NCBI RefSeq assembly: GCF_003860125.1
Contig: NZ_RQYL01000001.1
Span: 1-64,000, forward strand
DNA from: Fretibacterium sp. OH1220_COT-178
Lineage (GTDB): Bacteria > Synergistota > Synergistia > Synergistales > Aminobacteriaceae
Reading direction: 5' to 3'
DNA: 64,000 nt
Part shown: positions 1-64,000 of the stretch, piece by piece
Position numbering within the stretch: the stretch's first letter is position 1
Layout of the letters: every line of letters starts with the position of its first letter
The notes under the pieces: generated by a model
The model's database searches: none
The model's input: the letters and a program-made list of their open reading frames with translations, nothing else
Told to the model about the DNA's origin: nothing
Translations under genes and position numbers: made by a program

Positions 1-58
1 CGATAAAACAGCAAGACTTTCGTCCATTCGGAATCGAAAATTCCAACGGACTCCGTCT

Positions 59-1585
<1,527 letters not shown>

Positions 1586-1697
1586 TGTTACATGACGTTT
1601 TGCCTGTGTTTATACGCTGTATTCTTTTGTCAAGTTATAGAAACGACGAACCCCTTCGTCCATCGCCTCGTCGTCGCCCTGACGAGCAACGCGAGGT

Positions 1698-1726
1698 AAT
1701 ATACCATGGCATTTCTCAAAATGCAA
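1698..1726 (-). promoter_or_regulatory. 16S rRNA promoter
   Basis: Read on the minus strand this is TTGCAT, a 17-base spacer, then TATATT, placed about 115 bases upstream of the 16S 5' end. A second TTGACA-like element occurs at 1628-1633, but no -10 is found at the right distance. The stretch 1586-1904 between 16S and the cupin gene holds this promoter, the 16S leader and the cupin ribosome binding site; I see no gene in it. Confidence 0.55.
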
Positions 1727-1904
1727 GCATCCTAAATGGACTTAATTTTGAGACTATTACTCTCTCTTGCCGCTTTGCCCTTCACTTCATTATTCCATGG
1801 ATTCCAACACCAGGGAAAAGGGTATAATTCCCGGGGGAATGCCGCCACCCGTGCCACATCGGCGGCTCCAAACGATCCGAATCACGGAAAGGAAGGGATG
1901 CGTC

Positions 1905-2258
1905 GTGCTGTTCAAAAAGGCCGAACAGAAACGGCTTGTAAGACGGGAAATCCAAGGGGGCAAAGGAGAGGCTCACTGCCTCTACGCCATATCCAAAGGG
2001 GAGGGGCCCGAGAAAAGCCGTTTCAAGATGGCGGCAACGATGACCCTCGACCCGGGGGCCAGCATCGGAATCCACACCCACGAAACCGACGAGGAGATTT
2101 ACGTCATCCTCTCCGGCAAGGGGATGTACACGGACGACGACGGATCCCGAAGCGAAGTTGGCCCCGGCGACATCACCCTGACCATGCGGGGACAGAAACA
2201 TGGGCTCGAGGTCTCGAACGACGGACCTCTCACACTGCTGGCGTTCATTGCGGAATAA
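1905..2258 (+). CDS. Small cupin-domain protein
   Basis: Protein of 117 residues, a single-domain cupin. The first cupin motif is visible as GIHTHETDEEIYVILSGKG, with His57, His59 and Glu63 as likely metal ligands. The second motif follows as VGPGDI with His99 near RGQKHGL. The GTG start at 1905 is chosen because a ggaagg-type site sits about 8 bases upstream and the upstream extension reads like leader sequence. Small cupins of this type serve as sugar-phosphate isomerases, dioxygenases or sensors, and the sequence does not say which. The gene stands alone between the 16S promoter and a shared terminator. Confidence 0.85.
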   Translation: MLFKKAEQKRLVRREIQGGKGEAHCLYAISKGEGPEKSRFKMAATMTLDPGASIGIHTHETDEEIYVILSGKGMYTDDDGSRSEVGPGDITLTMRGQKHGLEVSNDGPLTLLAFIAE

Positions 2259-2269
2259 AAGACAAGAGA

Positions 2270-2295
2270 AAGGGGATGACGTCGGTCATCCCCTT
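2270..2295. terminator. Bidirectional terminator hairpin
   Basis: A perfect 11-bp stem (aaggggatgac / gtcatcccctt) with a 4-base loop lies between the convergent cupin and ferredoxin genes. T-rich flanks follow on both strands, so it can end both transcripts. Confidence 0.75.
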
Positions 2296-2309
2296 CGTGT
2301 TTTGATCCC

Positions 2310-2483
2310 CTACTGGGAAATGGCGCTCACCGGACAGGCCGACACGCAACTCCCACACTCGATGCAGGTATCGGGGTTGACCTTCGCCTTGCCGTCCGTC
2401 ATCGCAATAGCTTCAACCGGACACGTCCCAACGCACGCCTCGCACCCTACGCAGGTGCCGGCGTCAACAACCGCTTTGGCCAT
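2310..2483 (-). CDS. 2[4Fe-4S] ferredoxin
   Basis: A 57-residue bacterial ferredoxin with two complete cluster-binding motifs, CVGCEACVGTCP at residues 11-22 and CIECGSCVSACP at 40-51 (CxxCxxCxxxCP). This is the low-potential electron carrier used in anaerobes by pyruvate:ferredoxin, 2-oxoacid:ferredoxin and hydrogenase systems. The ATG at 2483 is preceded by an AAGGAGGAATC site at good spacing. It is transcribed alone from an extended -10 promoter about 70 bases upstream and ends at the hairpin at 2270-2295. Confidence 0.95.
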   Translation of the reverse strand: MAKAVVDAGTCVGCEACVGTCPVEAIAMTDGKAKVNPDTCIECGSCVSACPVSAISQ

Positions 2484-2550
2484 CTGAATGATTCCTCCTT
2501 GTTCGTATTCTGAAAAAGTCGTTCAAAACCCCCACAGTTTTGACGTCGTC

Positions 2551-2559
2551 ATTATAGCA
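2551..2559 (-). promoter_or_regulatory. Extended -10 promoter of the ferredoxin gene
   Basis: On the minus strand the site reads TGCTATAAT, a consensus extended -10. No clear -35 is seen. It lies about 70 bases upstream of the ferredoxin ATG. The same 10-base string recurs at 27951. Confidence 0.5.
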
Positions 2560-2591
2560 CAGCGCAGAATCCCAGCCCCAAACCGTCTCCT

Positions 2592-3608
2592 CTAGGTCAT
2601 GCGATGTATGGCATGCGACGCGAAGGGCAGGATGTCCCAGATCGTCTCCGCCTGGCCGCCAGGATAGTTCCGAAGCGCCTCCAAGCTGACGCTCCAGATC
2701 TCGAGGGGCGTCGCCGTCCCCGGCAGGAAACGAGCCACAGGCTCCAGGAGCTCCAAGCAGCGCCGAGCCTCTCCCTCCCCCGCGAAGGCGAAGAGGAGCC
2801 AGTTGACGCCGTCCTGATCCAGTGCGTCCAGGTCGACGTAGCCCGGGAGGTAGAGCCGCCTCAGCATCGTCAGAAACATGTGGAACTCGCCCACCCTCTC
2901 CAGATAGGCGGACAGGTTCTCGCCGACCGGGGGCGGCATGAAGGAGAAGAGGAAACGATCGGTATTGAACAGTCGGCAGGGATCTGCGGGAGGCTGCGGA
3001 AACGCGGCATAGGCCTGAAAATCGTAACGACTTTTGTAAAGAAGGTCGAACTCCGCCTCGCACAGACTCGGGATGTTCGCGCTCACCCACGCACGAACCG
3101 CCTCGGACGATGGGGGCGGGCGACGGCGTGCAGCCGCCCCCATCTCGGGGAAATCCTCCGCCATCCTCTCAAAAGCGGGGGCCTCCGGATAACGCCAAAC
3201 CAGGCCATCCTCACGAAGGACGAACAGATCCTCCCCCGTCAGGTCGGGGACCGCGAACCGGAACGGGGCGACGTATTCCTTCACCCCCCACCGCTGCAGG
3301 TGCCGTCTGTCCAAAAGCAGCATCAGATCACACCGCAGGGCGGACCGTTCACGGTTCGGCCCCGGGTCTCCCGGCTGCAGGGGCAGGCCATACCTTTCTG
3401 CGGCCTCGACAAATCGTTCCCTTCCCTCGGCCGAGAGACTATAGATCTCCCTCTCGAACTCCAGCAGCCCCTCGCCGACCAGGGAATCGGCCATCCTCCG
3501 GTCCAATCCCGCCATGTCCAGCATCGGCCGCGTCCAACAGGGGTACTGCCCGTCGAAGGAGAGCAGCAGACCTTCCCTATCCGATTCCAAGGGACCTCGC
3601 CTCCTCAT
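2592..3608 (-). CDS. Unrecognised cytoplasmic protein
   Basis: Protein of up to 338 residues that I do not recognise. There is no signal peptide or membrane segment. The N-terminal third looks like a winged-helix or MarR-like fold: it has short helices and the phrase LDMAGLDRRMADSLVGEGLL, then a basic ERFVEAAERYG helix. The remainder is rich in Leu, Phe and Arg, with no catalytic motif I can name. Start choice is uncertain: ATG at 3608 has a weak GGGGAA site, while TTG at 3590 follows AGGAGG at 9 bases and fits the habit of this genome. It is separated from the ferredoxin gene by that gene's promoter. Confidence 0.7.
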   Translation of the reverse strand: MRRRGPLESDREGLLLSFDGQYPCWTRPMLDMAGLDRRMADSLVGEGLLEFEREIYSLSAEGRERFVEAAERYGLPLQPGDPGPNRERSALRCDLMLLLDRRHLQRWGVKEYVAPFRFAVPDLTGEDLFVLREDGLVWRYPEAPAFERMAEDFPEMGAAARRRPPPSSEAVRAWVSANIPSLCEAEFDLLYKSRYDFQAYAAFPQPPADPCRLFNTDRFLFSFMPPPVGENLSAYLERVGEFHMFLTMLRRLYLPGYVDLDALDQDGVNWLLFAFAGEGEARRCLELLEPVARFLPGTATPLEIWSVSLEALRNYPGGQAETIWDILPFASHAIHRMT

Positions 3609-3695
3609 CTCGTTCCCCAGTCATGCGGACGATAAAAGGATGCAGGCGCCAGGTCCTCGCACGATATGAAGCCCGAAACGCCTACCCTTCTCCGC

Positions 3696-4781
3696 CTAAG
3701 GCTCCAGGTGCTCCACTCCGAACTTGTCGGCGTACTCGTCCAGGCGCTTCCAGGTGGCGGGATCGAGCCATATCCCCTCCTTCAGCGCCTTCTCCCGGCG
3801 TTCGAACTCCTTCTCGCCATGAATATAGATGCGCTCCTGTCCCTCCGCCTTGGGGCTCGAACGGATGCGGTCCAGGATTTCGGACACATGCCTCTGCACC
3901 GCCCGGGCGTCGCCGAACAGATCCATGCGCATGACCTGGAAGCAATGGCAGATTCCACAGCCGTCACCGTAGGTCTCGAAGGAGGGCGTTCCCATGGAGA
4001 GCCCCGAGGTCAGGAGCTCGACGAGCAGGCCGAGCCCGTACCCCTTGTGCCCTCCATGGGTCTCGGTGGCCCCTCCCAGGTAGAGCTGCCCGCCGTAAGG
4101 GCTCTTGTTCTTCCGGTTGATGTCCGCGACGGAGATTGCGTCCGTGGTGTCCACGCCCTTCTCGTCGACGGCCCACCCCACCGGCATGGTCCCGCCGCGC
4201 CGCGCCGCGACCTCGATCTTGCCCAGCGCGACGGTCGTCGTCGCCATATCCAGCATGAAGTGCGGCTTCCTTCCGATGGGGATGGCCACACAGATCGGAT
4301 TCGTCCCCAACAGGCGCTCCTTTCCAAAGAGCGGGATCGCCGCCCTCAAGGTGTTGGTGAACGCCCAGCCGATCATCCCCCGATCGGCCGCCAGCTCCGC
4401 CCAGTAACCCGCCATGCCGAAATGGCAGGAGTCGCGGACCACCGTCATGCAGGTCCCGTTCTGCTCCGCCTTCTCCAGCGTGCGGTCCATCGCCATCTTC
4501 GAGACGGGAAAGCCAGGCGCCCTGTTCCCCTGGACCACCAGGGATATCGGCGTTTCGTGCACAATCTCGGGCCTGGCCTCCGGTATGTTCTTGCCGTCCC
4601 ATACCTCGTTGGCATACATACTGACCCGGGCCACCCCATGAGAGGCGTGTCCGCGGGCGTCCGCCTCGACCAGCACCTCGGCGGTGATCTCGGCGGATTC
4701 CCTGGGGTATTTCAGCCCCACCTCGAACATCCTCTGCATATACCCCCTCAATTTATCGTAGCCGACCGTCGTCCGATCCAT
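3696..4781 (-). CDS. Ldh-family NAD(P)H-dependent oxidoreductase
   Basis: Protein of 361 residues of the malate/L-lactate dehydrogenase type 2 family (YlbC, YiaK, AllD, ComC relatives). It lacks a Rossmann GxGxxG motif, as the family does. Recognisable family blocks are EADARGHASHGVARV near residues 39-53, VVRDSCHFGMAGYWA with the catalytic-type His, LLGTNPICVAIP, and GGHKGYGLGLLVELL. Members reduce or oxidise 2-keto or 2-hydroxy acids such as diketogulonate, sulfolactate, ureidoglycolate or malate. The substrate here is unknown. It is divergent from a zinc dehydrogenase and near a TRAP transporter, so a role in catabolism of an imported hydroxy or sugar acid is likely. Confidence 0.9.
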   Translation of the reverse strand: MDRTTVGYDKLRGYMQRMFEVGLKYPRESAEITAEVLVEADARGHASHGVARVSMYANEVWDGKNIPEARPEIVHETPISLVVQGNRAPGFPVSKMAMDRTLEKAEQNGTCMTVVRDSCHFGMAGYWAELAADRGMIGWAFTNTLRAAIPLFGKERLLGTNPICVAIPIGRKPHFMLDMATTTVALGKIEVAARRGGTMPVGWAVDEKGVDTTDAISVADINRKNKSPYGGQLYLGGATETHGGHKGYGLGLLVELLTSGLSMGTPSFETYGDGCGICHCFQVMRMDLFGDARAVQRHVSEILDRIRSSPKAEGQERIYIHGEKEFERREKALKEGIWLDPATWKRLDEYADKFGVEHLEP

Positions 4782-4862
4782 ACCTCAGCCATCTCCTTTC
4801 TGGATTGAGGCCCGTTTTCGCCCCGACGCCTTCTGTTCACCTTCAAGAAGCTCTCTCATGGC

Positions 4863-4871
4863 ATTTTAGCA
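4863..4871 (-). promoter_or_regulatory. Extended -10 promoter of the Ldh-family gene
   Basis: The minus strand reads TGCTAAAAT about 80 bases upstream of the ATG at 4781. No good -35 is present. It matches the TGCTA(A/T)AAT pattern found before several other genes in the window. Confidence 0.4.
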
Positions 4872-4981
4872 CAATGAAAGAGAGGCATCTTTTCCGCTCC
4901 CAACCGAATTTTTGTCCTCAAATTCGCCCCTTGAGATGGTACAATTGCGGTGTATGCACTGCACAAAGGAGGCCTTTCCTT

Positions 4982-5992
4982 TTGAAAGCCGTCTACGTCG
5001 AAAAACCGGGAAATCTGAAGATCGTGGATCTGCCGATCCCCAAGCCGGAGCCCGGCGAGGTCCTCGTCCGCGTCCGGGCCGCCGGGATCTGCGGCTCCGA
5101 CATGCACATCTATCACGGCACCAACCCTCTGGCGAAATATCCGCGCATCATCGGCCACGAGTTTGCCGGCGAGATAGCGGAGCCTGGGACGGGCGTGACC
5201 GGGCTGGCCGAGGGGGACCGCGTCTCCGTCGATCCCGTCACGAGCTGCGGGAAGTGCTATCCCTGCACCATCGGACGCCCCAACGTCTGTTCCGTCCTCA
5301 GCGTCTTCGGGGTCCACAGGGACGGGGGCATGGCGGAATACGTCCGCGTCCCCGCCGAGAACGTCCACAGGATCCCCGACTCTTGGTCCTGGAACAAGGC
5401 CGCAATGGTCGAACCCTTCTCCATCTCCGCCAACGTAATGGATCGGACGGAATGCACGAAGGGGGATCGGGTCCTGATCCTGGGGGCCGGACCGATCGGC
5501 CTGACGATGCTCATGGGCGCAGTCCATCTTGGAGCGGAGGTTGCAGTGGCCGACGTCCTCGACTCCCGCCTCGATGCCGCCCGATCCTTGGGAGCAGCCC
5601 TGACCGTCAACACCAAGGAAAACGACCTGGAAAAAGCCATAGCGGACTGGACCCAAGGGGTCGGCGCCTCCGTCGTCATCGACGCGGCCTGCGTCCCCGA
5701 GCTCTTCGCCTCGCTCCTCGGGATGGCCTCCCCGGCAGGACGAGTCGCCCATCTGGGTTTTTCCGAGCGCCCTGCGCAGTTTCTCCCCCTGGACATCACC
5801 AAGAAGGAGCTGACGATCTGCGGGTCAAGGCTGAGTCGGCGCATGTTCCCGCGGGTCATCGACTGGTTCTCGAACGGGGTCGATCCCGAAAAGCTCGTCT
5901 CCCACACCTTTCCGGTCGAACGGGTCGAGGAAGCCTTCCGCCTGATCGAGGAGAGACCCCTCGAGACGAGCAAGGTGCTGCTCACCTTCTGA
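4982..5992 (+). CDS. Zinc-dependent alcohol dehydrogenase (MDR family)
   Basis: Protein of 336 residues, a medium-chain zinc dehydrogenase like sorbitol, threonine or galactitol dehydrogenases. The catalytic zinc ligands are in GICGSDMH and IIGHEFAGE. Structural zinc cysteines are CGKCYPCTIGRPNVC; the family normally has four closely spaced cysteines, all present here. The NAD-binding loop is VLILGAGPIG. The start is TTG at 4982, nine bases after a strong AAAGGAGG; the longer upstream reading frame has no support. It is divergent from the Ldh-family gene and upstream of the TRAP genes. Substrate is unknown, probably a polyol or sugar acid. Confidence 0.93.
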   Translation: MKAVYVEKPGNLKIVDLPIPKPEPGEVLVRVRAAGICGSDMHIYHGTNPLAKYPRIIGHEFAGEIAEPGTGVTGLAEGDRVSVDPVTSCGKCYPCTIGRPNVCSVLSVFGVHRDGGMAEYVRVPAENVHRIPDSWSWNKAAMVEPFSISANVMDRTECTKGDRVLILGAGPIGLTMLMGAVHLGAEVAVADVLDSRLDAARSLGAALTVNTKENDLEKAIADWTQGVGASVVIDAACVPELFASLLGMASPAGRVAHLGFSERPAQFLPLDITKKELTICGSRLSRRMFPRVIDWFSNGVDPEKLVSHTFPVERVEEAFRLIEERPLETSKVLLTF

Positions 5993-6109
5993 CACCCCTG
6001 AAGTTGTTCGTACACCCTCCCGCGGGCGGAATTCCCAAAGGCCGAGACGGGGCCGTGAGGCGCCGAATCGCGACATCATATCCATCATCTTCAAGGAGGC
6101 TGTGAGGAA

Positions 6110-7096
6110 ATGAAGGCACGGAACTGGATTCTGGTGAGCGTCATGGTGTTTTCTCTCTTGCTGGCGGGGCGCGCCCATGCGGCGCCGGAGTACACGCTGA
6201 AGCTTGGCCATCTCGCCAACGAAAACCACTCCTGGCACAAGGGGGCGCTCAAGTTCGCCGAGGAGGTCGAGAAGCTCAGCGGCGGCCGCGTTGTTTGCCA
6301 GGTCTTCGCCAACGAGGAGCTCGGCAACGAGATGGACACCATCCAAGCCATCCACACGGGGATCGCCCACATGGTCATCACCGGGGAGTCCATGCAGAAC
6401 TGGGCCCCGAAATGTGCTCTGATCGCCGTACCCTACATGATCCGAAGCGCGGAACACCTCCAAAAGGTGCTCGATGGAGAGATCGGCGCGGAGATCGCCA
6501 AGGAGGTCGTCGAGAAGGTGAAGCTGCGCCCCGTTTCGGCCTTCGTGCGCGCGCCCCGCAACCTCACCAGCAACCGTCCCATCAAGGCGCCGGGCGAGCT
6601 GAACGGGTTCAAGCTGAGGGTGCCCAACGTCCCCCTCTTCGTGAAGGTCTGGGAGGCGCTCGGGGCAAAACCCACGCCCATGGCGTTCTCCGAGGTCTTT
6701 ACGTCCCTGCAGCAGAACATCATCGACGGACAGGAGAACCCGCTTGACCTGATCCGCAGCGCCTCGCTCTACGAGGTTCAGAAGTGCGTCAACCTTACCG
6801 AGCACGTCTACGGCTGGATCTACCTGGCCATCGGCGAAGATTTCTTCCAGAAACTGCCCGAGGACCTTCAGAAGGCGGTTCTGGAGGCCGGAAAGGCCGC
6901 TCAGGCTTACGAACACGAGCTCTTCCTGTCCAATATCGCGGAGGACGAGAGGTTCCTGAAGGAGAAGGGCATGGAGTTCGTGACCGTGGACAAGGCTGCC
7001 TTTGCGGCCCTTGCGGGCCCGGCCGTCGAGGAGTTTCTGAAGACGAAGCCCGCCGACGTGCTGGAGCTCTACAAGAAGATCGTGAGCCTTCAGTAG
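6110..7096 (+). CDS. dctP: TRAP transporter substrate-binding protein, DctP family
   Basis: Periplasmic binding protein of 328 residues with a cleavable signal peptide (hydrophobic residues 7-23, likely cut after AHA). Family features: YTLKLGHLANENHSWHKGALKFAEEVEKL at the N-terminus (start of the ligand domain), the conserved Arg in LTSNRPIKAPGELNGFKLRV that binds the substrate carboxylate, and PLDLIRSASLYEVQKCVNLTEH near residue 210. It delivers a carboxylate, probably a sugar or hydroxy acid, to the DctQM membrane pair that follows. An AAGGAGG site 10 bases upstream supports the ATG. A hairpin after the stop probably lets this gene be made in excess over dctQM. Confidence 0.95.
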   Translation: MKARNWILVSVMVFSLLLAGRAHAAPEYTLKLGHLANENHSWHKGALKFAEEVEKLSGGRVVCQVFANEELGNEMDTIQAIHTGIAHMVITGESMQNWAPKCALIAVPYMIRSAEHLQKVLDGEIGAEIAKEVVEKVKLRPVSAFVRAPRNLTSNRPIKAPGELNGFKLRVPNVPLFVKVWEALGAKPTPMAFSEVFTSLQQNIIDGQENPLDLIRSASLYEVQKCVNLTEHVYGWIYLAIGEDFFQKLPEDLQKAVLEAGKAAQAYEHELFLSNIAEDERFLKEKGMEFVTVDKAAFAALAGPAVEEFLKTKPADVLELYKKIVSLQ

Positions 7097-7108
7097 GGGT
7101 ATCGCCGC

Positions 7109-7155
7109 GACGACAACCGAAGGCGCCGCCTGCGCGCCTTCGGTTGTCGTCTTTT
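7109..7155 (+). terminator. Attenuator-like terminator between dctP and dctQ
   Basis: A stem of about 18 bp (gacgacaaccgaaggcgc and its complement) with a short loop, followed by TTTT, lies in the 85-base gap between dctP and dctQ. It looks like a partial terminator giving more binding protein than permease, as in many binding-protein operons. Confidence 0.8.
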
Positions 7156-7181
7156 ATCGAAGCCATTGGGGGAGGATGTCC

Positions 7182-7661
7182 TTGCTCAAGAAATTTTTGG
7201 AGCGAACGTTGGAATGGACCTCGTCGCTCTGCTTCGCCGGCTTGATAGCCGTGGTGCTGCTCCAGGTGTTCGCGCGGCTGTTCCTGGCCCGATCCCCGCA
7301 TTGGACCGAGGAAGCCTCCCGCTTTCTGATGCTCTACATGGTGGCCTTTGCCTCCGGGCTCGCCGCAAGGGACCGCGCCTACGTCAACGTCGATTTTCTC
7401 CTCAACATGTTCAAGGGGCGTCTCAGAGCTTTCGTCGACCTCTGCATCGACCTCCTGTCCATCGTCCTGATGGTCACCATTGCCCGGTATGGCTGGGACA
7501 ACGCGATGGTCGGGCGAATCCAGACCTCGGCCTCCCTGTCGATTCCGATGCACCTCGTCTTCATGGCCGTGGTGTTGCATGCCGTCAGTGTGGCCTTCTA
7601 CACCGCCATTCACATCATCGACGACCTGGCCGCCCTGTTCGGTCAAAGGAGGTCCTCATGA
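7182..7661 (+). CDS. dctQ: TRAP transporter small permease DctQ
   Basis: Integral membrane protein of about 159 residues with four predicted membrane helices, the hallmark of the DctQ subunit. The family motif WTEEASRFLMLYMVAFASG is present, as is the later IARYGWDNAMVGRIQTSASLSIPM. It forms the membrane complex with DctM. The nearest ATG (7176) abuts GGGGGAGG with no spacer, so TTG at 7182, six bases after GGAGG, is the better start. Its last codons overlap the dctM start (ATGA), and they contain the AAAGGAGG site used by dctM. Confidence 0.92.
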   Translation: MLKKFLERTLEWTSSLCFAGLIAVVLLQVFARLFLARSPHWTEEASRFLMLYMVAFASGLAARDRAYVNVDFLLNMFKGRLRAFVDLCIDLLSIVLMVTIARYGWDNAMVGRIQTSASLSIPMHLVFMAVVLHAVSVAFYTAIHIIDDLAALFGQRRSS

Positions 7662-8929
7662 TCACGGTGCTGTTCCTGAGCTTCATCATATTCTTGTTCA
7701 TGGGGGTCCCCGTAGCCTTCTCCCTGGGATTGTCCTCCCTGATCTATCTCGTGGGGTCGGGAATTCCCCTGATGGTCATCCCGCAGCGTATGTTCGCGGG
7801 GATCAACTCCTTCACCCTGCTCTGCATCCCGGGGTTCATCCTGGCCGGAAACCTGATGAATCGGGGCGGCATCTCCGATCGGATCATCGCCTTCGCCAAC
7901 ATTTTGGTCGGGCCCATCCGAGGCGGACTGGCCCAGGCGAACGTCGTGGCCTCCATGGTCTTCGCCGGAGTCTCCGGCACCGCCGTGGCGGACACCGCCT
8001 CCTTGGGCTCCCTGCTCATTCCCGCGATGCACAAGGAGGGCTACGATCTGGAGTTCTCCTGCGCCGTCACCGCGTCGAGCTCCTGCATCGGCCCCATCAT
8101 CCCCCCCTCCATGCCGATGATCATCGCGGGGACCCTGACGGGGCTCTCGGTCGGAAAACTCTTCCTGGCCGGGGCCGTTCCGGGCATTCTGATGGGGCTT
8201 CTGATGATGATCGTGACCGCGGTTCTCTCCGCCAGGCGCGGTTATCCCAAGGGGGAAAGGCCCTCGTGGAGGAAGTTCTGGCACGAGTTCTACGGGGGCA
8301 TCTGGGCCCTCATGATGATGGTCCTGATCTTCGCCGGCATCCTGAGCGGCTGGTTCAGCCCCACGGAGGCCGCAATCGTGGCCTGCATCTACGCCATGTT
8401 CGTCGGATTGTTCGTCTACAAGGACCTCAAGCTTCGGGACCTCCCGCAGGTGCTCAAGGAGTCGGCCATCATGTCCGCGGCCATCATCACCCTGGTGGGA
8501 CTGGCCAACGTCTTTGCCTGGATCCTGGCGAGCGAGCGCATCCCCCAGACGATCGCCCGAGCCATGATGTCCCTGACGAGCAACAAGTACGTGATCATTC
8601 TGCTCGTCAACATCTTCCTGCTCTTCGTGGGCATGTTCATGGAGACGATCGCGGCCCTGATGACGCTCTTCCCCACCCTGCTGGCGGTCCTGACCCAGGT
8701 GAGCGTCGACCCCATCCAGTGCGCCATGATCTGCGTCCTGAACCTCATCATCGGCTTGATCACCCCGCCCGTGGGAATCTGTCTCTTCGTGGCCTCCAGC
8801 ATCGGCAAGATCCCGGTGAACCGGATCGTCTCAGCAAACCTCCCCTATCTTCTGGTCTGCCTTCTGGTGCTGGCCCTGGTCTCCTTCATCCCCGCCGTCT
8901 CCACCTGGTTGCCCTCGATGCTGATGTAA
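7658..8929 (+). CDS. dctM: TRAP transporter large permease DctM
   Basis: Polytopic protein of 423 residues with about 12 membrane segments, of the DctM large-subunit family (ion transporter superfamily). Family signatures include MGVPVAFSLGLSS near the N-terminus, MVFAGVSGTAVADTASLG, SSCIGPIIPPSMPMIIAG, and LITPPVGICLFVASSIGK near the C-terminus, with the paired discontinuous-helix motifs expected for Na+-coupled transport. The start codon overlaps the dctQ stop. It is the last gene of the TRAP operon. Downstream is the convergent PgsW-like gene, with about 110 bases between them and no clear terminator. Confidence 0.95.
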   Translation: MITVLFLSFIIFLFMGVPVAFSLGLSSLIYLVGSGIPLMVIPQRMFAGINSFTLLCIPGFILAGNLMNRGGISDRIIAFANILVGPIRGGLAQANVVASMVFAGVSGTAVADTASLGSLLIPAMHKEGYDLEFSCAVTASSSCIGPIIPPSMPMIIAGTLTGLSVGKLFLAGAVPGILMGLLMMIVTAVLSARRGYPKGERPSWRKFWHEFYGGIWALMMMVLIFAGILSGWFSPTEAAIVACIYAMFVGLFVYKDLKLRDLPQVLKESAIMSAAIITLVGLANVFAWILASERIPQTIARAMMSLTSNKYVIILLVNIFLLFVGMFMETIAALMTLFPTLLAVLTQVSVDPIQCAMICVLNLIIGLITPPVGICLFVASSIGKIPVNRIVSANLPYLLVCLLVLALVSFIPAVSTWLPSMLM

Positions 8930-9043
8930 GGCTTTTGATGCAAAGCCTCTATCCTATTTTTAGTTTTGGGGGAGCGCCGGATATCCTCGGCCCTCCCCTG
9001 CCGACAGGATCCTGTGCCTCAAAGAGCCCGGGGACTACGAGCA

Positions 9044-9937
9044 TCATTCCTCTCCATAAGGGATTCCGAAATCCCGACAGATCCCCTTGGCATAGAGCAG
9101 GTGCACCACCGGGACACCCCGTTCGAGATATTCGAAGATCAGCCCCCGTTCATTTCCCTGAGGGACGGATACGGGCCTTTCCAGCAACCCGTACCCCACC
9201 TCCAGCACGCGCTCGGACAGCCCCATGCTGGTCCAGGCGCCGCCGCAGTTGACGAAACAGCGGATGGGGCGCGGCGTCTCCCCGAAAATCTCAAGTCGCC
9301 TGCGGATCGCCTCGGCAAGGCCGGCCGCTTCAATTTTTTCCTCGCACCGGGAATCCAGCAGGACACGCAAGGTCGGCAGGGGATCCTCCAGCAGAACCTC
9401 CCCCATCCGGTCCCAGGCTCCGCCGGGCGCGACGGCCCGCAGGCGTGTCCGCAGCAACCCCGACGCGTTCAGGAGATCCAGCATCACGGGAAACGTGAAC
9501 TCCGGCTGCGTGCCCCCATACATGGAGGACCCGTAGGAGAAGACAAATTGCACGTGGACGCCCAACGTCTCGGCGGCGCAGAGCGCCGCCAGGCAAAAAC
9601 CCGGAAAGGACGCGCTGGCATTGACGGCCACCCAGTCCCCGGAGGCGACCCCAGCGCGGCGCAGATATTCCGCCACGGCATCCGCCATCTCGGGCCGGGC
9701 CGCGGCCCGCTTGTCGGCCAGCTCCCCCAGACTGGTCGTCAGAGGGGAGAACTCCACGCCGATCAGGCCGCTCCGGCCGGGGTCCGCCTCCGGATCGAAC
9801 AGGCCGCGCCGCTCCTTCTCCGCACATATCAGCGCCTCGCATTGCCGCATCAGATCGGAGGCCGGACCGCGCTCCAGCGCCCGCGCCGGACCTGTCGCCA
9901 GGAAAAGCCCCAGCAGGAAAACAGCTATTTTTCTCAC
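9044..9937 (-). CDS. PgsW-like poly-gamma-glutamate system protein
   Basis: Protein of about 297 residues with an N-terminal signal peptide or anchor (IAVFLLGLFLATGPARALERG). From memory it matches the 'poly-gamma-glutamate system protein' family: LIGVEFSPLTTSLGELADKR near the N-terminus, VNASASFPGFCLAALCAAE, SYGSSMYGGTQPEFTFPVML, and FVNCGGAWTSMG near the C-terminus are the family's conserved blocks. The GTG at 9937 fits the secretory leader; its ribosome site is weak. It is last in a six-gene cluster that includes a C69 dipeptidase and an M14 enzyme. No PgsB or PgsC homologue is seen nearby, so a role in polymer synthesis is not shown. Confidence 0.75.
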   Translation of the reverse strand: MRKIAVFLLGLFLATGPARALERGPASDLMRQCEALICAEKERRGLFDPEADPGRSGLIGVEFSPLTTSLGELADKRAAARPEMADAVAEYLRRAGVASGDWVAVNASASFPGFCLAALCAAETLGVHVQFVFSYGSSMYGGTQPEFTFPVMLDLLNASGLLRTRLRAVAPGGAWDRMGEVLLEDPLPTLRVLLDSRCEEKIEAAGLAEAIRRRLEIFGETPRPIRCFVNCGGAWTSMGLSERVLEVGYGLLERPVSVPQGNERGLIFEYLERGVPVVHLLYAKGICRDFGIPYGEE

Positions 9938-10035
9938 ATTCTTGGTCCCCCCGCAAGGACGCTCGGAAATTTCGTCCCCCGCCCCGGCATAAAAGACGGA
10001 GCAGCCCGTCGGCTGCTCCGTCTCGGTTGCTGCGC

Positions 10036-11667
10036 TTACTTCTTCTCCTTGGACTCCCGGCGCGGGGTGTCGTACCCCACCGCCTCGTTCCACCATTCGG
10101 GGTACGGCGTGGTCTTGAAGTTCGTGTAGCCCAGCGCGTACTTCGCAAACAGATGATCGCCCAAGGCCAGCCAGCGCTGGTTCCAGTCCACGGCGTGGGC
10201 GTAGGCGAAGTCGGTGATGAGGTCGATCGCCTCGTCCTTCTTGCCGTCCTTGAAGAGCTCCGCGGCCTTGTCCTGGATCATCCGCGTCTGAACGTAAAGG
10301 GGCATGAGCTTGGCGTCACGAGCCTTATGGATATCCTCGCGGGCGGCCTGATAGCGAAGCCCGGCGATCTCCTGCACGCGGGTGTTGACCCACCAGCCGG
10401 ACTTGGGGTCGTAGTCGTGGAAGCGGTCCCCGATGGAATAGAGCGGCGGCAGTTTCCTCATGATCGGCCACAGCGGGGTGATGTAGGTCGTGTCCGGGGC
10501 GCCGTAGCCGTACCAGCTGATGCCGCGGACCTCCTCGGGAAGGTCGCCGCGGACCTGCGCGATGTGGACGTAGCAGGTACGCATCATGTTGATGGAGCGC
10601 TCCCAGCTGGCGTCGGGGTTCTTCTCGCTCTTGTTCGCGTAGCGGATGGGGTTCCCCCAGGGACCGGCCTGGATGCCCTTGCTCAGATCGAAGGAAGTCC
10701 CCGCATACCAGTCGCCCTTGATCTCGAAGATGTCCTGGACGCTCAGTTTCTTGTCCGGCTTTATGGACATGGGGTAATCGTACTCGTCCGGCCCGAGCTT
10801 GAAGCTCTCCGGTGCGAGCAGGGAGAGGGCGCGCCACTCGCGCCGCGTCGCGTAGAGCTCGGTGTTCGGGGAGTAGACGTCCGCGGGGCTGAAGTCCTTC
10901 TCGTTCACGTCCTTCGAGTCGATGAAGCCGTTCTTCACGGCGTACTCGACGAGGTCCGGACAATACATCACGTTTTCCTTGTCCGTCAGATCGAGGTGGC
11001 GCAGGCGGGCGCGGTTGGCCGCTACAAACACATGATCGTCGGGCATGCGCCATGCCGCCCAGATCTTGTTGCCATAGAACTCGATGATCCAGACCTCGTT
11101 GCCGTCCGTCAGGGGCATGGTCTCGCCGGAATCGAACCAGCCGTGCTTCTCGACCAGTTCGCCCATGATCTTGACGGCCTCGCGCGCCGTCTTGGCTCGC
11201 TCCAGCATCACGTCCTGAACGATCCAGGCGTCGATGGAGCCGGTCGCGTCCTTCTCCATGATCTGCTGAACCTTCTTGCTGCGCTCGTCGGTGACCTCCA
11301 CCCCGTTGGTGGCCTCGCTGATCGCCACCCCCTTCTCGTTCATGAAGGAGTAGCGGGAGAAGAAGTAGCGGTAGGTGTGAGGCACCTGTGGCGTCTCGTC
11401 GATCTTCTGGGCATCCCCCTCGTAGCCGTGGGCGTCCTTGACGATATCGCGCATGGAGCCCTCCGGCCAATCGGCCTCGGGTACGATGAACAGACGGGAG
11501 TTCGCCGTACGGGAATCGTCGTTGTGCGTGATCATGGCACTGCCGTCCACGGTGGCGTCCTTCCCCACCGCGATGACGGTGCAGGCCAGTGCCGCCGTGG
11601 ACACCAGGAGAAGGAGCAGAGCGGCAACCGAAAAAACCGACAAAAATCTGGAACCTTTGCGTAGCAT
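10036..11667 (-). CDS. Secreted C69-family dipeptidase
   Basis: Protein of 543 residues of peptidase family C69 (PepD/U34), an Ntn-hydrolase. A signal peptide covers residues 1-28. The next residue is Cys29, the family nucleophile (CTVIAVGKDATVDGSAMITH), so export and exposure of the catalytic Cys coincide. Further family blocks are EKGVAISEATNG, DGNEVWIIEF and VFVAANRARL. It should hydrolyse dipeptides in the periplasm. The ATG at 11667 follows AAGGAGGG. The neighbours are an M14 aspartoacylase-like enzyme and a permease, consistent with extracytoplasmic release and uptake of amino acids. Substrate specificity cannot be read. Confidence 0.92.
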   Translation of the reverse strand: MLRKGSRFLSVFSVAALLLLLVSTAALACTVIAVGKDATVDGSAMITHNDDSRTANSRLFIVPEADWPEGSMRDIVKDAHGYEGDAQKIDETPQVPHTYRYFFSRYSFMNEKGVAISEATNGVEVTDERSKKVQQIMEKDATGSIDAWIVQDVMLERAKTAREAVKIMGELVEKHGWFDSGETMPLTDGNEVWIIEFYGNKIWAAWRMPDDHVFVAANRARLRHLDLTDKENVMYCPDLVEYAVKNGFIDSKDVNEKDFSPADVYSPNTELYATRREWRALSLLAPESFKLGPDEYDYPMSIKPDKKLSVQDIFEIKGDWYAGTSFDLSKGIQAGPWGNPIRYANKSEKNPDASWERSINMMRTCYVHIAQVRGDLPEEVRGISWYGYGAPDTTYITPLWPIMRKLPPLYSIGDRFHDYDPKSGWWVNTRVQEIAGLRYQAAREDIHKARDAKLMPLYVQTRMIQDKAAELFKDGKKDEAIDLITDFAYAHAVDWNQRWLALGDHLFAKYALGYTNFKTTPYPEWWNEAVGYDTPRRESKEKK

Positions 11668-11769
11668 ACCTTTCCCTCCTTGAATGCTCGGAAATTCTCT
11701 TGAACCCAAAAACGACCTGGGGCGCGCATTGCCTGGGGACCGCCGCAACGACCCCCTAAAAGCCGAGAA

Positions 11770-12948
11770 TCAGTTCCAATGTACCCGCTCGGGGTCCGCC
11801 TTGGCGGGATCGTGGTAAAAGGCGCCGAGGCCCTTCTCCTTCAGGTCCGTGTAATTCGGGAAGGAGACGCGAAGCTCCTTGGCGGGGTCCGCCGTGAAGT
11901 CGTTCATCTGTTTGATCATCGCCAGGGTCCCCGAGAGATGACGGCCGACTCGGTCCCACATGGGGCAGCCGACCGCGATGTCGTAGTCGCAGAACAGAAG
12001 TTCGTGCTCCGCCGCAGTCTGCAGGAACTCGTCCTTGCCCTCCATCATGAGCGCCTCGGTAATCCTCCCCGCCACGCGATCGATAAAGGGTTCCGGGGTC
12101 TCCATCAGAATGACCAGCGCATTGCTGAAATCGCCCACCTCGCGGTGCGTCAGCCCCCGAAGGCTCTTGGGAGAGGCCTCGCACTTCATGGGAAACTCCG
12201 TCGCCGAGAGCTCCATCGCGGCCATCATCGCCATGTCCTGGGAACGGTCATGCGCCACGTAGGTCGCCACGACGGGATACATCAAGGAGGCCTCGTGGGC
12301 GTCCACGAACAGGGTGATGTCCTCCTTCCGGGTCAGCTCCATGAAGGCATACGCAAGCTGCTCCGTCAGGCTGCCGTCGGGCCGCCCGGGAAAGGTACGG
12401 TTGAGGTTCCGGGCGTCCGTGTAATCCAGGTTCTGGCCCGACGGATAGTGCACGTAGGTGAAGGGGTCCGGCCACTGGTCCAGGGGCGACGAGTTGCGGT
12501 CGCCGATCCGGTAGGGTTTCCGGCCGAAGGACGTCTCCACGTGGAGGAACTTGGGATAGGCGTTGCCCAGCATCCCGAGGGTGGAGGCGCTGTAGTTGGC
12601 GTGTGGGCAGATGAAGACCCGCCCCTTCTCCACCTTGATGTTCTCCATGATGAGGTAGGCCGACAGGGCCGTGGCCGGCTCGTAGGGATGGGTCCCCCCG
12701 AGATAGAGCATCGATCCGCCCGGCACCCCGGAGTCATAGAGGTAGACGGGCGTATCCATGCCGGTCCCCTTCAGGGGCGGAAAATAATCGCTCAGCATGA
12801 ATTTTCGGGTGAAGGCCTCGGAGACGACCACCGACTCCTTCATGTTCCGCAGCTCCAGGAACTCCCTGCCGCCGAGCCACGCCAGCAGCAACGCGCAACA
12901 GAGGAGCACCGTCTGGCGCAGTTTCGCGCCCTTTTCGTAGTTCATCAT
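11770..12948 (-). CDS. Membrane-anchored succinylglutamate desuccinylase/aspartoacylase-like protein (M14)
   Basis: Protein of 392 residues with one N-terminal membrane segment (residues 12-27), so probably anchored on the periplasmic face. Zinc ligands of the M14 AstE/ASPA group are visible: GGTHPYEPATA (His87, Glu90), the Arg-containing NLNRTFPGR near 181-189, and DAHEA (His218 with Glu219). The family cleaves N-acyl amino acids or C-terminal residues. Position between a 61-residue membrane protein and a C69 dipeptidase suggests processing of peptides or N-acyl amino acids for uptake by the permease upstream. The exact reaction is unknown. Confidence 0.85.
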   Translation of the reverse strand: MMNYEKGAKLRQTVLLCCALLLAWLGGREFLELRNMKESVVVSEAFTRKFMLSDYFPPLKGTGMDTPVYLYDSGVPGGSMLYLGGTHPYEPATALSAYLIMENIKVEKGRVFICPHANYSASTLGMLGNAYPKFLHVETSFGRKPYRIGDRNSSPLDQWPDPFTYVHYPSGQNLDYTDARNLNRTFPGRPDGSLTEQLAYAFMELTRKEDITLFVDAHEASLMYPVVATYVAHDRSQDMAMMAAMELSATEFPMKCEASPKSLRGLTHREVGDFSNALVILMETPEPFIDRVAGRITEALMMEGKDEFLQTAAEHELLFCDYDIAVGCPMWDRVGRHLSGTLAMIKQMNDFTADPAKELRVSFPNYTDLKEKGLGAFYHDPAKADPERVHWN

Positions 12949-12966
12949 CGAACGCGTCCTGCCTTC

Positions 12967-13152
12967 CTACTTGATGTGCAGCGCCCGAAGCAGGAAGGGA
13001 ATGATCGTGTAGGCGTAGACGATGTCGTACACGATGCTCCTTCTCGTGGAGCGGAAGAACAGGCCGCGAATCAGGACCAGCGCGACGAGCCCCGCCAGCA
13101 CGAAGTAGATCTGATGGATAACCTCGTTCGAGAGGCGCAGAAATTCTCCCAT
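12967..13152 (-). CDS. Small membrane protein of the DUF6305/M14/C69 cluster
   Basis: A 61-residue protein with one clear membrane helix (IYFVLAGLVALVLIRGLFF), a basic segment (RSTRRS), then a second, weaker hydrophobic stretch (AYTIIPFLLRAL). I recognise no family. It sits 21 bases after the permease and 18 bases before the M14 gene in the same direction, so it is probably cotranscribed. It may be a small subunit of the permease, by analogy with DctQ or the small subunits of other transporters; that is inference from position and size. Confidence 0.7.
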   Translation of the reverse strand: MGEFLRLSNEVIHQIYFVLAGLVALVLIRGLFFRSTRRSIVYDIVYAYTIIPFLLRALHIK

Positions 13153-13173
13153 GTCCTCAGACCTCCTTGAGGA

Positions 13174-14469
13174 TCAGTAAACGATGAGCCAACGGAAATG
13201 GTTGGCGTAGACCAGCATGCCTAGGGCCACCAACCCCATGAACAGGGCGGGGATGAGGATGGCGCGCAAAAACGACAGGTAGGAGCCCGCATAGCCCGAG
13301 ACGTCGATCGCGACGCGTCCGGAGATGCGCGACGGCGGCAGACAGTCGCCCAAGGGATAGATCAGGCTCAGCGCCGTGGCGACGATGGTCACGTTGACCC
13401 CGACGGAGTTGAACAGAAAGATCAGGGGCGTCCCCAGGATGATGGCGCTGCTGTAGCTGAGGGACCCCTGGGCCAGCGGAAGCACGATCAAGGCAAAGGC
13501 ATATATCCAATCGACCGGCAGGGTGACGAAGGTGATGGCGATCAGTCCGCGCACCCCCGTGGAGGTCATGACGTTCACCAGGACCCCTACGCTGATGACC
13601 GTCGCCAGAAGCGGGAAGACCTGCTCGGAGGTCTCGATCAGCACCCGATACCAACCGCTTGGCCCCAGACGCCTGGGCGAGAGGAGCATCGCAACGGCCG
13701 TGCTGACGAGGAAGATCAGAGGAATTCCCAAGATGGGCATGAAAAACGCCGCGTACTTCGAGAGGATCAAAAGCAGAACGAAGACGGCGAGAGGAGCCGA
13801 GATGCGGAAGGCGTTCATCCCCTTGGGTGACTCCGGCAGCGAGGCCAGAATCTCCTCCTTGGGCTGGGGCTTTCCGCCACGCAGCAGATAGAAAACGGTG
13901 AAGACGGTGATCAATGCTATCGGAGCCAGAAGCGGCACGTCAAAACCCACGTAGGGCATGTTGGCCTGCGCGCACATCAGCATGACCCACAGGTTGATCG
14001 GGGGGGCGACGGCGGCCAGCATCGACGTCACGTAGATGAAGGCGACGATGCGCACGTCTCGGATCCCCATGAAGCGCAGGACCGTCGCGACCATCCCGCC
14101 CACGACGAACATGGACACGCTCCCCGCCCCCGTGAGGGCCCCCGGGATCAGCATGATCAGGGCCAGGAGGAAGAAAAGCACCCATTTTCTGTCGTAAAAG
14201 CGGTCGACCATCCCGCGAACGAGCGCGTCCATCGCCCCCGTGGCGGAATAGAAGTTGATGAAGATGGAGGCGGTCAAAAAGGTGAAGGCCACGTCGAAGT
14301 AGGTGAAGGTCCCCTCGACGAGCAGTCGGACCGGAAATCCCAATCCTCCGACTAGAGCCCCCACCACCGCGGTGACCACCATCGAGAGCTCAGGGGACTT
14401 CAGCACCCAGCTCGCCAGCGCAAAGGTCGCGACCATGGCGGCCAGGATAAACGTCGTCTCGGCGTACAA
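13174..14469 (-). CDS. Ion-transporter-superfamily permease (DctM/DcuC-like)
   Basis: Polytopic protein of 431 residues with about 11-12 membrane segments. The architecture is that of the ion transporter superfamily, with two similar halves: TGAGSVSMFVVGGMVATVL and AAVAPPINLWVMLMCAQ in the first, ATVISVGVLVNVMTSTGVRG and YSSAIILGTPLIFLFNSVG in the second. The AAVAPPINL phrase resembles the PPS/PP hairpin motif of DctM. A polar loop lies at about residues 205-225. It probably moves a carboxylate or amino-acid derivative with Na+ or H+. The start is TTG at 14469. It follows the DUF6305-like secreted protein by 17 bases, an arrangement like a binding protein plus permease. Confidence 0.75.
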   Translation of the reverse strand: MYAETTFILAAMVATFALASWVLKSPELSMVVTAVVGALVGGLGFPVRLLVEGTFTYFDVAFTFLTASIFINFYSATGAMDALVRGMVDRFYDRKWVLFFLLALIMLIPGALTGAGSVSMFVVGGMVATVLRFMGIRDVRIVAFIYVTSMLAAVAPPINLWVMLMCAQANMPYVGFDVPLLAPIALITVFTVFYLLRGGKPQPKEEILASLPESPKGMNAFRISAPLAVFVLLLILSKYAAFFMPILGIPLIFLVSTAVAMLLSPRRLGPSGWYRVLIETSEQVFPLLATVISVGVLVNVMTSTGVRGLIAITFVTLPVDWIYAFALIVLPLAQGSLSYSSAIILGTPLIFLFNSVGVNVTIVATALSLIYPLGDCLPPSRISGRVAIDVSGYAGSYLSFLRAILIPALFMGLVALGMLVYANHFRWLIVY

Positions 14470-14486
14470 AGGGATGCCCCCGTTTC

Positions 14487-15071
14487 CTACCGGACGTACA
14501 TCGCCTTGGCAAAAGCGTTGAGGTCCATGGCGCTGTCCAGGTAGGTGATGGGAATCTTATGCTCCTCGGCGAATTTCGTGAACTTGCCGTCCGCGTCCCC
14601 CTCCTTGTTGACGACGATGTGATCCGCCCCCGGCAGAATCGCATCGATGGACCGCTCATCCGCACTGCCGGGCTTGCCGCGTCGGGCCTTGCCCTCGATA
14701 TGGGCGGCGATCACCTGGATTTTCAGCTCCTTGGCCTTGGCCATCATGGCGTTCAGCCGCTCGATCTCCTGGTCGATGGTGATGCCGGAGGCACCGAGCC
14801 CCTTGGCCGACGAACCGATGACGACGAGCATGGTCTTGAACCCGCCCTTTTCCAGATCCTCCGGCTTGGGCTCCGCATTGTAGGTCATCTCCTTGACCGC
14901 CTCGGAACGGGTCACCAAAAGACGCCCCATCTTCCCCCCGGGACCCTGGCCCGCGTTGGTGATCAGCAGCGGCTGCTCGCCCTTCGGAGCCTCCGCTCCG
15001 GTCACGGCGGCAAAAGCCAACGAGCCCGCAGCCAAGACCAGCAAAAAGGACAGTACGGCGATTCTCTTCAT
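14487..15071 (-). CDS. DUF6305-like secreted protein
   Basis: Protein of 194 residues with a Sec signal peptide (residues 4-21, cut after AFA). The mature part starts with AEAPKGEQPLLITNAGQGPGG, then MLVVIGSSAKGLGASGI, and IDAILPGADHIVVNKEGD. From memory this resembles the DUF6305 family. The fold looks like alternating beta strands and helices with glycine loops, as in small periplasmic binding or P-loop-like folds. It is first in the cluster and so may be the ligand-binding or recruiting component for the permease that follows. Function not established. Confidence 0.75.
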   Translation of the reverse strand: MKRIAVLSFLLVLAAGSLAFAAVTGAEAPKGEQPLLITNAGQGPGGKMGRLLVTRSEAVKEMTYNAEPKPEDLEKGGFKTMLVVIGSSAKGLGASGITIDQEIERLNAMMAKAKELKIQVIAAHIEGKARRGKPGSADERSIDAILPGADHIVVNKEGDADGKFTKFAEEHKIPITYLDSAMDLNAFAKAMYVR

Positions 15072-15241
15072 AAGGAATTCCTCCCGTCAGAATGATGCGG
15101 GCCGATGGCCCGACAAGATCGCTCAAAGTTTTCAAGGGGAAAGGTTCCGTCTGAAAACGGGAAGAGACCAAAAGTTCAGCTGCGGAGAAAAAGCAAAAAA
15201 TAATGCATAAATCCATGCTATCTCCAGCTTCTCCCTTATTT

Positions 15242-15250
15242 ATGATATCA
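15242..15250 (-). promoter_or_regulatory. Candidate promoter of the DUF6305/permease/peptidase cluster
   Basis: The minus strand reads TGATATCAT, an extended -10, in an AT-rich stretch about 175 bases upstream of the DUF6305-like gene. No convincing -35 is present. The gap 15072-15389 holds this candidate, the leader of the cluster and the hairpin at 15311-15348; I see no gene. Confidence 0.35.
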
Positions 15251-15310
15251 CGAAAATCCCTGTCCGAATTGAAAGACTTGCAGTCTGCCCTCCCCCTCGA
15301 GGAAGCCCGA

Positions 15311-15348
15311 ACACAAAAGCTCCCCGGTCTATCGCCGGAGAGCTTTGT
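15311..15348 (-). terminator. Terminator hairpin after the buk-ptb-buk operon
   Basis: Stem acaaagctctccgg paired with ccggggagcttttgt around a short loop, about 40 bases after the stop of the second butyrate kinase. The T-run is poor, but the stem is long. Confidence 0.6.
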
Positions 15349-15389
15349 ACAAACTGGACGAAGGAGAGGACACAAGTTCAAAAGAAGCG

Positions 15390-16457
15390 TCAGTCGTAGT
15401 CCAGCGCGCTCTCCTCCCCGTTGAGAACCCGCAGGGCCCCCTCGGCCAAGGCCTGCATCTCGTCCTCGCCGGGATAGCGCAGGATGCGAGCGATAAAGCC
15501 GACTCGAGCCGTCAGGGCCTCGCACAACCGATCGCTGTACGCCAAACCGCCCGTCAGGACGATCGCGTCGACGGATCCCTTCAGCACGGCGGAGCAGGCT
15601 CCGATCTCCTTGGCGATCTGGAGGCACAGGGCATCGAAGACCAGTACGGCCTTCGCATCTCCGGAGGAGACACGCTTCTCCACCTCCCGGAGGTCGTTGG
15701 TCCCCAAATGCGCCACAAGGCCGCCCCTCCCGCAGATCATCCGCTGCACCTCGGTCAGTGTATGCCGGCCGCTGAAACAAAGTGAGGCCAGAGCACCGAC
15801 CGGAAGGCTTCCCGATCGCTCGGGGGACATGGGCCCCTCGCCATCCAGGGCGTTGTTGACGTCGATCACCCGTCCCTTGAGGTGCGCTCCGACGGAGACC
15901 CCGCCGCCCATGTGCGCCACGACCAGATTGCAGTCCGCCAAGGTCTTGCCCAGTTCCGCCGCTGCACGGCGCGCCACGGCCTTCTGGTTCAGGGCGTGAA
16001 AGATCGAAATCCTCGGGATCTCGGGAAGCCCGGAGACCCGTGCCTCGTCGGCCAGCTCGTCCACGACGACAGGATCGACGATAAAGGCCGGGACATCGCC
16101 GGCGGCCGCTGCAAATCGTACGGCCAGGGCGGCTCCCAGGTTGCTGGCATGAGAGCCGTAGGCCATGCTTTTCAGATCCTGAAGCATCCGAGCCCCCACC
16201 CGATAGGTTCCGCCCGGAACCGGCTTGAGGAGGCCTCCGCGCCCCACGACCGCAGAGAAGGAGGACGCCTCGATGCCCTTCTCCTCGAGAATCTGCGCTA
16301 TGCGTTCATAACGAAATCCCTCTTGCTCCGCCACCGAGGCAAACGGCTCGAGCTCGGAAGCGTCGTAGCGCTGCGTCTCCGTCCAAAGACAACGGGCCCC
16401 CTCGAAGAGGGCGATCTTCGTGCTGGTGGAACCGGGATTGATGACAAAAATTTTCAT
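15390..16457 (-). CDS. buk: Butyrate kinase (copy 1)
   Basis: Protein of 355 residues of the acetate/butyrate kinase family (ASKHA fold). The N-terminal phosphate loop NPGSTSTKIALF is intact. Other family blocks are VVGRGGLLKPVPGGTY, FIVDPVVVDEL, HALNQKAVARRAA, VVAHMGGGVSVGAHLKGRV, and VDAIVLTGGLAYS. It makes ATP and a carboxylate from butyryl phosphate, or from branched-chain acyl phosphates in amino-acid fermenters. The ATG at 16457, eight bases after AAGGGG, is preferred to a GTG three codons upstream. It is last in the operon buk2-ptb-buk1. Confidence 0.94.
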   Translation of the reverse strand: MKIFVINPGSTSTKIALFEGARCLWTETQRYDASELEPFASVAEQEGFRYERIAQILEEKGIEASSFSAVVGRGGLLKPVPGGTYRVGARMLQDLKSMAYGSHASNLGAALAVRFAAAAGDVPAFIVDPVVVDELADEARVSGLPEIPRISIFHALNQKAVARRAAAELGKTLADCNLVVAHMGGGVSVGAHLKGRVIDVNNALDGEGPMSPERSGSLPVGALASLCFSGRHTLTEVQRMICGRGGLVAHLGTNDLREVEKRVSSGDAKAVLVFDALCLQIAKEIGACSAVLKGSVDAIVLTGGLAYSDRLCEALTARVGFIARILRYPGEDEMQALAEGALRVLNGEESALDYD

Positions 16458-16539
16458 CGCAACCACCCCTTCCGTGAAAAAGGGCCCCGGCGGCGGGGAC
16501 GGGCAAAACGGATGATGCCGGTCGAGGCCCTTGGTTCGA

Positions 16540-17466
16540 TCAGCCCGCGTGATGGGCCATCATGACGGCTGCGGCGATGGAGAGCATCTTGGCGCGCGGA
16601 GAGTCCGCGCGGCTCGTCAGGATGACCGGGGCCGCAGCGCCGACGATGATTCCCGCCGTCTCGTTCTTGGAGAAGTAGACGATCGCCTTCGCCAGCATAT
16701 TCCCGGCGTCGATGTGCGGGACCAGCAGGACATCCGCATGTCCCGCCACCGGGGAGGAGATCTTCTTGATCTTCGCCGCCTCCTCGTTGATGGCGTTGTC
16801 CAGGGCCAGGGGACCGTCCACGACGCAGTTCCTGATCTGCCCGCGCTGGTTCATCTGAACGAGGGCACAGGCATCCAGCGTGCAGGGCATGTCCGGATTG
16901 ACCATCTCGACCGCCGCAAGACAGGCGACCTTCGGGCACTCGACGCCCAGGGCCCGGGCGAAGTTCACGGTGTTCTGCAGGATGTCGGCCTTCTGCTTCA
17001 GATCGGGGTAGGTGTTGAACGCCGCATCGGCGATGAAGAGGATGCGGTCGTATCCCTCGATCTGATGGAAGTAGCAGTGGGAGATGACCTTGCCGCTCCG
17101 GAGCCCGACCTCCTTGTTCAGCATCCCGCGCAGAAAATGGTCGGTGTGCAGCTGCCCCTTCATGTAGATGTCCGCGCGTTTGGAGGAGACCTCCGCCACG
17201 GCGACCAGGCCGCATTTGGCCTCGCTCCTCTCGTCGATGACCGTGTAGTCCTTCTCCGAAGCTCCGGCCTGAGCGATGCAGGCCTTGACCTTATCCACGT
17301 TTCCGACCAGGGTCGCATCGACGAGCCCGGCCTTCCGGGCCTCCTCGATGGCGGATATCAGGCCCGCATCCTCCGCCATGGCGACGGAAATGCGCTTTCT
17401 TCCCTTGCTCGCGCAGAGCTTCTTGGCCTCCTCGATCATCTGAGACAACGAACGAATTTGTTCCAT
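16540..17466 (-). CDS. ptb: Phosphate butyryltransferase
   Basis: Protein of 308 residues of the phosphate acetyl/butyryltransferase family. Recognisable segments are SVAMAEDAGLISAIEEARKAG, ADIYMKGQLHTDHFLRGML, RILFIADAAFNTYPDL, and at the C-terminus LLVPHIDAGNMLAKAIVYF and GAAAPVILTSRADS. It converts butyryl-CoA or a branched acyl-CoA with phosphate to the acyl phosphate, which Buk turns into ATP and acid. It lies between two butyrate kinase genes on the same strand, 82 bases upstream of copy 1. A 16-base GC palindrome lies at 17511-17526 just before it. Confidence 0.94.
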   Translation of the reverse strand: MEQIRSLSQMIEEAKKLCASKGRKRISVAMAEDAGLISAIEEARKAGLVDATLVGNVDKVKACIAQAGASEKDYTVIDERSEAKCGLVAVAEVSSKRADIYMKGQLHTDHFLRGMLNKEVGLRSGKVISHCYFHQIEGYDRILFIADAAFNTYPDLKQKADILQNTVNFARALGVECPKVACLAAVEMVNPDMPCTLDACALVQMNQRGQIRNCVVDGPLALDNAINEEAAKIKKISSPVAGHADVLLVPHIDAGNMLAKAIVYFSKNETAGIIVGAAAPVILTSRADSPRAKMLSIAAAVMMAHHAG

Positions 17467-17540
17467 AGCCGAAAAACCTCCCAGTTTTGTGATAGTTTGA
17501 AGCCTTTATGCGGCCGGGCCCGGCCGACGCGCAATCCCCT

Positions 17541-18623
17541 TTAACGGATGACGCTCGACGCGTAGTCCCGCGCCGTTTCCTCGCCCCTCAGGACCCGAAG
17601 TCCTCCCTGAGCCAGAGCCAGAAGCTCGTCCTCCCCAGGATAGACCAGGCAGGGGGCGATCCATTGCACCCGTTCCTGGAGCATTCGGATGAAGCCGCCA
17701 TCGTTAGCGATCCCGCCCGTAAAAACGATGGCGTCAACGGATTCCCCGATCGAGACGGCCTGCGCCCCGATCTCCTTGGCAATCTGCCAGACCATCGCCC
17801 TGCGGTACAACGCAGCCTCTTCGTCCCCCGCCTCGACGCGTCGGTTGACCTCCAGCATGTCGTTCGTCCCAACGTAGGCGCGGAGCCCTCCACCGGAGGT
17901 CAGCTTGCGGCGAACCTCCCCCTCGCTGTAGCGCCCGCTGAAGCAGAGCCGCACGAAATCCCCCACCGGCAGCCCCCCGACGCGATCCAGCGAAAAGGGC
18001 CCCCACTCGTTGGCACTGTTCACATCGACGGCACGTCCCTTGCGGTGGGCCACCACGCTCACTCCGCCTCCGAGGTGAGCCACCACGCAGTTGACGGCAT
18101 CCCAAGGCCTTCCGAGCTCGCGCGCCGCACGCCGGACCATCGCCTTGACGTTGAGCGCATGTAGAAAGGAGGGCTTGACCAGCTCGGGAAGCCCGGTCAC
18201 CTTCGCCTCGGGCATCATCTCGTCGACGGAGACGGGGTCGACGATGAAGGCGGGGGCGCCCCACGACTCGGCCAGGGCAAAGGCAAGGACGCCCCCGAGG
18301 TTCGAGGGATGATCCCAAGGTCGGCCAAGCCTCAGACGCTGGACCAGGGAAGGGTCGACCCGATAAGTTCCCCCGGGCACGGGATCGATGATCCCCCCGC
18401 GCCCCACCACCGCGTCCAGGTGAACGTCCTCTCCATCGTGGGCGGCGAGGGCCGAACGGATGTGTTGCATGCGAAAATCGAACTGGTCCGCGACCGCGCC
18501 AAAAATCGCCAGCTCCTCCATGGAATGCCGCAGCGTGTCCTTCCACACGCACACCTCCCCCTCGAATCGGGCCAGCTTAGTGCTGGTGGAACCGGGGTTG
18601 ATCGTCAAAATGGAGAACGTCAT
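17541..18623 (-). CDS. buk: Butyrate kinase (copy 2)
   Basis: Protein of 360 residues, a second butyrate kinase clearly diverged from copy 1. It keeps NPGSTSTKLARF at the N-terminus, VVGRGGIIDPVPGGTYRV, FIVDPVSVDEM, HALNVKAMVRRAA, VVAHLGGGVSVVAHRKGRA, and VDAIVFTGGIAND. By eye the two copies share perhaps half of their residues, so this is an old duplication or separate acquisition. One copy may prefer branched-chain acyl phosphates from valine, leucine and isoleucine oxidation. It is the first gene of the operon, with a class IV aminotransferase 73 bases upstream. Confidence 0.94.
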   Translation of the reverse strand: MTFSILTINPGSTSTKLARFEGEVCVWKDTLRHSMEELAIFGAVADQFDFRMQHIRSALAAHDGEDVHLDAVVGRGGIIDPVPGGTYRVDPSLVQRLRLGRPWDHPSNLGGVLAFALAESWGAPAFIVDPVSVDEMMPEAKVTGLPELVKPSFLHALNVKAMVRRAARELGRPWDAVNCVVAHLGGGVSVVAHRKGRAVDVNSANEWGPFSLDRVGGLPVGDFVRLCFSGRYSEGEVRRKLTSGGGLRAYVGTNDMLEVNRRVEAGDEEAALYRRAMVWQIAKEIGAQAVSIGESVDAIVFTGGIANDGGFIRMLQERVQWIAPCLVYPGEDELLALAQGGLRVLRGEETARDYASSVIR

Positions 18624-18696
18624 CGGGACCTCTCCCTCCCTGATTTTTGTCGGCCACTCATTTTACGGTCACGTCCACGGCCCGGGCGCATCGAAG

Positions 18697-19518
18697 TCAT
18701 TCCAGCCATCTCCGGATATGACCGAGGTAGAGCTCGGATAGCCGCGCGGTTATCGGGCCCGGGCGGCCGTCACCGATTATCCGATCCCCTATCTGCGACA
18801 CGGGAAGGACCTTCTTCACGCTTCCGGTGAGGAAGGCCTCCGCAGCCCCGGCCAGCTCCCCGAGCGTGGGGCAGCGCTCCTCCACCGGTATGCCCTCCCC
18901 GCGTGCGATCTCCAGGATGGCCCTGCGCGTCGTGCCCCCGAGGACCCGCGACAACGGCGCCGTGATCAGAACTCCGTCCCGTACAAGAAAGAACGAGCTG
19001 TGCCCTCCCTCGGTGATCTCGCCCCCCGGACAGTAGAGCACCTCGAATGCGTCGGGACGGGACAGGGCATAGGTCGCCCTGTAGTCCACGCTTTTGACCT
19101 CCGGATTATCGCGCCCCGCATCGACCGGCTCGAGCACGACACCCCTCCCGTAGAGCTCGGGCGACGGGAGGCTCAGCCTCTCGAAGACGGCAAAAAAACG
19201 AGGGGACACGAACCCTCTCCCGGGCTCGAAGATATCGCCCCCGGAGAGATAGACCTTGATCTGCACCTCCATGTCCAGGCGGGCGATCCCCTCCCGCACG
19301 ACCTCCCGCATCGCCTCGAGGGACAGGACCGGACGGATCCGGTACCGCTCGGCCCCCGCCAGAAGGCGCTCCAGGTGCGGCGTCAGCATCAGGGGCCTCC
19401 TCTCATACGTCCCAATCGTCTCGAAGACCCCAACGCCCCTTTGGATCATCAGATCGCTGACGGGCAACACGGCCGCCTCGGGCGGAACGAAGCGCCCGTC
19501 GATATAACACAACTCCAT
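18697..19518 (-). CDS. Class IV aminotransferase (PLP, fold type IV)
   Basis: Protein of about 273 residues in the branched-chain/D-amino-acid aminotransferase and aminodeoxychorismate lyase group. Seen: YIDGRFVPPEAAVLPVSDLMIQRGVGVFETIGTY at the N-terminus, the PLP-lysine region VEPVDAGRDNPEVKSVDYRATY with the catalytic-type Lys in EVKSVDY, GGEITEGGHSSFFLVRDG, and the phosphate-binding VLGGTTRRAILEIA. Start at 19518 (MELCYIDG) fits the family; ATG at 19551 is an alternative with a similar ribosome site. It may supply 2-oxo acids to the buk-ptb fermentation route; its amino-acid preference cannot be read. Confidence 0.88.
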   Translation of the reverse strand: MELCYIDGRFVPPEAAVLPVSDLMIQRGVGVFETIGTYERRPLMLTPHLERLLAGAERYRIRPVLSLEAMREVVREGIARLDMEVQIKVYLSGGDIFEPGRGFVSPRFFAVFERLSLPSPELYGRGVVLEPVDAGRDNPEVKSVDYRATYALSRPDAFEVLYCPGGEITEGGHSSFFLVRDGVLITAPLSRVLGGTTRRAILEIARGEGIPVEERCPTLGELAGAAEAFLTGSVKKVLPVSQIGDRIIGDGRPGPITARLSELYLGHIRRWLE

Positions 19519-19633
19519 CACGAAAGCCCCCGAACTCGAAGAGATGGGCATCGATGGACGCCCTTGAAATACCTTGAAACGAGGATGTTCTATCCTTACA
19601 AGCGCACCCTCCGCGGCACCGCCGCCCCGTGCG

Positions 19634-21349
19634 TCATCGCTCCGAGGCCAGGGGCAAATCCCGGGGGCGCTCGAAAGGATCCTCGTCCGTATCCTGACCG
19701 AAGGATGCCGGAGTTTCCGGAAAAGCCAGGATGGACAGGGTCAGGCCGATCCGGTCCTCCGCCCCGGAGGTGCGGTCGTCCACGTAGTGCAGTTCCCATT
19801 TCATACAGTCGGTGATCCACTGCAGGGCGTAAAAGACCTCGTCGACCTCGGACTGCTGGAGGTCGTAGCTGCCGCGGACCAGTCCGAACATCTCCCGTCC
19901 CAGGGGGAAGCGCAGTTTCTGGCGAATTTTCTCCGCCTCTCGATATCGATCCCAGAGCATGGCCCCCTCCCCCCAGACGTGACGACGCTCGTATGCCGTG
20001 GCGAGCTCGAGGCCTCCCAATCGATAGCGCAGCCCCATCAGGCTCCAAAGGATCTGCTGATCCGCTCCGTCCTTGTCGTAAAACCAGGCTTCGCCCCATG
20101 ATTTCGAAAAAAGTTCCACCTCGGTCCCCAGGGCTTTTTCGAAATAACTGCGAAACCCCGCCCCGTAGCGCGAGGTCGTGTCCCCTCTGTAGCCGGCGGT
20201 CTCCTCACGATAGGTGCCCCATGAGGCCGAGAGCGACAGCCAGGACTCGGGGGACGTACGGAACCAGGGCGAACGCACCTGCAGCTCCGCCCGTCGGTCG
20301 AGCCGTCCCTCGTATTGGTGGGCCGAATCCTTCTGGTCCTTGACGTACTCGCTCTTGGTCCAATTCAGGGCCGCAAACCACCCCGCCCGCTCGAAGAGCA
20401 GGGAGGCGTAAGGGTGCCAGATCGTCTCGTCCCAGAGCTCGTCCCAGGAATAGGCGACGCCGCCCTTGATGGAAAAGCCGCCGCCGAAGGACTGCTCGGC
20501 CTCGATCATCCATTCGGTACCGATGTCGCTCCACAGGGCCACACCAAGGGACAGGGCCCCCGTGTCCCAGGCCAGCGCTCCCGTGATTCCCCCCCCGGTT
20601 CCCCGAGTCCGGCTGCTTTGCAGGTAGGGCATCACCGAATACTTCAGAGCCCTGCGTTCGATCTGGACCACATAGTCCATGGGCGAGGTGAAAAGGTAGG
20701 TATCCCCCAGGTAGATCCGCGGACGTTTTGCCGTAACCTTCCGTCCGGGGACGAAGGAGATGCTCTTGGACTCGAGCCGATAATGGGGATGGTCCAGCGC
20801 GCAGGTCGTCAGAACGACGTCGTGCCATTCCGCGACGTAGTCATCCGGACGCCCGGGACGTCCTCGGACCATCCCCCTCTCGACCGCCAGATCCCAGGGG
20901 AAAACTTCGATCTCTCCCCCATACACGTAGAGGGTCCCCGCCCCCACGGGAAGGTTTGCCCGGGCCCCGGACAGGATCCCCTCCTTCGTCGCCAGGTCGT
21001 AGTCGAGCCGGTCGCCAGCGAGGGACTTGTCCCCCGCCTGCAGGACCACCTTCTCGCCCGGAAGAGGCATGGCTCGGACCTTCTGGGTCTGAGCATCGTA
21101 GTCGATGCGTTCGGCCCGTATGGTCGCTCCCTGATAGAGCAGGACGGCCCTGCCCTCGGCCCTCGCCTGCCCCGACTCGTCGTCGTAGGAGACCCTGTCC
21201 GCGTTCAGCACGACCTTAGCGGGCTCGTCGGCGAAGAGCGGACCGCCCCCGCACAGGACGGCAACCAGAATCCAGCCCACGAACCACGGGCTCCGAGCCC
21301 TGGGGGCACCGGAGAGGGACGGCAGGGCTACCTCAAAGGTTTCGTCCAT
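19634..21349 (-). CDS. lptD: LptD/OstA-like outer-membrane LPS-assembly protein
   Basis: Protein of 571 residues with a hydrophobic signal segment near residues 24-40. The N-terminal OstA domain is seen as VVLNADRVSYDDESGQARAEG and the repeating AERIDYDAQTQKVRA. This domain is followed by a long alternating polar/hydrophobic region with Trp/Tyr-rich strands (e.g. GALSLGVALWSDIGTEWMIE), which should be a beta barrel. It inserts LPS into the outer membrane, so the cell is diderm. It is shorter than E. coli LptD (784 residues). It overlaps the 3' end of the LptC-like gene by 22 bases, which suggests translational coupling. An LptE partner is not seen. Confidence 0.85.
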   Translation of the reverse strand: MDETFEVALPSLSGAPRARSPWFVGWILVAVLCGGGPLFADEPAKVVLNADRVSYDDESGQARAEGRAVLLYQGATIRAERIDYDAQTQKVRAMPLPGEKVVLQAGDKSLAGDRLDYDLATKEGILSGARANLPVGAGTLYVYGGEIEVFPWDLAVERGMVRGRPGRPDDYVAEWHDVVLTTCALDHPHYRLESKSISFVPGRKVTAKRPRIYLGDTYLFTSPMDYVVQIERRALKYSVMPYLQSSRTRGTGGGITGALAWDTGALSLGVALWSDIGTEWMIEAEQSFGGGFSIKGGVAYSWDELWDETIWHPYASLLFERAGWFAALNWTKSEYVKDQKDSAHQYEGRLDRRAELQVRSPWFRTSPESWLSLSASWGTYREETAGYRGDTTSRYGAGFRSYFEKALGTEVELFSKSWGEAWFYDKDGADQQILWSLMGLRYRLGGLELATAYERRHVWGEGAMLWDRYREAEKIRQKLRFPLGREMFGLVRGSYDLQQSEVDEVFYALQWITDCMKWELHYVDDRTSGAEDRIGLTLSILAFPETPASFGQDTDEDPFERPRDLPLASER

Positions 21350-21879
21350 GTAACCGAACCTCCTTTTTCCAAAAGCACGACACCGCTCTCGTCCATGCTG
21401 GCCTCCGGCGTTCTCAGAACGAACTCGTCATCGTAAAGGGTCAATCCCAAGGGAAACCGGAACTCGTTGCGCGCCTCACGCCACTCGAGCTCCGGGCTTT
21501 CCAGATTCAGCACCCGATCGGGCGTCTCGAGCGTGCCCAACAGCCCCCTCAGCACAGCCGCCCTCTCGTCGTTCGAGTAAACCCCGTACGAGCCGAAGAA
21601 ATACCATTCCCCGCCGGACGCGAGCCGACGCCGTATGTCTATCGACCGCACGGAAACCCCCTCGCCCAACTTCTCGGCAAAAGGAAGGCGGACACGCCAG
21701 GCATCCCCCGAGATCTCGCGGTCGAACTCCAGGTTTTCGATGACGATGCCGGGCATGCGCAGCAAGCCCTCCCGGAGAAGGTCGACGTCGAGACGTATGT
21801 CGCGCATCACGTAGCGCACCAGAACCGCTACGCCCAGGCAGGCCATCAGGAGCCACAGGCCCCCTCTGCGCATCCTCAT
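21328..21879 (-). CDS. LptC-like anchored periplasmic protein
   Basis: Protein of 183 residues with an N-terminal membrane anchor (GGLWLLMACLGVAVLVRYVM) and a periplasmic beta-rich part (IENLEFDREISGDAWRVRLP, RSIDIRRRLASGGEWYFF, NEFRFPLGLTLYDDEFVL). Size, topology and its position directly before an LptD-like gene, with a 22-base overlap, suggest the LptC-type link of the LPS transport bridge. Sequence identity is too weak to be sure by eye. The start ATG at 21879 is near the stop of an unrelated exported protein. Confidence 0.6.
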   Translation of the reverse strand: MRMRRGGLWLLMACLGVAVLVRYVMRDIRLDVDLLREGLLRMPGIVIENLEFDREISGDAWRVRLPFAEKLGEGVSVRSIDIRRRLASGGEWYFFGSYGVYSNDERAAVLRGLLGTLETPDRVLNLESPELEWREARNEFRFPLGLTLYDDEFVLRTPEASMDESGVVLLEKGGSVTWTKPLR

Positions 21880-21916
21880 CCCCCTCGTTCTCCAAGGGCT
21901 CCAATCAAGCCGCGGA

Positions 21917-23104
21917 CTACCATACGACCTTCCAGGAGGACTCCTCCCGGACGATACCGAGGGTACGAACGACCAGGGAGCGGAACATCAGAAAGCGCCG
22001 GTCCGCAATCACCTTGGCCCGTTCTTCCCCGAGCCAGTCGATCCTGTACCCACTCTTCAGCCCTGCCCGAAAGTCAGCGGCCTTGGAAATTTCCTTTGCG
22101 AAGTTCTCCTGTGACAGAGCCCTCCGTGATGAGGCGGCGAGCATCGCGTACATCTCGTCCGGCCGGTTGTCCGACCACAGGGCCAGGAAGCGCCGCAGCA
22201 CCTGCTCCCGGCTCACATAGGCGTTGTCCACGTTTTTGGGCGGCGTTTCCTCCCTCACATCGGGAGAGGACGCACCCCGCTCCCGCACCGATTCCACGAA
22301 GGCAGCCATGTCCCCGGAATCCTCCGAGAGAAGCGGCGGAATGGGACGGGGCGCGACGGGCGGCGGGGGCGGCGTCACGACCGGGGGCGCAACCGGTGTG
22401 GGCCTCTGGGGGACGGACCGGGAGAGGCCCCGCTTTTTGGGGGACTTCTTCGGCAGCTCGACGACCACGACCCCCGGGTCCTCCTGCGTCGGAGACTCCG
22501 CGTTCCACGTCTCCGAGCCCCGCGCCCGAGCGAAGGAGAACAGGCGTTCGTCGTGAACGCCCATTCCCCTCACGGCAACGGCAAAGTCCGCATCCACCTG
22601 TTTCGGGAAAAAGACCAGGCCCTGGACGACGCCGTTCACGGCCTGATCCAGCTGCGAGTCGTAGCGGACGGGACGAAGGCGCTCGCCCGAAGAGGTGACC
22701 AGGAGGACGTTGTCGGAGACAGGCGCGAGGCTGACCGGCCTGGGTCCAAAGGAGTAGACCGTCAAAAGGAAGGGCTCCGCCTTTCCCATTCTGAGTTCCG
22801 AGACGAAGGTATCGCGATACGCCCGCCGCTCGGACTCGGACATCCCGACCCGCAGCGCCTCGGCGTCGACCCAGGGATCGACGAGCTCCTCCGGATAATG
22901 CACGATCCAGACGAAACAGTCCCTGCCCCAGTGGGTCACCGTCCAGCGCTCCAAGATCCTTATCGTGTCGTCGAAAGGATTGGCCACGGCCGCATCGCAA
23001 CGATCTCCTCCCGCTTCAGAGACGATCCAGAACGACAGCAATCCCAGACACGCCCACTTGAAAGGGACACGCAAAAAAGCCCCGCCTCTTCGAATTCCGG
23101 ACAC
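21917..23104 (-). CDS. Unrecognised exported protein with proline-rich linker
   Basis: Protein of about 395 residues with a signal peptide or anchor (residues 16-33). The first half, up to about residue 200, is a folded domain (ERWTVTHWGRDCFVWIVHYP, SELRMGKAEPFLLTVYSF) resembling surface or pilus-associated cores, but I cannot name it. A Pro/Val-rich linker (about residues 225-260) follows. The last 100 residues (FLALWSDNRPDEMYAMLAAS) look like an NTF2-type fold. GTG at 23104 has AAGGGAGGTGG at the right distance. It is cotranscribed towards the Lpt genes, so an envelope role is likely; this is inference from position. Confidence 0.65.
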   Translation of the reverse strand: MSGIRRGGAFLRVPFKWACLGLLSFWIVSEAGGDRCDAAVANPFDDTIRILERWTVTHWGRDCFVWIVHYPEELVDPWVDAEALRVGMSESERRAYRDTFVSELRMGKAEPFLLTVYSFGPRPVSLAPVSDNVLLVTSSGERLRPVRYDSQLDQAVNGVVQGLVFFPKQVDADFAVAVRGMGVHDERLFSFARARGSETWNAESPTQEDPGVVVVELPKKSPKKRGLSRSVPQRPTPVAPPVVTPPPPPVAPRPIPPLLSEDSGDMAAFVESVRERGASSPDVREETPPKNVDNAYVSREQVLRRFLALWSDNRPDEMYAMLAASSRRALSQENFAKEISKAADFRAGLKSGYRIDWLGEERAKVIADRRFLMFRSLVVRTLGIVREESSWKVVW

Positions 23105-23187
23105 TCCGCCACCTCCCTTCATGAGTCGCGACCAAACGCCCCGCCCCGGAGGCGGCGGCACGGGGGGATTTCAGGCTTTGAAGGACG

Positions 23188-24336
23188 TCAGTTGATCTTC
23201 TGCTCGGGAGGAAGCTCAAAGGCGTCCCCCTCGGAGGAGGGCTGTGCGGAAGGACGCTTTTTGATGATGATATCCCTCTCGGAGTCGGCCGAGGGCGTGC
23301 TTGCCCCTCCGGCAGGTTGCCCTACGCTCTGTCGGATGACCGCGCTCGGATCGACGCGCAGGCTCTCCGGGACGACATAGGCGGAGACTGTGACGTCATC
23401 GGAGGTCTGGACGAAAGTGAGGGTCCCCTCCGGGATACGAATGGAGTTGCCCCGGATGAAAAGGCCGCCGATGAGACCGACGGGGCCCAACAGCGCCGCT
23501 CCGGCAAGGCTTGCCGCTCCGGCCCCTATGATGGCGCCCTCTCCCTTGTCCCCGCTCTTCTGAGCGGCCTCGACCGCCTTTTTGGACGCCTCTCCCGTGG
23601 TCACCCTGGGACGCTGCGGTCCCAGAGGCAGCAAGGAGTTGAAGGTCAGCCGAACCTCTCCCGGAACGCCGAAGGCCCTCGGCTTCTTGACCTCCCGCAC
23701 CTCGGTCTCGACCAGCGAACCGCGCGGAGCGACCAGGCAATCCTCCACGAAGAGGTCGTCGGTCAGCGCAAGACGAACGAGGTCCCCCTTCCGGTTTTTG
23801 GCGGGGCTCAATTCCTCCATGAAGCGCACCTTCAGGACCGTCGCTGCGGGCAGGGTAACGCTGCGGAAGGTCACCGGATCCGATACCAGCGTGGCCAGAA
23901 TCCGCTCGACACGCATCGCGACGGGCTTGCCGTACTGGAGATCCCCATCCATATCCGTCTCCAGAGTCTCAAGACGCCTCAGCGCGGACCTGGATCCGTG
24001 GATCCTCTTGCCGACGATCCACTCGGCAACGCCGAGCTTGAAAATCATGGAGGGCTGTTCCTCGGTCCCGACCTCCAAAAAGTTGAGAATCGCCGAATGG
24101 CGCTCCGCGATGCTGCCGGGCAGGCTGCGCCCGAAGAGCTCCCTCTCGATCCCGTTCAGCCGCTCGATCAGCCCGCCCTTGCTCGGTTCTCCATAAACAA
24201 GCGTCTCGATCCGCTCCATCATCAGGCTGGAGGAACTCTTTTCATCGTCCGCGGGAGCCGCGACCGCACAGGAAGCGATCGACAGGCACAACAGCGCCGC
24301 CCCCAAAAGTAACCCGCCCCAAAACTTTCTGTTCAA
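23188..24336 (-). CDS. Unrecognised exported protein with glycine-rich segment
   Basis: Protein of 382 residues. A signal peptide ends with a possible lipobox-like stretch (LLCLSIASCAVAAPADD); a Cys is present, but the spacing to the hydrophobic part leaves both lipoprotein and plain signal peptide open. A glycine/alanine-rich hydrophobic segment at about residues 245-275 (GAIIGAGAASLAGAALLGPV) looks like a membrane or coiled linker of the glycine-zipper type. Other stretches (VRLALTDDLFVEDCLVAPRG, PAATVLKVRF) look like a small beta domain. TTG at 24336 follows GAGGAGGT by six bases. It precedes the exported protein and Lpt genes, which suggests an envelope function. Confidence 0.65.
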   Translation of the reverse strand: MNRKFWGGLLLGAALLCLSIASCAVAAPADDEKSSSSLMMERIETLVYGEPSKGGLIERLNGIERELFGRSLPGSIAERHSAILNFLEVGTEEQPSMIFKLGVAEWIVGKRIHGSRSALRRLETLETDMDGDLQYGKPVAMRVERILATLVSDPVTFRSVTLPAATVLKVRFMEELSPAKNRKGDLVRLALTDDLFVEDCLVAPRGSLVETEVREVKKPRAFGVPGEVRLTFNSLLPLGPQRPRVTTGEASKKAVEAAQKSGDKGEGAIIGAGAASLAGAALLGPVGLIGGLFIRGNSIRIPEGTLTFVQTSDDVTVSAYVVPESLRVDPSAVIRQSVGQPAGGASTPSADSERDIIIKKRPSAQPSSEGDAFELPPEQKIN

Positions 24337-24403
24337 AACGTTACCTCCTCTTCTCAAGAAAGACTCGACGACGGCGAAGTCCTCTTCAAAACCTTCGAAA
24401 CGC

Positions 24404-26038
<1,635 letters not shown>

Positions 26039-26068
26039 TCAGAACGCTAAAAAATCGATACGCTCAAA

Positions 26069-26105
26069 CAAAAAACGGGACCAGAAAAAAAAAACTTCTG
26101 GTCCC
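26069..26105 (-). terminator. Terminator after the LysM/M23 gene
   Basis: Stem GGGACCAGAA / TTCTGGTCCC with a T-rich loop, followed by GTTTTTTG on the minus strand, lies between the peptidase stop and the pyrG start. It ends the peptidase transcript and separates it from pyrG. Confidence 0.85.
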
Positions 26106-26137
26106 TGCACGGTTTCTCGAAGAATATGCTGTGTCGG

Positions 26138-27727
26138 TTATTTAAGGTACTGCAACGGATTGACCGGGCTGTTCCCCTTACGGACCTCGAAATGGAGGTG
26201 TGGTCCGGTGGATCTGCCGGTCGTTCCCACCCTGGCGACGTTCTGCCCCTGGCTCACTTTCGCCCCCTGTCCCACCAGAAGCGTGCTGCAATGGGCATAG
26301 AACGTCGAATGCCCTCCCGCATGTTCCACGACGACGACCTTGCCATAGCCGCCCATCCAGCCCGAATAAGCCACACGCCCATCGCGGGCTGCCCTGATGA
26401 GCATTCCCCGATCCGCCTTGATATCGATTCCGGTGTGGAAGTCCCGACGCCGAGTGACCGGGTGCCGCCTCCAGCCGAAGGGACTGTTGATGCGCCCCAT
26501 CACGGGCCATCGATAGGACCGGACACCCTTTTGAACGTCCCTCCCCTTGGACGGAGGGCTCTTGGCTTTCTTGCCCTCCGACTTGACCTCGGCGACGGCC
26601 TCGGGACGGGCGCCGGGGAGGAAGATTTCATCGCCGGGCTTCAGGGAGACGAGGTCCACCGTCGGGTTGACCTTGCGCGTCCGCTCGAGGTCGACCTGGT
26701 AGCGCTTGCAGACCTGCTCGATCTTCTCTCCCTTGCGCAGCGTGTAGAAGATTCCGTCCTGATTGGGTATGCGCAAGACCGCACCGGGCCGCAGGGTCGC
26801 GGAACTCTTGAAGGTATTGCTCCCCACCAGGGTATCGAGCTCGATGCTCTGGGCATTGGCGATGGACCAGAGGCTGTCGCCCTGGACCACGACATAGGCC
26901 AGGACTTTGAGGGGCTTGGATTCCTCGCGCAGAGAAGCGACCCGAATCTGCCGGGTACGGACCTCCTCCAGCGTGTTCTCCACCTCTTCCGGATTGTTGG
27001 GGATCAGGAGAATCTGATTTGTGGCCAGGCGATTGGCATCCTTCAGGCCGTTGGCCCTGAGAATATCCTGAGCGGTCACCCCGCCATGGCGAAGGGCGAT
27101 GTCCGAAAGGGTCTCGCCGGATTTTACGACATGCTCCTTCCAGCTCGAACCGACATCCGTCAAACGGATTCCCGCCTCCGGCAGCTCCATGTCCGACATG
27201 TCCTCCATGCCGTCATCGGGAAGCCGTGTCCCGTCATCCTCCGTACTGAGCACGATGGACTCGAAATCGGAAAGATCCTTGGGCAAAGGACCAAAATCCT
27301 CAGCCACGTCCTCCACAGGGAGCGGCAGGGGCAAATTGGCCACCCGAGCCTCGGGAAGCTTCAGCTCCAGCTCCCGAGGAAGGGAATCGTCCGTCGGCCG
27401 GGAAGGGCGCTGCCCGGTTATGCCCAGGGTCAGGCTCTCCGGCACGGGCTCCTGAGGCCGGGGCGGAACGGGCTCCCCGCCCTCGGAATAATCGCTCATA
27501 TCGACGGAGACAAACCCTTCCAACGAGACAAGGGGAGCCTCACGGTTTTCCATAAGGCTCCCCCAGGCGACTCCCGAAAATCGTCCCCATGCCGAAAACA
27601 TCAGAAAAGCAGCCAAGCCCATCGTGCAACACACGACGGCACAAAACCCCCAACTGAAACCCGATCCCTTCCTACTCCGGGAGACGGCTTTTCGACCCTC
27701 TTTTTTGCGATCGAACGCTTTCAACAA
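26138..27727 (-). CDS. LysM and M23 family peptidoglycan endopeptidase
   Basis: Protein of 529 residues. It has one N-terminal membrane anchor (about residues 27-50), a low-complexity acidic region, then LysM modules (VVKSGETLSDIALRHGG; VVVQGDSLWSIANAQSIE; TLRKGEKIEQVCKRYQVD) joined by Pro-rich linkers. The C-terminal M23 domain reads INSPFGWRRHPVTRRRDFHTGIDIKA with the zinc residues His and Asp in HTGID, and HLHFEVRKG near the end. LysM binds peptidoglycan; the M23 domain can cut peptide cross-links, though many are regulators. It is transcribed from an extended -10 promoter, alone. Confidence 0.93.
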   Translation of the reverse strand: MLKAFDRKKEGRKAVSRSRKGSGFSWGFCAVVCCTMGLAAFLMFSAWGRFSGVAWGSLMENREAPLVSLEGFVSVDMSDYSEGGEPVPPRPQEPVPESLTLGITGQRPSRPTDDSLPRELELKLPEARVANLPLPLPVEDVAEDFGPLPKDLSDFESIVLSTEDDGTRLPDDGMEDMSDMELPEAGIRLTDVGSSWKEHVVKSGETLSDIALRHGGVTAQDILRANGLKDANRLATNQILLIPNNPEEVENTLEEVRTRQIRVASLREESKPLKVLAYVVVQGDSLWSIANAQSIELDTLVGSNTFKSSATLRPGAVLRIPNQDGIFYTLRKGEKIEQVCKRYQVDLERTRKVNPTVDLVSLKPGDEIFLPGARPEAVAEVKSEGKKAKSPPSKGRDVQKGVRSYRWPVMGRINSPFGWRRHPVTRRRDFHTGIDIKADRGMLIRAARDGRVAYSGWMGGYGKVVVVEHAGGHSTFYAHCSTLLVGQGAKVSQGQNVARVGTTGRSTGPHLHFEVRKGNSPVNPLQYLK

Positions 27728-27950
27728 ACATTCCTCCCGATTCCGCCGAAACGAAACTCAGACAGAAAAACCGACCGCTCCGGCATGGTCAATCCTCCAT
27801 GCATACCCAAACGAACGAAGAACACCGCCCCTGGCTCCCCTCGGCCCGGGAAGCGGTTTTCCTTGTTTGAAGGCATGAAAAGCTCAGTTGAAACAGACCT
27901 TCGGTCTTTTTCCCACGAGAAAAGCGGAGGGGAAATCAACCTCGCTGAGC

Positions 27951-27959
27951 ATTATAGCA
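27951..27959 (-). promoter_or_regulatory. Extended -10 promoter of the M23 gene
   Basis: The minus strand reads TGCTATAAT about 220 bases upstream of the peptidase ATG. No good -35. The long leader contains a short AGACC/GGTCT hairpin near 27895-27907, which may serve the end of rho. Confidence 0.5.
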
Positions 27960-28009
27960 CATCCTCACAGCAGGCCTGAGCAGCAGAAAATGCGTTTTTC
28001 CGCTTTCTC

Positions 28010-29647
28010 CTAGAGGAGCTTGATCGACATCAGGAACTCGCGATTGTTGCGCGTCTGGCGCAGCTTGTCGAGAATCAGGTTCAGCGCTCCCGCCTCGTCG
28101 ACGCTTACGATGCGCTTCCGAAGGACCCAGAGCCTGGCCAGTTCGTCCTCCGGAATCAGGAGCTCCTCACGCCTGGTCCCCGAGCGCGTGATGTCGATGG
28201 CCGGAAAGATGCGCTGCTCCGCCAACTTCCGGGAAAGATGCAGCTCCATGTTCCCCGTTCCCTTGAACTCCTCGTAGATGACGTCGTCCATGCGGCTCCC
28301 GGTATCCGTCAAAGCCGTTCCGATGATCGTCAGGCTCCCCCCCTCCTCGAAATTGCGGGCTGCGCCGAAAAACCGCTTGGGAAAATAGAGTCCCGAGGGG
28401 TCGAGCCCTCCCGAAAGGGTACGCCCCGAGGGGGGAACGGTGAGATTGGACGCCCGGGCCAGACGAGTGATCGAATCGAGCAGGATCACCACATCCCGCT
28501 TGGCCTCCGCCAGACGCTTGGCCTTCTCCAACGCCAGATTGGCCACTCGGATGTGCTCGTCCGCAGGGCGGTCGAACGTCGAGGCGATGACCTCCCCGTC
28601 CACGGAACGGGATATGTCCGTTACCTCCTCGGGCCGCTCGTCGATCAGGAGCGCCATCAAGATGACATCCGGATAGTTCGAGGAGATCGCCTTGGCGATG
28701 CGCTTCAGCAGCGTCGTCTTCCCGGCCTTCGGGGGAGAGACGATCAGGGCCCTCTGTCCCATGCCTATGGGCGCAAACATGTCGACCAAACGCGTCGCCC
28801 AGTCGCCCGGGCCGGTCTCCAAGTTGATGCGGACATTGGGAAAAATGGGGGTCAATTGACCGAACTGAGGACGCCGTCTGGAATGTTCGGGGTCGGAAAA
28901 ATTGACGGTCTCCACCCTCAAAAGCGCCTCGTAATGCTCCAGTTCGCGCGGGGGGCGGATCAGTCCCCAGATCACGTCCCCGTTCCTCAGGCCAAACCGG
29001 CGTATCTGCGATACCGACAGATAGACGTCGTTGTCCGTGGGCAGCATGCCCTTGGGTCTCAGGAAGCCGAACCCCTCGGGCAGGATCTCGAGCGTTCCTC
29101 CTCCGAACCGATAGTTCATGCTCTCCGCCTGCGCCCTCAGGATGGCGATGATCAGATCGTCCTTCCGCAGAGTCGATGCTCCGGCAGCATTCAGCTCCCG
29201 GCCAATCCTGCGGAGATCCGCCAGGGTCTGGGACGCGAGATAACCATAGGTGTGCTTGGGCTTAGGATGAGAGGGGGATTCAACTGGGCTCGGGGCGGGA
29301 GCCTCGAAAATGGCGGGCTCCTTCACGGAAGGCTCGACAGCGGCCGACTCGGTCTCGTATCCGCGATCGGGAGGCAATGGGGAGCTCTCCGCCGTCCGCG
29401 TCTTATCGACCGCCTCGGAGTCGGTGACGGCCTTCGCCTCCGCCTCGGGCGGAGCGGCTTTTCGGGGCCGACCGCGCGGCCGGATCGCCTTTTTGCCCGA
29501 CTCCTCGGCTGCAGGAATCGCGGAGGGCTCGGGCACCTCTCGGACCGAAGCCGCACTTTCCGGCTCCGCGTTCAGGTCGTGCGCCTTGCTCGCGGCCGGG
29601 CGCCCCCGCTTTTTGGGGGCCGCCCCCTCCTTCAGCTGCCTCACCAT
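28010..29647 (-). CDS. rho: Transcription termination factor Rho with AT-hook-like N-terminal extension
   Basis: ATP-dependent RNA helicase of 545 residues that terminates transcripts. The C-terminal part is canonical: Walker [16 protein letters not shown], Walker [19 protein letters not shown]-loop region ([20 protein letters not shown]) and the conserved C-terminal [21 protein letters not shown]. The RNA-binding domain has Rho_N ([19 protein letters not shown]) and a cold-shock-like fold ([19 protein letters not shown]). Unusual is the first 130 residues, about 80 more than in E. coli Rho, disordered and containing KKRGRPA (residues 12-18) and RPRGRPRK (56-63), which resemble AT-hook motifs. 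Confidence 0.97.
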
Positions 29648-29963
29648 GGAACGCCTGGCCCCTGTTCGTCATACATCATGATCGATCACCTCGAACACAC
29701 ATTTTCTTGAAAAACTCCAACGATTACGATAATCCCCAATCCGCCGTGCAGGAGGCATCCGGACGCGAAACTTCCGGTCTTCCGCACGCTTTGCGCCCCC
29801 TCCTCGCGCTCACTCCGGTTTCATGAAAGGAAAGAACCCCGAGCCGCACCAACCCACGAGCGACGACAAAAAAGCGGAAAATTTAGAAAGGGGATGCCAC
29901 GGGCAAAACCACTCCGATGCGAAGCAACATGTCGCCCACCCTCCGAAAGGGGCGCACACGGAC
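29648..29963. other. Intergenic region upstream of rho
   Basis: 316 bases without a gene. It should hold the rho promoter and the end of the transcript of the small anchored-protein gene; I find no -35/-10 pair with good spacing, nor a strong hairpin. A U-rich track near 29865-29885 on the minus strand could be a Rho-dependent terminator of the upstream gene. Confidence 0.6.
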
Positions 29964-30401
29964 TCAATAGATCTCGAAATGGAACTCCGGTATCGCCTCG
30001 GAACGGTACTGGAGGCCGACGGTATAGCCTCCCCGCGGCAGAGGCACGCCGCTCTCCTGAAGCAGGCAATACATCCTGGACCCCGAGGGAGCCGGCAAAG
30101 GGTAGGTCTCCGCCTGAACGACCCTGTCCCCCCAACGCCAAACGACCTGAATTTCGCTGCCCTGGTCGGCGCGGTCGTAGTCGAAACGCAGACAGACCTG
30201 CCTTGCCCCGTAGGGGAAACGGGATATCGTTCCCGTCAGGAACCTCCTATCCTGCAAATCGACGTTGACCGTCACGTTGGATACCTGGAAGTTCTCGCCG
30301 AGCCTGACGCTGTTCCGCCTGACGATCAGAAATGAAAGCAGAAGCAGCACCAGGGTGAAAAGAACGGGAAGCAGCAAGAAGGGCTTGTGCTTTTTCAACA
30401 T
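29964..30401 (-). CDS. Small anchored protein with periplasmic beta domain
   Basis: A 145-residue protein with one N-terminal membrane segment (PFLLLPVLFTLVLLLLSFLIV) and a hydrophilic C-terminal part (VTVNVDLQDRRFLTGTISRF, EIQVVWRWGDRVVQAETYPL, YTVGLQYRSEAIPEFHFEIY) that looks like a beta-sandwich. I do not recognise a family. It starts 6 bases before the end of the DUF4392-like gene (overlap at 30395-30401), so the two are probably cotranslated. The function is unknown; the fold would suit a membrane-tethered binding domain. Confidence 0.7.
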   Translation of the reverse strand: MLKKHKPFLLLPVLFTLVLLLLSFLIVRRNSVRLGENFQVSNVTVNVDLQDRRFLTGTISRFPYGARQVCLRFDYDRADQGSEIQVVWRWGDRVVQAETYPLPAPSGSRMYCLLQESGVPLPRGGYTVGLQYRSEAIPEFHFEIY

Positions 30402-31306
30402 GATGCCGACTCAGGAGAAAATGAGCCCTGTTCCTCGTACCATCCCCGGATTTGTGACGCAACCGAGGTCAGGTCGCCGAGAGAAAAACCGTCTACGGAG
30501 AGGCCGGCGACGCCCAAAACGCCGTCCACCGCCCCCTCCTCCCGGAGCGCCGAAAGCATCCGCTCCTCCTCGCCGTCGCGCAGACCCAGCCAGCGGCCGG
30601 AGCGGACCGATAAAAGCGCCGAAAGGGCATATCCCCCCCAATTGGAGACATCCACGGGAAGGCATACCGTCGCGGGAACGAGGGAAAGAAACGGAGCATA
30701 ATCGGGCAGAAGTCCCGACAGAGGCTCGTACAAGGCCCCCATCCCGGCTTCGTTGCCGCCGTCTCCGATCCCCAGGACCGGAATCCCCGCCCCCAGCGCT
30801 ACGAAAGCCAGATCGTCCAAGGGGACGATGTCAGAGCTGATATCCTCGCCCCTCATGTTGTAGTGGCGCCCGTCCTTGGCCTTCCCCGGCCGCTCCAGAA
30901 AGACCAGGAGGTCCGTATTCGCGACCGACGAAAAGTCCGGCTCCGCAAGGCAGAGGGCGGACGGCCCATCGACGCTTTTCGAGCAGGCGAGCAGGGCGGG
31001 GAAATTGCGCTCGTCCGTCACCAGAAAAACCCTCTTGCCCAGAAGTTCGAGAGCTCTCCCAAGAATGACGGCCCCAAGGGGCCCATCCGTCTCGGGAGCC
31101 CCGGCGGATGGGATGAAGAACCCCGTGACAATGGCGACGTCGTCTGCATCCGAACAGAGGGCCAACGCCCTCTCCCAGAGCGACGGACTGCAGAGCAGGG
31201 ACGCACCTCGCCCTCCCCGGTCGGAGGCGACGATGCGCTGCAACGCAACTAGGTTCGCCCCCGGGAGCAGCGGGCTGGATGAATGGGCAAGCGAACGAGG
31301 AGACAT
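30395..31306 (-). CDS. D-glutamate cyclase-like protein (DUF4392)
   Basis: Protein of 303 residues. Segments match the DUF4392/C14orf159 family: VTGFFIPSAGAPETDGPLGAVILGRALELLGKRVFLVTDE, GRHYNMRGEDIS and GIGDGGNEAGMGAL. The mammalian member cyclises D-glutamate to 5-oxo-D-proline. The protein here may do the same or a related reaction on D-amino acids. It follows the pfkA gene by 20 bases in the operon order pfkA-this-anchored protein. A link to the PgsW-like cluster elsewhere in the window is possible but not shown. Confidence 0.8.
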   Translation of the reverse strand: MSPRSLAHSSSPLLPGANLVALQRIVASDRGGRGASLLCSPSLWERALALCSDADDVAIVTGFFIPSAGAPETDGPLGAVILGRALELLGKRVFLVTDERNFPALLACSKSVDGPSALCLAEPDFSSVANTDLLVFLERPGKAKDGRHYNMRGEDISSDIVPLDDLAFVALGAGIPVLGIGDGGNEAGMGALYEPLSGLLPDYAPFLSLVPATVCLPVDVSNWGGYALSALLSVRSGRWLGLRDGEEERMLSALREEGAVDGVLGVAGLSVDGFSLGDLTSVASQIRGWYEEQGSFSPESASC

Positions 31307-31326
31307 CTCGACCCTGCGGAAAAGCG

Positions 31327-32283
31327 TCAGTTCAGTTTGTCGACCAACCCCAAAAGCTCCGGGCTGAGGGTCTTGTGTTCGCTCCAGGAACGCTCCAGAT
31401 CGCTCAGAACCATGCGATGATTCACGTTCCCCACCATGTAGCCCGACTTCCCGATCAACAAGGATTCGGTGGCGTAAGCCCCCATCCGGGAGGCCAAAAG
31501 CACGTCGAAGGAGGTGGGGCTCCCCCCCCTCTGGATATACCCCAAAACGGTCACACGGGCGTCATAGCCCCCCGTGTCGTGGAGCTTGTTCCGCATCTCG
31601 CTGGCGGACATCACGCCCTCGGCCAGGATGATGAGCGTATGGCTCTTCCGTTTCTCGTGAGAGAGCCGAAGTCGCTGGCAGAGGTTTCCGATGCTCAGGG
31701 GAAGCTCGGGCACGACCACGTACTCCGCCCCCGAAGCCACGGCAATCTCGAGCGCCAGGAACCCGGCGTTTCGCCCCATCACCTCGACGATGAACAGACG
31801 GTCGTGACTGGAGGCCGTATCGCGGAGCCGAATGACGGCCTCGAGCGCCGTGTTGACCGCGGTATCGAAACCGATCGTCTCATCCGTCCCGGCCACGTCG
31901 TTGTCGATGGTCCCGGGAATGCCGATGACCGGCATTCCCATGTCGTGCAGCGCCTTGGCTCCATGAAAGGAACCGTCGCCCCCGATCACGACCAAGCCGT
32001 CAATCCCGGCCTCCCGCATTCTGGCCATGGCCTCGGCCCGCCCCTCGGGCTTCATGAACCTCTCGCTGCGGGCCGTCTTGAGAATCGTCCCTCCGCGATG
32101 GATGATCCCCCCGACCGAGGAGCGGGATAGAGGCAGAAAATCCCCCTCTATCAATCCCTCATAGCCCCTCATGACGCCGACGCACTCCTTGTCGTTGAAG
32201 AAACAGGTGCGGGCCACCGCACGAATGGCCGCGTTCATGCCGGGAGAATCCCCTCCGCTGGTCAGTACGGCGATGCGCTTCAC
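31327..32283 (-). CDS. pfkA: ATP-dependent 6-phosphofructokinase
   Basis: Enzyme of 318 residues of glycolysis. Seen: RIAVLTSGGDSPGMNAAIRAV at the start (ATP loop), VVIGGDGSFHGAKAL, the catalytic PGTIDNDVAGTDETIGFDTAV, VEVMGRNAGFLAL, and YIQRGGSPTSFDVLLASRMG. The GGDGS signature and lack of insertions fit the ATP-dependent, homotetrameric type. GTG at 32283 follows GGAAGGGAGAGG by five bases; the ten-residue upstream extension is unlikely. It starts a three-gene string with the D-glutamate cyclase-like gene. Confidence 0.96.
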   Translation of the reverse strand: MKRIAVLTSGGDSPGMNAAIRAVARTCFFNDKECVGVMRGYEGLIEGDFLPLSRSSVGGIIHRGGTILKTARSERFMKPEGRAEAMARMREAGIDGLVVIGGDGSFHGAKALHDMGMPVIGIPGTIDNDVAGTDETIGFDTAVNTALEAVIRLRDTASSHDRLFIVEVMGRNAGFLALEIAVASGAEYVVVPELPLSIGNLCQRLRLSHEKRKSHTLIILAEGVMSASEMRNKLHDTGGYDARVTVLGYIQRGGSPTSFDVLLASRMGAYATESLLIGKSGYMVGNVNHRMVLSDLERSWSEHKTLSPELLGLVDKLN

Positions 32284-32325
32284 GTCAGCCTCTCCCTTCC
32301 AGAGCCTCAAGCGAGCTCTCAGCCA

Positions 32326-33093
32326 TCAGCGAGCCTGCAGCTCGTCTATGCGGGCGCCAACCTCACCGAGCTCCTTATCGAGAGCGTCGATCTGCGTCTG
32401 AAGTTCCTGCCGGTCGGCGTTCAGTTTTTCCATACGCTTGATCAAACGGTCGAGCTCGAGGCGATCCATGGCCTTGCCGGTCCCAAGAGCATCCGGATTG
32501 TCCTTCGAGATATCCCAGACCCAGAGGACGTCCCCCCTGGCTGTGGTCGCCTGGCTTACGGAACCGCTGAGTGAGAGGCGGATGTCCTTGGCCCCCTCCA
32601 GGATGTCCTTGCCCGTCTTGGGATCGTAACGCGGGAAGGAGACCATCCCATCCCGCCTTCCGGAGATCTTGAAATTGAAACGCTTGTCATAATCGGAGGG
32701 GCTGTAGCGCTTCTTTCCGATGAAGAGCGTCAGGTGCCGGTCGAACGGCTGAGCGTACATGGGCACCCCCGTCACGTTGAGATCCAGGTGAAAGGCGATG
32801 GATTCGTGCAGATTCAGGGTCTTCAGCAAGGTGTACTTGTAGTTCTCCATCTCGTCCTTCGTCCAGAGGTTTTTTTCCGCCTCCGAACGAACCAGGGCCT
32901 CGATGTATTCCGCCGAATAGTAGGTGACCTTCAGGTCCACCGTCTGCAGCCCGGTCTTCTCTGAAAACGAATTGGTCCGCGTCCATTTCTTCAGTATGGC
33001 GTCGTTGTCTACGGCCCAGGCGGACAGGGCCACGAGACAAAAGGCCAGTGCCGCCCCCCAAATTTTTCTCGTAAAAAAAGTCCTGATGTGCAT
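32326..33093 (-). CDS. Unrecognised exported protein with C-terminal coiled coil
   Basis: Protein of 255 residues. Signal peptide at residues 9-28 (IWGAALAFCLVALSAWAVDND). The middle part (LKVTYYSAEYIEALVRSEAEK, YKYTLLKTLNLHESIAFHLD) is a mixed fold without a family I know. The last 40 residues (about 215-255) form a regular heptad pattern rich in Leu, Asp and Glu, likely a coiled coil. ATG at 33093 is eight bases after GGAAAGGA. It is directly downstream of flhB and upstream of pfkA but in its own transcriptional space, so a flagellar link is not shown. Confidence 0.65.
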   Translation of the reverse strand: MHIRTFFTRKIWGAALAFCLVALSAWAVDNDAILKKWTRTNSFSEKTGLQTVDLKVTYYSAEYIEALVRSEAEKNLWTKDEMENYKYTLLKTLNLHESIAFHLDLNVTGVPMYAQPFDRHLTLFIGKKRYSPSDYDKRFNFKISGRRDGMVSFPRYDPKTGKDILEGAKDIRLSLSGSVSQATTARGDVLWVWDISKDNPDALGTGKAMDRLELDRLIKRMEKLNADRQELQTQIDALDKELGEVGARIDELQAR

Positions 33094-33232
33094 CTGTACA
33101 TTCCTTTCCCGGCTCAGGGCCGCGCCCGCGAGGTTTTCCGCGACACGAGACTCTAAAATTCGACGTCCCCGTGTGATTATACAACAGGAGACGAGGAAAC
33201 AAACGAGTCCGACACCTACTGGCGCCCTTCGG

Positions 33233-34348
33233 CTACCCCGCCCGCAGGCGATAGACCATCGCCAGAATCTCCGCGACGCCCCGATAAAGCTCCTCGGAGA
33301 TCTCCTCTCCGATCTCGACCCCTTCAAAGAGCGCCCAGGCAAGAGGCTTGTCCTCGATGACCGGCACCCCATGAGCCTGAGCCACCTCACGAATCCTCCG
33401 GGCCACAACCCCGCGCCCCTTGGCCACGACCTGAGGGGCGCTCATGAGCTCCCGATCGTACTCCAATGCCACGGCGAGGGTCGTGGGGTTGGTTATGACC
33501 ACATCGGCCTTGGGCACCGAGGCCATCATCCGCTTTTTTGCCAGCTCCCGCTGCTTCTGACGGATCTTGCTCTTGATCTGAGGGTCGCCCTCCATCTGGC
33601 GATACTCCTCCTTGATCTCCTGACGGCTCATGCGGATCGACCGCTCGAACTCCCACTTCTGGTACATATAATCGACCAGGGCCATGATGAGCAACATAAC
33701 GGCCAAACGCATCGCAAGGGACCAGAGCATGTTCCAGAAGGCGACGCTTCCGTGTCCCAGAGAAAGCTGCATGGCCCTCAGGGAAACGGGCAGATAGTCC
33801 TTGATGGCCGCATAGATCACGAGGGCAAACACCGCGGCCTTGAGCAATCCCTTGAGGAGCTCCACCAGGGAGCGCAGGGAGAGAATCTTTTTCATCCCCG
33901 ATATCGGGTTGAGACGCCCCAAGTTGAGCTTAAAGGGTTCGACCGTGATCGTCCACCCCACCTGCCAGACAACCACCGCCACGGCCAGGACGACCACAAG
34001 CAAACCGAGAGGCAGCCAGGAAAAAAAGTAGTTTTTGACAGCTTCGATGAAGATCGAGCGGAACCACCCCTCGCGCATCAGCAGCCCGTCCCCCATAAAG
34101 CGGATGGAGAGCTGAAGAAGCCCGAACAAAAGCCCATAAATGAACGGCCCCAACAGAAGCAGCGCCACTAGGCCGGTCAGAATCTCGACAGCGGCCGTCA
34201 AATCCTTGCTCGAGCAGACCCTGCCCTCCGATCGGACCTTCTGGCGCTTTTTGGGAGTCGCCGGCTCGGTCCTTTCCTGAGCAAAAAACTGAACGTCGAA
34301 AGGAACGCTCCTGACCGAGGGAGGGGGCCCCGCCGGGAAGCGAATCAC
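33233..34348 (-). CDS. flhB: Flagellar export switch protein FlhB
   Basis: Protein of 371 residues of the FlhB/YscU family. Four membrane helices in the first 220 residues, then a cytoplasmic domain that normally autocleaves at NPTH and switches export substrate class. Here the site reads VVITNPTTLAVALEYDRELM: Asn and Pro are kept, but His is replaced by Thr (residues about 287-290). The N-terminus FDVQFFAQERTEPATPKKRQKVRSEG is typical. GTG at 34348 overlaps the fliR stop as GTGA and follows GGGGAG, so it is preferred to a start 16 codons earlier. Last of the flagellar cluster here; flhA is not in the window. Confidence 0.95.
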   Translation of the reverse strand: MIRFPAGPPPSVRSVPFDVQFFAQERTEPATPKKRQKVRSEGRVCSSKDLTAAVEILTGLVALLLLGPFIYGLLFGLLQLSIRFMGDGLLMREGWFRSIFIEAVKNYFFSWLPLGLLVVVLAVAVVVWQVGWTITVEPFKLNLGRLNPISGMKKILSLRSLVELLKGLLKAAVFALVIYAAIKDYLPVSLRAMQLSLGHGSVAFWNMLWSLAMRLAVMLLIMALVDYMYQKWEFERSIRMSRQEIKEEYRQMEGDPQIKSKIRQKQRELAKKRMMASVPKADVVITNPTTLAVALEYDRELMSAPQVVAKGRGVVARRIREVAQAHGVPVIEDKPLAWALFEGVEIGEEISEELYRGVAEILAMVYRLRAG

Positions 34349-35136
34349 GGTGCTCCCCGCCACACCAGGGCGCCCGCCAGAGAAAATTCTATCCACCGTT
34401 CGAGCTGCACGTAGATCAGATCCACGGTCAGCGGCAGGGCGACGGCAAGGACCAAAAAACCCAGGGCGACCTTCACGGGAAGCCCCAACACGAAGATGTT
34501 CATCTGCGGCACCGTCCGCGCAAGAAACCCCAGCCCCACATCAGCGAGCACCAGGGCACAGTAGAATGGGATGACGATGCGCATGCCCAGCACGAAGAGC
34601 CCTTGAATCCAGGCTCCCAGCGACATGTCCCCGGAGGGGAAGGGGTTGAGCCGCCCCAGCGGAACCAGGGTCAGGCTCTCCACAACGGACCGGACCATCA
34701 GAAGGTGTCCGTTCCAGCGAAAATAAAACCACATCCCGACCAGGAAGTACAGCTGCCCCAAAACGGATCCCTGGCTCTGCGTCATGGGGTCGACGACCAG
34801 AGCCATGGAGAACCCCATCGCCATGCCGGCCTGTTCCCCCGCAACCCGCAGAGCGACCAGGGGCAGCGAGGCCAGAAGCCCGATGGCAATCCCAACCAGG
34901 ATCTCTCGCAACGCCAAGAGGGAAAGCGAAAGGGGATTCTCAAACAGCATCACGGAAACCTCGCCGGACACCGCACCGATGGAGACGACGGTCAAGAGGA
35001 CCGCGCAGAGATACCGAAAGGGCAACGGGGACATCGTCGCGGCAAAGAGCGGCGACGCAAAAACCATCCCGACGAAACGAAGGTGTATAAGCAGGTAGAC
35101 GAAAAGAAGCCGGGTTGGCAGCTCAACCTCTCCCAT
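34345..35136 (-). CDS. fliR: Flagellar export gate protein FliR
   Basis: Protein of 263 residues with six membrane helices, part of the FliPQR export gate. Family phrases: RFVGMVFASPLFAATMSPLP, LALREILVGIAIGLLASLP, AGEQAGMAMGFSMALVVDPM, and PQMNIFVLGLPVKVALGFLVL, the last being the best-known FliR motif. ATG at 35136 follows GAGGAGG by seven bases. It is coupled to flhB by a 4-base overlap and follows fliQ by 58 bases. Confidence 0.96.
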   Translation of the reverse strand: MGEVELPTRLLFVYLLIHLRFVGMVFASPLFAATMSPLPFRYLCAVLLTVVSIGAVSGEVSVMLFENPLSLSLLALREILVGIAIGLLASLPLVALRVAGEQAGMAMGFSMALVVDPMTQSQGSVLGQLYFLVGMWFYFRWNGHLLMVRSVVESLTLVPLGRLNPFPSGDMSLGAWIQGLFVLGMRIVIPFYCALVLADVGLGFLARTVPQMNIFVLGLPVKVALGFLVLAVALPLTVDLIYVQLERWIEFSLAGALVWRGAP

Positions 35137-35193
35137 TGCGCATCCTCCTCGCTCCCCTCGTTCTTGGTGCCGCGTCGATACCAGGCCCCGAAG

Positions 35194-35469
35194 TCACTGG
35201 ATGAAGCGTTCCAGCTGACTCAGAATCTCCCGGGTCATCACGAGTAATCTGGCGCCAATCCACGGCCCCAACAGGACGATGCAGAGAAAGACGGCCAGAA
35301 TCTTGGGGATGAAGATCAGCGTCTGCTCCTGAATGGACGTCGCCGTCTGAAGGATGCCGATGAGCAGCCCCACGACCATGGCCACCAGCAGTATGGGCAT
35401 GGCGACCGCCAGCATGGTCCAGATCGCGCCGCTCATGGTATCGTACAGGCTGAGGGTCGTCACAGGCAT
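35194..35469 (-). CDS. fliQ: Flagellar export gate protein FliQ
   Basis: Small protein of 91 residues with two membrane helices, the FliQ subunit of the export gate. Seen: LLVAMVVGLLIGILQTATSIQEQTLIFIPKILAVFL, with the conserved QTATSIQEQTLIFIPK segment. ATG at 35469 follows GGAGGAGAAC; a longer upstream frame has no support. It lies between fliP and fliR, in the usual order. Confidence 0.96.
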   Translation of the reverse strand: MPVTTLSLYDTMSGAIWTMLAVAMPILLVAMVVGLLIGILQTATSIQEQTLIFIPKILAVFLCIVLLGPWIGARLLVMTREILSQLERFIQ

Positions 35470-35509
35470 GTTCTCTCCTCCACCGTCAGGGCTCCGTAGC
35501 ACCCAAGAG

Positions 35510-36346
35510 CTAAAGGACGTTCGTAAAGCTCTTCAGAAGACTGAGCACGACCAGATTCCAGCCGTCCGCCATGACGAAAAGCAACAGCTTGAAGGGCAGG
35601 GACACCATCATGGGCGGAAGCATCATCATGCCCATCGCCAGCAGGACGCTCGAGACCACCATATCCACGACGAGAAAGGGGATGTAGATGACCACCCCCA
35701 TCTGAAAGGCCGTCTTCAGCTCGCTCAACATGAAGGCCGGAACCAGTACGCGGGTCGGAACGTGATCCGTTGACTCGGGCTGATCCAGTTTGGCCATGGA
35801 GATCATCAGGGAAAGCTCCTCCTGCCGCGTGTAGCGGAACATGAACTCCCGTACCGGCGAGATCGAGTTCTTCCAGGCCTGCTCGGCGGAGACGTTCCTG
35901 GCCAGATAAGGCGAAAGCCCCTCTTCGTAAACCCGGTTCCACGTGGGATACATGGTGAAAAGAGTCAAAAACAGCGCGAGTCCGGTGATGACCTGCTGCG
36001 GGGGAGACTGCTGGAGCCCTATGGCACGCTGAACGAAGCCGAGGACGATCACGATGCGCGTGAAGCTGGTGATCATCAACAAGATGGCAGGAGCCAGGCT
36101 GAGGACGGTCAAAAGCCCCAACAGCTGCAGGGAAAGGGCCACCTCCTGTGGGGAGTCGGCCGGAGCGACCCCAAGCCGCAGCGACGGCAAGGGCATGCTC
36201 CCCAAATCCGCGGCCAAGGCGGTCCCCGGGAGAACGGGCAGAAGGAGAAACGCGCTCAAAAAAAGCAGCAGCACAAGCGCGGATCGAGCTCCGTCAGCCC
36301 TCCTGCCGAGGTGACGGCTCCTCGTTCGAGCCCACCCATTCTTCAT
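35510..36346 (-). CDS. fliP: Flagellar export gate protein FliP
   Basis: Protein of 278 residues with a cleavable signal sequence (about residues 22-45) and four membrane helices. Family motifs: LAPAILLMITSFTRIVIVLGF, LQQSPPQQVITGLALFLTLF, VLVPAFMLSELKTAFQMGVV, and MMMLPPMMVSLPFKLLLFVMADGW, all diagnostic. FliP is the core of the export gate. It overlaps the 3' end of fliO by 53 bases, so translation of the two is likely coupled. Confidence 0.97.
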   Translation of the reverse strand: MKNGWARTRSRHLGRRADGARSALVLLLFLSAFLLLPVLPGTALAADLGSMPLPSLRLGVAPADSPQEVALSLQLLGLLTVLSLAPAILLMITSFTRIVIVLGFVQRAIGLQQSPPQQVITGLALFLTLFTMYPTWNRVYEEGLSPYLARNVSAEQAWKNSISPVREFMFRYTRQEELSLMISMAKLDQPESTDHVPTRVLVPAFMLSELKTAFQMGVVIYIPFLVVDMVVSSVLLAMGMMMLPPMMVSLPFKLLLFVMADGWNLVVLSLLKSFTNVL

Positions 36347-36599
36347 ACTTCCACCTACCCATCAGGCGGGCCCCGCCTCCGCCCGAGGTAAAGGCAAGGA
36401 CATCCGGTCCGCATCGCACCACAAAAAAGACATCCCTACCCAGAGGCAAGGATGCCAGAACCTTCACGGACGCACCGCTCCCTCCCGAGCCGCCTCTCCT
36501 CCTCGAGAAGCGCACCAGGACGACGGCACAGACCGACAGGACGCCCAACGCAAGCAAGACTCGAGTCACATAGGCAAAAAGACCGGCCTCCGCTGTCAA
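36294..36599 (-). CDS. fliO: Flagellar export assembly protein FliO
   Basis: Protein of 101 residues with one membrane helix (VTRVLLALGVLSVCAVVLVRF) and a short cytoplasmic domain (VKVLASLPLGRDVFFVVRCG) that matches FliO/FliZ. It helps assemble FliP. The start is TTG at 36599, seven bases after AAGGAG. The gene lies in the usual cheY/fliN-fliO-fliP order and overlaps fliP. Identity is supported by position as much as by sequence. Confidence 0.85.
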   Translation of the reverse strand: MTAEAGLFAYVTRVLLALGVLSVCAVVLVRFSRRRGGSGGSGASVKVLASLPLGRDVFFVVRCGPDVLAFTSGGGGARLMGRWKYEEWVGSNEEPSPRQEG

Positions 36600-36665
36600 T
36601 CGTTCGCTCCTTCAGTGCCCGATCCGCCCCAAAGCCCGGGCTCCGGACACGAATCTACCTCGTCC

Positions 36666-37028
36666 CTAGGCAAGAACCTTGGAGATGGCCTCGATCACAC
36701 GCTCCGGCTGGAAGGGCTTGACGATAAAATCGTTGGCCCCGGCCTGGATGGCCTCAATGACCATGGGCTGCTGCCCCATGGCGGAGACCATCACGATCTT
36801 GGCATTGGCGTCGAGCGCCTTGATGGCCTTGACCGCATCGATACCGTTCATCTCGGGCATGGTGATATCCATCGTCACGATATCGGGCTTGAATTTCTGG
36901 TACGCGGCCACCCCCACCTTGCCGTTTTCTGCCTCCGCGACCACTTCAAAATCGTTCTTTTGAAGAATGTCCTTCAACATCATACGCATAAAGGCCGCGT
37001 CATCCACAATAAGAACCTTTTTGCCCAT
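36666..37028 (-). CDS. cheY: Chemotaxis response regulator CheY
   Basis: Single receiver domain of 120 residues. The acid pocket is Asp9/Asp10 (VLIVDDAAFMR), the phosphoacceptor is Asp54 (DIVTMDITMPEMNG), Ser82 follows in VMVSAMG, and Lys104 in FIVKPFQPERV. Binding of phospho-CheY to the FliM/FliY switch changes motor rotation. It sits between fliY and fliO, and it has its own promoter at 37164-37191. The ATG at 37028 follows GAGGGATGC. Confidence 0.97.
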   Translation of the reverse strand: MGKKVLIVDDAAFMRMMLKDILQKNDFEVVAEAENGKVGVAAYQKFKPDIVTMDITMPEMNGIDAVKAIKALDANAKIVMVSAMGQQPMVIEAIQAGANDFIVKPFQPERVIEAISKVLA

Positions 37029-37163
37029 GCTGCATCCCTCGCTTACTCAAATTCTCTGAACTCAAGCCTCGTCCGTGTTCCGTTTCTCGACCTCGGACAA
37101 AAAATCCTGTTGATCCGGTTTAGCACTTGGTTTTCAAAAGAAAAGACGACCCGCAACGAACTG

Positions 37164-37191
37164 ATTATATCACGAATTCCCCACATACAAA
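37164..37191 (-). promoter_or_regulatory. Promoter of the cheY-fliOPQR-flhB segment
   Basis: The minus strand reads TTTGTA, a 16-base spacer, then TGATATAAT (extended -10 with a consensus TATAAT), about 140 bases upstream of cheY. The 215-base gap between fliY and cheY contains no gene. It gives the export-gate genes a second, internal promoter. Confidence 0.65.
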
Positions 37192-37243
37192 GCGGGCGGA
37201 CACGAGGTTGTCCACACCCCAAAAGGCAAATCGAACGCCGGCG

Positions 37244-38350
37244 TCATGCGGAATAGACTTTGCTCCCCGCCCCCAGGACGTCCGTAATGCGCACGCCGAA
37301 ATTTTCGTCGATCACGACGACCTCGCCCTTGGCGATCGGCTTTCCGTTGACCAGGATGTCCACCGGCTCCCCCGCCATCTTGTCCAGTTCGATCACGGAT
37401 CCCGTAGTCAGGGCCAAGATCTCGGAGATGTTCTTGCGGGTCTTTCCCAACTCCACCGTCACGCGGACGGGGATATCGGCGATCATGTCGATACGGCTGT
37501 TGCCACCTCCGGAAGTCCCGTGTCCCAAGGGAAGGAATTCGGCGGGATGCACGTCCACCGCGGGCGCGGGGCGCTGTGCCGCCCCCGACACGGCGGAAGC
37601 GGGAGCACTCGGCCGTTCCGCCTGACGCATCGGCGGAGCGGAGGCCGGTGGCTCGTCCGGAGGAGGGACCGAGCTTTTGGGCGTCTGTTCCCCCATGATC
37701 TGGCGCATGAGTGCCGCCACAGCCAAAGCGGAATCGAGCGGCATGGAACTCCATACCTTGAACGGATTCAGCCCATCCACCCGAACATCGGCAGGGCTCA
37801 CCCAGAGTTTGGCCTCCGCATCAAGCTGGGGAAAGGGCCGCCACTCCCCCGCAGCCAAAGCCGACGCGGAATTCTCCGGCATCAGACGGCGGCCGCCCAA
37901 CAGTCCGCTGAGGCTCGTGAACGAGGACCCCACGACCTGGCTCAACCCCTCCTGAGCCGCATTGAGGTAGAGTTCGCTGGGCTCCGAGGGCAGTTCCTGT
38001 CCCTCTCCTCCCATCATCAGATCCGCAAGAGTCAGGGCCCCATGCTGCTCCACAACGAGGGTCAGCGGGATATCGTCAAACCCTCCGCAGGTCGTTCGAA
38101 AAACGAAGGGGGATTCCGGCAGCTTCGCGACAAACTCCTCCTGGGACAAAACCTCCGCGTCCTCCAGGAGCGTATCGACATCCTTTCCCGACAACATGCC
38201 GAAAACGCTGTTCTCGGCATTCGAAAAAATGGACGCCACCTCGCCCAGAAGCTGAGAATCCTCCATGGAGAGCCCGGCTCCCGAGTCCTCTCCCAACACG
38301 CCCCCCGAGAGCAGCGCGTTGATCTCGTCCTGGCTAAGAAGATCGTCCAT
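37244..38350 (-). CDS. fliY: Flagellar motor switch protein FliY (FliN-like C-terminus)
   Basis: Protein of 368 residues. It begins with the peptide LSQDEINALLSG, which resembles the CheY-binding N-terminus of FliM/FliY. The middle has two CheC-like segments (LLGEVASIFSNAENSVF and QEGLSQVVGSSFTSLSGLL), and the C-terminus is a SpoA/FliN domain (VTVELGKTRKNISEILALT, VDILVNGKPIAKGEVVVID). In both CheC-like segments the ExxN phosphatase motif reads ExxS (Glu39-Ser42 and Glu136-Ser139, counted from an ATG two codons upstream), so the CheY-phosphate phosphatase may be lost. It overlaps fliM by 17 bases. Confidence 0.9.
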   Translation of the reverse strand: MDDLLSQDEINALLSGGVLGEDSGAGLSMEDSQLLGEVASIFSNAENSVFGMLSGKDVDTLLEDAEVLSQEEFVAKLPESPFVFRTTCGGFDDIPLTLVVEQHGALTLADLMMGGEGQELPSEPSELYLNAAQEGLSQVVGSSFTSLSGLLGGRRLMPENSASALAAGEWRPFPQLDAEAKLWVSPADVRVDGLNPFKVWSSMPLDSALAVAALMRQIMGEQTPKSSVPPPDEPPASAPPMRQAERPSAPASAVSGAAQRPAPAVDVHPAEFLPLGHGTSGGGNSRIDMIADIPVRVTVELGKTRKNISEILALTTGSVIELDKMAGEPVDILVNGKPIAKGEVVVIDENFGVRITDVLGAGSKVYSA

Positions 38351-39347
38351 CCTCATCTCCTCCTTCCGCCTCTTCCTGCCCGGCCGCGCTCATCACCTGG
38401 GTCAATTCCGCGGCAACCCGGCCGTCCAGGGTTCCCGGCCTGGCCTTGAAACGCACGTGATTCCCCACGCGGACGGCAATTTCGCTTTCTCTGGTCTCGT
38501 CCAGCTTGATGACGTCGCCGGGCTCCAGCGCATAAACGTCGGCCAGGCTCAGTACCGTGTGCCCGAGCTCCAGGGTGAGCGGCACCTTTACATTCTTCAA
38601 CGAATTGACGATGTGGTCCCTCTCGTCCTCGTCCCGCTTGCGACTCGTCGAGGCAAACCACTGCTGGGAGGAGAGCTTGTCGACGATCGGCTCCATGAGG
38701 AAATAGGGGAAACAAAGGCTCAGCATCCCCTCCATATCCCCGACCTTCAGTTTCATGATGACCAGCAGGACCATGTCCCGAGGCGGGCAGATCTGAACGA
38801 AGAACGGGTTGCTCTCCATGCTTTCGAAACGGAAGCGGACGTCCACCACCGTGCTCCAGCTGTCCTCGAGGAGCTCCAGCATGCGCATCAGGACGCGTTC
38901 CGTCACCGTTTTTTCGATGTCCGTGAGTTCCCTGACCTTGCCCGAAAAATCGCCCTTGCCCCCGAGCATCCGGTCGATGATCGAGAATACGAGATTGGGA
39001 TTGATCTCCAGAAGAATGTTCCCGTTGAAGGGATACATCTCGATCGTTCCGATGACCGTCGGCTGCACGAGCGAATTGACGAATTCCTCGTACGCCAGCT
39101 GATCCACCGAGGCGACCTCCACCGAGACCATGGAACGAATGAGAGTCGACATGACCGTGGTCATCTGTCGGGCAAAGGACTCGTGGATCATTTGGATGGC
39201 CCGAAGCTGGTCTTTGCTGAATTTATCCGGGCGCTTAAAGTCGTAGACCTTGATCTTGTACTCCCCGGAGTTCTGGGAGATCGCATCGAGGTCCACGCTC
39301 CCGCTGGTCAGCGCGCTTAAAAGCGAGTCAATTTCGCTCTGGGACAA
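38334..39347 (-). CDS. fliM: Flagellar motor switch protein FliM
   Basis: Protein of 337 residues, the rotor subunit that binds CheY-P. The N-terminal CheY-binding peptide is LSQSEIDSLLSAL; the middle CheC-like domain has RAIQMIHESFARQM, FNGNILLEINPNLVFSIIDRMLGG and LTDIEKTVTERVLMRML; the C-terminal SpoA domain has VPLTLELGHTVLSLADVYALEPGDVIKLD. Start uncertain: TTG at 39347 has no clear ribosome site, and an in-frame stop lies 21 bases upstream. It is coupled to fliY by overlap. Confidence 0.96.
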   Translation of the reverse strand: MSQSEIDSLLSALTSGSVDLDAISQNSGEYKIKVYDFKRPDKFSKDQLRAIQMIHESFARQMTTVMSTLIRSMVSVEVASVDQLAYEEFVNSLVQPTVIGTIEMYPFNGNILLEINPNLVFSIIDRMLGGKGDFSGKVRELTDIEKTVTERVLMRMLELLEDSWSTVVDVRFRFESMESNPFFVQICPPRDMVLLVIMKLKVGDMEGMLSLCFPYFLMEPIVDKLSSQQWFASTSRKRDEDERDHIVNSLKNVKVPLTLELGHTVLSLADVYALEPGDVIKLDETRESEIAVRVGNHVRFKARPGTLDGRVAAELTQVMSAAGQEEAEGGDEDGRSS

Positions 39348-39414
39348 GACGTCGGGAGCCAGAGGTCATCACCTGCCTTTACGTTTAGGAAACACATCGG
39401 CCGAGAAGTTCGGC

Positions 39415-39864
39415 CTACTGAAGCACAAAGGATTCGAACAGGACCTGAACGATGGGGGCTTCCCCCTTGATCTCAGGAAGGATGGCGTTCAAGGACCGTT
39501 TGATATCCCCGGCGAACTGCAACGCGCCCTCGGCACTGGTCATGTCGTCGTAAACCTTGTCCTTGACCATAAGCAGGACCTCGTTTTTGATCCGCAGAAG
39601 CCACCCCGGGGCCTGTACGATCTCGGCCGCCTTGTCGTTCAGAAGTTCCAGCGACATCGTAAAGCTGATGACATGCTTTCCCGCCCCCGCCAGGTTGCTC
39701 GTGAACTCCCCGACGGATACGATGGGCCCCGGCGCCTTGACCTGGCGCCCCTCCTCCACGGCTCCGCCCTTCGACGCCATGGTACGCCCCACCAGCAGAC
39801 CACCGCCGAAACCGGCCCCGAACATCACCAGCCCCACCACGACGAAGATAACGATACGTTTCAT
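39415..39864 (-). CDS. fliL: Flagellar basal-body-associated protein FliL
   Basis: Protein of 149 residues with one N-terminal helix (IVIFVVVGLVMFGAGFGGGLLVG) and a periplasmic stomatin-like domain (VGEFTSNLAGAGKHVISFTMSLEL, LLMVKDKVYDDMTSAEGALQFAG). FliL surrounds the stator and supports its torque. It follows motB by 19 bases in this cluster and precedes fliM, the common order. Confidence 0.92.
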   Translation of the reverse strand: MKRIVIFVVVGLVMFGAGFGGGLLVGRTMASKGGAVEEGRQVKAPGPIVSVGEFTSNLAGAGKHVISFTMSLELLNDKAAEIVQAPGWLLRIKNEVLLMVKDKVYDDMTSAEGALQFAGDIKRSLNAILPEIKGEAPIVQVLFESFVLQ

Positions 39865-39883
39865 ACGGCCCCGTTCAACCCCT

Positions 39884-40612
39884 TTAACGTTTGGGATATT
39901 GCGAAAGAAACACGAGATCGACCCGGCGATTCAAGGCCCTGTGCTCAGGCGTGTCGTTAGGGACAACCGGTTGGTTCGGCCCGAAACCAACGGCCTGGAG
40001 CTTCAGGGGATCGATCCTTCCCTCCGTCTCCAGGTAGGCGGCCACCACCGCCGCCCTCATGGAGGAAAGCCCCCAGTTGTTGCGATAGATCCCCCCCAGC
40101 AGCGGAACCGCATCGGTATGCCCCTCCACGGCAACGGCCGGGACCTTGTCCCGAACCAGCGCTGCGATCTTGTAGAGAGCACGCTGCCCCTCCAGCCTCA
40201 ACTCCGCGCTTCCCGAGGCGAAGAGAAACTGATCCGATATCGATACCGCAACTCCCCGCTGATTGATCGAGACCCGGATGGACTTGTCCAGCCCCTCCGC
40301 GCGCAGATAACTGTTGACCGTGTGGGCGACATGACGCGTATCCATCTCGAAGCGTGGCGCGGAGCCGGCATCCCGCCCCTCCTCCCCGCTCCGGTTGGGC
40401 TGGGTCGATTCCTCCGTCGTGACGCCCCCCCTCAAAACCCCCAAGGACCCCCTCAAGGAGATCAGGGCCTTCTGGAACTTCTGAGAGTCGATGGAGGACA
40501 TGGCGAAAAGCAACACGAAAAAACAGAGGACAAGGGTCACCATGTCCCCATAGGTCGCCATGTAAAGCGGAGCTCCCGGAGGAGGGGGGGGAGCCTTCTT
40601 CTTTCGGGCCAA
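39884..40612 (-). CDS. motB: Flagellar motor stator protein MotB
   Basis: Protein of 242 residues. One membrane helix near residues 17-40 holds Asp23 (YGDMVTLVLCFFVLLFAM), the essential ion-carrying Asp of MotB. The OmpA-like peptidoglycan-binding domain is at the C-terminus (VEGHTDAVPL, NNWGLSSMRAAVVAAYL, NRRVDLVF). The start is TTG at 40612, eight bases after GGAGG. It is paired with motA three bases upstream. Whether H+ or Na+ is used cannot be decided from the sequence read by eye. Confidence 0.94.
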   Translation of the reverse strand: MARKKKAPPPPPGAPLYMATYGDMVTLVLCFFVLLFAMSSIDSQKFQKALISLRGSLGVLRGGVTTEESTQPNRSGEEGRDAGSAPRFEMDTRHVAHTVNSYLRAEGLDKSIRVSINQRGVAVSISDQFLFASGSAELRLEGQRALYKIAALVRDKVPAVAVEGHTDAVPLLGGIYRNNWGLSSMRAAVVAAYLETEGRIDPLKLQAVGFGPNQPVVPNDTPEHRALNRRVDLVFLSQYPKR

Positions 40613-40615
40613 AGA

Positions 40616-41389
40616 TTATTCCTCCTTCTTCTCCAGGCTGCCCCTCAGCTTGGGAGGCAGAAAGACCTTGAGCTTTTCCTCGACAATGCGCGGATTCTCC
40701 CCCGCCTGTATGGCCAGGATGCCCTCGACCATCAGCTCCATCGCGACGATCTGCTGAGAGGATCGAGCGGCGAGCTTCTTGGCGATGGGAACGGCAAACA
40801 TGTTCGCCACCATCGACCCGTACATAGTCGTGATCAGGGCCACGGCCATACCGGGGCCCAGGGCGCTGACATCCTGAAGGTTGCCCAGCATGGCGATCAG
40901 GCCGATCAGGGTTCCGATCATTCCATAGGCCGGCGCCAGCTCCGCCATGGAATCGAATATGGACTTGTTGGAGAGATGCCGGTCCTCGCGAATCCCGATC
41001 TCGGTGTCCAGAATGGCCTTCACCAGTTCGGGATCCGTACCGTCGACGACCAGCTGTATGGACTTTTTCATAAATTCGTTGTCGAGTTCGCCGACATCCG
41101 CCTCCAGGGCCAGAAGCCCCTCGCGGCGCGCCTTCTCGGCAAAGCTGACGATCGTCTGCACCATTCCCAGAAGGTTGGGCTCCTTGGAGATGAAGGCGCT
41201 CTTGATCACACCGCCGACCGCTTTGAGCTTGTCCCCGGGGTAGGAGATGATGACGGCTCCAATCGTCCCTCCGATCGTGATCAGAAGGGAGGGGAAATCG
41301 ACATAGGCCCCCAAGTTTCCGCCCGAGGCCATTCCCCCGATGACAAGAATCCATGCGATAAGAAAACCTACGACAGTGGTCAGATCCAA
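40616..41389 (-). CDS. motA: Flagellar motor stator protein MotA
   Basis: Protein of 257 residues with four membrane helices. Family segments: LITIGGTIGAVIISYP, the cytoplasmic loop (EKARREGLLALEADVGEL) that contacts the rotor, and the ion-channel helix APAYGMIGTLIGLIAMLGNL, which resembles PomA/MotP types. The start is TTG at 41389. It forms the stator with MotB, which follows it by only three bases. FlbD lies just upstream. Confidence 0.95.
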   Translation of the reverse strand: MDLTTVVGFLIAWILVIGGMASGGNLGAYVDFPSLLITIGGTIGAVIISYPGDKLKAVGGVIKSAFISKEPNLLGMVQTIVSFAEKARREGLLALEADVGELDNEFMKKSIQLVVDGTDPELVKAILDTEIGIREDRHLSNKSIFDSMAELAPAYGMIGTLIGLIAMLGNLQDVSALGPGMAVALITTMYGSMVANMFAVPIAKKLAARSSQQIVAMELMVEGILAIQAGENPRIVEEKLKVFLPPKLRGSLEKKEE

Positions 41390-41442
41390 AATTCATCAAC
41401 CTCTCGCCAAGTCTCTATCCTCGAGATGCGATCTCGCCAACC

Positions 41443-41670
41443 CTATTCGGTGTCCCTCGACTCGGCCGAGGAGTCCGCCACAATGCAGGAATACCCTGCC
41501 AACCGTCTGAAGGCCACGATCCTGTCGCGAATCTCCTGGACTCCCTCCCGAACGACATAGCGATGACCATTTAAGAGGCGTATCACGGTGTCCGGCGTGA
41601 CTTCAACGGTCTCAATCATATCAGAATTCAACAAAAAAAGCTCGCCATTAAGGCGATGCAACTCGATCAT
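41443..41670 (-). CDS. flbD: FlbD family protein
   Basis: A 75-residue protein of the small FlbD family common in flagellar clusters next to motA. Seen: IELHRLNGELFLLNSDMIETVEVTPDTVIRLLNGHRYVVRE. Family role not settled; it is often the first or second gene of the operon. ATG at 41670 follows GAGGAGAAGACG. It begins the flagellar cluster of the window. The promoter should lie in the 75 bases between it and the helicase terminator; I see no clear one. Confidence 0.9.
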   Translation of the reverse strand: MIELHRLNGELFLLNSDMIETVEVTPDTVIRLLNGHRYVVREGVQEIRDRIVAFRRLAGYSCIVADSSAESRDTE

Positions 41671-41744
41671 CGTCTTCTCCTCACGGTATGAAGCAGGAGT
41701 TCGTCCCTATCACGAAGAGAGCGACAACGCCGCCGCCCCATAAG

Positions 41745-41769
41745 CAAAAAAACGGAGCCCCTCTCCGTA
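41745..41769 (-). terminator. Terminator separating the helicase from the flagellar operon
   Basis: On the minus strand ACGGAG, a short loop, CTCCGT, then TTTTTTT. It lies 145 bases after the helicase stop and just upstream of flbD, so it isolates the flagellar operon. Confidence 0.8.
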
Positions 41770-41912
41770 AAAGCTGCAGGACCTTATTGATTGTATACGA
41801 AAAACGCTCAAAAGACGAGAAGGGACAAATTTTTCCGGGGAAAATCATCAAAGGCCGCTCTAGTTCATCGGTCCTCCTTCGGTCGGAGCCGGTTGTTCTT
41901 GCCCACCTCGTC

Positions 41913-43490
41913 TCACCGGCTGGTCTCGATCTCGCCAATTTTCTCCTCGAAGCCGTAGATGGTGGGGTCGATCTCGTCTACGGTCCGGTTCAGGTCCTCC
42001 AGCCCGCGGAAACGGCGTCCCCTGGGCAGGCGGTTGGCAAACCGCTTGACCTTCAGCAGCGCCTGAAGGTAGTTGCGCTCGAAGGGCAGCACCATCTGTG
42101 CGGCCATCAGAGCGCTCGGCGTGGCTTCCTCGAAGAACAGCAGGGCCATCTCCAGATTTTCGTCGATGTCCATCTCGTCGTACCAGATTTCGGCCAGGAT
42201 CGACCGGTAGCGGTTTCGGTCCGCTCCATGCACCAGCTTGCGCACCACCCGATCAATCTTGCGCATCCCCGCCCGCAGCATCTCCAGAACGATCGCGGCA
42301 TCCGCCCTGGGCAGCGAGTACTCCGCGATATACTCCGCCTCCACCTCCGGCAGGGCCTGCTTGCGCAACAGCCGGCCATAGGAGGGACGAAGCGTCACGA
42401 CCGCCGGCTCGGATGGGGCCTCGACCAAAGCTCTGAACACCTCTCCCGTGTCGAAGCCCCTCCGCTCGAAGGGCGAGGCCTTGAGCCAGGTCACGAATCC
42501 GGGGTCGAACAGCCCCTTGCGGCCCGCTCGCCCCGCCATCTGGAGGAACTCGTTCTTCGAGATGGGCTCGTCGTGGTGATACTGCACCAGTTGAGCGAAG
42601 ACGACATACTGTGCAGGCAGGTTCACCCCCAGGGCCAGGGCGTTCGTGCCGCAGACGACATCCAGAATGCGCTCGCGAAAGGCCGACTCCACCAGCAATT
42701 TTTCCTTGGGAAACATGCCCCCGTGGTACACCCCCACGCCGTTCAGCAGCGGCGGGGCGATCTTCGGCACCTCCAGAATCCCCGCCAGCTCCTTCAGACG
42801 CTCTCGGGCGTCGCGGGCAAGGGGCGTACGCGTTCTCGAGATCGCAAAGGCCAGATCGGACGCCCCCTTTTGGGAGAACAGAAAGATCAAGGCGTCGTGA
42901 ACGCCCCCCACCGTCATGGGATTATCCGGGGTGAAGATCAGGCGGGTCGTCCTCTTCCTGCTCTCATGGATGACAAAATCACGGGAACAGATCTCGGAGA
43001 GATAGCGTCCTACGGACCGAACCCCGCCGAGGGTGGCGGACATCACCAGAACGGGAGTCCTGGGGTGCGTGGCGCGTATCCCGTCGATGTAGGTACGGGC
43101 ACGGTCGGGGTCGTTGAAGATATAATGGAACTCGTCCACGATCAGCCTCTGGTCGGGCTGATCCGCGTACTTCATGGTGTAGATCTCCTGGGTGCAGCAG
43201 ATGATTCGAGCTCCCTCGTTGCGCTTGAAGTCGCCCGTCTCGATGCCGACATCCAGTCCCATCCGCCTCAGGTCCATATAGCGCTCGTTGCTCAGAGCCT
43301 TGATGGGAGCAGTGAAAACGATACGTCGGGCGTCCGGCAGGCAGCCCCGCCCCTCCCGGTCCAGCAGACCCGCCCAAAGATAGGCAACCAGAGTCTTTCC
43401 CGACCCTGTCGGGGCCGAGAGCACGGCACTTTGTCCCTCGATTCGGGAGAATGCGTCCAGTTGCCAATCGTAAAATTCCAGTTTACCCAA
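41913..43490 (-). CDS. Ski2-like superfamily II helicase
   Basis: Protein of 525 residues with a full helicase core: Walker A SAPTGSGKTLVAY (residues 25-37), TAPIKALSNERY, DEFH box (119-122, LIVDEFHYIFNDPDRA), VMSATLG, and motif VI QMAGRAGRKG. The DEFH box, the APIKALSNERY motif Ia and the C-terminal extension match Ski2/Mtr4-type RNA helicases rather than RecQ or RecG. In eukaryotes and archaea these work in RNA decay or DNA repair; in bacteria their role is little known. The start is TTG at 43490 with a GAGGGGAG site about 12 bases away. The gene has its own terminator and lies next to rnpB. Confidence 0.85.
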   Translation of the reverse strand: MGKLEFYDWQLDAFSRIEGQSAVLSAPTGSGKTLVAYLWAGLLDREGRGCLPDARRIVFTAPIKALSNERYMDLRRMGLDVGIETGDFKRNEGARIICCTQEIYTMKYADQPDQRLIVDEFHYIFNDPDRARTYIDGIRATHPRTPVLVMSATLGGVRSVGRYLSEICSRDFVIHESRKRTTRLIFTPDNPMTVGGVHDALIFLFSQKGASDLAFAISRTRTPLARDARERLKELAGILEVPKIAPPLLNGVGVYHGGMFPKEKLLVESAFRERILDVVCGTNALALGVNLPAQYVVFAQLVQYHHDEPISKNEFLQMAGRAGRKGLFDPGFVTWLKASPFERRGFDTGEVFRALVEAPSEPAVVTLRPSYGRLLRKQALPEVEAEYIAEYSLPRADAAIVLEMLRAGMRKIDRVVRKLVHGADRNRYRSILAEIWYDEMDIDENLEMALLFFEEATPSALMAAQMVLPFERNYLQALLKVKRFANRLPRGRRFRGLEDLNRTVDEIDPTIYGFEEKIGEIETSR

Positions 43491-43792
43491 GAAACTGTAT
43501 GCTCCCCTCGCGTAATTTTGGCACCCGAGGCACGCGCAATCGCAAGCGCTTTCGGGGGAATACGACGGAAAGACAGGCCCTCCGCGCTCTCATCCGCGAA
43601 GGGCCCGATACCGATTCTCAGTCATGACTGGGCTTCATTCACGCAGGCGGCCGACCTTTCCCGAGGACGCAGATCTTCGATCCCATGTCGTTTGGCCGCA
43701 TCGAAGCGCCTAACCGCGACTGAACCACGCGGACGGACATCGTCCTCCTGTCGGACACCAAGGATTCGGAGCTGAAATGGCACCATCCGTTT
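43491..43792 (-). other. Region between rnpB and the helicase
   Basis: 302 bases. It holds a hairpin (43576-43605, stem of about 11 bp with one G-T pair followed by TGTCTTT) that could end a transcript from upstream, and a 54-codon open frame at 43622-43786 beginning just after the rnpB end. The frame has no ribosome binding site, so I do not call it a gene. Confidence 0.5.
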
Positions 43793-44138
43793 CAAAAAGC
43801 GAGCAGCTCATAAGCCGGGTTCTGTATACGGTAACCATTTATCTGGGAGGCTCCTCGCGGAGCCCCTCGAGCGATCGTACCCGGGGGTCGGCGGGCCGCC
43901 TCATCCCCCCCTATTCGATCTTGCTCCGGATGGGGTTTGCCAGGCATGCGGCTTACACCGCATCCGGCAGGCTCTTACCCTGCCTTTTCACCATTACCCC
44001 CTTCAAGAGGGCTGTCTGTTTTCTGTGGCACTTTCCTTCGGCTCGCGCCGACCGGGCGTTACCCGGCATCCTGCCCTGCGGAGCCCGGACTTTCCTCCGC
44101 GGCAATTCCGGCCGCGGCGGCTACCCGAGCTGCTCGCC
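43793..44138 (-). ncRNA. rnpB: RNase P RNA
   Basis: Catalytic RNA of RNase P, which matures tRNA 5' ends. Helix P1 is perfect: the 5' GCGAGCAGCTC pairs with 3' GAGCTGCTCGC. Conserved core sequences are visible on the minus strand: GAGGAAAGTCCGGGCTCC near the 5' end, GCCACAGAAA, and ACAGAACCCGGCTTATGAG at the 3' end. The 3' end runs into TTTTT. Length of about 346 nt fits bacterial A-type RNA. Confidence 0.95.
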
Positions 44139-44142
44139 AACC

Positions 44143-44151
44143 ATTGTACCA
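44143..44151 (-). promoter_or_regulatory. Extended -10 promoter of rnpB
   Basis: The minus strand reads TGGTACAAT, ending five bases before the 5' end of rnpB as judged from helix P1, so the start point agrees. No -35 is seen. Confidence 0.6.
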
Positions 44152-44170
44152 CGCCCATGAAGGGCGGCCC

Positions 44171-44536
44171 TCATTCGTGGCGGGATACGAAAGAATGGCG
44201 CCCCTTTCTCTGGTGGCGGATCTCCCAGTGAATCATCAGCGCCATCAAAGCCCGCAGTACGACAATGGCCCCCACGACCAGGATCTCCTCCCAACTCTGG
44301 ACGACGACCGTCCGTAAGATCTCGCCCCCCAGCTTGAACTCGAGCCCCGAGGCCAGTCCCTCGGCCAGTCTCAGACGGTCGAAATGCAGACGCTCGCTCG
44401 TCCTCACCGTCCAGTAATCCCAGAACGCCCGAACTCCGGAGACAAGAATGACTACGAACCCCATAGCCTCCAGAAGATGAATGCCCAAGTAAAGTGCCTG
44501 AAGGCTCATGCTCGACAAGAATTCCATAGTTCCCAT
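44171..44536 (-). CDS. DUF1622-type membrane protein
   Basis: Protein of 121 residues with three hydrophobic segments (LGIHLLEAMGFVVILVSGVRA, GGEILRTVVVQSWEEILVVG, AIVVLRALMALMIHW). The phrase RLRLAEGLASGLEFKLGGEILRTV and the closing HWEIR match the DUF1622 family. Function unknown. ATG at 44536 follows GGAGGG closely; ATG at 44527 is also possible. It is transcribed from an extended -10 at 44648-44656 towards rnpB. Confidence 0.8.
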   Translation of the reverse strand: MGTMEFLSSMSLQALYLGIHLLEAMGFVVILVSGVRAFWDYWTVRTSERLHFDRLRLAEGLASGLEFKLGGEILRTVVVQSWEEILVVGAIVVLRALMALMIHWEIRHQRKGRHSFVSRHE

Positions 44537-44647
44537 ACTCCCTCCGAACGTTTGATCGCATGACCGCAGCCCAGGGGCTCGGCCCCATCCTCCCGCCTCG
44601 AAAGACCAGAACCTGCCGTGGGAAGGCAGTCGGGAGCTCCGCCCCCG

Positions 44648-44656
44648 ATTATAGCA
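44648..44656 (-). promoter_or_regulatory. Extended -10 promoter of the DUF1622 gene
   Basis: The minus strand reads TGCTATAAT about 110 bases upstream of the ATG at 44536. No -35. Confidence 0.45.
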
Positions 44657-44731
44657 TTGGACCACTTCCCACCCCATTCTCCCCGATTCCCCTTTCTCCG
44701 TAAAAAGCCGTCAAAAAAGAACGATCGGAGC

Positions 44732-44760
44732 TTGTTAATCGCTCCAGGGAAATGTACAAT
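44732..44760 (+). promoter_or_regulatory. Promoter of rny-ymdB
   Basis: TTGTTA, a 17-base spacer, then TACAAT on the plus strand, about 210 bases upstream of the rny ATG. The gap 44657-44973 holds this and no gene. Confidence 0.6.
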
Positions 44761-44973
44761 TTATGAATGTGCCGGAAGAGACCTTTCATCTTCGGGGTAC
44801 CGTCCACGCCCGGACGCCCCCCTGAAAACTTTTCACGACATATCGTTTTCCGCCGGAGCACGAGGTACCACCTTGAGAATCCTTCCTTGCGCCCTTGCGG
44901 ACGATGAACTTGGCACAAACATCAACCGTTCTTGTCCCTACAGAACGAGAACAAAAGAAGGAGAGGCAATGCC

Positions 44974-46503
44974 ATGCAATTTCTCACTTTGATACTGGCT
45001 TTGGCAGCCGGGGCCGGTATCGGCTACCTGGTGCTGAGGACGTTGGACAACACGCGCATCACGGGCGTCAGACACCAAACGATGGCTATGCTGCAGGAGG
45101 CCAACGAAGCGGCCGAACGGGCCAAGAAGGAGCGGCTGACGGAGGCCAAGGAGGAGATCTTCCGGCTTCGTCAGGACGCGGAGCGGGACATCAAGGAGCG
45201 CCGCAACGAATTGCAGCGGGCCGAGCGGAAGATCGAGCAGAAGGAGGAGAACCTGGACCGCAAGCTGGACAAGGTCTCCCATAAGGAGGACGAACTCCGA
45301 AACAAGCAGGAAGCCCTCGAACAGCGGGGTACGGAACTCGAGGCTCTCATCCAGCAACAGAACGCGAAACTCGAGGAGATCGCCGAACTGACCCGCGATC
45401 AGGCGCAGGAAATCCTGCTCCGCAAGACGGAGGAGGAGTCCCAGTATCTCATCGGCCTTCGCTTGAAGGAACTGGAGGAGAAGGCTCAGAGGGAGGCCGA
45501 CCGCAAGGCTCGGGACATCGTCGTCTCGGCCATGCAGCGTTGTGCGGTGGAACATGCCGGCGAGGCGACCGTGAGCGTCGTCTCCCTGCCGACCGACGAC
45601 ATGAAGGGGCGCATCATCGGACGGGAGGGGCGCAACATCCGCGCCTTCGAGACCCTGACGGGGGTGGACCTGATTATCGACGATACTCCCGAGGCCGTGA
45701 CGCTCAGCAGCTTCGACCCCATTCGGAGGGAGATCGCACGCCGATCGCTGGAGCGTCTTATCTCGGACGGACGGATCCACCCCGCGCGCATCGAGGAGCT
45801 GATCGATAAGGCCACGAGGGACGTCGAGGAGGACATCGTCTCCGCGGGAGAGTCCGCGATCCTGGAGATGGGAATCAAGAACATGCACGCGGAGCTGATT
45901 CGGACTCTGGGGCAGCTCAAGTTCCGCTTCAGCTACGGGCAGAACGCCCTCTCGCACAGTCTCGAGGTGGCACACATTTCCGGCGCCATTGCCTCCGAAC
46001 TGGGCCTCGACGAGGAGATGGCGCGCCGGGCGGGGCTGCTGCACGATTTGGGAAAGGCCGTCGACCACCAGGTAGAGGGACCCCACGCCTCCATCGGAGC
46101 GGACCTCGCCAGGCGTTTTGGGGAAAAACCCGAGGTAGTCAGCGCCATCGCCTCCCATCACGACACCATGGAGGTCAACTCCGTCTACGACGTCATCGTC
46201 TCCGTGGCGGACGCCATCAGCGCGTCCCGTCCCGGCGCACGACGCGAGAGCCTCGACGCCTACATCAAGAGACTGGAGAAGCTAGAGGAATTGGCCCAGG
46301 CGTTCAACGGCGTCTCCAAGGCCTACGCAATCCAGGCGGGGCGGGAGGTTCGCGTCGTCCTCTCCTCCAACAACACGGACGACGGCACGGTGCACAAGCT
46401 GGCTTACGATATCGCCCGAAAGATCGAGGCCGAGATGAAGTACCCCGGCCAGATCAAGGTGAACGTCTCGCGCGAGATGCGCGCCACGGAGTTCGCGAAG
46501 TGA
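44974..46503 (+). CDS. rny: Ribonuclease Y
   Basis: Endoribonuclease of 509 residues that starts mRNA decay. An N-terminal membrane anchor (FLTLILALAAGAGIGYLVL) is followed by a long coiled coil rich in Glu, Arg and Lys (residues about 25-170), then a KH domain (GRIIGREGRNIRAFETLTG) and an HD domain with the metal His-Asp pair (LLHDLGKAVDH). ATG at 44974 has GAAGGAG upstream; a longer frame with MSLQNE is unlikely. It overlaps ymdB in part: its stop shares bases with a GTG, but the real ymdB start lies 42 bases later. Confidence 0.96.
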   Translation: MQFLTLILALAAGAGIGYLVLRTLDNTRITGVRHQTMAMLQEANEAAERAKKERLTEAKEEIFRLRQDAERDIKERRNELQRAERKIEQKEENLDRKLDKVSHKEDELRNKQEALEQRGTELEALIQQQNAKLEEIAELTRDQAQEILLRKTEEESQYLIGLRLKELEEKAQREADRKARDIVVSAMQRCAVEHAGEATVSVVSLPTDDMKGRIIGREGRNIRAFETLTGVDLIIDDTPEAVTLSSFDPIRREIARRSLERLISDGRIHPARIEELIDKATRDVEEDIVSAGESAILEMGIKNMHAELIRTLGQLKFRFSYGQNALSHSLEVAHISGAIASELGLDEEMARRAGLLHDLGKAVDHQVEGPHASIGADLARRFGEKPEVVSAIASHHDTMEVNSVYDVIVSVADAISASRPGARRESLDAYIKRLEKLEELAQAFNGVSKAYAIQAGREVRVVLSSNNTDDGTVHKLAYDIARKIEAEMKYPGQIKVNVSREMRATEFAK

Positions 46504-46544
46504 CCCGCCCCCCCGACGACGCCTTATCGGGGGAAGGAGCGGTC

Positions 46545-47354
46545 ATGCGCGTCCTGTTCGTCGGCGACATCGACGGGCGCCCCGGCAGGGCTGCCCTTGC
46601 CGCGGCCCTGCCAGCTCTCCGCAAGGAATGGTGCGGCTTTGACTTCGTCGTGGTCAACTGTGAAAACGCCGCGGCCGGAAAGGGCATGACGGGAAAGATC
46701 TTCGAGGAGCTTCTGGCCCTGGGGATCGACGGTATGACCTCAGGAAACCACATCTGGGACAAAAACGCCTTCTACTCCATCCTGGACGAGGACAACCGGG
46801 TGCTGCGGCCCGCGAACTATCCCCCCGGATGCCCGGGGACGGGCTTCACCGTCCTGCAGCGCGGCGGCAAAAGGCTCGGGCTCCTCAACCTTCAGGGGCG
46901 GGTGTTCATGCCCCCCATCGACTGTCCCTTCCGCTGCGCGGACGCGCTGCTGGAGGAGCTTCGGGATAAGGAAGGGCCCGAGATTCCGATACTCGTGGAC
47001 TTCCACGCGGAGGCCACCTCCGAGAAGAAGGCCCTGGCCCTCCATTTGGACGGCCGCGTCTCCGCGGTTTTCGGCACGCACACGCACGTCCAGACGGCTG
47101 ACGAACAGATCCTGCCCAAGGGAACGGCCTTTCTCAGCGATGTCGGGATGACGGGGGGGCATGGGGGAGTCATTGGGGTCACCGCAGAGACGGTCCTGCC
47201 CCGTTATCTCACCGGCCTTCCCTCTCGATTCGAGGTCTGTGAGGACTCCCCCTTCATCAATGCGGTGGTTCTGGAGGTGGACGAAGCCAGCGGGGCAGCG
47301 ACGCGTGTCGAACGCATATTCCGGAGGGTCGACTTCTCCGACGACATGAAGTAG
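46545..47354 (+). CDS. ymdB: YmdB-type metallophosphoesterase
   Basis: Protein of 269 residues of the YmdB/TIGR00282 family, dinuclear metallophosphoesterases that cleave 2',3'-cyclic nucleotides and act on RNA and cAMP-like substrates. Metal-binding segments: FVGDIDGRPGRAAL, VVNCENAAAGKG, TSGNHIWDKNAF, VDFHAEATSEKKAL and GTHTHVQTADEQIL. The partner of rny in many bacteria; in Bacillus it affects biofilm decisions. ATG at 46545 follows GAAGGAG by five bases. Confidence 0.94.
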   Translation: MRVLFVGDIDGRPGRAALAAALPALRKEWCGFDFVVVNCENAAAGKGMTGKIFEELLALGIDGMTSGNHIWDKNAFYSILDEDNRVLRPANYPPGCPGTGFTVLQRGGKRLGLLNLQGRVFMPPIDCPFRCADALLEELRDKEGPEIPILVDFHAEATSEKKALALHLDGRVSAVFGTHTHVQTADEQILPKGTAFLSDVGMTGGHGGVIGVTAETVLPRYLTGLPSRFEVCEDSPFINAVVLEVDEASGAATRVERIFRRVDFSDDMK

Positions 47355-47373
47355 CGCCCGCATTTTTTGCGAA

Positions 47374-47430
47374 TCTCGAAGGGGGAACGGGGCGTACCGA
47401 ACTTCGGTACGCCCCGTTCCCCCTTCGAGA
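47374..47430. repeat. Perfect 27-bp inverted repeat with 3-base loop
   Basis: Two 27-base arms are exact complements of each other around a loop of three bases, between the convergent ymdB and TAXI genes. The arms begin at 47374 and end at 47430. It is far longer than the terminators elsewhere in the window, and it has no T-run on the plus side. It most likely acts as a two-way terminator or mRNA end stabiliser; it could also be an interspersed repeat. Confidence 0.85.
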
Positions 47431-47480
47431 TAAAGGTTCGTGCGCCGTGCCGATACGGCATGACCGGCGGATACCGGCCG

Positions 47481-48446
47481 CTATCGGACTTCAGGTACCG
47501 CCATCCCCTTCTCCTTGTAATACTTTGCGGCACCGGGATGGACCGAGATGGAAGCCCCCTTGAGCGCCGTTTCGAGGGAGATCAGTTTCGCCTTGTCGTG
47601 AACGGGCTTCAGCTCATCGAGATTCTCGAAAACGGCCTTGACGATGTTGTAGACCAGATCGTCCGGCATCGTCGCGTCACAGACCAGGATGGCCATCACC
47701 GCCGGGGTGGGAGTATCGTGGTCGACGCCCTTGTAGGTCCCGGCCGGGACAACGTCCTTCGTGAAATAGGGGAACTGCTTGACGAGGTTGTCCAGCAGCT
47801 CCTCGTCGAAGGCCACCAGATCGATGTCCTTCTGGGCAGCCAGGGCCATCACCGCGGCGGTGGGATACCCCGCAAGCAGGAACCCGGCATCCAGCTGACC
47901 GTCCTGGAGGCGTTCGGCCGTGTTGGCAAAATCCAGGAAGTCCGTGTTCATATCCGAATACTTGATCCCCGCGGCGGAAAAAATCGAGTTCAGGCTGCCC
48001 GCGACGCCCGATCCCGGCGCCCCGACGGAGACGCGCTTGCCCTTGATCTCCATCAGAGTCCTGATGCCACTGCCCTTCACCGTGATGCACTGCACGTGCT
48101 CCGGATAGAGGGAAGCGATCATTCTCAGGTTCTCCACGGGCTTGTTGAAGGGCTTCTCCCCCCTGATGGCCATGTAGGAGACGTCGTTCTGGACCAGAGC
48201 CATGCTCACTTCGTGACCGGCGATCAGATTGATGTTTGCCGCGGAGGCGTTGCCCGTCTCGGCCGTAACTTCGACGTTGGGCACGTGTTTGTTCATCACC
48301 TGGGCCAACCCGCCGCCCAAAGGATAGTAAGTCCCGGCCACGCCGCCCGTAGCGATAGAGAGAAACGTCTTCTCCGCCGCCGAAGCCGCAAGCCCCATCG
48401 TCAGGACAAATCCCACCACAATCAAAACGCTCAGCATCCTCTTCAA
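47481..48446 (-). CDS. TAXI-family TRAP transporter binding protein
   Basis: Periplasmic protein of 321 residues. Signal peptide at residues 3-22, cut after ASAA. TAXI family signs: FLSIATGGVAGTYYPLGGGLAQVMNKHVP, VEVTAETGNASAANINLIA, and GKRVSVGAPGSGVAGS. The family feeds a fused TRAP permease (4TM-12TM), which is not in the window. The best-known ligands are glutamate or other amino acids and 2-oxoglutarate. TTG at 48446, about nine bases after AGGAGG, is preferred to a GTG seven codons earlier without a ribosome site. Isolated, in a convergent position with ymdB. Confidence 0.93.
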   Translation of the reverse strand: MKRMLSVLIVVGFVLTMGLAASAAEKTFLSIATGGVAGTYYPLGGGLAQVMNKHVPNVEVTAETGNASAANINLIAGHEVSMALVQNDVSYMAIRGEKPFNKPVENLRMIASLYPEHVQCITVKGSGIRTLMEIKGKRVSVGAPGSGVAGSLNSIFSAAGIKYSDMNTDFLDFANTAERLQDGQLDAGFLLAGYPTAAVMALAAQKDIDLVAFDEELLDNLVKQFPYFTKDVVPAGTYKGVDHDTPTPAVMAILVCDATMPDDLVYNIVKAVFENLDELKPVHDKAKLISLETALKGASISVHPGAAKYYKEKGMAVPEVR

Positions 48447-48572
48447 ATCGAACACCCTCCTCTTCACACCGAAAATAAAAGCACGGAACCTCGAAAGCAG
48501 AAAAACTCCGCCTTCAAAAAATATTACTACAAAATGGAGGATGGCGCCAGCATTTCAGGGCAAAGGGCGGGC

Positions 48573-48920
48573 CTATTCCCGATATTCGTAGTGAAGGATC
48601 TCGGCCTCGCTCCACAGCTTTTCAAGCTTGTAGAACTCCCGTCCCTTGTGGCTGAAGACGTGAACGGCAACCTCTCCCGCGTCGACCAGACGCCAGTTGG
48701 AGCTGCTTTCGCCCTCGATCTGTACCGTCAGTCCCCGCCGTCTCAAGGCCTCCTCCGCAGCTTCCAGCAAGGTCTTCATATGGACCTCGGAATTTCCCGT
48801 CGCCAGAATGAAGACATCGGACAGCGTCCCCGCCTCCCCGAGGTCGAGGACGGCAATATCCTGGGCCCTCTTGTCCGCCAGCGCCGAACAGACGTCATCG
48901 TAATCGTTGAGCCTTCCCAT
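48573..48920 (-). CDS. rsfS: Ribosomal silencing factor RsfS
   Basis: Protein of 115 residues that binds L14 and blocks 30S/50S joining. Family segments: ADKRAQDIAVLDLGEAGTLSDVFILATGNSEVHMKTL, IEGESSSNWRLVDAGEVAVHVFS and REFYKLEKLWSEAEILHY. The start at 48920 is the best; an in-frame extension to 48995 is possible. Its order with nadD and the LCP gene (obgE-nadD-LCP-rsfS) is common in diderm and Firmicutes-related genomes. Confidence 0.94.
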   Translation of the reverse strand: MGRLNDYDDVCSALADKRAQDIAVLDLGEAGTLSDVFILATGNSEVHMKTLLEAAEEALRRRGLTVQIEGESSSNWRLVDAGEVAVHVFSHKGREFYKLEKLWSEAEILHYEYRE

Positions 48921-49019
48921 AAACCGCAACACCTCGCTTTCAGATTCGGATTGCCGTGGCGACGGCCTGCGAGCCCCCGCCGCTTTGGCCTCCACAGAAT
49001 CACACGGAGGCCGTACACA

Positions 49020-50345
49020 TCAGAAGTTCAAGGATTCCAGCCGTTTGAAGACGACTTCCTTATCGTGCCCAAAGATAAGGGAGACCATGGTGGCCCTCTT
49101 CTCCTCCCGGACCAGACCGGGATTGGTTATTCCGCAAAGCTCCGCCAGGGCCAGGGCTGCCTGTTTGTCCCTCTCCGTCCCGCCGGCGGGATAGACGACG
49201 TTGGTCGTGTGGTAGTCGAAATGCCGAGCGTTCCCGGCATAGGGCACCTCGATGCCGATCCGCTGAAAGAGCCGGGAGGCCTTTTTGCCCAGACCGGACT
49301 CGCCGTCCCCGTTCAGGACACCGATCTTGCCGATCTGCTCCCGAAGCGCCTGCAGTCGCTCCTCCGTGAGGGGGGCGGACGGAAGCACATCCCCCGAGGC
49401 CGAGGACAAATCGGAATCCTGACTGCGGGGAGGAAGCTTTGCCGCCAGTTCGAGGGAGAGCTCCACGGTATCGAGAATCCAGTAGCTCAGATTGCCGCTG
49501 TACCCCGCCTTGCCCGGGGCCATGAACATCCGTACCCGATCCGGAGGGAGCGCGTTGGCAAACTGCATGAGCTTCAGGGCCTCGAGCGGCGTCAGGTCGG
49601 TATCCACGGCGGATACGACCTCGTCGATGAGGGCCGGGATTCGGGGCAGAATGGCGGGCGATTTCAGTTTGGCCAGTACGATGTCCATGAACTTCTGCTG
49701 CCGCTGAACCCGGCCGATGTCCCCCAGAGGATCGTGACGGAAGCGCACGTACTCGAGAGCGGTCTTGCCGTCCATGTGCTGCTGCCCCTTGGGAATATTG
49801 ATGAAAAGCTTGCCCGAGTAGTCGGTATACTTCAAACGCTTCTCCACATAGATGTCGACGCCGCCCAAAAGGTCGATAATGCGCGGAAAACTGCGATAGT
49901 TGACCTTCACGAAGTAATTGATCGCCATCCCGGTCAGGTTCACCACCGTGTCCTTCAGGAGGCCCATCCCGCCATAGACGTAGGCATGATTGATCTTGTC
50001 CCAGCCTCTGCCGGGGATCTGCACCCGCGAGTCCCTTGGTATCGAGGCCACGCGTACCGCCTTGTTGTCGGCATCGAAAATCGCCAGGGCGATCGCGTCG
50101 GTTCGGGAACCGCCGTCGACATCGTCAAGCCCGACAAGCAGAACGTTCACCGTTCCCAGGACGGGGTCGATGTAGGGGCCCTCGACTTTTTTGTCCTGCG
50201 AAACGTCCTCGCTCCCCACCGCCAGGGCATGTCCCAGATCGAGGGGATTGTCGGGGAAAAGCACCTCCTTCAGACGCAGGGCAACCCCACCCGACGTCGC
50301 CAGGAGGATCAGAAAGACGATTCCCAGGATCTTGAAGAATCTCAC
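49020..50345 (-). CDS. LCP-family cell-wall glycopolymer transferase with LytR_C domain
   Basis: Protein of 441 residues. Membrane anchor at residues 4-20, LCP catalytic domain with the conserved Asp and Arg residues (LLVGLDDVDGGSRTDAIALAIFD, RVASIPRDSRVQIPG, DKINHAYVYGG, ALEYVRFRHDPLGDIGRVQRQQ), and a LytR_C domain at the end (IEVPYAGNARHFDYHTTNVVY). LCP proteins transfer glycopolymers to peptidoglycan, known mostly in Gram-positives, so the acceptor in a diderm is uncertain. GTG at 50345 follows GGAGGTG. Between rsfS and nadD. Confidence 0.9.
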   Translation of the reverse strand: MRFFKILGIVFLILLATSGGVALRLKEVLFPDNPLDLGHALAVGSEDVSQDKKVEGPYIDPVLGTVNVLLVGLDDVDGGSRTDAIALAIFDADNKAVRVASIPRDSRVQIPGRGWDKINHAYVYGGMGLLKDTVVNLTGMAINYFVKVNYRSFPRIIDLLGGVDIYVEKRLKYTDYSGKLFINIPKGQQHMDGKTALEYVRFRHDPLGDIGRVQRQQKFMDIVLAKLKSPAILPRIPALIDEVVSAVDTDLTPLEALKLMQFANALPPDRVRMFMAPGKAGYSGNLSYWILDTVELSLELAAKLPPRSQDSDLSSASGDVLPSAPLTEERLQALREQIGKIGVLNGDGESGLGKKASRLFQRIGIEVPYAGNARHFDYHTTNVVYPAGGTERDKQAALALAELCGITNPGLVREEKRATMVSLIFGHDKEVVFKRLESLNF

Positions 50346-50361
50346 CGCGACACCTCCATAG

Positions 50362-50958
50362 TCATCTGTAAAGCCCCCCGGACTCGATATACGTCTCGAC
50401 CAGGTGCGGAACCAAAAAGCGTATGCCCCGTCCGTCCCTGGCACGCTGGCGAATTTCGGTGCTCGAAATGGCGAACTGAGGGATCTCTATCAGCTCGAGG
50501 CCACTACGAATTTCCCTGGGCAGGGAATCGAGCCCCTGGACGGAATAGCCCGGACGCGTGACCGTAACCAGAGTGCAGAGCGAGGGCAACAGCATATAGT
50601 CCACCCACGTCTCTATGGCAAGCAGGGCATCCAGGCCCGTGATGAAAAAAAGGTTCTCGGGCGGAATCCCCTTCTCGATGAACTCCCTCAAGGTGTCCAC
50701 GGTGTGGGAGGGATACCCCCGGTCGATCTCCGTCCTGGAGACAGAAAATTCCGGCACTCCAGCCGTCGCCAACAGCGTCATGGCATAGCGATCCTCCGGC
50801 GGAGTGATCCGCCGGTCCCGCTTGTGCGGAGGAGAGCCCGTGGGAACAAAGACGATCCGATCGAGATTCAAGCGGCGGCGACATTCCTCGGCCGCAAGCA
50901 AATGCCCGTAATGGATGGGGTCGAAGGTACCTCCCATGATGCCCGTCTTGATGGACAC
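50362..50958 (-). CDS. nadD: Nicotinate-nucleotide adenylyltransferase
   Basis: Protein of 198 residues of NAD synthesis. Seen: GIMGGTFDPIHYGHLLAAEE with the HxGH motif, VPTGSPPHKRD, FITGLDALLAIETW and the ISSTEIRQRARDG signature. GTG at 50958, eight bases after GGGAGGA. Transcribed with the LCP gene 16 bases downstream. Confidence 0.95.
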   Translation of the reverse strand: MSIKTGIMGGTFDPIHYGHLLAAEECRRRLNLDRIVFVPTGSPPHKRDRRITPPEDRYAMTLLATAGVPEFSVSRTEIDRGYPSHTVDTLREFIEKGIPPENLFFITGLDALLAIETWVDYMLLPSLCTLVTVTRPGYSVQGLDSLPREIRSGLELIEIPQFAISSTEIRQRARDGRGIRFLVPHLVETYIESGGLYR

Positions 50959-51046
50959 AGCGCAAGTCCTCCCATTCCGGTCTGCAGAGGTGGACGCCAG
51001 ACGTTCCGACGCACCTCGAAAAGATGGCTCGCTCCGATTTTCACTC

Positions 51047-52348
51047 TCAGTCTATAATTTTATCAGGCTGGAAGTCGAATTCCACCTCGCCGATCATCAC
51101 CTTGTCGCCCTCCCGGGCGCCCGCCTCCTCCAACGCCTCTTCGACCTTGAGCCGCTTCAGAAGGCGGGCGAACTTCACCATCGCGTCCTCCTGGTCGAAG
51201 TCGATCCGCCGAACGGAGCGCTCCAGGTTCTGGTGCTCAACGCGGAAACCGCCGTCATTGAGGCGACGGATCTCCACGGGCTCGAGCCTTCCGCCCCCCC
51301 GCCGCGGGAGCTCCTGAACGTCCAGGGGCTCCGCCAGGGAAACCGTACCCTCTGGGCGGGGATGAAGACGGACGAGATCGACAATCGCTCCGATCAGGGC
51401 GGGAATCCCCTCCCCCGTCAGCGCGCTGACAAAAAGACAGGGCACCCCCAGCCGCTCCATTTCCTCCTCGAGGAGGGCGACATTTTCGTCCACCCCGGGC
51501 AAATCCGTCTTGTTCCCCACCACCAGACAGGGCCGTCCGGTCAGGTCCGCCCCGTAGGCCTCGAATTCGTTCCGGACGATCCGCCAATTTCCCAGCACAT
51601 CGGGCTCGGAGAGGTCCACGACATGCACCAACACCCGGGTTCGCTCCACATGACGCAGAAAGTGAAGACCAAGCCCCTTGGCCTCGTGGGCCCCCTCGAT
51701 CAGCCCGGGCACATCCGCGACGACAATCTGCTGGTCGTCCACGGCCAGGACCCCCAAATTGGGGGAGAGGGTCGTGAAGGGGTACCCCGCGATCTTCGGC
51801 CTCGCGCCGCTGATGGCCGCCAGAATGCTCGACTTCCCCGCATTGGGGAATCCCACCAACCCGACGTCGGCAATCAGCTTGAGCTCCAGGAGCAAGGTCC
51901 GTTCCTCTCCAGGGTCTCCCTTCTCCGCAAATCGGGGGGCACGGCGCACGGAGCTCGCGAAATGGGCGTTGCCACGCCCGCCACGCCCCCCCTTGGCCGC
52001 GACAAAGGTCTGCCCCGGCTCCACGAGGTCGGCGACAATCCGCCCCGTGGCCTCGTCCCGAACCAGAGTCCCGCAGGGCAGAAAAATGCGCAGGTGCTCC
52101 CCATTCGCTCCGGTCTGCATCGCCCCCCCTCCGTGGCCCGCATGACCGGCCTGAAACCGTTTGTTGAACTCGAAGTCGGCCAGGGTGACCAAGCCGCCCA
52201 CCGCCTCGAGGATCACGTCCCCCCCCCGGCCGCCATCGGCTCCGTCCGGTCCTCCCTTGGGGATGAACTTCTCTCTGCGAAAGCTGAGGGCCCCGTTGCC
52301 CCCGCGCCCAGCCTTCACCATTATTCTGGCCAGATCGATAAACTTCAC
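51047..52348 (-). CDS. obgE: GTPase Obg
   Basis: Protein of 433 residues, an essential ribosome-associated GTPase. The Gly-rich N-terminal Obg domain (VKAGRGGNGALSFRREKFIPKGGPDGADGGRGGDVILEA) is followed by the G domain (G1 GFPNAGKSSILAAIS; G3 DVPGLIEGAHEAKGLG; G4 NKTDLPG), then a C-terminal OCT domain (GGFRVEHQNLERSVRRIDFDQEDAMVKFARLL). The start is GTG at 52348 with a poor ribosome site; a TTG five codons earlier is an alternative. It follows the terminator of the L21-Prp-L27 operon. Confidence 0.96.
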   Translation of the reverse strand: MKFIDLARIMVKAGRGGNGALSFRREKFIPKGGPDGADGGRGGDVILEAVGGLVTLADFEFNKRFQAGHAGHGGGAMQTGANGEHLRIFLPCGTLVRDEATGRIVADLVEPGQTFVAAKGGRGGRGNAHFASSVRRAPRFAEKGDPGEERTLLLELKLIADVGLVGFPNAGKSSILAAISGARPKIAGYPFTTLSPNLGVLAVDDQQIVVADVPGLIEGAHEAKGLGLHFLRHVERTRVLVHVVDLSEPDVLGNWRIVRNEFEAYGADLTGRPCLVVGNKTDLPGVDENVALLEEEMERLGVPCLFVSALTGEGIPALIGAIVDLVRLHPRPEGTVSLAEPLDVQELPRRGGGRLEPVEIRRLNDGGFRVEHQNLERSVRRIDFDQEDAMVKFARLLKRLKVEEALEEAGAREGDKVMIGEVEFDFQPDKIID

Positions 52349-52453
52349 TTGCAGCACCACCAAAAGCAGGCGTTTTCCCGATGGGGAATAGGCCTAGAGT
52401 AAGCCCTCAAGGGCAATCCGACGACACGCGCCAAACGACAGTGCCCTCGAACA

Positions 52454-52488
52454 GAAAAAAGGAAGGCCCCAAGAAGACAGGGCCCTCC
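52454..52488 (-). terminator. Terminator of the rplU-prp-rpmA operon
   Basis: On the minus strand GGAGGGCCC, loop, GGGCCTTCC (one G-T pair), then TTTTTT, about 120 bases after rpmA. A second hairpin at 52553-52586 lies closer to the stop. Confidence 0.8.
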
Positions 52489-52606
52489 ATCAAAACTCAG
52501 GGTAACAACGCCGACGAAGCAAAGAATCTCGGGCCGCAGGAAAAGCATAGACACGAGGATACGGAAACGCGTCCGTATATCCTCGTATTTCCTGCTCGAG
52601 CCCCGC

Positions 52607-52894
52607 TTAATGGGCAGCGTCCGGAACGATGGAGACGTACTTGCGGTCTCCGCGGGTGGCGTACTCCACCTTCCCCGGCAACAGGGCGAAGAGGGTAAAA
52701 TCGCGGCCGAGCCCCACGTGTTTGCCGGGGTGTACCCGGGTTCCGCACTGACGCACCAGAATACTACCCGCCGTCACATCCTGACCGGCATAGACCTTGA
52801 TCCCCCTGTACTTGGGGTTGCTGTCCCTGCCGTTGGTGGAACTGCCCTGACCCTTTTTATGGGCAAAGAACTGTATGTCGAACCGAAAAATCAT
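52607..52894 (-). CDS. rpmA: 50S ribosomal protein L27 with processed N-terminus
   Basis: Protein of 95 residues. After the N-terminal part [10 protein letters not shown] the mature sequence [21 protein letters not shown] begins. The QFF-A junction matches the site cut by Prp in Firmicutes and relatives, so the first 10 residues should be removed. L27 reaches the peptidyl transferase centre, and cleavage is essential in S. aureus. ATG at 52894 overlaps the prp stop as ATGA. Seen motifs continue with [20 protein letters not shown] and [17 protein letters not shown]. Confidence 0.96.
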
Positions 52895-53217
52895 AATCGC
52901 ACCTCCGCAACACGTACATGTCCGGGATAGCCGGACTCGATTTCCTTCAAGGACAACGCGACCGTCCGCGTCAGAAGATCCAGGGATTCCGCAAGCTCCT
53001 CGGGCCAGAAGACCTTGACTAAAGGGGCCTTGGGGTCGACCTCGCAACGCAGATCCTGGATCCTGGCCACCTCGGAAAGGCCGAGAAGAAGCCCATGAAC
53101 GAGCGCCGATACCGCAGCGCAAACCACGTCCGTTCCTCTGGGAGCGCTCCCGGAATGTCCCCGGCTCTCGAGCCCGACAAGCGTTTCCTTCCTCCAATGG
53201 AGGGTGACGCAGATCAC
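52891..53217 (-). CDS. prp: Ribosomal-processing cysteine protease Prp
   Basis: Protein of 108 residues. Catalytic His21 is in ESRGHSG and Cys33 in [10 protein letters not shown], with the family order. It cleaves the N-terminal extension of L27 made by the next gene, with which it overlaps. GTG at 53217 has a weak ribosome site and probably depends on translation of rplU, 18 bases upstream. Confidence 0.95.
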
Positions 53218-53234
53218 GCGACGGCCCGCGTGGA

Positions 53235-53546
53235 CTACCCGTCGATTCCGCGGATGACGATCTCGGTAAAGTACTGGCGATGCCCGCGCAGACGGCGATA
53301 GTTCTTCTTGCTCTTATACTTGAAAACGAGGACCTTCTTGTCCCGGGCCTGAGCGAGGATCTCCGCCCTTACGCCGGCGCCCGAGACGTACGGGGCCCCG
53401 AACTTTGTCCCGCCGTCGCCCCCCACCATCAAAACCTTGTCGAGGACGACCTCGTCGCCGACTCCTCCCTCCAGGCGCTCGACACGGAATCGGTCGCCCA
53501 CCTGAACGCGATACTGCTTGCCACCCGTCTCCAGAACTGCGTACAC
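53235..53546 (-). CDS. rplU: 50S ribosomal protein L21
   Basis: Protein of 103 residues. Seen: [22 protein letters not shown], the [35 protein letters not shown] segment typical of L21. The GTG start at 53546 follows GGAAGGAGGAAG. First gene of the rplU-prp-rpmA operon, with a promoter at 53635-53663 and a leader of about 90 bases. Confidence 0.96.
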
Positions 53547-53634
53547 GATATTCTTCCTCCTTCCGCTGGCTCAGGCCCTCCCGCCGAAAAGGCAAAGGAG
53601 ATTACGCCTTGACCATGCGACACATAACTTGATG

Positions 53635-53663
53635 ATTTTACGCATAGACAGGTCATCCGTCAA
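53635..53663 (-). promoter_or_regulatory. Promoter of the rplU-prp-rpmA operon
   Basis: The minus strand reads TTGACG, a 17-base spacer, then TAAAAT. A good sigma-70 type promoter about 90 bases upstream of rplU. The leader RNA could fold, but I cannot show an L21-type leader element. Confidence 0.7.
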
Positions 53664-53988
53664 CCCGGCCGGAGCGGACGCGCGTTTTCCGTCGATCTTT
53701 GCGGGGATGCCCACCTTGGGTGCGATGCACCCCTTCATGCGTTTGCCCCCAATGAAGAACGCAGGCGATTCGTATGGTCCTTGCTTCGCCGGCTCTCCGC
53801 CCGCTCTTCCTCCGGAGAGGAACGCCTCCTCCCGGAACGGTCGTGAATGGATTCAGGCCGTGATGCCAATGCAAAAAAGGAGTTTACACGATAAAATGGA
53901 AAGGTTAGCGAGCTTGTCCAAGGTTACGGGGACACTGCGAAGTCGGATCTTATTCCATTCTCGAAAAAGTGAAAGGCTGTGACACTTT
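53664..53988. other. Intergenic region between rplU and the cysteine desulfidase gene
   Basis: 325 bases without a gene between divergent transcripts. I see only a small GGGTGC/GCACCC hairpin at 53718-53732 and no convincing plus-strand promoter. A minus-strand open frame at 53653-53874 looks like chance. Confidence 0.55.
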
Positions 53989-55266
53989 ATGTTTACGATC
54001 ACGGAATTTTTGCGGCAGGAGGTCAGGCCCGCACTTGGATGTACCGAGCCCGGAGCCGTGGCGCTTGCCGTCGCCAAGGCCTGCGAGCAGTTGCCGGGCC
54101 TGGCCGACACCCTGGAGGTCGTCGTCAGCAACAGCATCTACAAGAACGGCATCGCGGTCGGCATTCCGGGCACCGACGGGTTGAGAGGCAACGAGATCGC
54201 CGCCGCTCTGGCAGTTTTTTGCGGCAAGAGCGATTACGGCCTGGAGGTCCTCAAGGACGCAACCGCCCAAGACCTGGAGAAGGCCCGCAAATTCATCGAG
54301 GAGGGAAAGCTGACGCTGACGGCCAACGGGCGCCCCGGCGTCTACGTGGAGGCCACGGCCTCACGCGGGGCCGAAACGGGAACGGCGATCATCCGGGATT
54401 CCCACTCCAACATCGTGGAGGTCCGCAAAAACGGACAACCCCTTGCCCGAGCCGAGGAGAAACGGTCGGGCTCTCGTGCCCCCTCGGTGAGCGAGGAGGT
54501 GGCACGGACCGACTTCGAGTCGCTTGTCGCCCTGGCGGACACGCTCTCCCCCTCCGACGTCGACTATATATGGGAAGGGATCGAGATGAACCAACGGATC
54601 TCGAAGCACGGTTTTGCGCACAAAGTCGGGCTGGGCCTGGGTCGCACCGTGCGCGAGGCGGCCGGCCCGGGCTACGCGCACGACCTCGCGGCCAAGATCA
54701 AGGCCATATCCGCCGCGGCCTCCGACGCCCGGATGGCGGGGGTCTCCATGCCCGTCATGAGCAGCGCCGGATCCGGCAACCACGGAATCACCGCCATCCT
54801 TCCCGTCTACGTCGTCGGAGAACACCATCAAAAAAGCCGGGACGAAATCGCACGCGCCATCGCCTACAGCCACCTGGCCACCAGCTATATCAAGAGCCGG
54901 ATGGGACGCTTGAGCCCGGTCTGCGGCTGCGCCGTCGCCGCAGGGGCAGGAGCGGCCGCGGGGATCGTAAAACTGCTGGGCGGGGACGACCATCAGGCCC
55001 AGAAGGCGATGGAACTGGTCATGGGCAACATCGTGGGCATGGTCTGCGACGGGGCCAAGGAGTCCTGCGCCCTCAAGGTGGGGACCGGTGCCACGGAGGC
55101 CTTCTACGCCGCGAAGATCGCGCTCTCCGACGGGGGAATGGAGGTTTCCCAGGGTGTGGTCGACGTCTCGGACTTCGCCGCCACCGTCGTCAACGCCGCG
55201 CGGCTCAACAGCGAGGGCATGAAGAACGTCGACAACACCCTGATCGACATCATATCATCGCACTGA
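53989..55266 (+). CDS. L-cysteine desulfidase / UPF0597-family protein
   Basis: Protein of 425 residues of the CyuA/YhaM family, oxygen-sensitive Fe-S enzymes that break down L-cysteine to sulfide, pyruvate and ammonia. A Cys is at residue 18 in LGCTEPGAVALAVAKACE; four more are at 312, 314, 353 and 360 (SPVCGCAVAAGAG, GMVCDGAKESCALK), which fit cluster binding. SAGSGNHGITAILPV is a further family signature. Some family members act on serine. It is followed 66 bases later by a peptide-type binding protein in the same direction. Likely an amino-acid fermentation enzyme. Confidence 0.88.
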   Translation: MFTITEFLRQEVRPALGCTEPGAVALAVAKACEQLPGLADTLEVVVSNSIYKNGIAVGIPGTDGLRGNEIAAALAVFCGKSDYGLEVLKDATAQDLEKARKFIEEGKLTLTANGRPGVYVEATASRGAETGTAIIRDSHSNIVEVRKNGQPLARAEEKRSGSRAPSVSEEVARTDFESLVALADTLSPSDVDYIWEGIEMNQRISKHGFAHKVGLGLGRTVREAAGPGYAHDLAAKIKAISAAASDARMAGVSMPVMSSAGSGNHGITAILPVYVVGEHHQKSRDEIARAIAYSHLATSYIKSRMGRLSPVCGCAVAAGAGAAAGIVKLLGGDDHQAQKAMELVMGNIVGMVCDGAKESCALKVGTGATEAFYAAKIALSDGGMEVSQGVVDVSDFAATVVNAARLNSEGMKNVDNTLIDIISSH

Positions 55267-55332
55267 ACGTCAGAGCTCAACCCAGCCGAGGGTAAATCCC
55301 TTTTCCGAAAAACGAAAGGAGACGTGTTACGC

Positions 55333-56835
55333 ATGCGTTTGAAGTTCCCCCTGCTATTGTCCGTATTCCTGGTCCTTGTCGCCGCCCCCGCATCCTTGGC
55401 TCTCGGCGATACGCTGACGGTGGCCGCCGCTTACGACGCCAAGGCGCTCGATCCGGCAGTCATGATCGACGCTCCGGCCAGCTTCGTCAGCATTCACATC
55501 CATGAAAACCTGCTCCGCATCGACGAGAATTCGAAGCTCCTGCCCCAACTTGCGGAGAGCTACGAACAGCTCGATCCCACAACCTATCGGTTCGTTCTGC
55601 GCAAGGGGGTCAAGTTTCACAACGGCGAGGAGCTCAAGGCATCGGACGTCAAGTTCACCATGGAGAGGGCCATGTCTCCCGCAGGCTCGGCCACGCGCGC
55701 TTACAGCAAGGATCTGGAGTCCGTGGAGGTCGTCGACGACTACACGGTTCTGCTGAAGCTGAAACAGCCCTCCACCCCCTTTCTGATGCTGCTCACGCTC
55801 TCCTGGGGCGGAATCGTCAACGAGAAGGCCGTCAGGGCCGCCGGGGAAAAATATGCCATGGAGCCGGTCGGCACGGGACCATTCCGCTTCGTCGACTGGC
55901 AGAAGGGCGATCGGATCACTCTGGAACGTTTCGACGACTACTGGGGCAAGAAGCCGCACTACAAGACCCTGATCTTCCGCAGCGTCCCCGAGCCCACGAG
56001 CCGCGTGGTCGAGCTGGAGACCGGCGCGGTCGACCTCGCCCTCGAGATTCCCGTCAACGAGATCGACCGCGTCACGAGCGGACAGGACACCAAGCTGCTG
56101 CGCACCCTGTCGAGCTCCTACACCATCATGGGATTCAACTGCGAACGCGCTCCCTTCGACAACCCGGAGGTCCGCAAAGCCATCTCCCTGGCCGTGAACA
56201 CCGAGGGGATCCAAAAGGCCATCCGGCGCGGAGAGGGCTCCGTCCCCCTTGGGCCGCTCCCCGCCTTCATGCCCTACTTCGACCCCAACCTGCCGAAACA
56301 CGAATACAACCCGGAGAAGGCCAAGGCCATTCTGGAGAAACTGGGACTCAAGAATCTCAAAATGGCGCTTTGGACCAACGAGAAGAAGGAACGCGTGGAT
56401 ATGGCCACGATCATTCAGGCCCAACTGGCAGAGATCGGCGTAACGGTCGACATTCGCGTGATGGAGTGGGGGGCCTACTTCCAGGGGCTCAAGGAGAAGG
56501 CGAACGACGCTTTCATGATGGGATGGATGAACAACGTCCCCGACCCCGATCCCCTTTGTTCGGGCGTTTTTTTCTCCAAGGTCAAGGGACAGACAAACTG
56601 GTGCTTCTTCGGGGACGACCGCATCGACGAGTTGATCGCGCTGGGGCGACAGACCCCGGACGGCCCCGAGCGGGGCGCCATTTACAAGGAGCTTCAGCAC
56701 CGGATCGTGACGGACCTGGTCCCCTGCCTGTATATGGACGCGGACGAAATACGGGTGGGGGCGAACAAAAAGGTCCAGGGCTTCGTACTCTACCCCAGAG
56801 GGTACCAATCTTTGGCGGAAGTGTACTTCGAGTAG
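55333..56835 (+). CDS. ABC transporter substrate-binding protein, family 5 (OppA/DppA-like)
   Basis: Periplasmic protein of 500 residues. Signal peptide at residues 3-22. Family features: AAAYDAKALDPAVMIDAPASF near the start, LAESYEQLDPTTYRFVLRKGVKFHNGEELKASDVKFTMERAM (the classic family-5 motif), and VETGAVDLALEIP-type segments. It binds peptides, or in some members opines, nickel or glutathione. No permease or ATPase gene is next to it, so it may serve a transporter elsewhere. The start ATG at 55333 lies 11 bases after AAAGGAG. Confidence 0.92.
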   Translation: MRLKFPLLLSVFLVLVAAPASLALGDTLTVAAAYDAKALDPAVMIDAPASFVSIHIHENLLRIDENSKLLPQLAESYEQLDPTTYRFVLRKGVKFHNGEELKASDVKFTMERAMSPAGSATRAYSKDLESVEVVDDYTVLLKLKQPSTPFLMLLTLSWGGIVNEKAVRAAGEKYAMEPVGTGPFRFVDWQKGDRITLERFDDYWGKKPHYKTLIFRSVPEPTSRVVELETGAVDLALEIPVNEIDRVTSGQDTKLLRTLSSSYTIMGFNCERAPFDNPEVRKAISLAVNTEGIQKAIRRGEGSVPLGPLPAFMPYFDPNLPKHEYNPEKAKAILEKLGLKNLKMALWTNEKKERVDMATIIQAQLAEIGVTVDIRVMEWGAYFQGLKEKANDAFMMGWMNNVPDPDPLCSGVFFSKVKGQTNWCFFGDDRIDELIALGRQTPDGPERGAIYKELQHRIVTDLVPCLYMDADEIRVGANKKVQGFVLYPRGYQSLAEVYFE

Positions 56836-56874
56836 CTTCAAGAGCCCTCCGAACGTCATAACCACATGACGCGA

Positions 56875-56903
56875 ACGGGCCTCCGGAGTCCGCGGAGGCC
56901 CGT
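56875..56903. terminator. Bidirectional terminator between two binding-protein genes
   Basis: Stem acgggcctccg / cggaggcccgt (11 bp) with a 7-base loop between the convergent family-5 and LivJ-like genes; a T-run follows on the plus side shortly after. Confidence 0.7.
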
Positions 56904-56919
56904 CGCTATTGGTACTTTT

Positions 56920-58071
56920 TCAGTTCGCCATGGGCTCCCACTTCTCCAAGAAGACCAGCTTGCCGTCCCTGGCCTGGAAGATCGAAGCGGGTTTGTTCAT
57001 GGGGTTGTGCGTCTCCTTGTCCACGGTCCACTTGAAATGCGTGACCTGCAGATCCTTAGTATTCTCGATCGCGTCCTTGACAGCCTCTCCCTCGGCCAAA
57101 CCTGCGGCTGCGACAGCGTGAGCGATCATCAGCACGATGTCGTAGCCGAACACCGCATTCATGACCTCCGTGGCATCCCTGCCGTAGACCTTCTTGAACT
57201 CGGCCTTGAAGGGATCGAGAATGGGGTCGTCCGCGCTCACGGGATAAACCCAGTAAGTTCCCTCCATCGCCTTGCCCGCAATCTCGAACATGTTGGGACT
57301 GTAGCCGTTGCCGCCCATGAAATGAGGCGTCCAATCAAGCTCCGCCGCCTGCTTGATGACCAATGCCATCTCCTTGTAGAGCATCGTCAGCGCCACCGCA
57401 TCTGCGCCCCACTCCTTCGCCGCGGTCAATTGCGCCCGAAAGTCGACGTCTCCCCCCCGGTAGGCCCAGAACCTGTTTTCTACCCCCAGCTCGTCCGCCC
57501 GCTTCTGAACATACTCCGTCAGCCCCTCGGAATAGGCGTCGCCAATGTCGCCGATTATCGCTAATTTCTTGGCCCCGCATTTCTTAATCAGATAGTCCGC
57601 TATGACCATCCCCTGATACGGGTCCGTGTAGCTGATGCGGAACATGTAGGGCCTGACCTTACCCGTATCGGGATCGACGGTGACGGCAAGGTTCGACGCG
57701 GTGCTGGAGACGATAGGAATCCGGGCCTTATCCGCAACCGGCGCGACGGCAAGTTGGATGCCGCTATAGTTGCTGCCTCCGACCGCCACGACGCCGTCCT
57801 CGTACATGAGCCTCCGTACGGCGATGACCGCCTCCTCCGGCTTGCCTTTGATGTCGTAGCAAATCAGCTCGATGGGACGCCCCAGCACGCCCCCATCGGC
57901 GTTGATCTTCGAGACCGCCAGGCTGGCCCCGTCCCTTTCGTGCTGCCCCCAAGTCGCCCCCTCCCCCGTCAGAGTGGCGATATAGCCGACCTTGATGGGC
58001 TCGGCTGCAAACCCCGCAGCCCCGAACAACACAAAGCACCACGCCCACGACACGATTCTCGACAGTCTCAC
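56920..58071 (-). CDS. ABC transporter substrate-binding protein, LivJ-like
   Basis: Periplasmic protein of 383 residues of the branched-chain amino-acid family. Signal peptide at residues 5-22 (cut after FAA). Family features: PIKVGYIATLTGEGATWGQHERDGASLAVSKINADGGVLG, SNYSGIQLAVAPVADKARIPIVSSTAS, the Tyr/Asp-rich hinge YRISYTDPYQGMVIADYL-type segment, and FMGGNGYSPNMFEIAG. GTG at 58071 follows AGAGGTGG. There are no permease or ATPase genes. Transcribed from a good promoter at 58143-58171. Confidence 0.93.
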   Translation of the reverse strand: MRLSRIVSWAWCFVLFGAAGFAAEPIKVGYIATLTGEGATWGQHERDGASLAVSKINADGGVLGRPIELICYDIKGKPEEAVIAVRRLMYEDGVVAVGGSNYSGIQLAVAPVADKARIPIVSSTASNLAVTVDPDTGKVRPYMFRISYTDPYQGMVIADYLIKKCGAKKLAIIGDIGDAYSEGLTEYVQKRADELGVENRFWAYRGGDVDFRAQLTAAKEWGADAVALTMLYKEMALVIKQAAELDWTPHFMGGNGYSPNMFEIAGKAMEGTYWVYPVSADDPILDPFKAEFKKVYGRDATEVMNAVFGYDIVLMIAHAVAAAGLAEGEAVKDAIENTKDLQVTHFKWTVDKETHNPMNKPASIFQARDGKLVFLEKWEPMAN

Positions 58072-58142
58072 TACGCCCACCTCTTTCGGGCCGGAGGCCC
58101 CGGTATTCCCCGAGACGTCAAATCGTGCTCGGAAGTCGCTAA

Positions 58143-58171
58143 AGTATATTACAGTTCACAAAACAATTCAA
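58143..58171 (-). promoter_or_regulatory. Promoter of the LivJ-like gene
   Basis: The minus strand reads TTGAAT, a 17-base spacer, then TATACT, in an AT-rich region (58150-58210) that stands out from the surroundings. A GC hairpin lies near the ribosome site in the leader. Confidence 0.65.
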
Positions 58172-58267
58172 TCATAAATTTATATTTATCAACATCAAGT
58201 ATTTTGGGGGTTCTCAAGGTCCTAGGCCGACATCGGAAGAAACTTCATCCGTAATTTTTGCAGAACA

Positions 58268-58302
58268 CAGGCGGGAGTCGAAGAGAACTCGACTCCCGCC
58301 TT
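58268..58302 (-). terminator. Terminator of rpsD
   Basis: Stem ggcgggagtcga / tcgactcccgcc (12 bp, perfect) with a 7-base loop, about 40 bases after the rpsD stop. Confidence 0.75.
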
Positions 58303-58342
58303 GTTTGCGACAAAAAACGTTAAGAGCTTTTACGGATAACCG

Positions 58343-58939
58343 CTACTTGGAGTACAACTCGACCGCCAGAATTTCGTTGACGTCGATGGGGAGCTCCTCA
58401 CGCATCGGCTCGCGGATCAGCTTGGCGCTGAACTGCTCGGTATTCTTCTCGATATAGGGAACGTTGAAGGCCACCAGGCCCTGGAAATTATCCTGGAAAA
58501 GAGCGTTGGTCCGGGACTTCTCCTTGAGGGCGATCACGTCGTTGACCTTCACGCCGTAGGAGGGGATATCCACTTTGCGGCCGTTCACCAGGATGTGACC
58601 GTGGTTCACGATCTGACGGGCCTGCCGGATCGAACGGGCAAAACCGATGCGGTACACGAGGTTGTCGAGCCGGCACTCCAGGTTTTTCAGCAGGGCCACG
58701 CCGGTCATCTCCGAGCTCTTCTTGGCGATCTCGAAATAACGCGCAAACTGACGCTCCAAAATACCGTAGTAGGCTTTGATCTTCTGCTTTTCAAGCAGCT
58801 GCAAACCGTATTCGGAAACCTTCTGCCCGCCCCTCATGGGCTTCTTGGTATCCACTCTCTTCATCGCCTTGGGATGACCGCAGACATTGACGCCCAAGTG
58901 GCGGCACAGCTTGAAACGAGGCTCTCTTCGGGTTGCCAT
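58343..58939 (-). CDS. rpsD: 30S ribosomal protein S4
   Basis: Protein of 198 residues that nucleates 30S assembly. Seen: [12 protein letters not shown] at the N-terminus, [60 protein letters not shown] and the C-terminal [29 protein letters not shown]. Two Cys (12 and 20) remain of the four-Cys zinc knuckle found in some S4. It is alone, outside the S13-S11 operon, with its own promoter and terminator. Confidence 0.97.
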
Positions 58940-59077
58940 AAGGACACTCCTTCTTCAAATTAAATTAGAGGGCCTCAGGGACCCTTCCTTACGCACTCGG
59001 AATGATCGAACGATGCGGCCGACAATCCAGACTGCCATACGCCTTCTTCATCAACACGGTACAGCCACATCTTTTTA

Positions 59078-59106
59078 ATTTTAGCACCGGGTTCAACAGG
59101 TGTAAA
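59078..59106 (-). promoter_or_regulatory. Promoter of rpsD
   Basis: The minus strand reads TTTACA, a 17-base spacer, then TGC-TAAAAT (consensus -35 and extended -10). About 130 bases of leader follow before rpsD; they contain a 31-codon open frame starting at about the predicted transcription start. Confidence 0.7.
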
Positions 59107-59199
59107 TACCAAAACGATAGAAGACGGCATACCTGCATGCCGCGCCGCGTATTCTACTTCATTTTACAGGATGAATCAAGGGGCGATTTCCCCCGTCCG

Positions 59200-59382
59200 T
59201 CACAGGGACTGATCCCTTATGAAGTGCGGCCAGGAATCCTCGATGGCAACCTCGTAGGATTCGAATGTGGTCATGGCGGAAACGTCGTCGATGTGCACGA
59301 CGTCCTCGAACATTCCGAGGTCCTCGGCCCCCGACCAATTTTCAAAATCGAAAAACTTATTGCGCGCATAAACGACGTTCAT
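59200..59382 (-). CDS. Small acidic protein of unknown function
   Basis: A 60-residue acidic protein (MNVVYARNKFFDFENWSGAE at the start), rich in Asp, Glu, Phe and Trp, without Cys and without a membrane segment. The start ATG at 59382 is five bases after a perfect GAGGAGG, so it is probably translated. The sequence does not look like a shadow of any other frame. I recognise no family. It lies 53 bases downstream of the gltX stop, in the same direction, and probably belongs to the ispDF-gltX transcript or has a promoter of its own. Confidence 0.65.
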   Translation of the reverse strand: MNVVYARNKFFDFENWSGAEDLGMFEDVVHIDDVSAMTTFESYEVAIEDSWPHFIRDQSL

Positions 59383-59434
59383 CACAGCCTCCTCAAAAAC
59401 GACTCGAGGAACACCTCATCTCCCGATGTTTCCA

Positions 59435-60808
59435 CTACCCCCCAAGGCGGGATACGGCTTCCTCCCTCCCCAGGGCAAAAAGCACGAGGGGCAGGGCGGC
59501 CCCGCGATCCAGGCCCGTCAAAAAAAGCCGCAAGGGATGGAAGAACTCCTTTCCCTTCAAGCCGTGCTCCTTCATGAAGGAGCGGAGCAGGGCATCGAGG
59601 GCCTCTCCGTTCCAGGGCTCCAGAGTCTTCAGGACAAGGGCCAGTGCCGACATCCACGGCTCTCGTCCGTTTTCAGGAGGCTCCACCAAAAACGATACGG
59701 CCCGCATCAGCTCCCCCGTAAAGGGATGCGCATCGATCAGATCGTCGAGCAGTGCGTCGAGCCGGCCCCCGCAGAAACCGAAACGAGGGTCCGACGCCAC
59801 GACCTCCCGACGGATGCGCGCCCCGCCCCGCCTTCGCATCGCCTCCCGCTGCCAGTGCAACAGGTGCGTCTCGTCGTGGAGAGGAGAGGAACGCGATATC
59901 CGGCCGAGCGAAAAATCGCCGGCAAGGAACTCCAGGGAGAAGGGGGAGACGGACCCGCTCGGGGACCAGCTCAGCGTCGCCAGATAGGCGCCGAGTCCCT
60001 CCGGCAGGAAACCCCGTTCCCGATATTCCCTTACGGAGGTCGAGCCGGTACGCTTGCTGAGCTTTTGCCGGTCCATCGAGAGGATCATGGGGATGTGCGC
60101 GAAGACGGGACGCGGACAGCCGAGCCGGTCCAGGATCGCCAGCTGGCGCGCCGTGTTGGGGATGTGCTCGTCCCCCCGCAGGACGTGGGTGATCCCCATC
60201 AGATGATCGTCCACGGCGGACGCAAAAAGGTAGGTCGGCACCCCGTCGCTCCGCTCCAGGACGAAGTCGCCGATCGTGCCGGCCGGGAAGAACTGCGCCC
60301 CACGAACCGCATCCTCGAAGGCGATGTCCCCGTCCCGAAGCGCGAAACGCCAACAGGGCCTTTCCCCGGAGGCGATGCGGCGCTTGACCTCGGCCGGGGA
60401 AAGGTTCCGGCAGCATCCGTCGTAGCGCGGCGGCTCCCCCCGCTCCAGCCGCTCCCGCCTCAGGGCATCGAGCCGCCCGTCCGAACAGAAGCAGGGATAG
60501 GCCGCCCCCGCATCCCTGAGCCGGAGCAGCCATTCCGAGTAGAGGCCGAGGCGCTCGCTCTGCCGATACGGAACGGCCCCGGAGACGTCCGGTCCCTCGT
60601 CCCAATTCAGGCCCAGCCAGCGCAGATCCTCCATCAGACGCACCTCGAAATCCCTTCGCGAGCGCTCGGCATCCGTGTCGTCGATCCTGAGGACGAAACA
60701 TCCGTCCTTCCCCGCCGAGCGGGCGAACAGGAAATTGAAGAGCGCCGTCCGCGCCCCCCCGATGTGGAGCTCCCCGGTGGGCGAGGGAGCGAAGCGCGTC
60801 CGTATCAT
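59435..60808 (-). CDS. gltX: Glutamyl-tRNA synthetase
   Basis: Class I synthetase of 457 residues. The HIGH-type motif is in RFAPSPTGELHIGGARTALFNF and the KMSKS-type loop is KLSKRTGS. Other segments: RIDDTDAERSRRDFE, HVLRGDEHIPNTARQ and IPMILSMDRQKLSKR. KLSKR is common in this family. ATG at 60808 overlaps the ispDF stop as ATGA. The C-terminal anticodon-binding domain is present. Confidence 0.96.
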   Translation of the reverse strand: MIRTRFAPSPTGELHIGGARTALFNFLFARSAGKDGCFVLRIDDTDAERSRRDFEVRLMEDLRWLGLNWDEGPDVSGAVPYRQSERLGLYSEWLLRLRDAGAAYPCFCSDGRLDALRRERLERGEPPRYDGCCRNLSPAEVKRRIASGERPCWRFALRDGDIAFEDAVRGAQFFPAGTIGDFVLERSDGVPTYLFASAVDDHLMGITHVLRGDEHIPNTARQLAILDRLGCPRPVFAHIPMILSMDRQKLSKRTGSTSVREYRERGFLPEGLGAYLATLSWSPSGSVSPFSLEFLAGDFSLGRISRSSPLHDETHLLHWQREAMRRRGGARIRREVVASDPRFGFCGGRLDALLDDLIDAHPFTGELMRAVSFLVEPPENGREPWMSALALVLKTLEPWNGEALDALLRSFMKEHGLKGKEFFHPLRLFLTGLDRGAALPLVLFALGREEAVSRLGG

Positions 60809-61974
60809 TCCGTGCCCTCCCCGTAAGCCAGGGTCGCCGCCGCCCAGCAGGTCATGGAACGCCCAAGGCCAGGATCCCCGGTCCCCTCGGCGGACTTCGC
60901 CTTGAGGTTGACGCAGTTTGGCCCGCCGGGGTTCAGGAGTGCCGAAAGCCGCATTCGCATCTCGGGCAGATGGGCGTTCAGGCGCGGGACCTGGGCCTGA
61001 ATGACCGAATCCACCCAAAGGACCCGCCAGCCCTCGCCCCGAATGCGCTCCACGACGCAACGCAGGAGTTCCATACTGTCCGCGCCGCGGTACGCCTCGT
61101 CGCTCGCCGGAAAGAGGTTGCCGATATCCGGCAGCCCCGCCGCCCCGAGCAGCGCATCCGACACGGTATGGGCCAGGAGGTCCGCGTCCGAATGCCCCAG
61201 AAGCCCGAGGGGGGAGCCCTCGATGCGAACCCCTCCTAAAATCAGCGGGCGCTCCGGCACCAAGCGGTGCACGTCGTATCCCAGGCCGGTGCGAACGCCC
61301 AAGGGCCTCGCCGCCCCGCCCTTGAGCGCCCTCGCCATCTGTAGGTCCTCCGGCCACGTAACCTTGAAGTTCAAACGCTCTCCCTCCAGACAGCGGAGCT
61401 CCAGCCCCGCGGCAAGCCAGGCCTCGGCCTCGTCCCTGAAGGACGTTCCGTGCCGCTCCAAAACGGACAGCAGTGTGGTGCGGCAGAAGGACTGGGGCGT
61501 CTGGGTCGCAAAGAGCTCCTCCCGATCCACCGCCCGGATCCGTCCACTCCCCGCATCGATGCGCTTGAGTGCGTCGGCGATCGGAAGGACGGGCACCGCC
61601 CCGACGCCCTCGTCCGTCGCGGCCATCAGCCGTCTCAAAAGCGCTCCGCCCACGAGGGGACGGGCGGCGTCGTGCACCATCACGTAGTCACACGAACAGG
61701 CCGCGAGGCCGTTCATGACCGACTCGGCCCGCGTGCTCCCCCCCTCGGCCAAACGCAGCGGGACGACGCTTTCCTCCGGCCAGGCCTGAGACACGACCTC
61801 CCCACGGGGAAGGACCAGCACGACCTCCACAATTCCGTCATCACCCATAGAGGCTGCCAGGTCGGCGCTCCAGCGCCACAGCGGACGGCCCTCCAGAAGG
61901 CGAAACTGTTTTTTCTCCCCGCCGATCCGACTTCCGCTCCCCCCAGCGACGATCAAAAAAGAAAAGGAATTCAT
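60805..61974 (-). CDS. ispDF: Bifunctional IspD-IspF isoprenoid enzyme
   Basis: Fusion protein of 389 residues joining two enzymes of the MEP pathway. Residues 1-225 are IspD: FLIVAGGSGSRIGGEKKQF and VMVHDAARPLVGGALLRRL. Residues 227-389 are IspF: RTGLGYDVHRLVPERPLILGG, LLGHSDADLLAHTVSDALLG and AGLPDIGNLFPASDEAYRGADS. IspE acts between them and is absent from the window. The order ispDF-gltX is seen in other bacteria. Start ATG at 61974. Confidence 0.96.
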   Translation of the reverse strand: MNSFSFLIVAGGSGSRIGGEKKQFRLLEGRPLWRWSADLAASMGDDGIVEVVLVLPRGEVVSQAWPEESVVPLRLAEGGSTRAESVMNGLAACSCDYVMVHDAARPLVGGALLRRLMAATDEGVGAVPVLPIADALKRIDAGSGRIRAVDREELFATQTPQSFCRTTLLSVLERHGTSFRDEAEAWLAAGLELRCLEGERLNFKVTWPEDLQMARALKGGAARPLGVRTGLGYDVHRLVPERPLILGGVRIEGSPLGLLGHSDADLLAHTVSDALLGAAGLPDIGNLFPASDEAYRGADSMELLRCVVERIRGEGWRVLWVDSVIQAQVPRLNAHLPEMRMRLSALLNPGGPNCVNLKAKSAEGTGDPGLGRSMTCWAAATLAYGEGTE

Positions 61975-61986
61975 CGCCCTGCCCCC

Positions 61987-62592
61987 TCAGTCCGGAACGG
62001 CCGTTCTGGACTCGAGGGCCGTATGGAGCGTCATGCGGTCGGCAAACTCGATGGAACCCCCGACCGGAAGGCCGAAGGCGAGGCGCGTGACCTTGAGCGG
62101 CTCCGAACCGCCGGCCCCCTTCAGGACGTCCAGGAGCGCGTAATACGTGAGGTCCCCCTCCATGCGGGGATTCGTCGCGATGATGACCTCCTCGACCTCC
62201 AGCTCCCGTATGTGCTTCAGGAGAAACGCCACGCTCTCCGGGCTCAGGTCCTCGTCGTCGAAGGGGGAGACCCTGCCGCCCAGCACGTGATAGAGCCCGC
62301 TGTAGATGCCGGCCTGCTCGAAGGAAACGAGGTCGTCGATATTCTCGACGACGCAGAGCGTCCTTCGGTCCCTCAGGGCGTCGCGGCATATCGGGCAGGG
62401 GTCTCCCTCCGAGATGTTCCCGCACTCGCTGCAGGTGTGGAGGTCGTCCTTGAGAGAGGCGATGCTGGCCCCGAGTTCCCTGAGCAGCGCGGCATCCTGT
62501 TTGAGGAGATAAAAGACCATCCTGCGGGCGCTCTTGTTCCCCACGCCCGGGAACTTCGTAAAATGGGAGATGAGACGGCCGATCGGGTCCAA
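61987..62592 (-). CDS. recR: Recombination protein RecR
   Basis: Protein of 201 residues in the RecFOR pathway. Helix-hairpin-helix at the N-terminus (IGRLISHFTKFPGVGNKSARRMVFYLL), zinc finger CSECGNISEGDPCPIC, and a Toprim domain (TLCVVENIDDLVSFEQAGIYSGLYHVLGG and IIATNPRMEGDLT). The start is TTG at 62592. It follows ybaB by ten bases and precedes ispDF by 12 bases. Confidence 0.96.
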   Translation of the reverse strand: MDPIGRLISHFTKFPGVGNKSARRMVFYLLKQDAALLRELGASIASLKDDLHTCSECGNISEGDPCPICRDALRDRRTLCVVENIDDLVSFEQAGIYSGLYHVLGGRVSPFDDEDLSPESVAFLLKHIRELEVEEVIIATNPRMEGDLTYYALLDVLKGAGGSEPLKVTRLAFGLPVGGSIEFADRMTLHTALESRTAVPD

Positions 62593-62602
62593 GGAAAATG
62601 AC

Positions 62603-62914
62603 CTAGAAGCTCAGACCAAGCGAGCCCAGGGCTCCGGTGACGGCGCTCATTCTGGAGTTCGCGAGCTCCTTGCTCTTCAGCAGCCCCTCGTTGACCGCCG
62701 CCGTAACCAGGTCCTCCAGCATCTCCTTGTCCTCGGGCTTGATCACCTCGGGATCGATCCGAATCTCCACCAGGGCGCCCTGTCCCGTGAAGACCGCTTT
62801 GACCATCCCGCCTCCGACGCTGGCCTCGACGGTCTCCTCGCCCAGCTTCTCCTGGATCTCCATCATCTGGGCCTGCATCCGCTGGGCCTGCTTCATCATG
62901 TTGTTCAGTTTCAT
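62603..62914 (-). CDS. YbaB/EbfC nucleoid-associated protein
   Basis: A 103-residue DNA-binding protein, paired with recR in many genomes. Seen: NNMMKQAQRMQAQMMEIQEKL, GGGMVKAVFTGQGALVEIRIDPEVI and EDKEMLEDLVTAAVNEGLLKSKEL. ATG at 62914 follows TTAGGAGG at good spacing. Usually acts as a dimer with a coiled-coil part. Confidence 0.96.
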   Translation of the reverse strand: MKLNNMMKQAQRMQAQMMEIQEKLGEETVEASVGGGMVKAVFTGQGALVEIRIDPEVIKPEDKEMLEDLVTAAVNEGLLKSKELANSRMSAVTGALGSLGLSF

Positions 62915-63009
62915 CCGGAAAACCTCCTAAATATTGAGCACCTGTCGCTGCCGATAAATCGCAAATCCAAGGCCGAAAAAAATCCGAACCCATCATGACA
63001 TTCCGGCAG

Positions 63010-63471
63010 CTAATGGTGATACCCGGCCCCCCCAAGGATCGAGAACGCACGGTACAGCTGTTCGGCAAGGAACAGAAAACACATCTCGTGAGGGAACGTC
63101 ATGCGCGAGAGGGACAGGGATTCGTCGGCCCGGGCCGCGACATCGCAGCTCGTTCCCCAGGGGCCGCCCACGATCAGCAGGACCCGCCCTGCCGTCCGCT
63201 CCATCTCCCGGGCAAGGAAGGAAGCCAGCTCCGTGCTGGTCCGCTCCGTCCCATCCTCCCGCAGCAGGACGGCACGGTCCCGAGGACGGATTCGCCTCAG
63301 CAGTTCCAGCCCCTCGCGCTCGATCGCCTCCTCGGGGCGAACCGCCGCGACATCGGGCACCCGATCCACCCCGACGATCCCCGTGGGACGAATGCGCGTC
63401 AGGTACTCCTGGGCCAAAGAGGCAATCCGCCTGTCCTTCAGCTTACCGACGGCGAGGATGACGATCTTCAT
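63010..63471 (-). CDS. rlmH: 23S rRNA (pseudouridine-1915-N3) methyltransferase RlmH
   Basis: Protein of 153 residues, a SPOUT methyltransferase. Family C-terminus is present: LLIVGGPWGTSCDVAARADESLSLSRMTFPHEMCFLFLAEQLYRAFSILGGAGYHH. Start ATG at 63471 overlaps the stop of the WecG/TagA-like gene as ATGA, so translation is coupled. Confidence 0.96.
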   Translation of the reverse strand: MKIVILAVGKLKDRRIASLAQEYLTRIRPTGIVGVDRVPDVAAVRPEEAIEREGLELLRRIRPRDRAVLLREDGTERTSTELASFLAREMERTAGRVLLIVGGPWGTSCDVAARADESLSLSRMTFPHEMCFLFLAEQLYRAFSILGGAGYHH

Positions 63472-64000
63472 CGCGCCCCCTGGCGATCCCTCCACGAGTA
63501 CAGCCCCAAGCGGGTCGCCAGAACGCGAAGGACGAACGCCATCAGCCTCAGATCCTTCCTCCATCGTCCCGGTTCCTGAAAAAGTCTGTACAGCCACTCC
63601 ATGCCGATCCTCTGCATCAGGACCGGAGCACGGGAGAGGCGGCCGGAAAACACATCGAAGGCTCCCCCCACGCCCACCGCCAATACATTGCCCAGACGCT
63701 CCCGGTGAAGGGCCACCCACTTCTCCTGTCGGGGCTGCCCCATGGCCACAAGGAGAATCTTTGCCCCGCTGGCGACCACGGCATCCGGCACGCCCGCATC
63801 CTCGAGGTCAAAATAACCGTCCCGAGCCCCCGCAACGGACAGCCCCGGGTAACGCGAGAGGAGGACCTCGGCACAGGCCGAGGCCGTCTCTCCCTTGGCC
63901 CCCAGGAAGTACACGGGCCACCCCTCGACCGCCGCGATGCGGCAGAGCTGTTCTGCGAAATCGATCCCCGCCACCCGTTCCAACATGGGCATCCCCAGGA
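63468..64000 (-). CDS. WecG/TagA/CpsF glycosyltransferase (partial)
   Basis: Only the C-terminal part of this glycosyltransferase (GT26) is in the window; the 5' end lies past 64000. At least 177 residues are seen. Family features: VYFLGAKGETASACAEVL, the GYFD of the donor site, and ILLVAMGQPRQEKWV, then GVGGAFDVFSGRLSRAP. Members add N-acetylmannosaminuronate or N-acetylmannosamine to lipid-linked sugars for surface polymers. Coupled to rlmH. The context is a surface polysaccharide gene just outside. Confidence 0.92.
   Translation of the reverse strand, partial: LGMPMLERVAGIDFAEQLCRIAAVEGWPVYFLGAKGETASACAEVLLSRYPGLSVAGARDGYFDLEDAGVPDAVVASGAKILLVAMGQPRQEKWVALHRERLGNVLAVGVGGAFDVFSGRLSRAPVLMQRIGMEWLYRLFQEPGRWRKDLRLMAFVLRVLATRLGLYSWRDRQGAR

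Follow-up and report, generated by a model that had tools for sequence, protein, structure and literature searches.

The window, i.e., the whole stretch of 64,000 nucleotides that was analyzed, belongs to a Synergistota genome of ~2.86 Mb (G000). It carries six minus-strand open reading frames between 9044 and 15071, all of which were confirmed where an earlier note on this DNA had placed them. The intergenic gaps from the DUF6305 gene to the PgsW-family gene were ~17, 21, 18, 102, and 98 nt. The genes and hairpins are listed below from the upstream end of the cluster.

15312..15349, minus strand: terminator-like hairpin that follows the butyrate kinase gene upstream of the cluster (-22.3 kcal/mol, z -3.5)
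14487..15071, minus strand: exported DUF6305 protein, 194 aa; candidate binding protein
13174..14469, minus strand: permease of 431 aa with a TTG start, predicted to be a DctM-like (TRAP) member of the ion transporter superfamily
12967..13152, minus strand: tiny membrane protein of 61 aa with two helices, a candidate subunit of the transporter
11770..12948, minus strand: membrane-anchored M14 (AstE/AspA-like) zinc hydrolase, 392 aa
10036..11667, minus strand: exported C69-family Ntn hydrolase, 543 aa, in place of gamma-glutamyltransferase (GGT)
9993..10024, minus strand: terminator-like hairpin between the C69 and PgsW genes (-32.2 kcal/mol, z -8.4)
9044..9937, minus strand: exported PgsW-family (TIGR04332) protein, ~297 aa, GTG start

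In the hairpin between the C69 and PgsW genes, a stem of ~14 bp leads into a short run of T, and at least 11 of 12 related loci have a hairpin in the equivalent position. It is kept across genera although its sequence varies. The hairpin at 15312–15349 parts the cluster from the upstream butyrate kinase genes and marks the upper boundary of the unit, and the two terminator-like hairpins bracket the five genes for DUF6305, the permease, the tiny protein, M14, and C69 (15071–10036, minus strand). The hairpins were accepted because of their folding energies and recurrence and not because of a simple terminator consensus scan, which was no stronger than its shuffles. Given this recurrence before PgsW, the PgsW gene is probably a separate or read-through unit, and the natural unit probably comprises five genes with PgsW as a conserved neighbor. 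The earlier treatment of the six genes as one unit thus does not quite hold, and one transcript spanning all six genes was dropped as the default assumption. A longer PgsW reading frame (350 aa from 10096) overlaps the C69 gene.

Upstream on the same strand (15390–18623), two butyrate kinase genes stand in a row with a phosphate butyryltransferase gene between them. A TRAP set consisting of a periplasmic protein and a small and a large membrane subunit was recognized by eye at 6110–8929; it is encoded on the plus strand and runs toward the cluster.

Conservation of the module

The gene neighborhoods of 124 full-length permeases from 188 Synergistota genomes were compared. M14 was located directly downstream of the permease on the same strand in 121 of the 124 loci, at a distance of nearly always ~170–330 bp, which leaves room for the tiny gene. 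DUF6305 was located upstream of the permease in 113 loci (adjacent in 107) and just after M14 in five. A tiny reading frame of 47–63 aa was present in all 98 testable loci, ten other loci being too short. The encoded proteins have two hydrophobic segments and share the pattern P-x-x-LR-x-L-x-x-K at the C-terminus, and the dN/dS values among close relatives were 0.09–0.35; the gene is therefore real, although the 61-aa protein of the window matched no Pfam family. Thus, DUF6305-permease-tiny-M14 is a near-invariant four-gene module, and its arrangement is far beyond chance.

The module also occurs outside Synergistota. A scan of GTDB genomes with a GGT-type DUF6305 query yielded 44 DUF6305 loci in Bacillota, Spirochaetota, Atribacterota, and Thermodesulfobacteriota and in single bins labeled Actinomycetota, Acidobacteria, and Comamonadaceae; with such a query, C69-type modules are under-sampled. 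The Actinomycetota-labeled bin may be mislabeled, as its permease groups with Atribacterota in the tree. A permease was near DUF6305 in 40 of the 44 loci, and these 40 were accompanied by M14 (38), the tiny gene (37), GGT (37), and at least two of PgsB, PgsC, and PgsW (17). In permease-anchored searches, the permease was rare in the Spirochaetota and Clostridia samples (a handful of genomes each). All eight further permease loci, from these samples and from genomes in which only DUF6305 had been found, carried M14. The spirochaete sample contained two C69-type modules (L256 and L258), one of which (L256) had the complete order DUF6305-permease-tiny-M14-C69-PgsB-PgsC-PgsW. The expectation in the earlier note that the families keep together was therefore strongly borne out in Synergistota and in other phyla, and the module is apparently a widely conserved, undescribed bacterial system.

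Several loci deviated in gene number. Two or three tandem DUF6305 genes were found in L185, L187, L191, L198, and L137, and in the Bacillota loci tandem DUF6305 genes precede one permease, which would suit a transporter supplied by more than one binding protein. In L221, a window-type module (G038, ~1495711–1497086), M14 was matched in two separate pieces, perhaps owing to a frameshift or a sequencing error. Another locus of the window's genome (L125, contig C24, ~33–37 kb) consists of GGT followed by two M14 paralogues, lacking the permease, DUF6305, and the tiny gene; similar M14 pairs were found in L153 and L186.

Linkage to poly-gamma-glutamate genes

Poly-gamma-glutamate (PGA) is formed as a capsule or a released polymer. 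The canonical locus of the module (L121) has the order DUF6305-permease-tiny-M14-GGT-PgsB-PgsC-PgsW; its PgsB and PgsC do not reach the NCBIfam equivalog cut-offs, and PgsC passes that of Pfam. Among the 188 Synergistota genomes, 63 had both the permease and PgsC, eight the permease only, four PgsC only, and 113 neither (Fisher value of ~1e-35, with kinship ignored). As the eight permease-only and four PgsC-only genomes indicate, neither strictly requires the other. Of the 61 genomes with both, 37 had PgsC no more than 12 kb away from a module. At least two modules were present in 33 genomes, 29 of which had one PgsC.

Family searches against Pfam and NCBIfam detected neither PgsB nor PgsC in the window locus. 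The absence of these genes, as described in the earlier note, is true of the window copy only: PgsB-PgsC-PgsW lies beside a second module of the same genome on contig C15, and an organism lacking PgsB and PgsC was thus rejected. A third module, of the GGT type, is on contig C12. The 16 window-type (C69) loci that were read all contained the permease, M14, and C69, and PgsW followed C69 directly in 12 of them. In five relatives (G107, G108, G109, G110, and G113), PgsB-PgsC-PgsW lies directly upstream of the window-type cluster. The window copy is therefore the C69-type version of the module, which relatives keep beside PgsB-PgsC-PgsW.

The PgsW-family protein matched TIGR04332 ("poly-gamma-glutamate system protein") with an E-value of 1.7e-84 and 283.7 bits against a cut-off of 100, and no solved relative was found for it by sequence. 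In two loci (L261 and L262 of genomes G193 and G194), the order is GGT-PgsW-permease-tiny-M14 and DUF6305 is elsewhere in the genome. PgsW occupies the usual place of DUF6305 there and may stand in for it.

Putative transporter components and hydrolases

By itself, the window permease had no significant match in Pfam or NCBIfam. Pfam DctM was matched by 32 of 44 members of its family (best 2.1e-13), with the window protein below the cut-off (E 0.2). Its predicted model (pLDDT 90) was best matched, among transporters of known function, by the TRAP proteins IseQM (TMq 0.73) and SiaQM (0.69/0.70), followed by other members of the ion transporter superfamily. A permease profile gave no match to the sequences of solved structures; in that comparison, the kinship is seen by predicted fold only. 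The permease has the features of a large subunit of the DctM type, with 12 TM helices and membership in the ion transporter superfamily, and is TRAP/DctM-like by predicted fold. The tiny protein encoded next to it is a candidate transporter subunit.

DUF6305 matched Pfam PF19823 (1.5e-46) and was modeled as a single alpha/beta domain (pLDDT 93). No close solved relative of this fold was found (TM ~0.33–0.44 to SGNH-type and other alpha/beta proteins), and it matched no known binding-protein fold and is not a TRAP-type binding protein. Its profile gave nothing beyond short matches of a chance-like kind. No enzyme activity was assigned to it because of the low fold matches, and we regard it as a candidate binding protein.

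The M14 protein has an N-terminal hydrophobic anchor and matched Pfam AstE_AspA_cat (5e-6). Its zinc site and catalytic glutamate are kept, with H87, E90, and H218 in 20 of 20 sequences and E283 in 19. The nearest solved relatives were DoeB and aspartoacylase-like amidohydrolases, and there was a weak match (4e-4) to the secreted protein 4wcm, which we take to be the cell-wall carboxypeptidase Csd4. The C69 protein matched Pfam C69 (9e-68) and was just below the cut-off of the NCBIfam equivalog NF033678. Its signal peptide ends directly before a cysteine (ALA|C) in the window and its relatives, and in most C69 copies read, a cysteine, as expected for an N-terminal nucleophile, comes straight after an AxA-type signal-peptide end. 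The substrates usually associated with C69 enzymes are ordinary dipeptides. C69 and GGT both belong to the Ntn hydrolases, and both are exported.

In a maximum-likelihood tree of 95 permeases, all 20 C69-associated permeases were on one side of a single branch and all GGT-associated permeases on the other (support 100/100). The replacement of GGT by C69 is thus confined to a single permease clade, the one to which the window permease belongs. A hydrolase type that changes with the permease clade is as expected if the permease carries the product of the hydrolase.

Proposed function and known systems

We consider it somewhat more likely than not (roughly 55%) that the module is a TRAP-like system for secondary uptake, that exported gamma-glutamyl hydrolases supply it, and that it is tied to PGA turnover or metabolism. 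In this system, we infer the substrate, its gamma-glutamyl hydrolysis, the binding, the direction of transport, and the coupling ion. Outside the cytoplasmic membrane, the anchored M14 and the exported Ntn hydrolase (C69 in the window and GGT in most relatives) would cleave gamma-glutamyl peptides or polymer. A product of this cleavage would be captured by DUF6305 and imported by the DctM-like permease together with the tiny two-helix protein, with Na+ or H+ as the probable driving ion. To our knowledge, all TRAP members are importers, and the TRAP M-like predicted fold of the permease was therefore counted for uptake. The earlier suggestion of exported hydrolases working with the permease remains the best reading, in a more specific form than proposed: the core is DUF6305-permease-tiny-M14 plus one Ntn hydrolase (GGT or C69) and is tied to PGA synthesis genes.

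The tight linkage to synthesis genes also fits polymer finishing or anchoring. The module might serve the making and finishing of a PGA capsule. GGT or C69 and M14 would then trim, release, or anchor the polymer in the manner of CapD, and export, counter-ion movement, or recycling of leaving groups as the polymer is assembled would fall to the permease and DUF6305. The module shares genomes, and often the locus, with PgsB-PgsC-PgsW, and no PgsA-like subunit was recognized among the neighbors examined, so other partners may fill that role. Some genomes, such as G026, have the module without PgsC, however, and the predicted permease fold is that of TRAP/ion-transporter-type small-molecule carriers. 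The single PgsC of most multi-module genomes (29 of 33) fits divergent uptake better than a single assembly machine, and we consider a role in finishing rather unlikely. The same doubt applies to a window copy that has left PGA and become a general peptide or N-acyl amino-acid system, in which C69 would cut dipeptides, M14 would deacylate, and the permease would import amino acids for fermentation. As C69 is known for dipeptides and M14 is closest to N-acyl amino-acid deacylases (AstE/AspA/DoeB), the substrate may not be gamma-glutamyl; the window locus is without PgsB and PgsC, and the upstream butyrate kinase and phosphotransbutyrylase genes would suit amino-acid fermentation. Against such a departure stand the five relatives with the same cluster directly after PgsB-PgsC-PgsW, the spirochaete with C69 and these genes in one row, and the PgsW family after C69 in most window-type loci.

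A chance neighborhood of unrelated exported hydrolases and a permease is very improbable. The strong hairpin that sets PgsW apart and the M14/GGT pair without a permease (L125) would be in keeping with it, but the order is near-invariant in several phyla, including in the permease-anchored searches of Spirochaetota and Clostridia. Chance is contradicted by synteny for the four-gene core and possible only for PgsW at the window locus.

In open-licence full texts, we found no paper naming DUF6305, nothing relevant on PgsW (for which an NCBIfam model exists), and no description of the permease-tiny-M14 set in the literature on PGA, TRAP, and Synergistota. The module is a concrete candidate for how PGA producers take polymer material back, and it recurs in several phyla. 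If the uptake reading is true, it would give functions to DUF6305, an unnamed permease family, and a tiny membrane protein easily missed by annotation, and would indicate how much of the TRAP design can be dispensed with.

PGA capsule genes were already reported to be abundant in Synergistetes, and the models given in the same paper include a GGT-type enzyme, CapD, which is a precedent for GGT in the module (PMC5542703). The canonical module loci resemble the PgsBCA/CapBCADE loci in holding PgsB, PgsC, PgsW, and GGT. The PgsBCA/CapBCADE model differs in having CapA/CapE and CapD and in lacking the permease, DUF6305, the tiny protein, and M14, and the window copy differs from it in lacking PgsB and PgsC. 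A paper on PGA in Cloacimonadota describes CapB-CapC-CapA only. Cleavage of gamma-glutamyl bonds by a zinc enzyme has a precedent in the phage PGA hydrolase PghP, a metallopeptidase with kinship to carboxypeptidase A (PMC4497714). The cluster M14 is likewise a zinc hydrolase, but it is AstE/AspA-like, membrane-anchored, and without a match to the PghP family in Pfam.

Among transporters, the tripartite tricarboxylate transporters (TctABC, TTT) share the three-part logic of secondary uptake. The TctA, TctB, and TctC families had no matches in the cluster (Pfam/NCBIfam), and the permease instead matches TRAP M subunits. The module resembles TRAP systems (DctPQM, SiaPQM, and IseQM) in that its permease has the same predicted fold, with distant sequence kinship to DctM, and in that genes for a secreted protein and a small membrane protein accompany the permease gene. 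TRAP systems are defined by a DctP or TAXI binding protein and a 4-TM DctQ (PMC5812351). Unlike these, the module has DUF6305, with another single-domain fold, in place of the binding protein and the 47–63-aa two-helix protein in place of DctQ; the predicted transporter is thus not TRAP by definition and is TRAP-like by fold and logic. More tentatively, it might, next to TRAP and TTT, represent a third type of secondary transporter that depends on a binding protein, with DUF6305 as a new binding-protein class, a DctM-like permease, and a minimal two-helix partner. Together with M14 and GGT or C69, it would make PGA a recyclable extracellular glutamate store that is made, cut, and taken back.

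Follow-up and report, generated by a model that had tools for sequence, protein, structure and literature searches.

Gene content and motifs of the locus

Within the window, the whole 64,000-nt stretch of Fretibacterium sp. OH1220_COT-178 DNA analyzed here, the minus strand carries a compact Ski2-type SF2 helicase gene at 41913..43490 (525 aa, TTG start). Directly upstream lies rnpB, encoding RNase P RNA class A (43796..44136, minus strand; RF00010, 302 bits), with a 305-nt gap between the two (43491..43795, minus strand). Beyond rnpB we find a 168-aa ORF with a hydrophobic segment (44171-44677, minus strand), which we take to be DUF1622-like, followed by an ORF at 44932-46503 that is presumably RNase Y. 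Downstream of the helicase, minus-strand genes at 38334-41670 presumably encode flagellar motor FlbD, MotA, MotB, FliL, and FliM, and a bacterial 16S rRNA gene stands at the start of the window (65-1584, minus strand; RF00177, 1507 bits).

Two terminator-like sites, both consensus matches only, flank the helicase: a hairpin with a T run at 41752..41768 (minus strand), about 145 nt past the helicase stop codon, and a site at 43804-43817 that overlaps the end of rnpB. The original prediction gave the helicase its own terminator, for which the hairpin is a plausible candidate only, with seven terminator-like sites in the region against 3.8 (sd 2.4) in shuffled sequences.

The helicase ORF is not due to chance, since a 30-row alignment (A1) contains orthologs of 46-81% identity; it is real and encodes a compact Ski2-family variant with two RecA domains and a short helical C-terminal domain. 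Along the minus strand, the core holds motif I (Walker A; APTGSGKT, residues 26-33, 43392..43415), in which P27, T28, G29, G31, K32, and T33 are invariant in A1; motif Ia (TAPIKALSNERY, residues 60-71, 43278..43313), which resembles the PIKALSNQKY of FRH and Mtr4; motif II (DEFH, residues 119-122, 43125..43136); motif V (GTNALALGVNLP, residues 281-292, 42615..42650); and motif VI (QMAGRAGRKG, residues 317-326, 42513..42542), as well as TGD and SAT motifs.

Three Pfam domains score above cut-off in the helicase—DEAD (49.9 bits), Helicase_C (35.3 bits), and ResIII—and none does so in its C-terminal part. The Pfam scan also found no DSHCT (PF08148, searched at E ≤ 1), no DUF3516 (PF12029, a 464-position C-terminal domain), and neither of the Hel308 domains Helicase_dom4_arc and HTH_61. 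The C-terminal part is an all-helical domain (residues 345-525, 41916..42458, minus strand) with a segment, NYLQALLKVKRFANRLP (473-489), whose L475, L478, L479, K482, R483, and P489 are invariant in A1; once viral and plasmid rows are added, L478 alone stays so. Long Arg/Lys-rich tails end some orthologs, namely the family f6 rows (L101-L103) and the uncut ORF of L095, whose tail was trimmed away in A1.

Placement among Ski2-like helicases

The DEFH and Ski2-type motifs Ia and VI of the original prediction were all located, and the solved sequences closest to the single helicase sequence are FRH and Mtr4, with Ski2 next. A 19-row profile gave the same leaders (FRH 188, Mtr4 183-186, Ski2 164-175, Brr2 91-154, and Hel308 113-126 bits). 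The protein had also been said to match no bacterial RecQ, RecG, or Lhr, and a profile search for a well-known bacterial family bore this out: no NCBIfam model, including RecQ, RecG, Lhr-type (PRK13767/PRK09751), and TIGR03817, reached its curated cut-off. Hel308-type models ranked highest at 80.0-99.7 bits, far under cut-offs of 887-1216 (for instance, 97.6 bits for NF040935, cut-off 1200), with the RecQ, RecG, Lhr-type, and TIGR03817 scores lying below these.

For the phylogeny, which had been proposed with Ski2, Hel308, Mtr4, and bacterial groups, we computed a tree of 63 sequences without the eukaryotic Mtr4, Ski2, and Brr2 (IQ-TREE, LG+G4+F, 332 trimmed columns of the two RecA domains; SH-aLRT/UFBoot supports taken from the unrooted tree string, re-rooting shifting the printed labels). 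All 37 compact sequences split from all others (100/100), setting their branch apart from the bacterial DSHCT and DUF3516 groups and from Hel308. Within the compact branch, the 30 Synergistales rows group together (97.2/100), and they form a larger group with the plasmid sequence and the viral members L157 and L158 (98.6/100). Nearest to the compact branch is the DUF3516 group, with a joining split of only 78.6/82; reference labels beyond the Pfam-scanned proteins follow branch position alone.

An AlphaFold2 model of the helicase (from the 30-row alignment) reached a mean pLDDT of 89.7 and a pTM of 0.85. Foldseek ranked FRH, Mtr4, and Ski2 first, with DNA polymerase theta and Hel308 next, and VIA gave Z 24.4 to both FRH (4xgt; rmsd 3.9, 482 aligned, model residues 2-518) and Hjm (2zj8; rmsd 4.2, 467 aligned). 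By its core motifs and these structure matches, the protein has a Ski2-type core and belongs to the broad Ski2-like SF2 group. Against a viral fold library, giant-virus, lipothrixvirus, and other helicases ranked above RNA-virus polyproteins, no TM-score by query length exceeding 0.63 among the best 50 matches listed. As the RecA part spans about 345 residues, more than 100 of the aligned residues fall in the C-terminal part, which takes the place of the Mtr4 and Hel308 C-terminal domains in the whole-model superposition. Modeled alone (pLDDT 89.8), residues 345-525 had no PDB match by Foldseek at E ≤ 0.001 and a best VIA Z of 4.3; the C-terminal bundle is therefore a putative counterpart, by a reading of the superposition, of the winged-helix and ratchet domains that follow RecA2 in Ski2-like helicases.

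Distribution in Synergistota

At E ≤ 1e-20, 174 of 389 genomes matched, and subtracting the 23 outside the phylum leaves an ortholog in 151 of 185 Synergistota genomes, all 151 in one order; this breadth rules out a stray archaeal gene. Relaxing the threshold to E ≤ 1e-3 raises the count to 157 of 185, the six genomes with only E 7.6e-5 to 7.0e-4 presumably carrying other helicases. In a sample of 386 relatives of genome G205 that partly overlaps the 389, two matches reached E ≤ 1e-80, both in Synergistales. Most genomes have one match and several have two, partly contig-end fragments; one MAG (RGIG3433) holds two helicase loci (L041 and L056), one of them cut at a contig end, as a second copy or a binning error.

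Among good genomes (≥ 90% complete, ≤ 5% contaminated), 96 of the 115 from the phylum carry the helicase, a count derived as 115 good matching genomes minus 19 good outside ones. Its job is dispensable, since it is missing from 19 of the 115. Among the genomes listed, all six of family f3 and both of family f9 are without it, so the gene was either lost more than once or is unevenly spread.

RecQ (E ≤ 1e-60) occurs in 80 of the 185 phylum genomes, 76 of the 151 with the helicase and 4 of the 34 without (counts uncorrected for relatedness and completeness). The two thus tend to occur together, and RecQ was rejected as a replacement for the helicase.

Relatives outside the phylum

Ski2-type helicases had been described as mainly archaeal and eukaryotic, a view our survey contradicts: they are not rare in bacteria, with 23 of 204 sampled outside genomes matching at E ≤ 1e-20. 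The best outside score is 198 bits, and none of the outside matches listed extends past profile position 422 of 528. Of these 23 proteins, 21 measure 650-1016 aa as read (some cut by locus ends), and the other two, at 247 and 258 aa, are short open frames. A Pfam scan of 12 of them found DSHCT in five, DUF3516 in five (four strong; L143 weak at 33 bits), and neither in two (L139, L147). In one scan of ten comparison proteins, five had DSHCT; PF12029 scored 381-610 bits in L127, L129, L131, L132, and L170, the last from a phage record, and L169, from an archaeal plasmid, had Hel308 domains.

Outside the phylum, full-length compact relatives were found only on a Thermoanaerobacterium plasmid and six distinct IMG/VR-labeled viral contigs. 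The plasmid protein, publicly annotated as "DEAD/DEAH box helicase", is 43.9% identical over 98% of the query; it accounts for two of 45 matching plasmid records, which have equal lengths and are probably one plasmid. A full-length profile built with the plasmid and five viral sequences scored these at 672-779 bits, the viral member outside it (L165) at 583 bits, and 29 other proteins at no more than 214 bits. Among INPHARED phages, 13 records matched, none covering 80% of the query.

Bhandari and Gupta reportedly carried out the original work on conserved signature indels. In our alignment, family f6 has a 6-8-residue insertion at about 460-471 in all three rows (L101-L103) and in none of the remaining 27; two of the three also have a one-residue gap near 428 that occurs nowhere else in the alignment. 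The accessible portion of PMC5738826 places signature indels of a "putative DEAD/DEAH box helicase" at 398-457 and 437-496 in Jonquetella, Pyramidobacter, and Dethiosulfovibrio. Because these positions match those of the f6 indels, the helicase was probably used before as a taxonomic marker, without an assigned function. Our literature searches, with many subscription papers outside their reach, found nothing on DUF3516 helicases, only unrelated papers among the matches listed for Ski2 in Synergistales, and for rnpB-helicase co-transcription only an organelle non-coding RNA review, judged by title.

Linkage to rnpB and other host genes

We collected 56 related loci (window excluded), 53 of them with at least 450 bp upstream; L042, L044, and L047 were dropped for short upstream sequence. 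In 37 of the 53, rnpB is found on the same strand no more than 600 nt upstream, with a median gap of 35 nt and a gap of at most 61 nt in 32 of the 37. These gaps are approximate, running from the nhmmer match end to a helicase start extrapolated from tblastn, and the loci are partly dependent (L041 and L056 come from one isolate; L043 and L052 have identical numbers). Twelve of 14 rnpB-helicase gaps inspected are without a run of five T, with L012 and L004 having one. Co-transcription appears less likely in the window than in these relatives, because of the 305-nt gap and the terminator-like site overlapping the rnpB end.

In the tree, loci without the link are nested within groups of linked ones at weakly supported positions. 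In loci of other families (L087-L106, L124-L126; mostly with some 5 kb of flank per side) nhmmer did not find rnpB, using a model built from close relatives' rnpB that a divergent rnpB may escape. RNase Y lies beyond rnpB in the window and in three of the 33 linked loci that offer 1500 bp or more. The original prediction had taken an RNA role as possible from the adjacency to rnpB, and had proposed looking for co-occurrence with rnpB or RNase Y. The linkage to rnpB proves real among close relatives, with RNase Y joining it in few loci; the link cannot define the function, because it was found neither in the other families' loci nor in 16 of the 53 closer ones.

This linkage bears on an explanation that we hold to be possible yet doubtful, in which the protein would act in RNA decay or processing as a bacterial Mtr4/Ski2 counterpart, passing the 3' ends of structured RNA to an exoribonuclease, or remodeling RNase P substrates. 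Along with rnpB and RNase Y, the closest solved relatives (exosome helicases), the Mtr4/FRH-like PIKALSN of motif Ia, and the long basic tails of L101-L103 and L095 speak for it. Its weight is reduced by the restriction of the rnpB link to close relatives, the location of the viral relatives in DNA modules, the absent DSHCT domain, and the CshA-like DEAD-box protein that the organism's own genome already has (398 bits, cut-off 646).

Neighboring protein genes vary between families, and a comparison over 55 loci (some genomes counted twice; greedy ORF calling in GC-rich DNA, with some antisense ORFs) revealed no recurrent protein-gene operon and no cluster in more than 9 of the 55. Such variation would suit a helicase with no tie to RNase P, to which rnpB merely lends a strong promoter and which works on something other than R-loops or recombination intermediates, as in general transcript or nucleoid clearing. 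We judge this distinctly unlikely, and it leaves the repeated viral replication context unexplained.

The organism's own genome encodes RecG (above cut-off) and, below cut-off, the CshA-like protein together with Mfd-like (read from a 5'-truncated stretch) and RecQ-like proteins. It also holds a second Hel308/HamB-like helicase of 1091 aa (L180:526-3798, contig C9; PADLOC PDC-M23B, 1445.8 bits), as well as three possible defense loci: L181 and L183 (contigs C22 and C34), with a RecQ-like 1234-aa protein (C3a193/DpdF models) and a DpdE/ZorD-like SNF2 protein, and L182 (contig C31), with Cas3. The compact helicase itself is matched in part by HamB models of PADLOC (60.5 bits at best), which raises a phage-defense role of the HamB (Hachiman) kind. 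This is highly improbable: the best match is confined to residues 179-324, the RecA2 core, instead of running full length, and the helicase is present through most of one order with no recurrent partner gene.

Viral and plasmid gene context

In four viral contigs, the helicase relative lies near genes for an exonuclease, SbcD, and SbcC (gp46/47 being the T4 counterparts of SbcC/SbcD), identified in two by profile search and in two by eye. PHROG matches in L159 run through exonuclease, SbcD, SbcC, and a polynucleotide-kinase-like gene to the helicase, with ribonucleotide reductase further on; in L163, from the same contig, a clamp loader, a thymidylate synthase-like gene, and an ORF with no match precede the exonuclease-SbcD-SbcC series. 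L165 has, by PHROG, thymidylate synthase, exonuclease, SbcD, SbcC, and three small ORFs (the one scanned against PHROG had no match) before the helicase. A clamp loader (223 bits, PHROG) begins the series in L164 as in L163, and L160/L164 and L161 have exonuclease, SbcD, and SbcC in the same order, as read by eye from identical ORF beginnings. Upstream of the helicase in L157 is directly a CHC2-type primase, with a DNA methylase and a SNF2/ResIII-type gene downstream.

In L159, the ORF immediately upstream of the helicase matches phrog_415 (polynucleotide kinase-like), as does one located two genes upstream of it in L157. No such DNA module appears in L158 or on the Thermoanaerobacterium plasmid, judging by ORF beginnings and annotation; the plasmid carries RNA-splicing ligase RtcB at L162:7810-9000, some 3 kb away from its helicase gene. 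Identity is 34-36% for the viral members with SbcCD nearby, the more distant ones. In all six compact members tested, the best PHROG was phrog_6819, by name a "Holliday junction branch migration helicase". Set beside the RNA role suggested earlier, the viral context points at least equally to DNA.

Proposed function

We tentatively favor, as quite possibly correct, a helicase that remodels branched DNA and R-loops as a 3'-5' motor. The viral modules and the PHROG label favor a DNA substrate, and the nearness in sequence together with the rnpB clade would favor RNA; a substrate containing both kinds of strand, the R-loop, would suit either reading. We place branched DNA and R-loop remodeling first and RNA decay a close second because R-loops fit both readings and because T4 UvsW unwinds R-loops and regresses forks (PMC3016281, accessible portion). 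The same portion of that paper has UvsW and gp46/47 needed for recombination-dependent replication in a plasmid model.

The protein would load on a 3' single strand, and ATP hydrolysis would drive it 3'-5', with the C-terminal bundle as a putative ratchet. Like phage T4 UvsW, it would then act on intermediates of recombination and replication, among them R-loops, by unwinding or branch migration. The available text of PMC5818665 describes 3'-extension loading and 3'-5' unwinding by Ski2-like enzymes, and ratchet-domain mutations that abolish unwinding by Mtr4. More speculatively, the family may have passed in either direction between mobile elements and a Synergistales ancestor, with vertical descent thereafter, and in one clade the gene may have come under the rnpB promoter. 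A more specific history strikes us as unlikely: the Synergistales ancestor would have taken up the compact Ski2 branch from viral or plasmid replication modules, and in one clade the helicase would be the second gene of the rnpB transcript, an RNase P RNA and mRNA bicistron whose joint of about 35 nt would have to be cut to free both.

Several findings count against remodeling of branched DNA. By profile, the nearest solved relatives are RNA helicases (Mtr4/FRH, 183-188 bits); rnpB is the neighbor, with RNase Y in three loci and the window; SbcCD accompanies the more distant viral members, and neither L158 nor the plasmid member shows such a module; and a search with the C-terminal domain by itself returns no ratchet domain, the helicase is dispensable, and RtcB, an RNA ligase, is about 3 kb off on the plasmid.

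The shortest complete Ski2-type proteins met in this analysis gain a wide bacterial home for substrate tests. Through the viral context, Ski2-type motors would be connected with phage recombination, and loci with the rnpB linkage allow a test of whether an essential ribozyme and a helicase share a transcript.

Comparison with known systems

The compact helicase shares with Mtr4, FRH, and Ski2 the RecA core, the PIKALSN of motif Ia, and a QMAGRAGR-type motif, and with Mtr4 and FRH a whole-model Z of 20.4-24.4 over 469-483 residues. It differs from them in length, most of their full chains running to about 1000 aa against 525 aa here, and in the absence of DSHCT; at this length, it would be too short for an Mtr4 arch. 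The bacterial DSHCT proteins (L135, L137, L140, L142, L146), which we take to be HelY/Mtr4-like, have the same Ski2-type core but measure 662-879 aa as read (locus ends truncate two of them) and form a separate branch. DUF3516 helicases (L127, L129, L131, L132, L170) likewise share the core and are the nearest tree group, but possess their own 464-position C-terminal domain, which the compact helicase is missing. Archaeal Hel308/Hjm resembles it in whole-model fold (Z 24.4 to 2zj8), but has Helicase_dom4_arc and HTH_61, absent here, and its model NF040935 has a cut-off that the compact protein misses. With T4 UvsW, which according to the accessible portion of PMC3016281 is a phage helicase working with gp46/47, the likeness would be one of functional analogy only.
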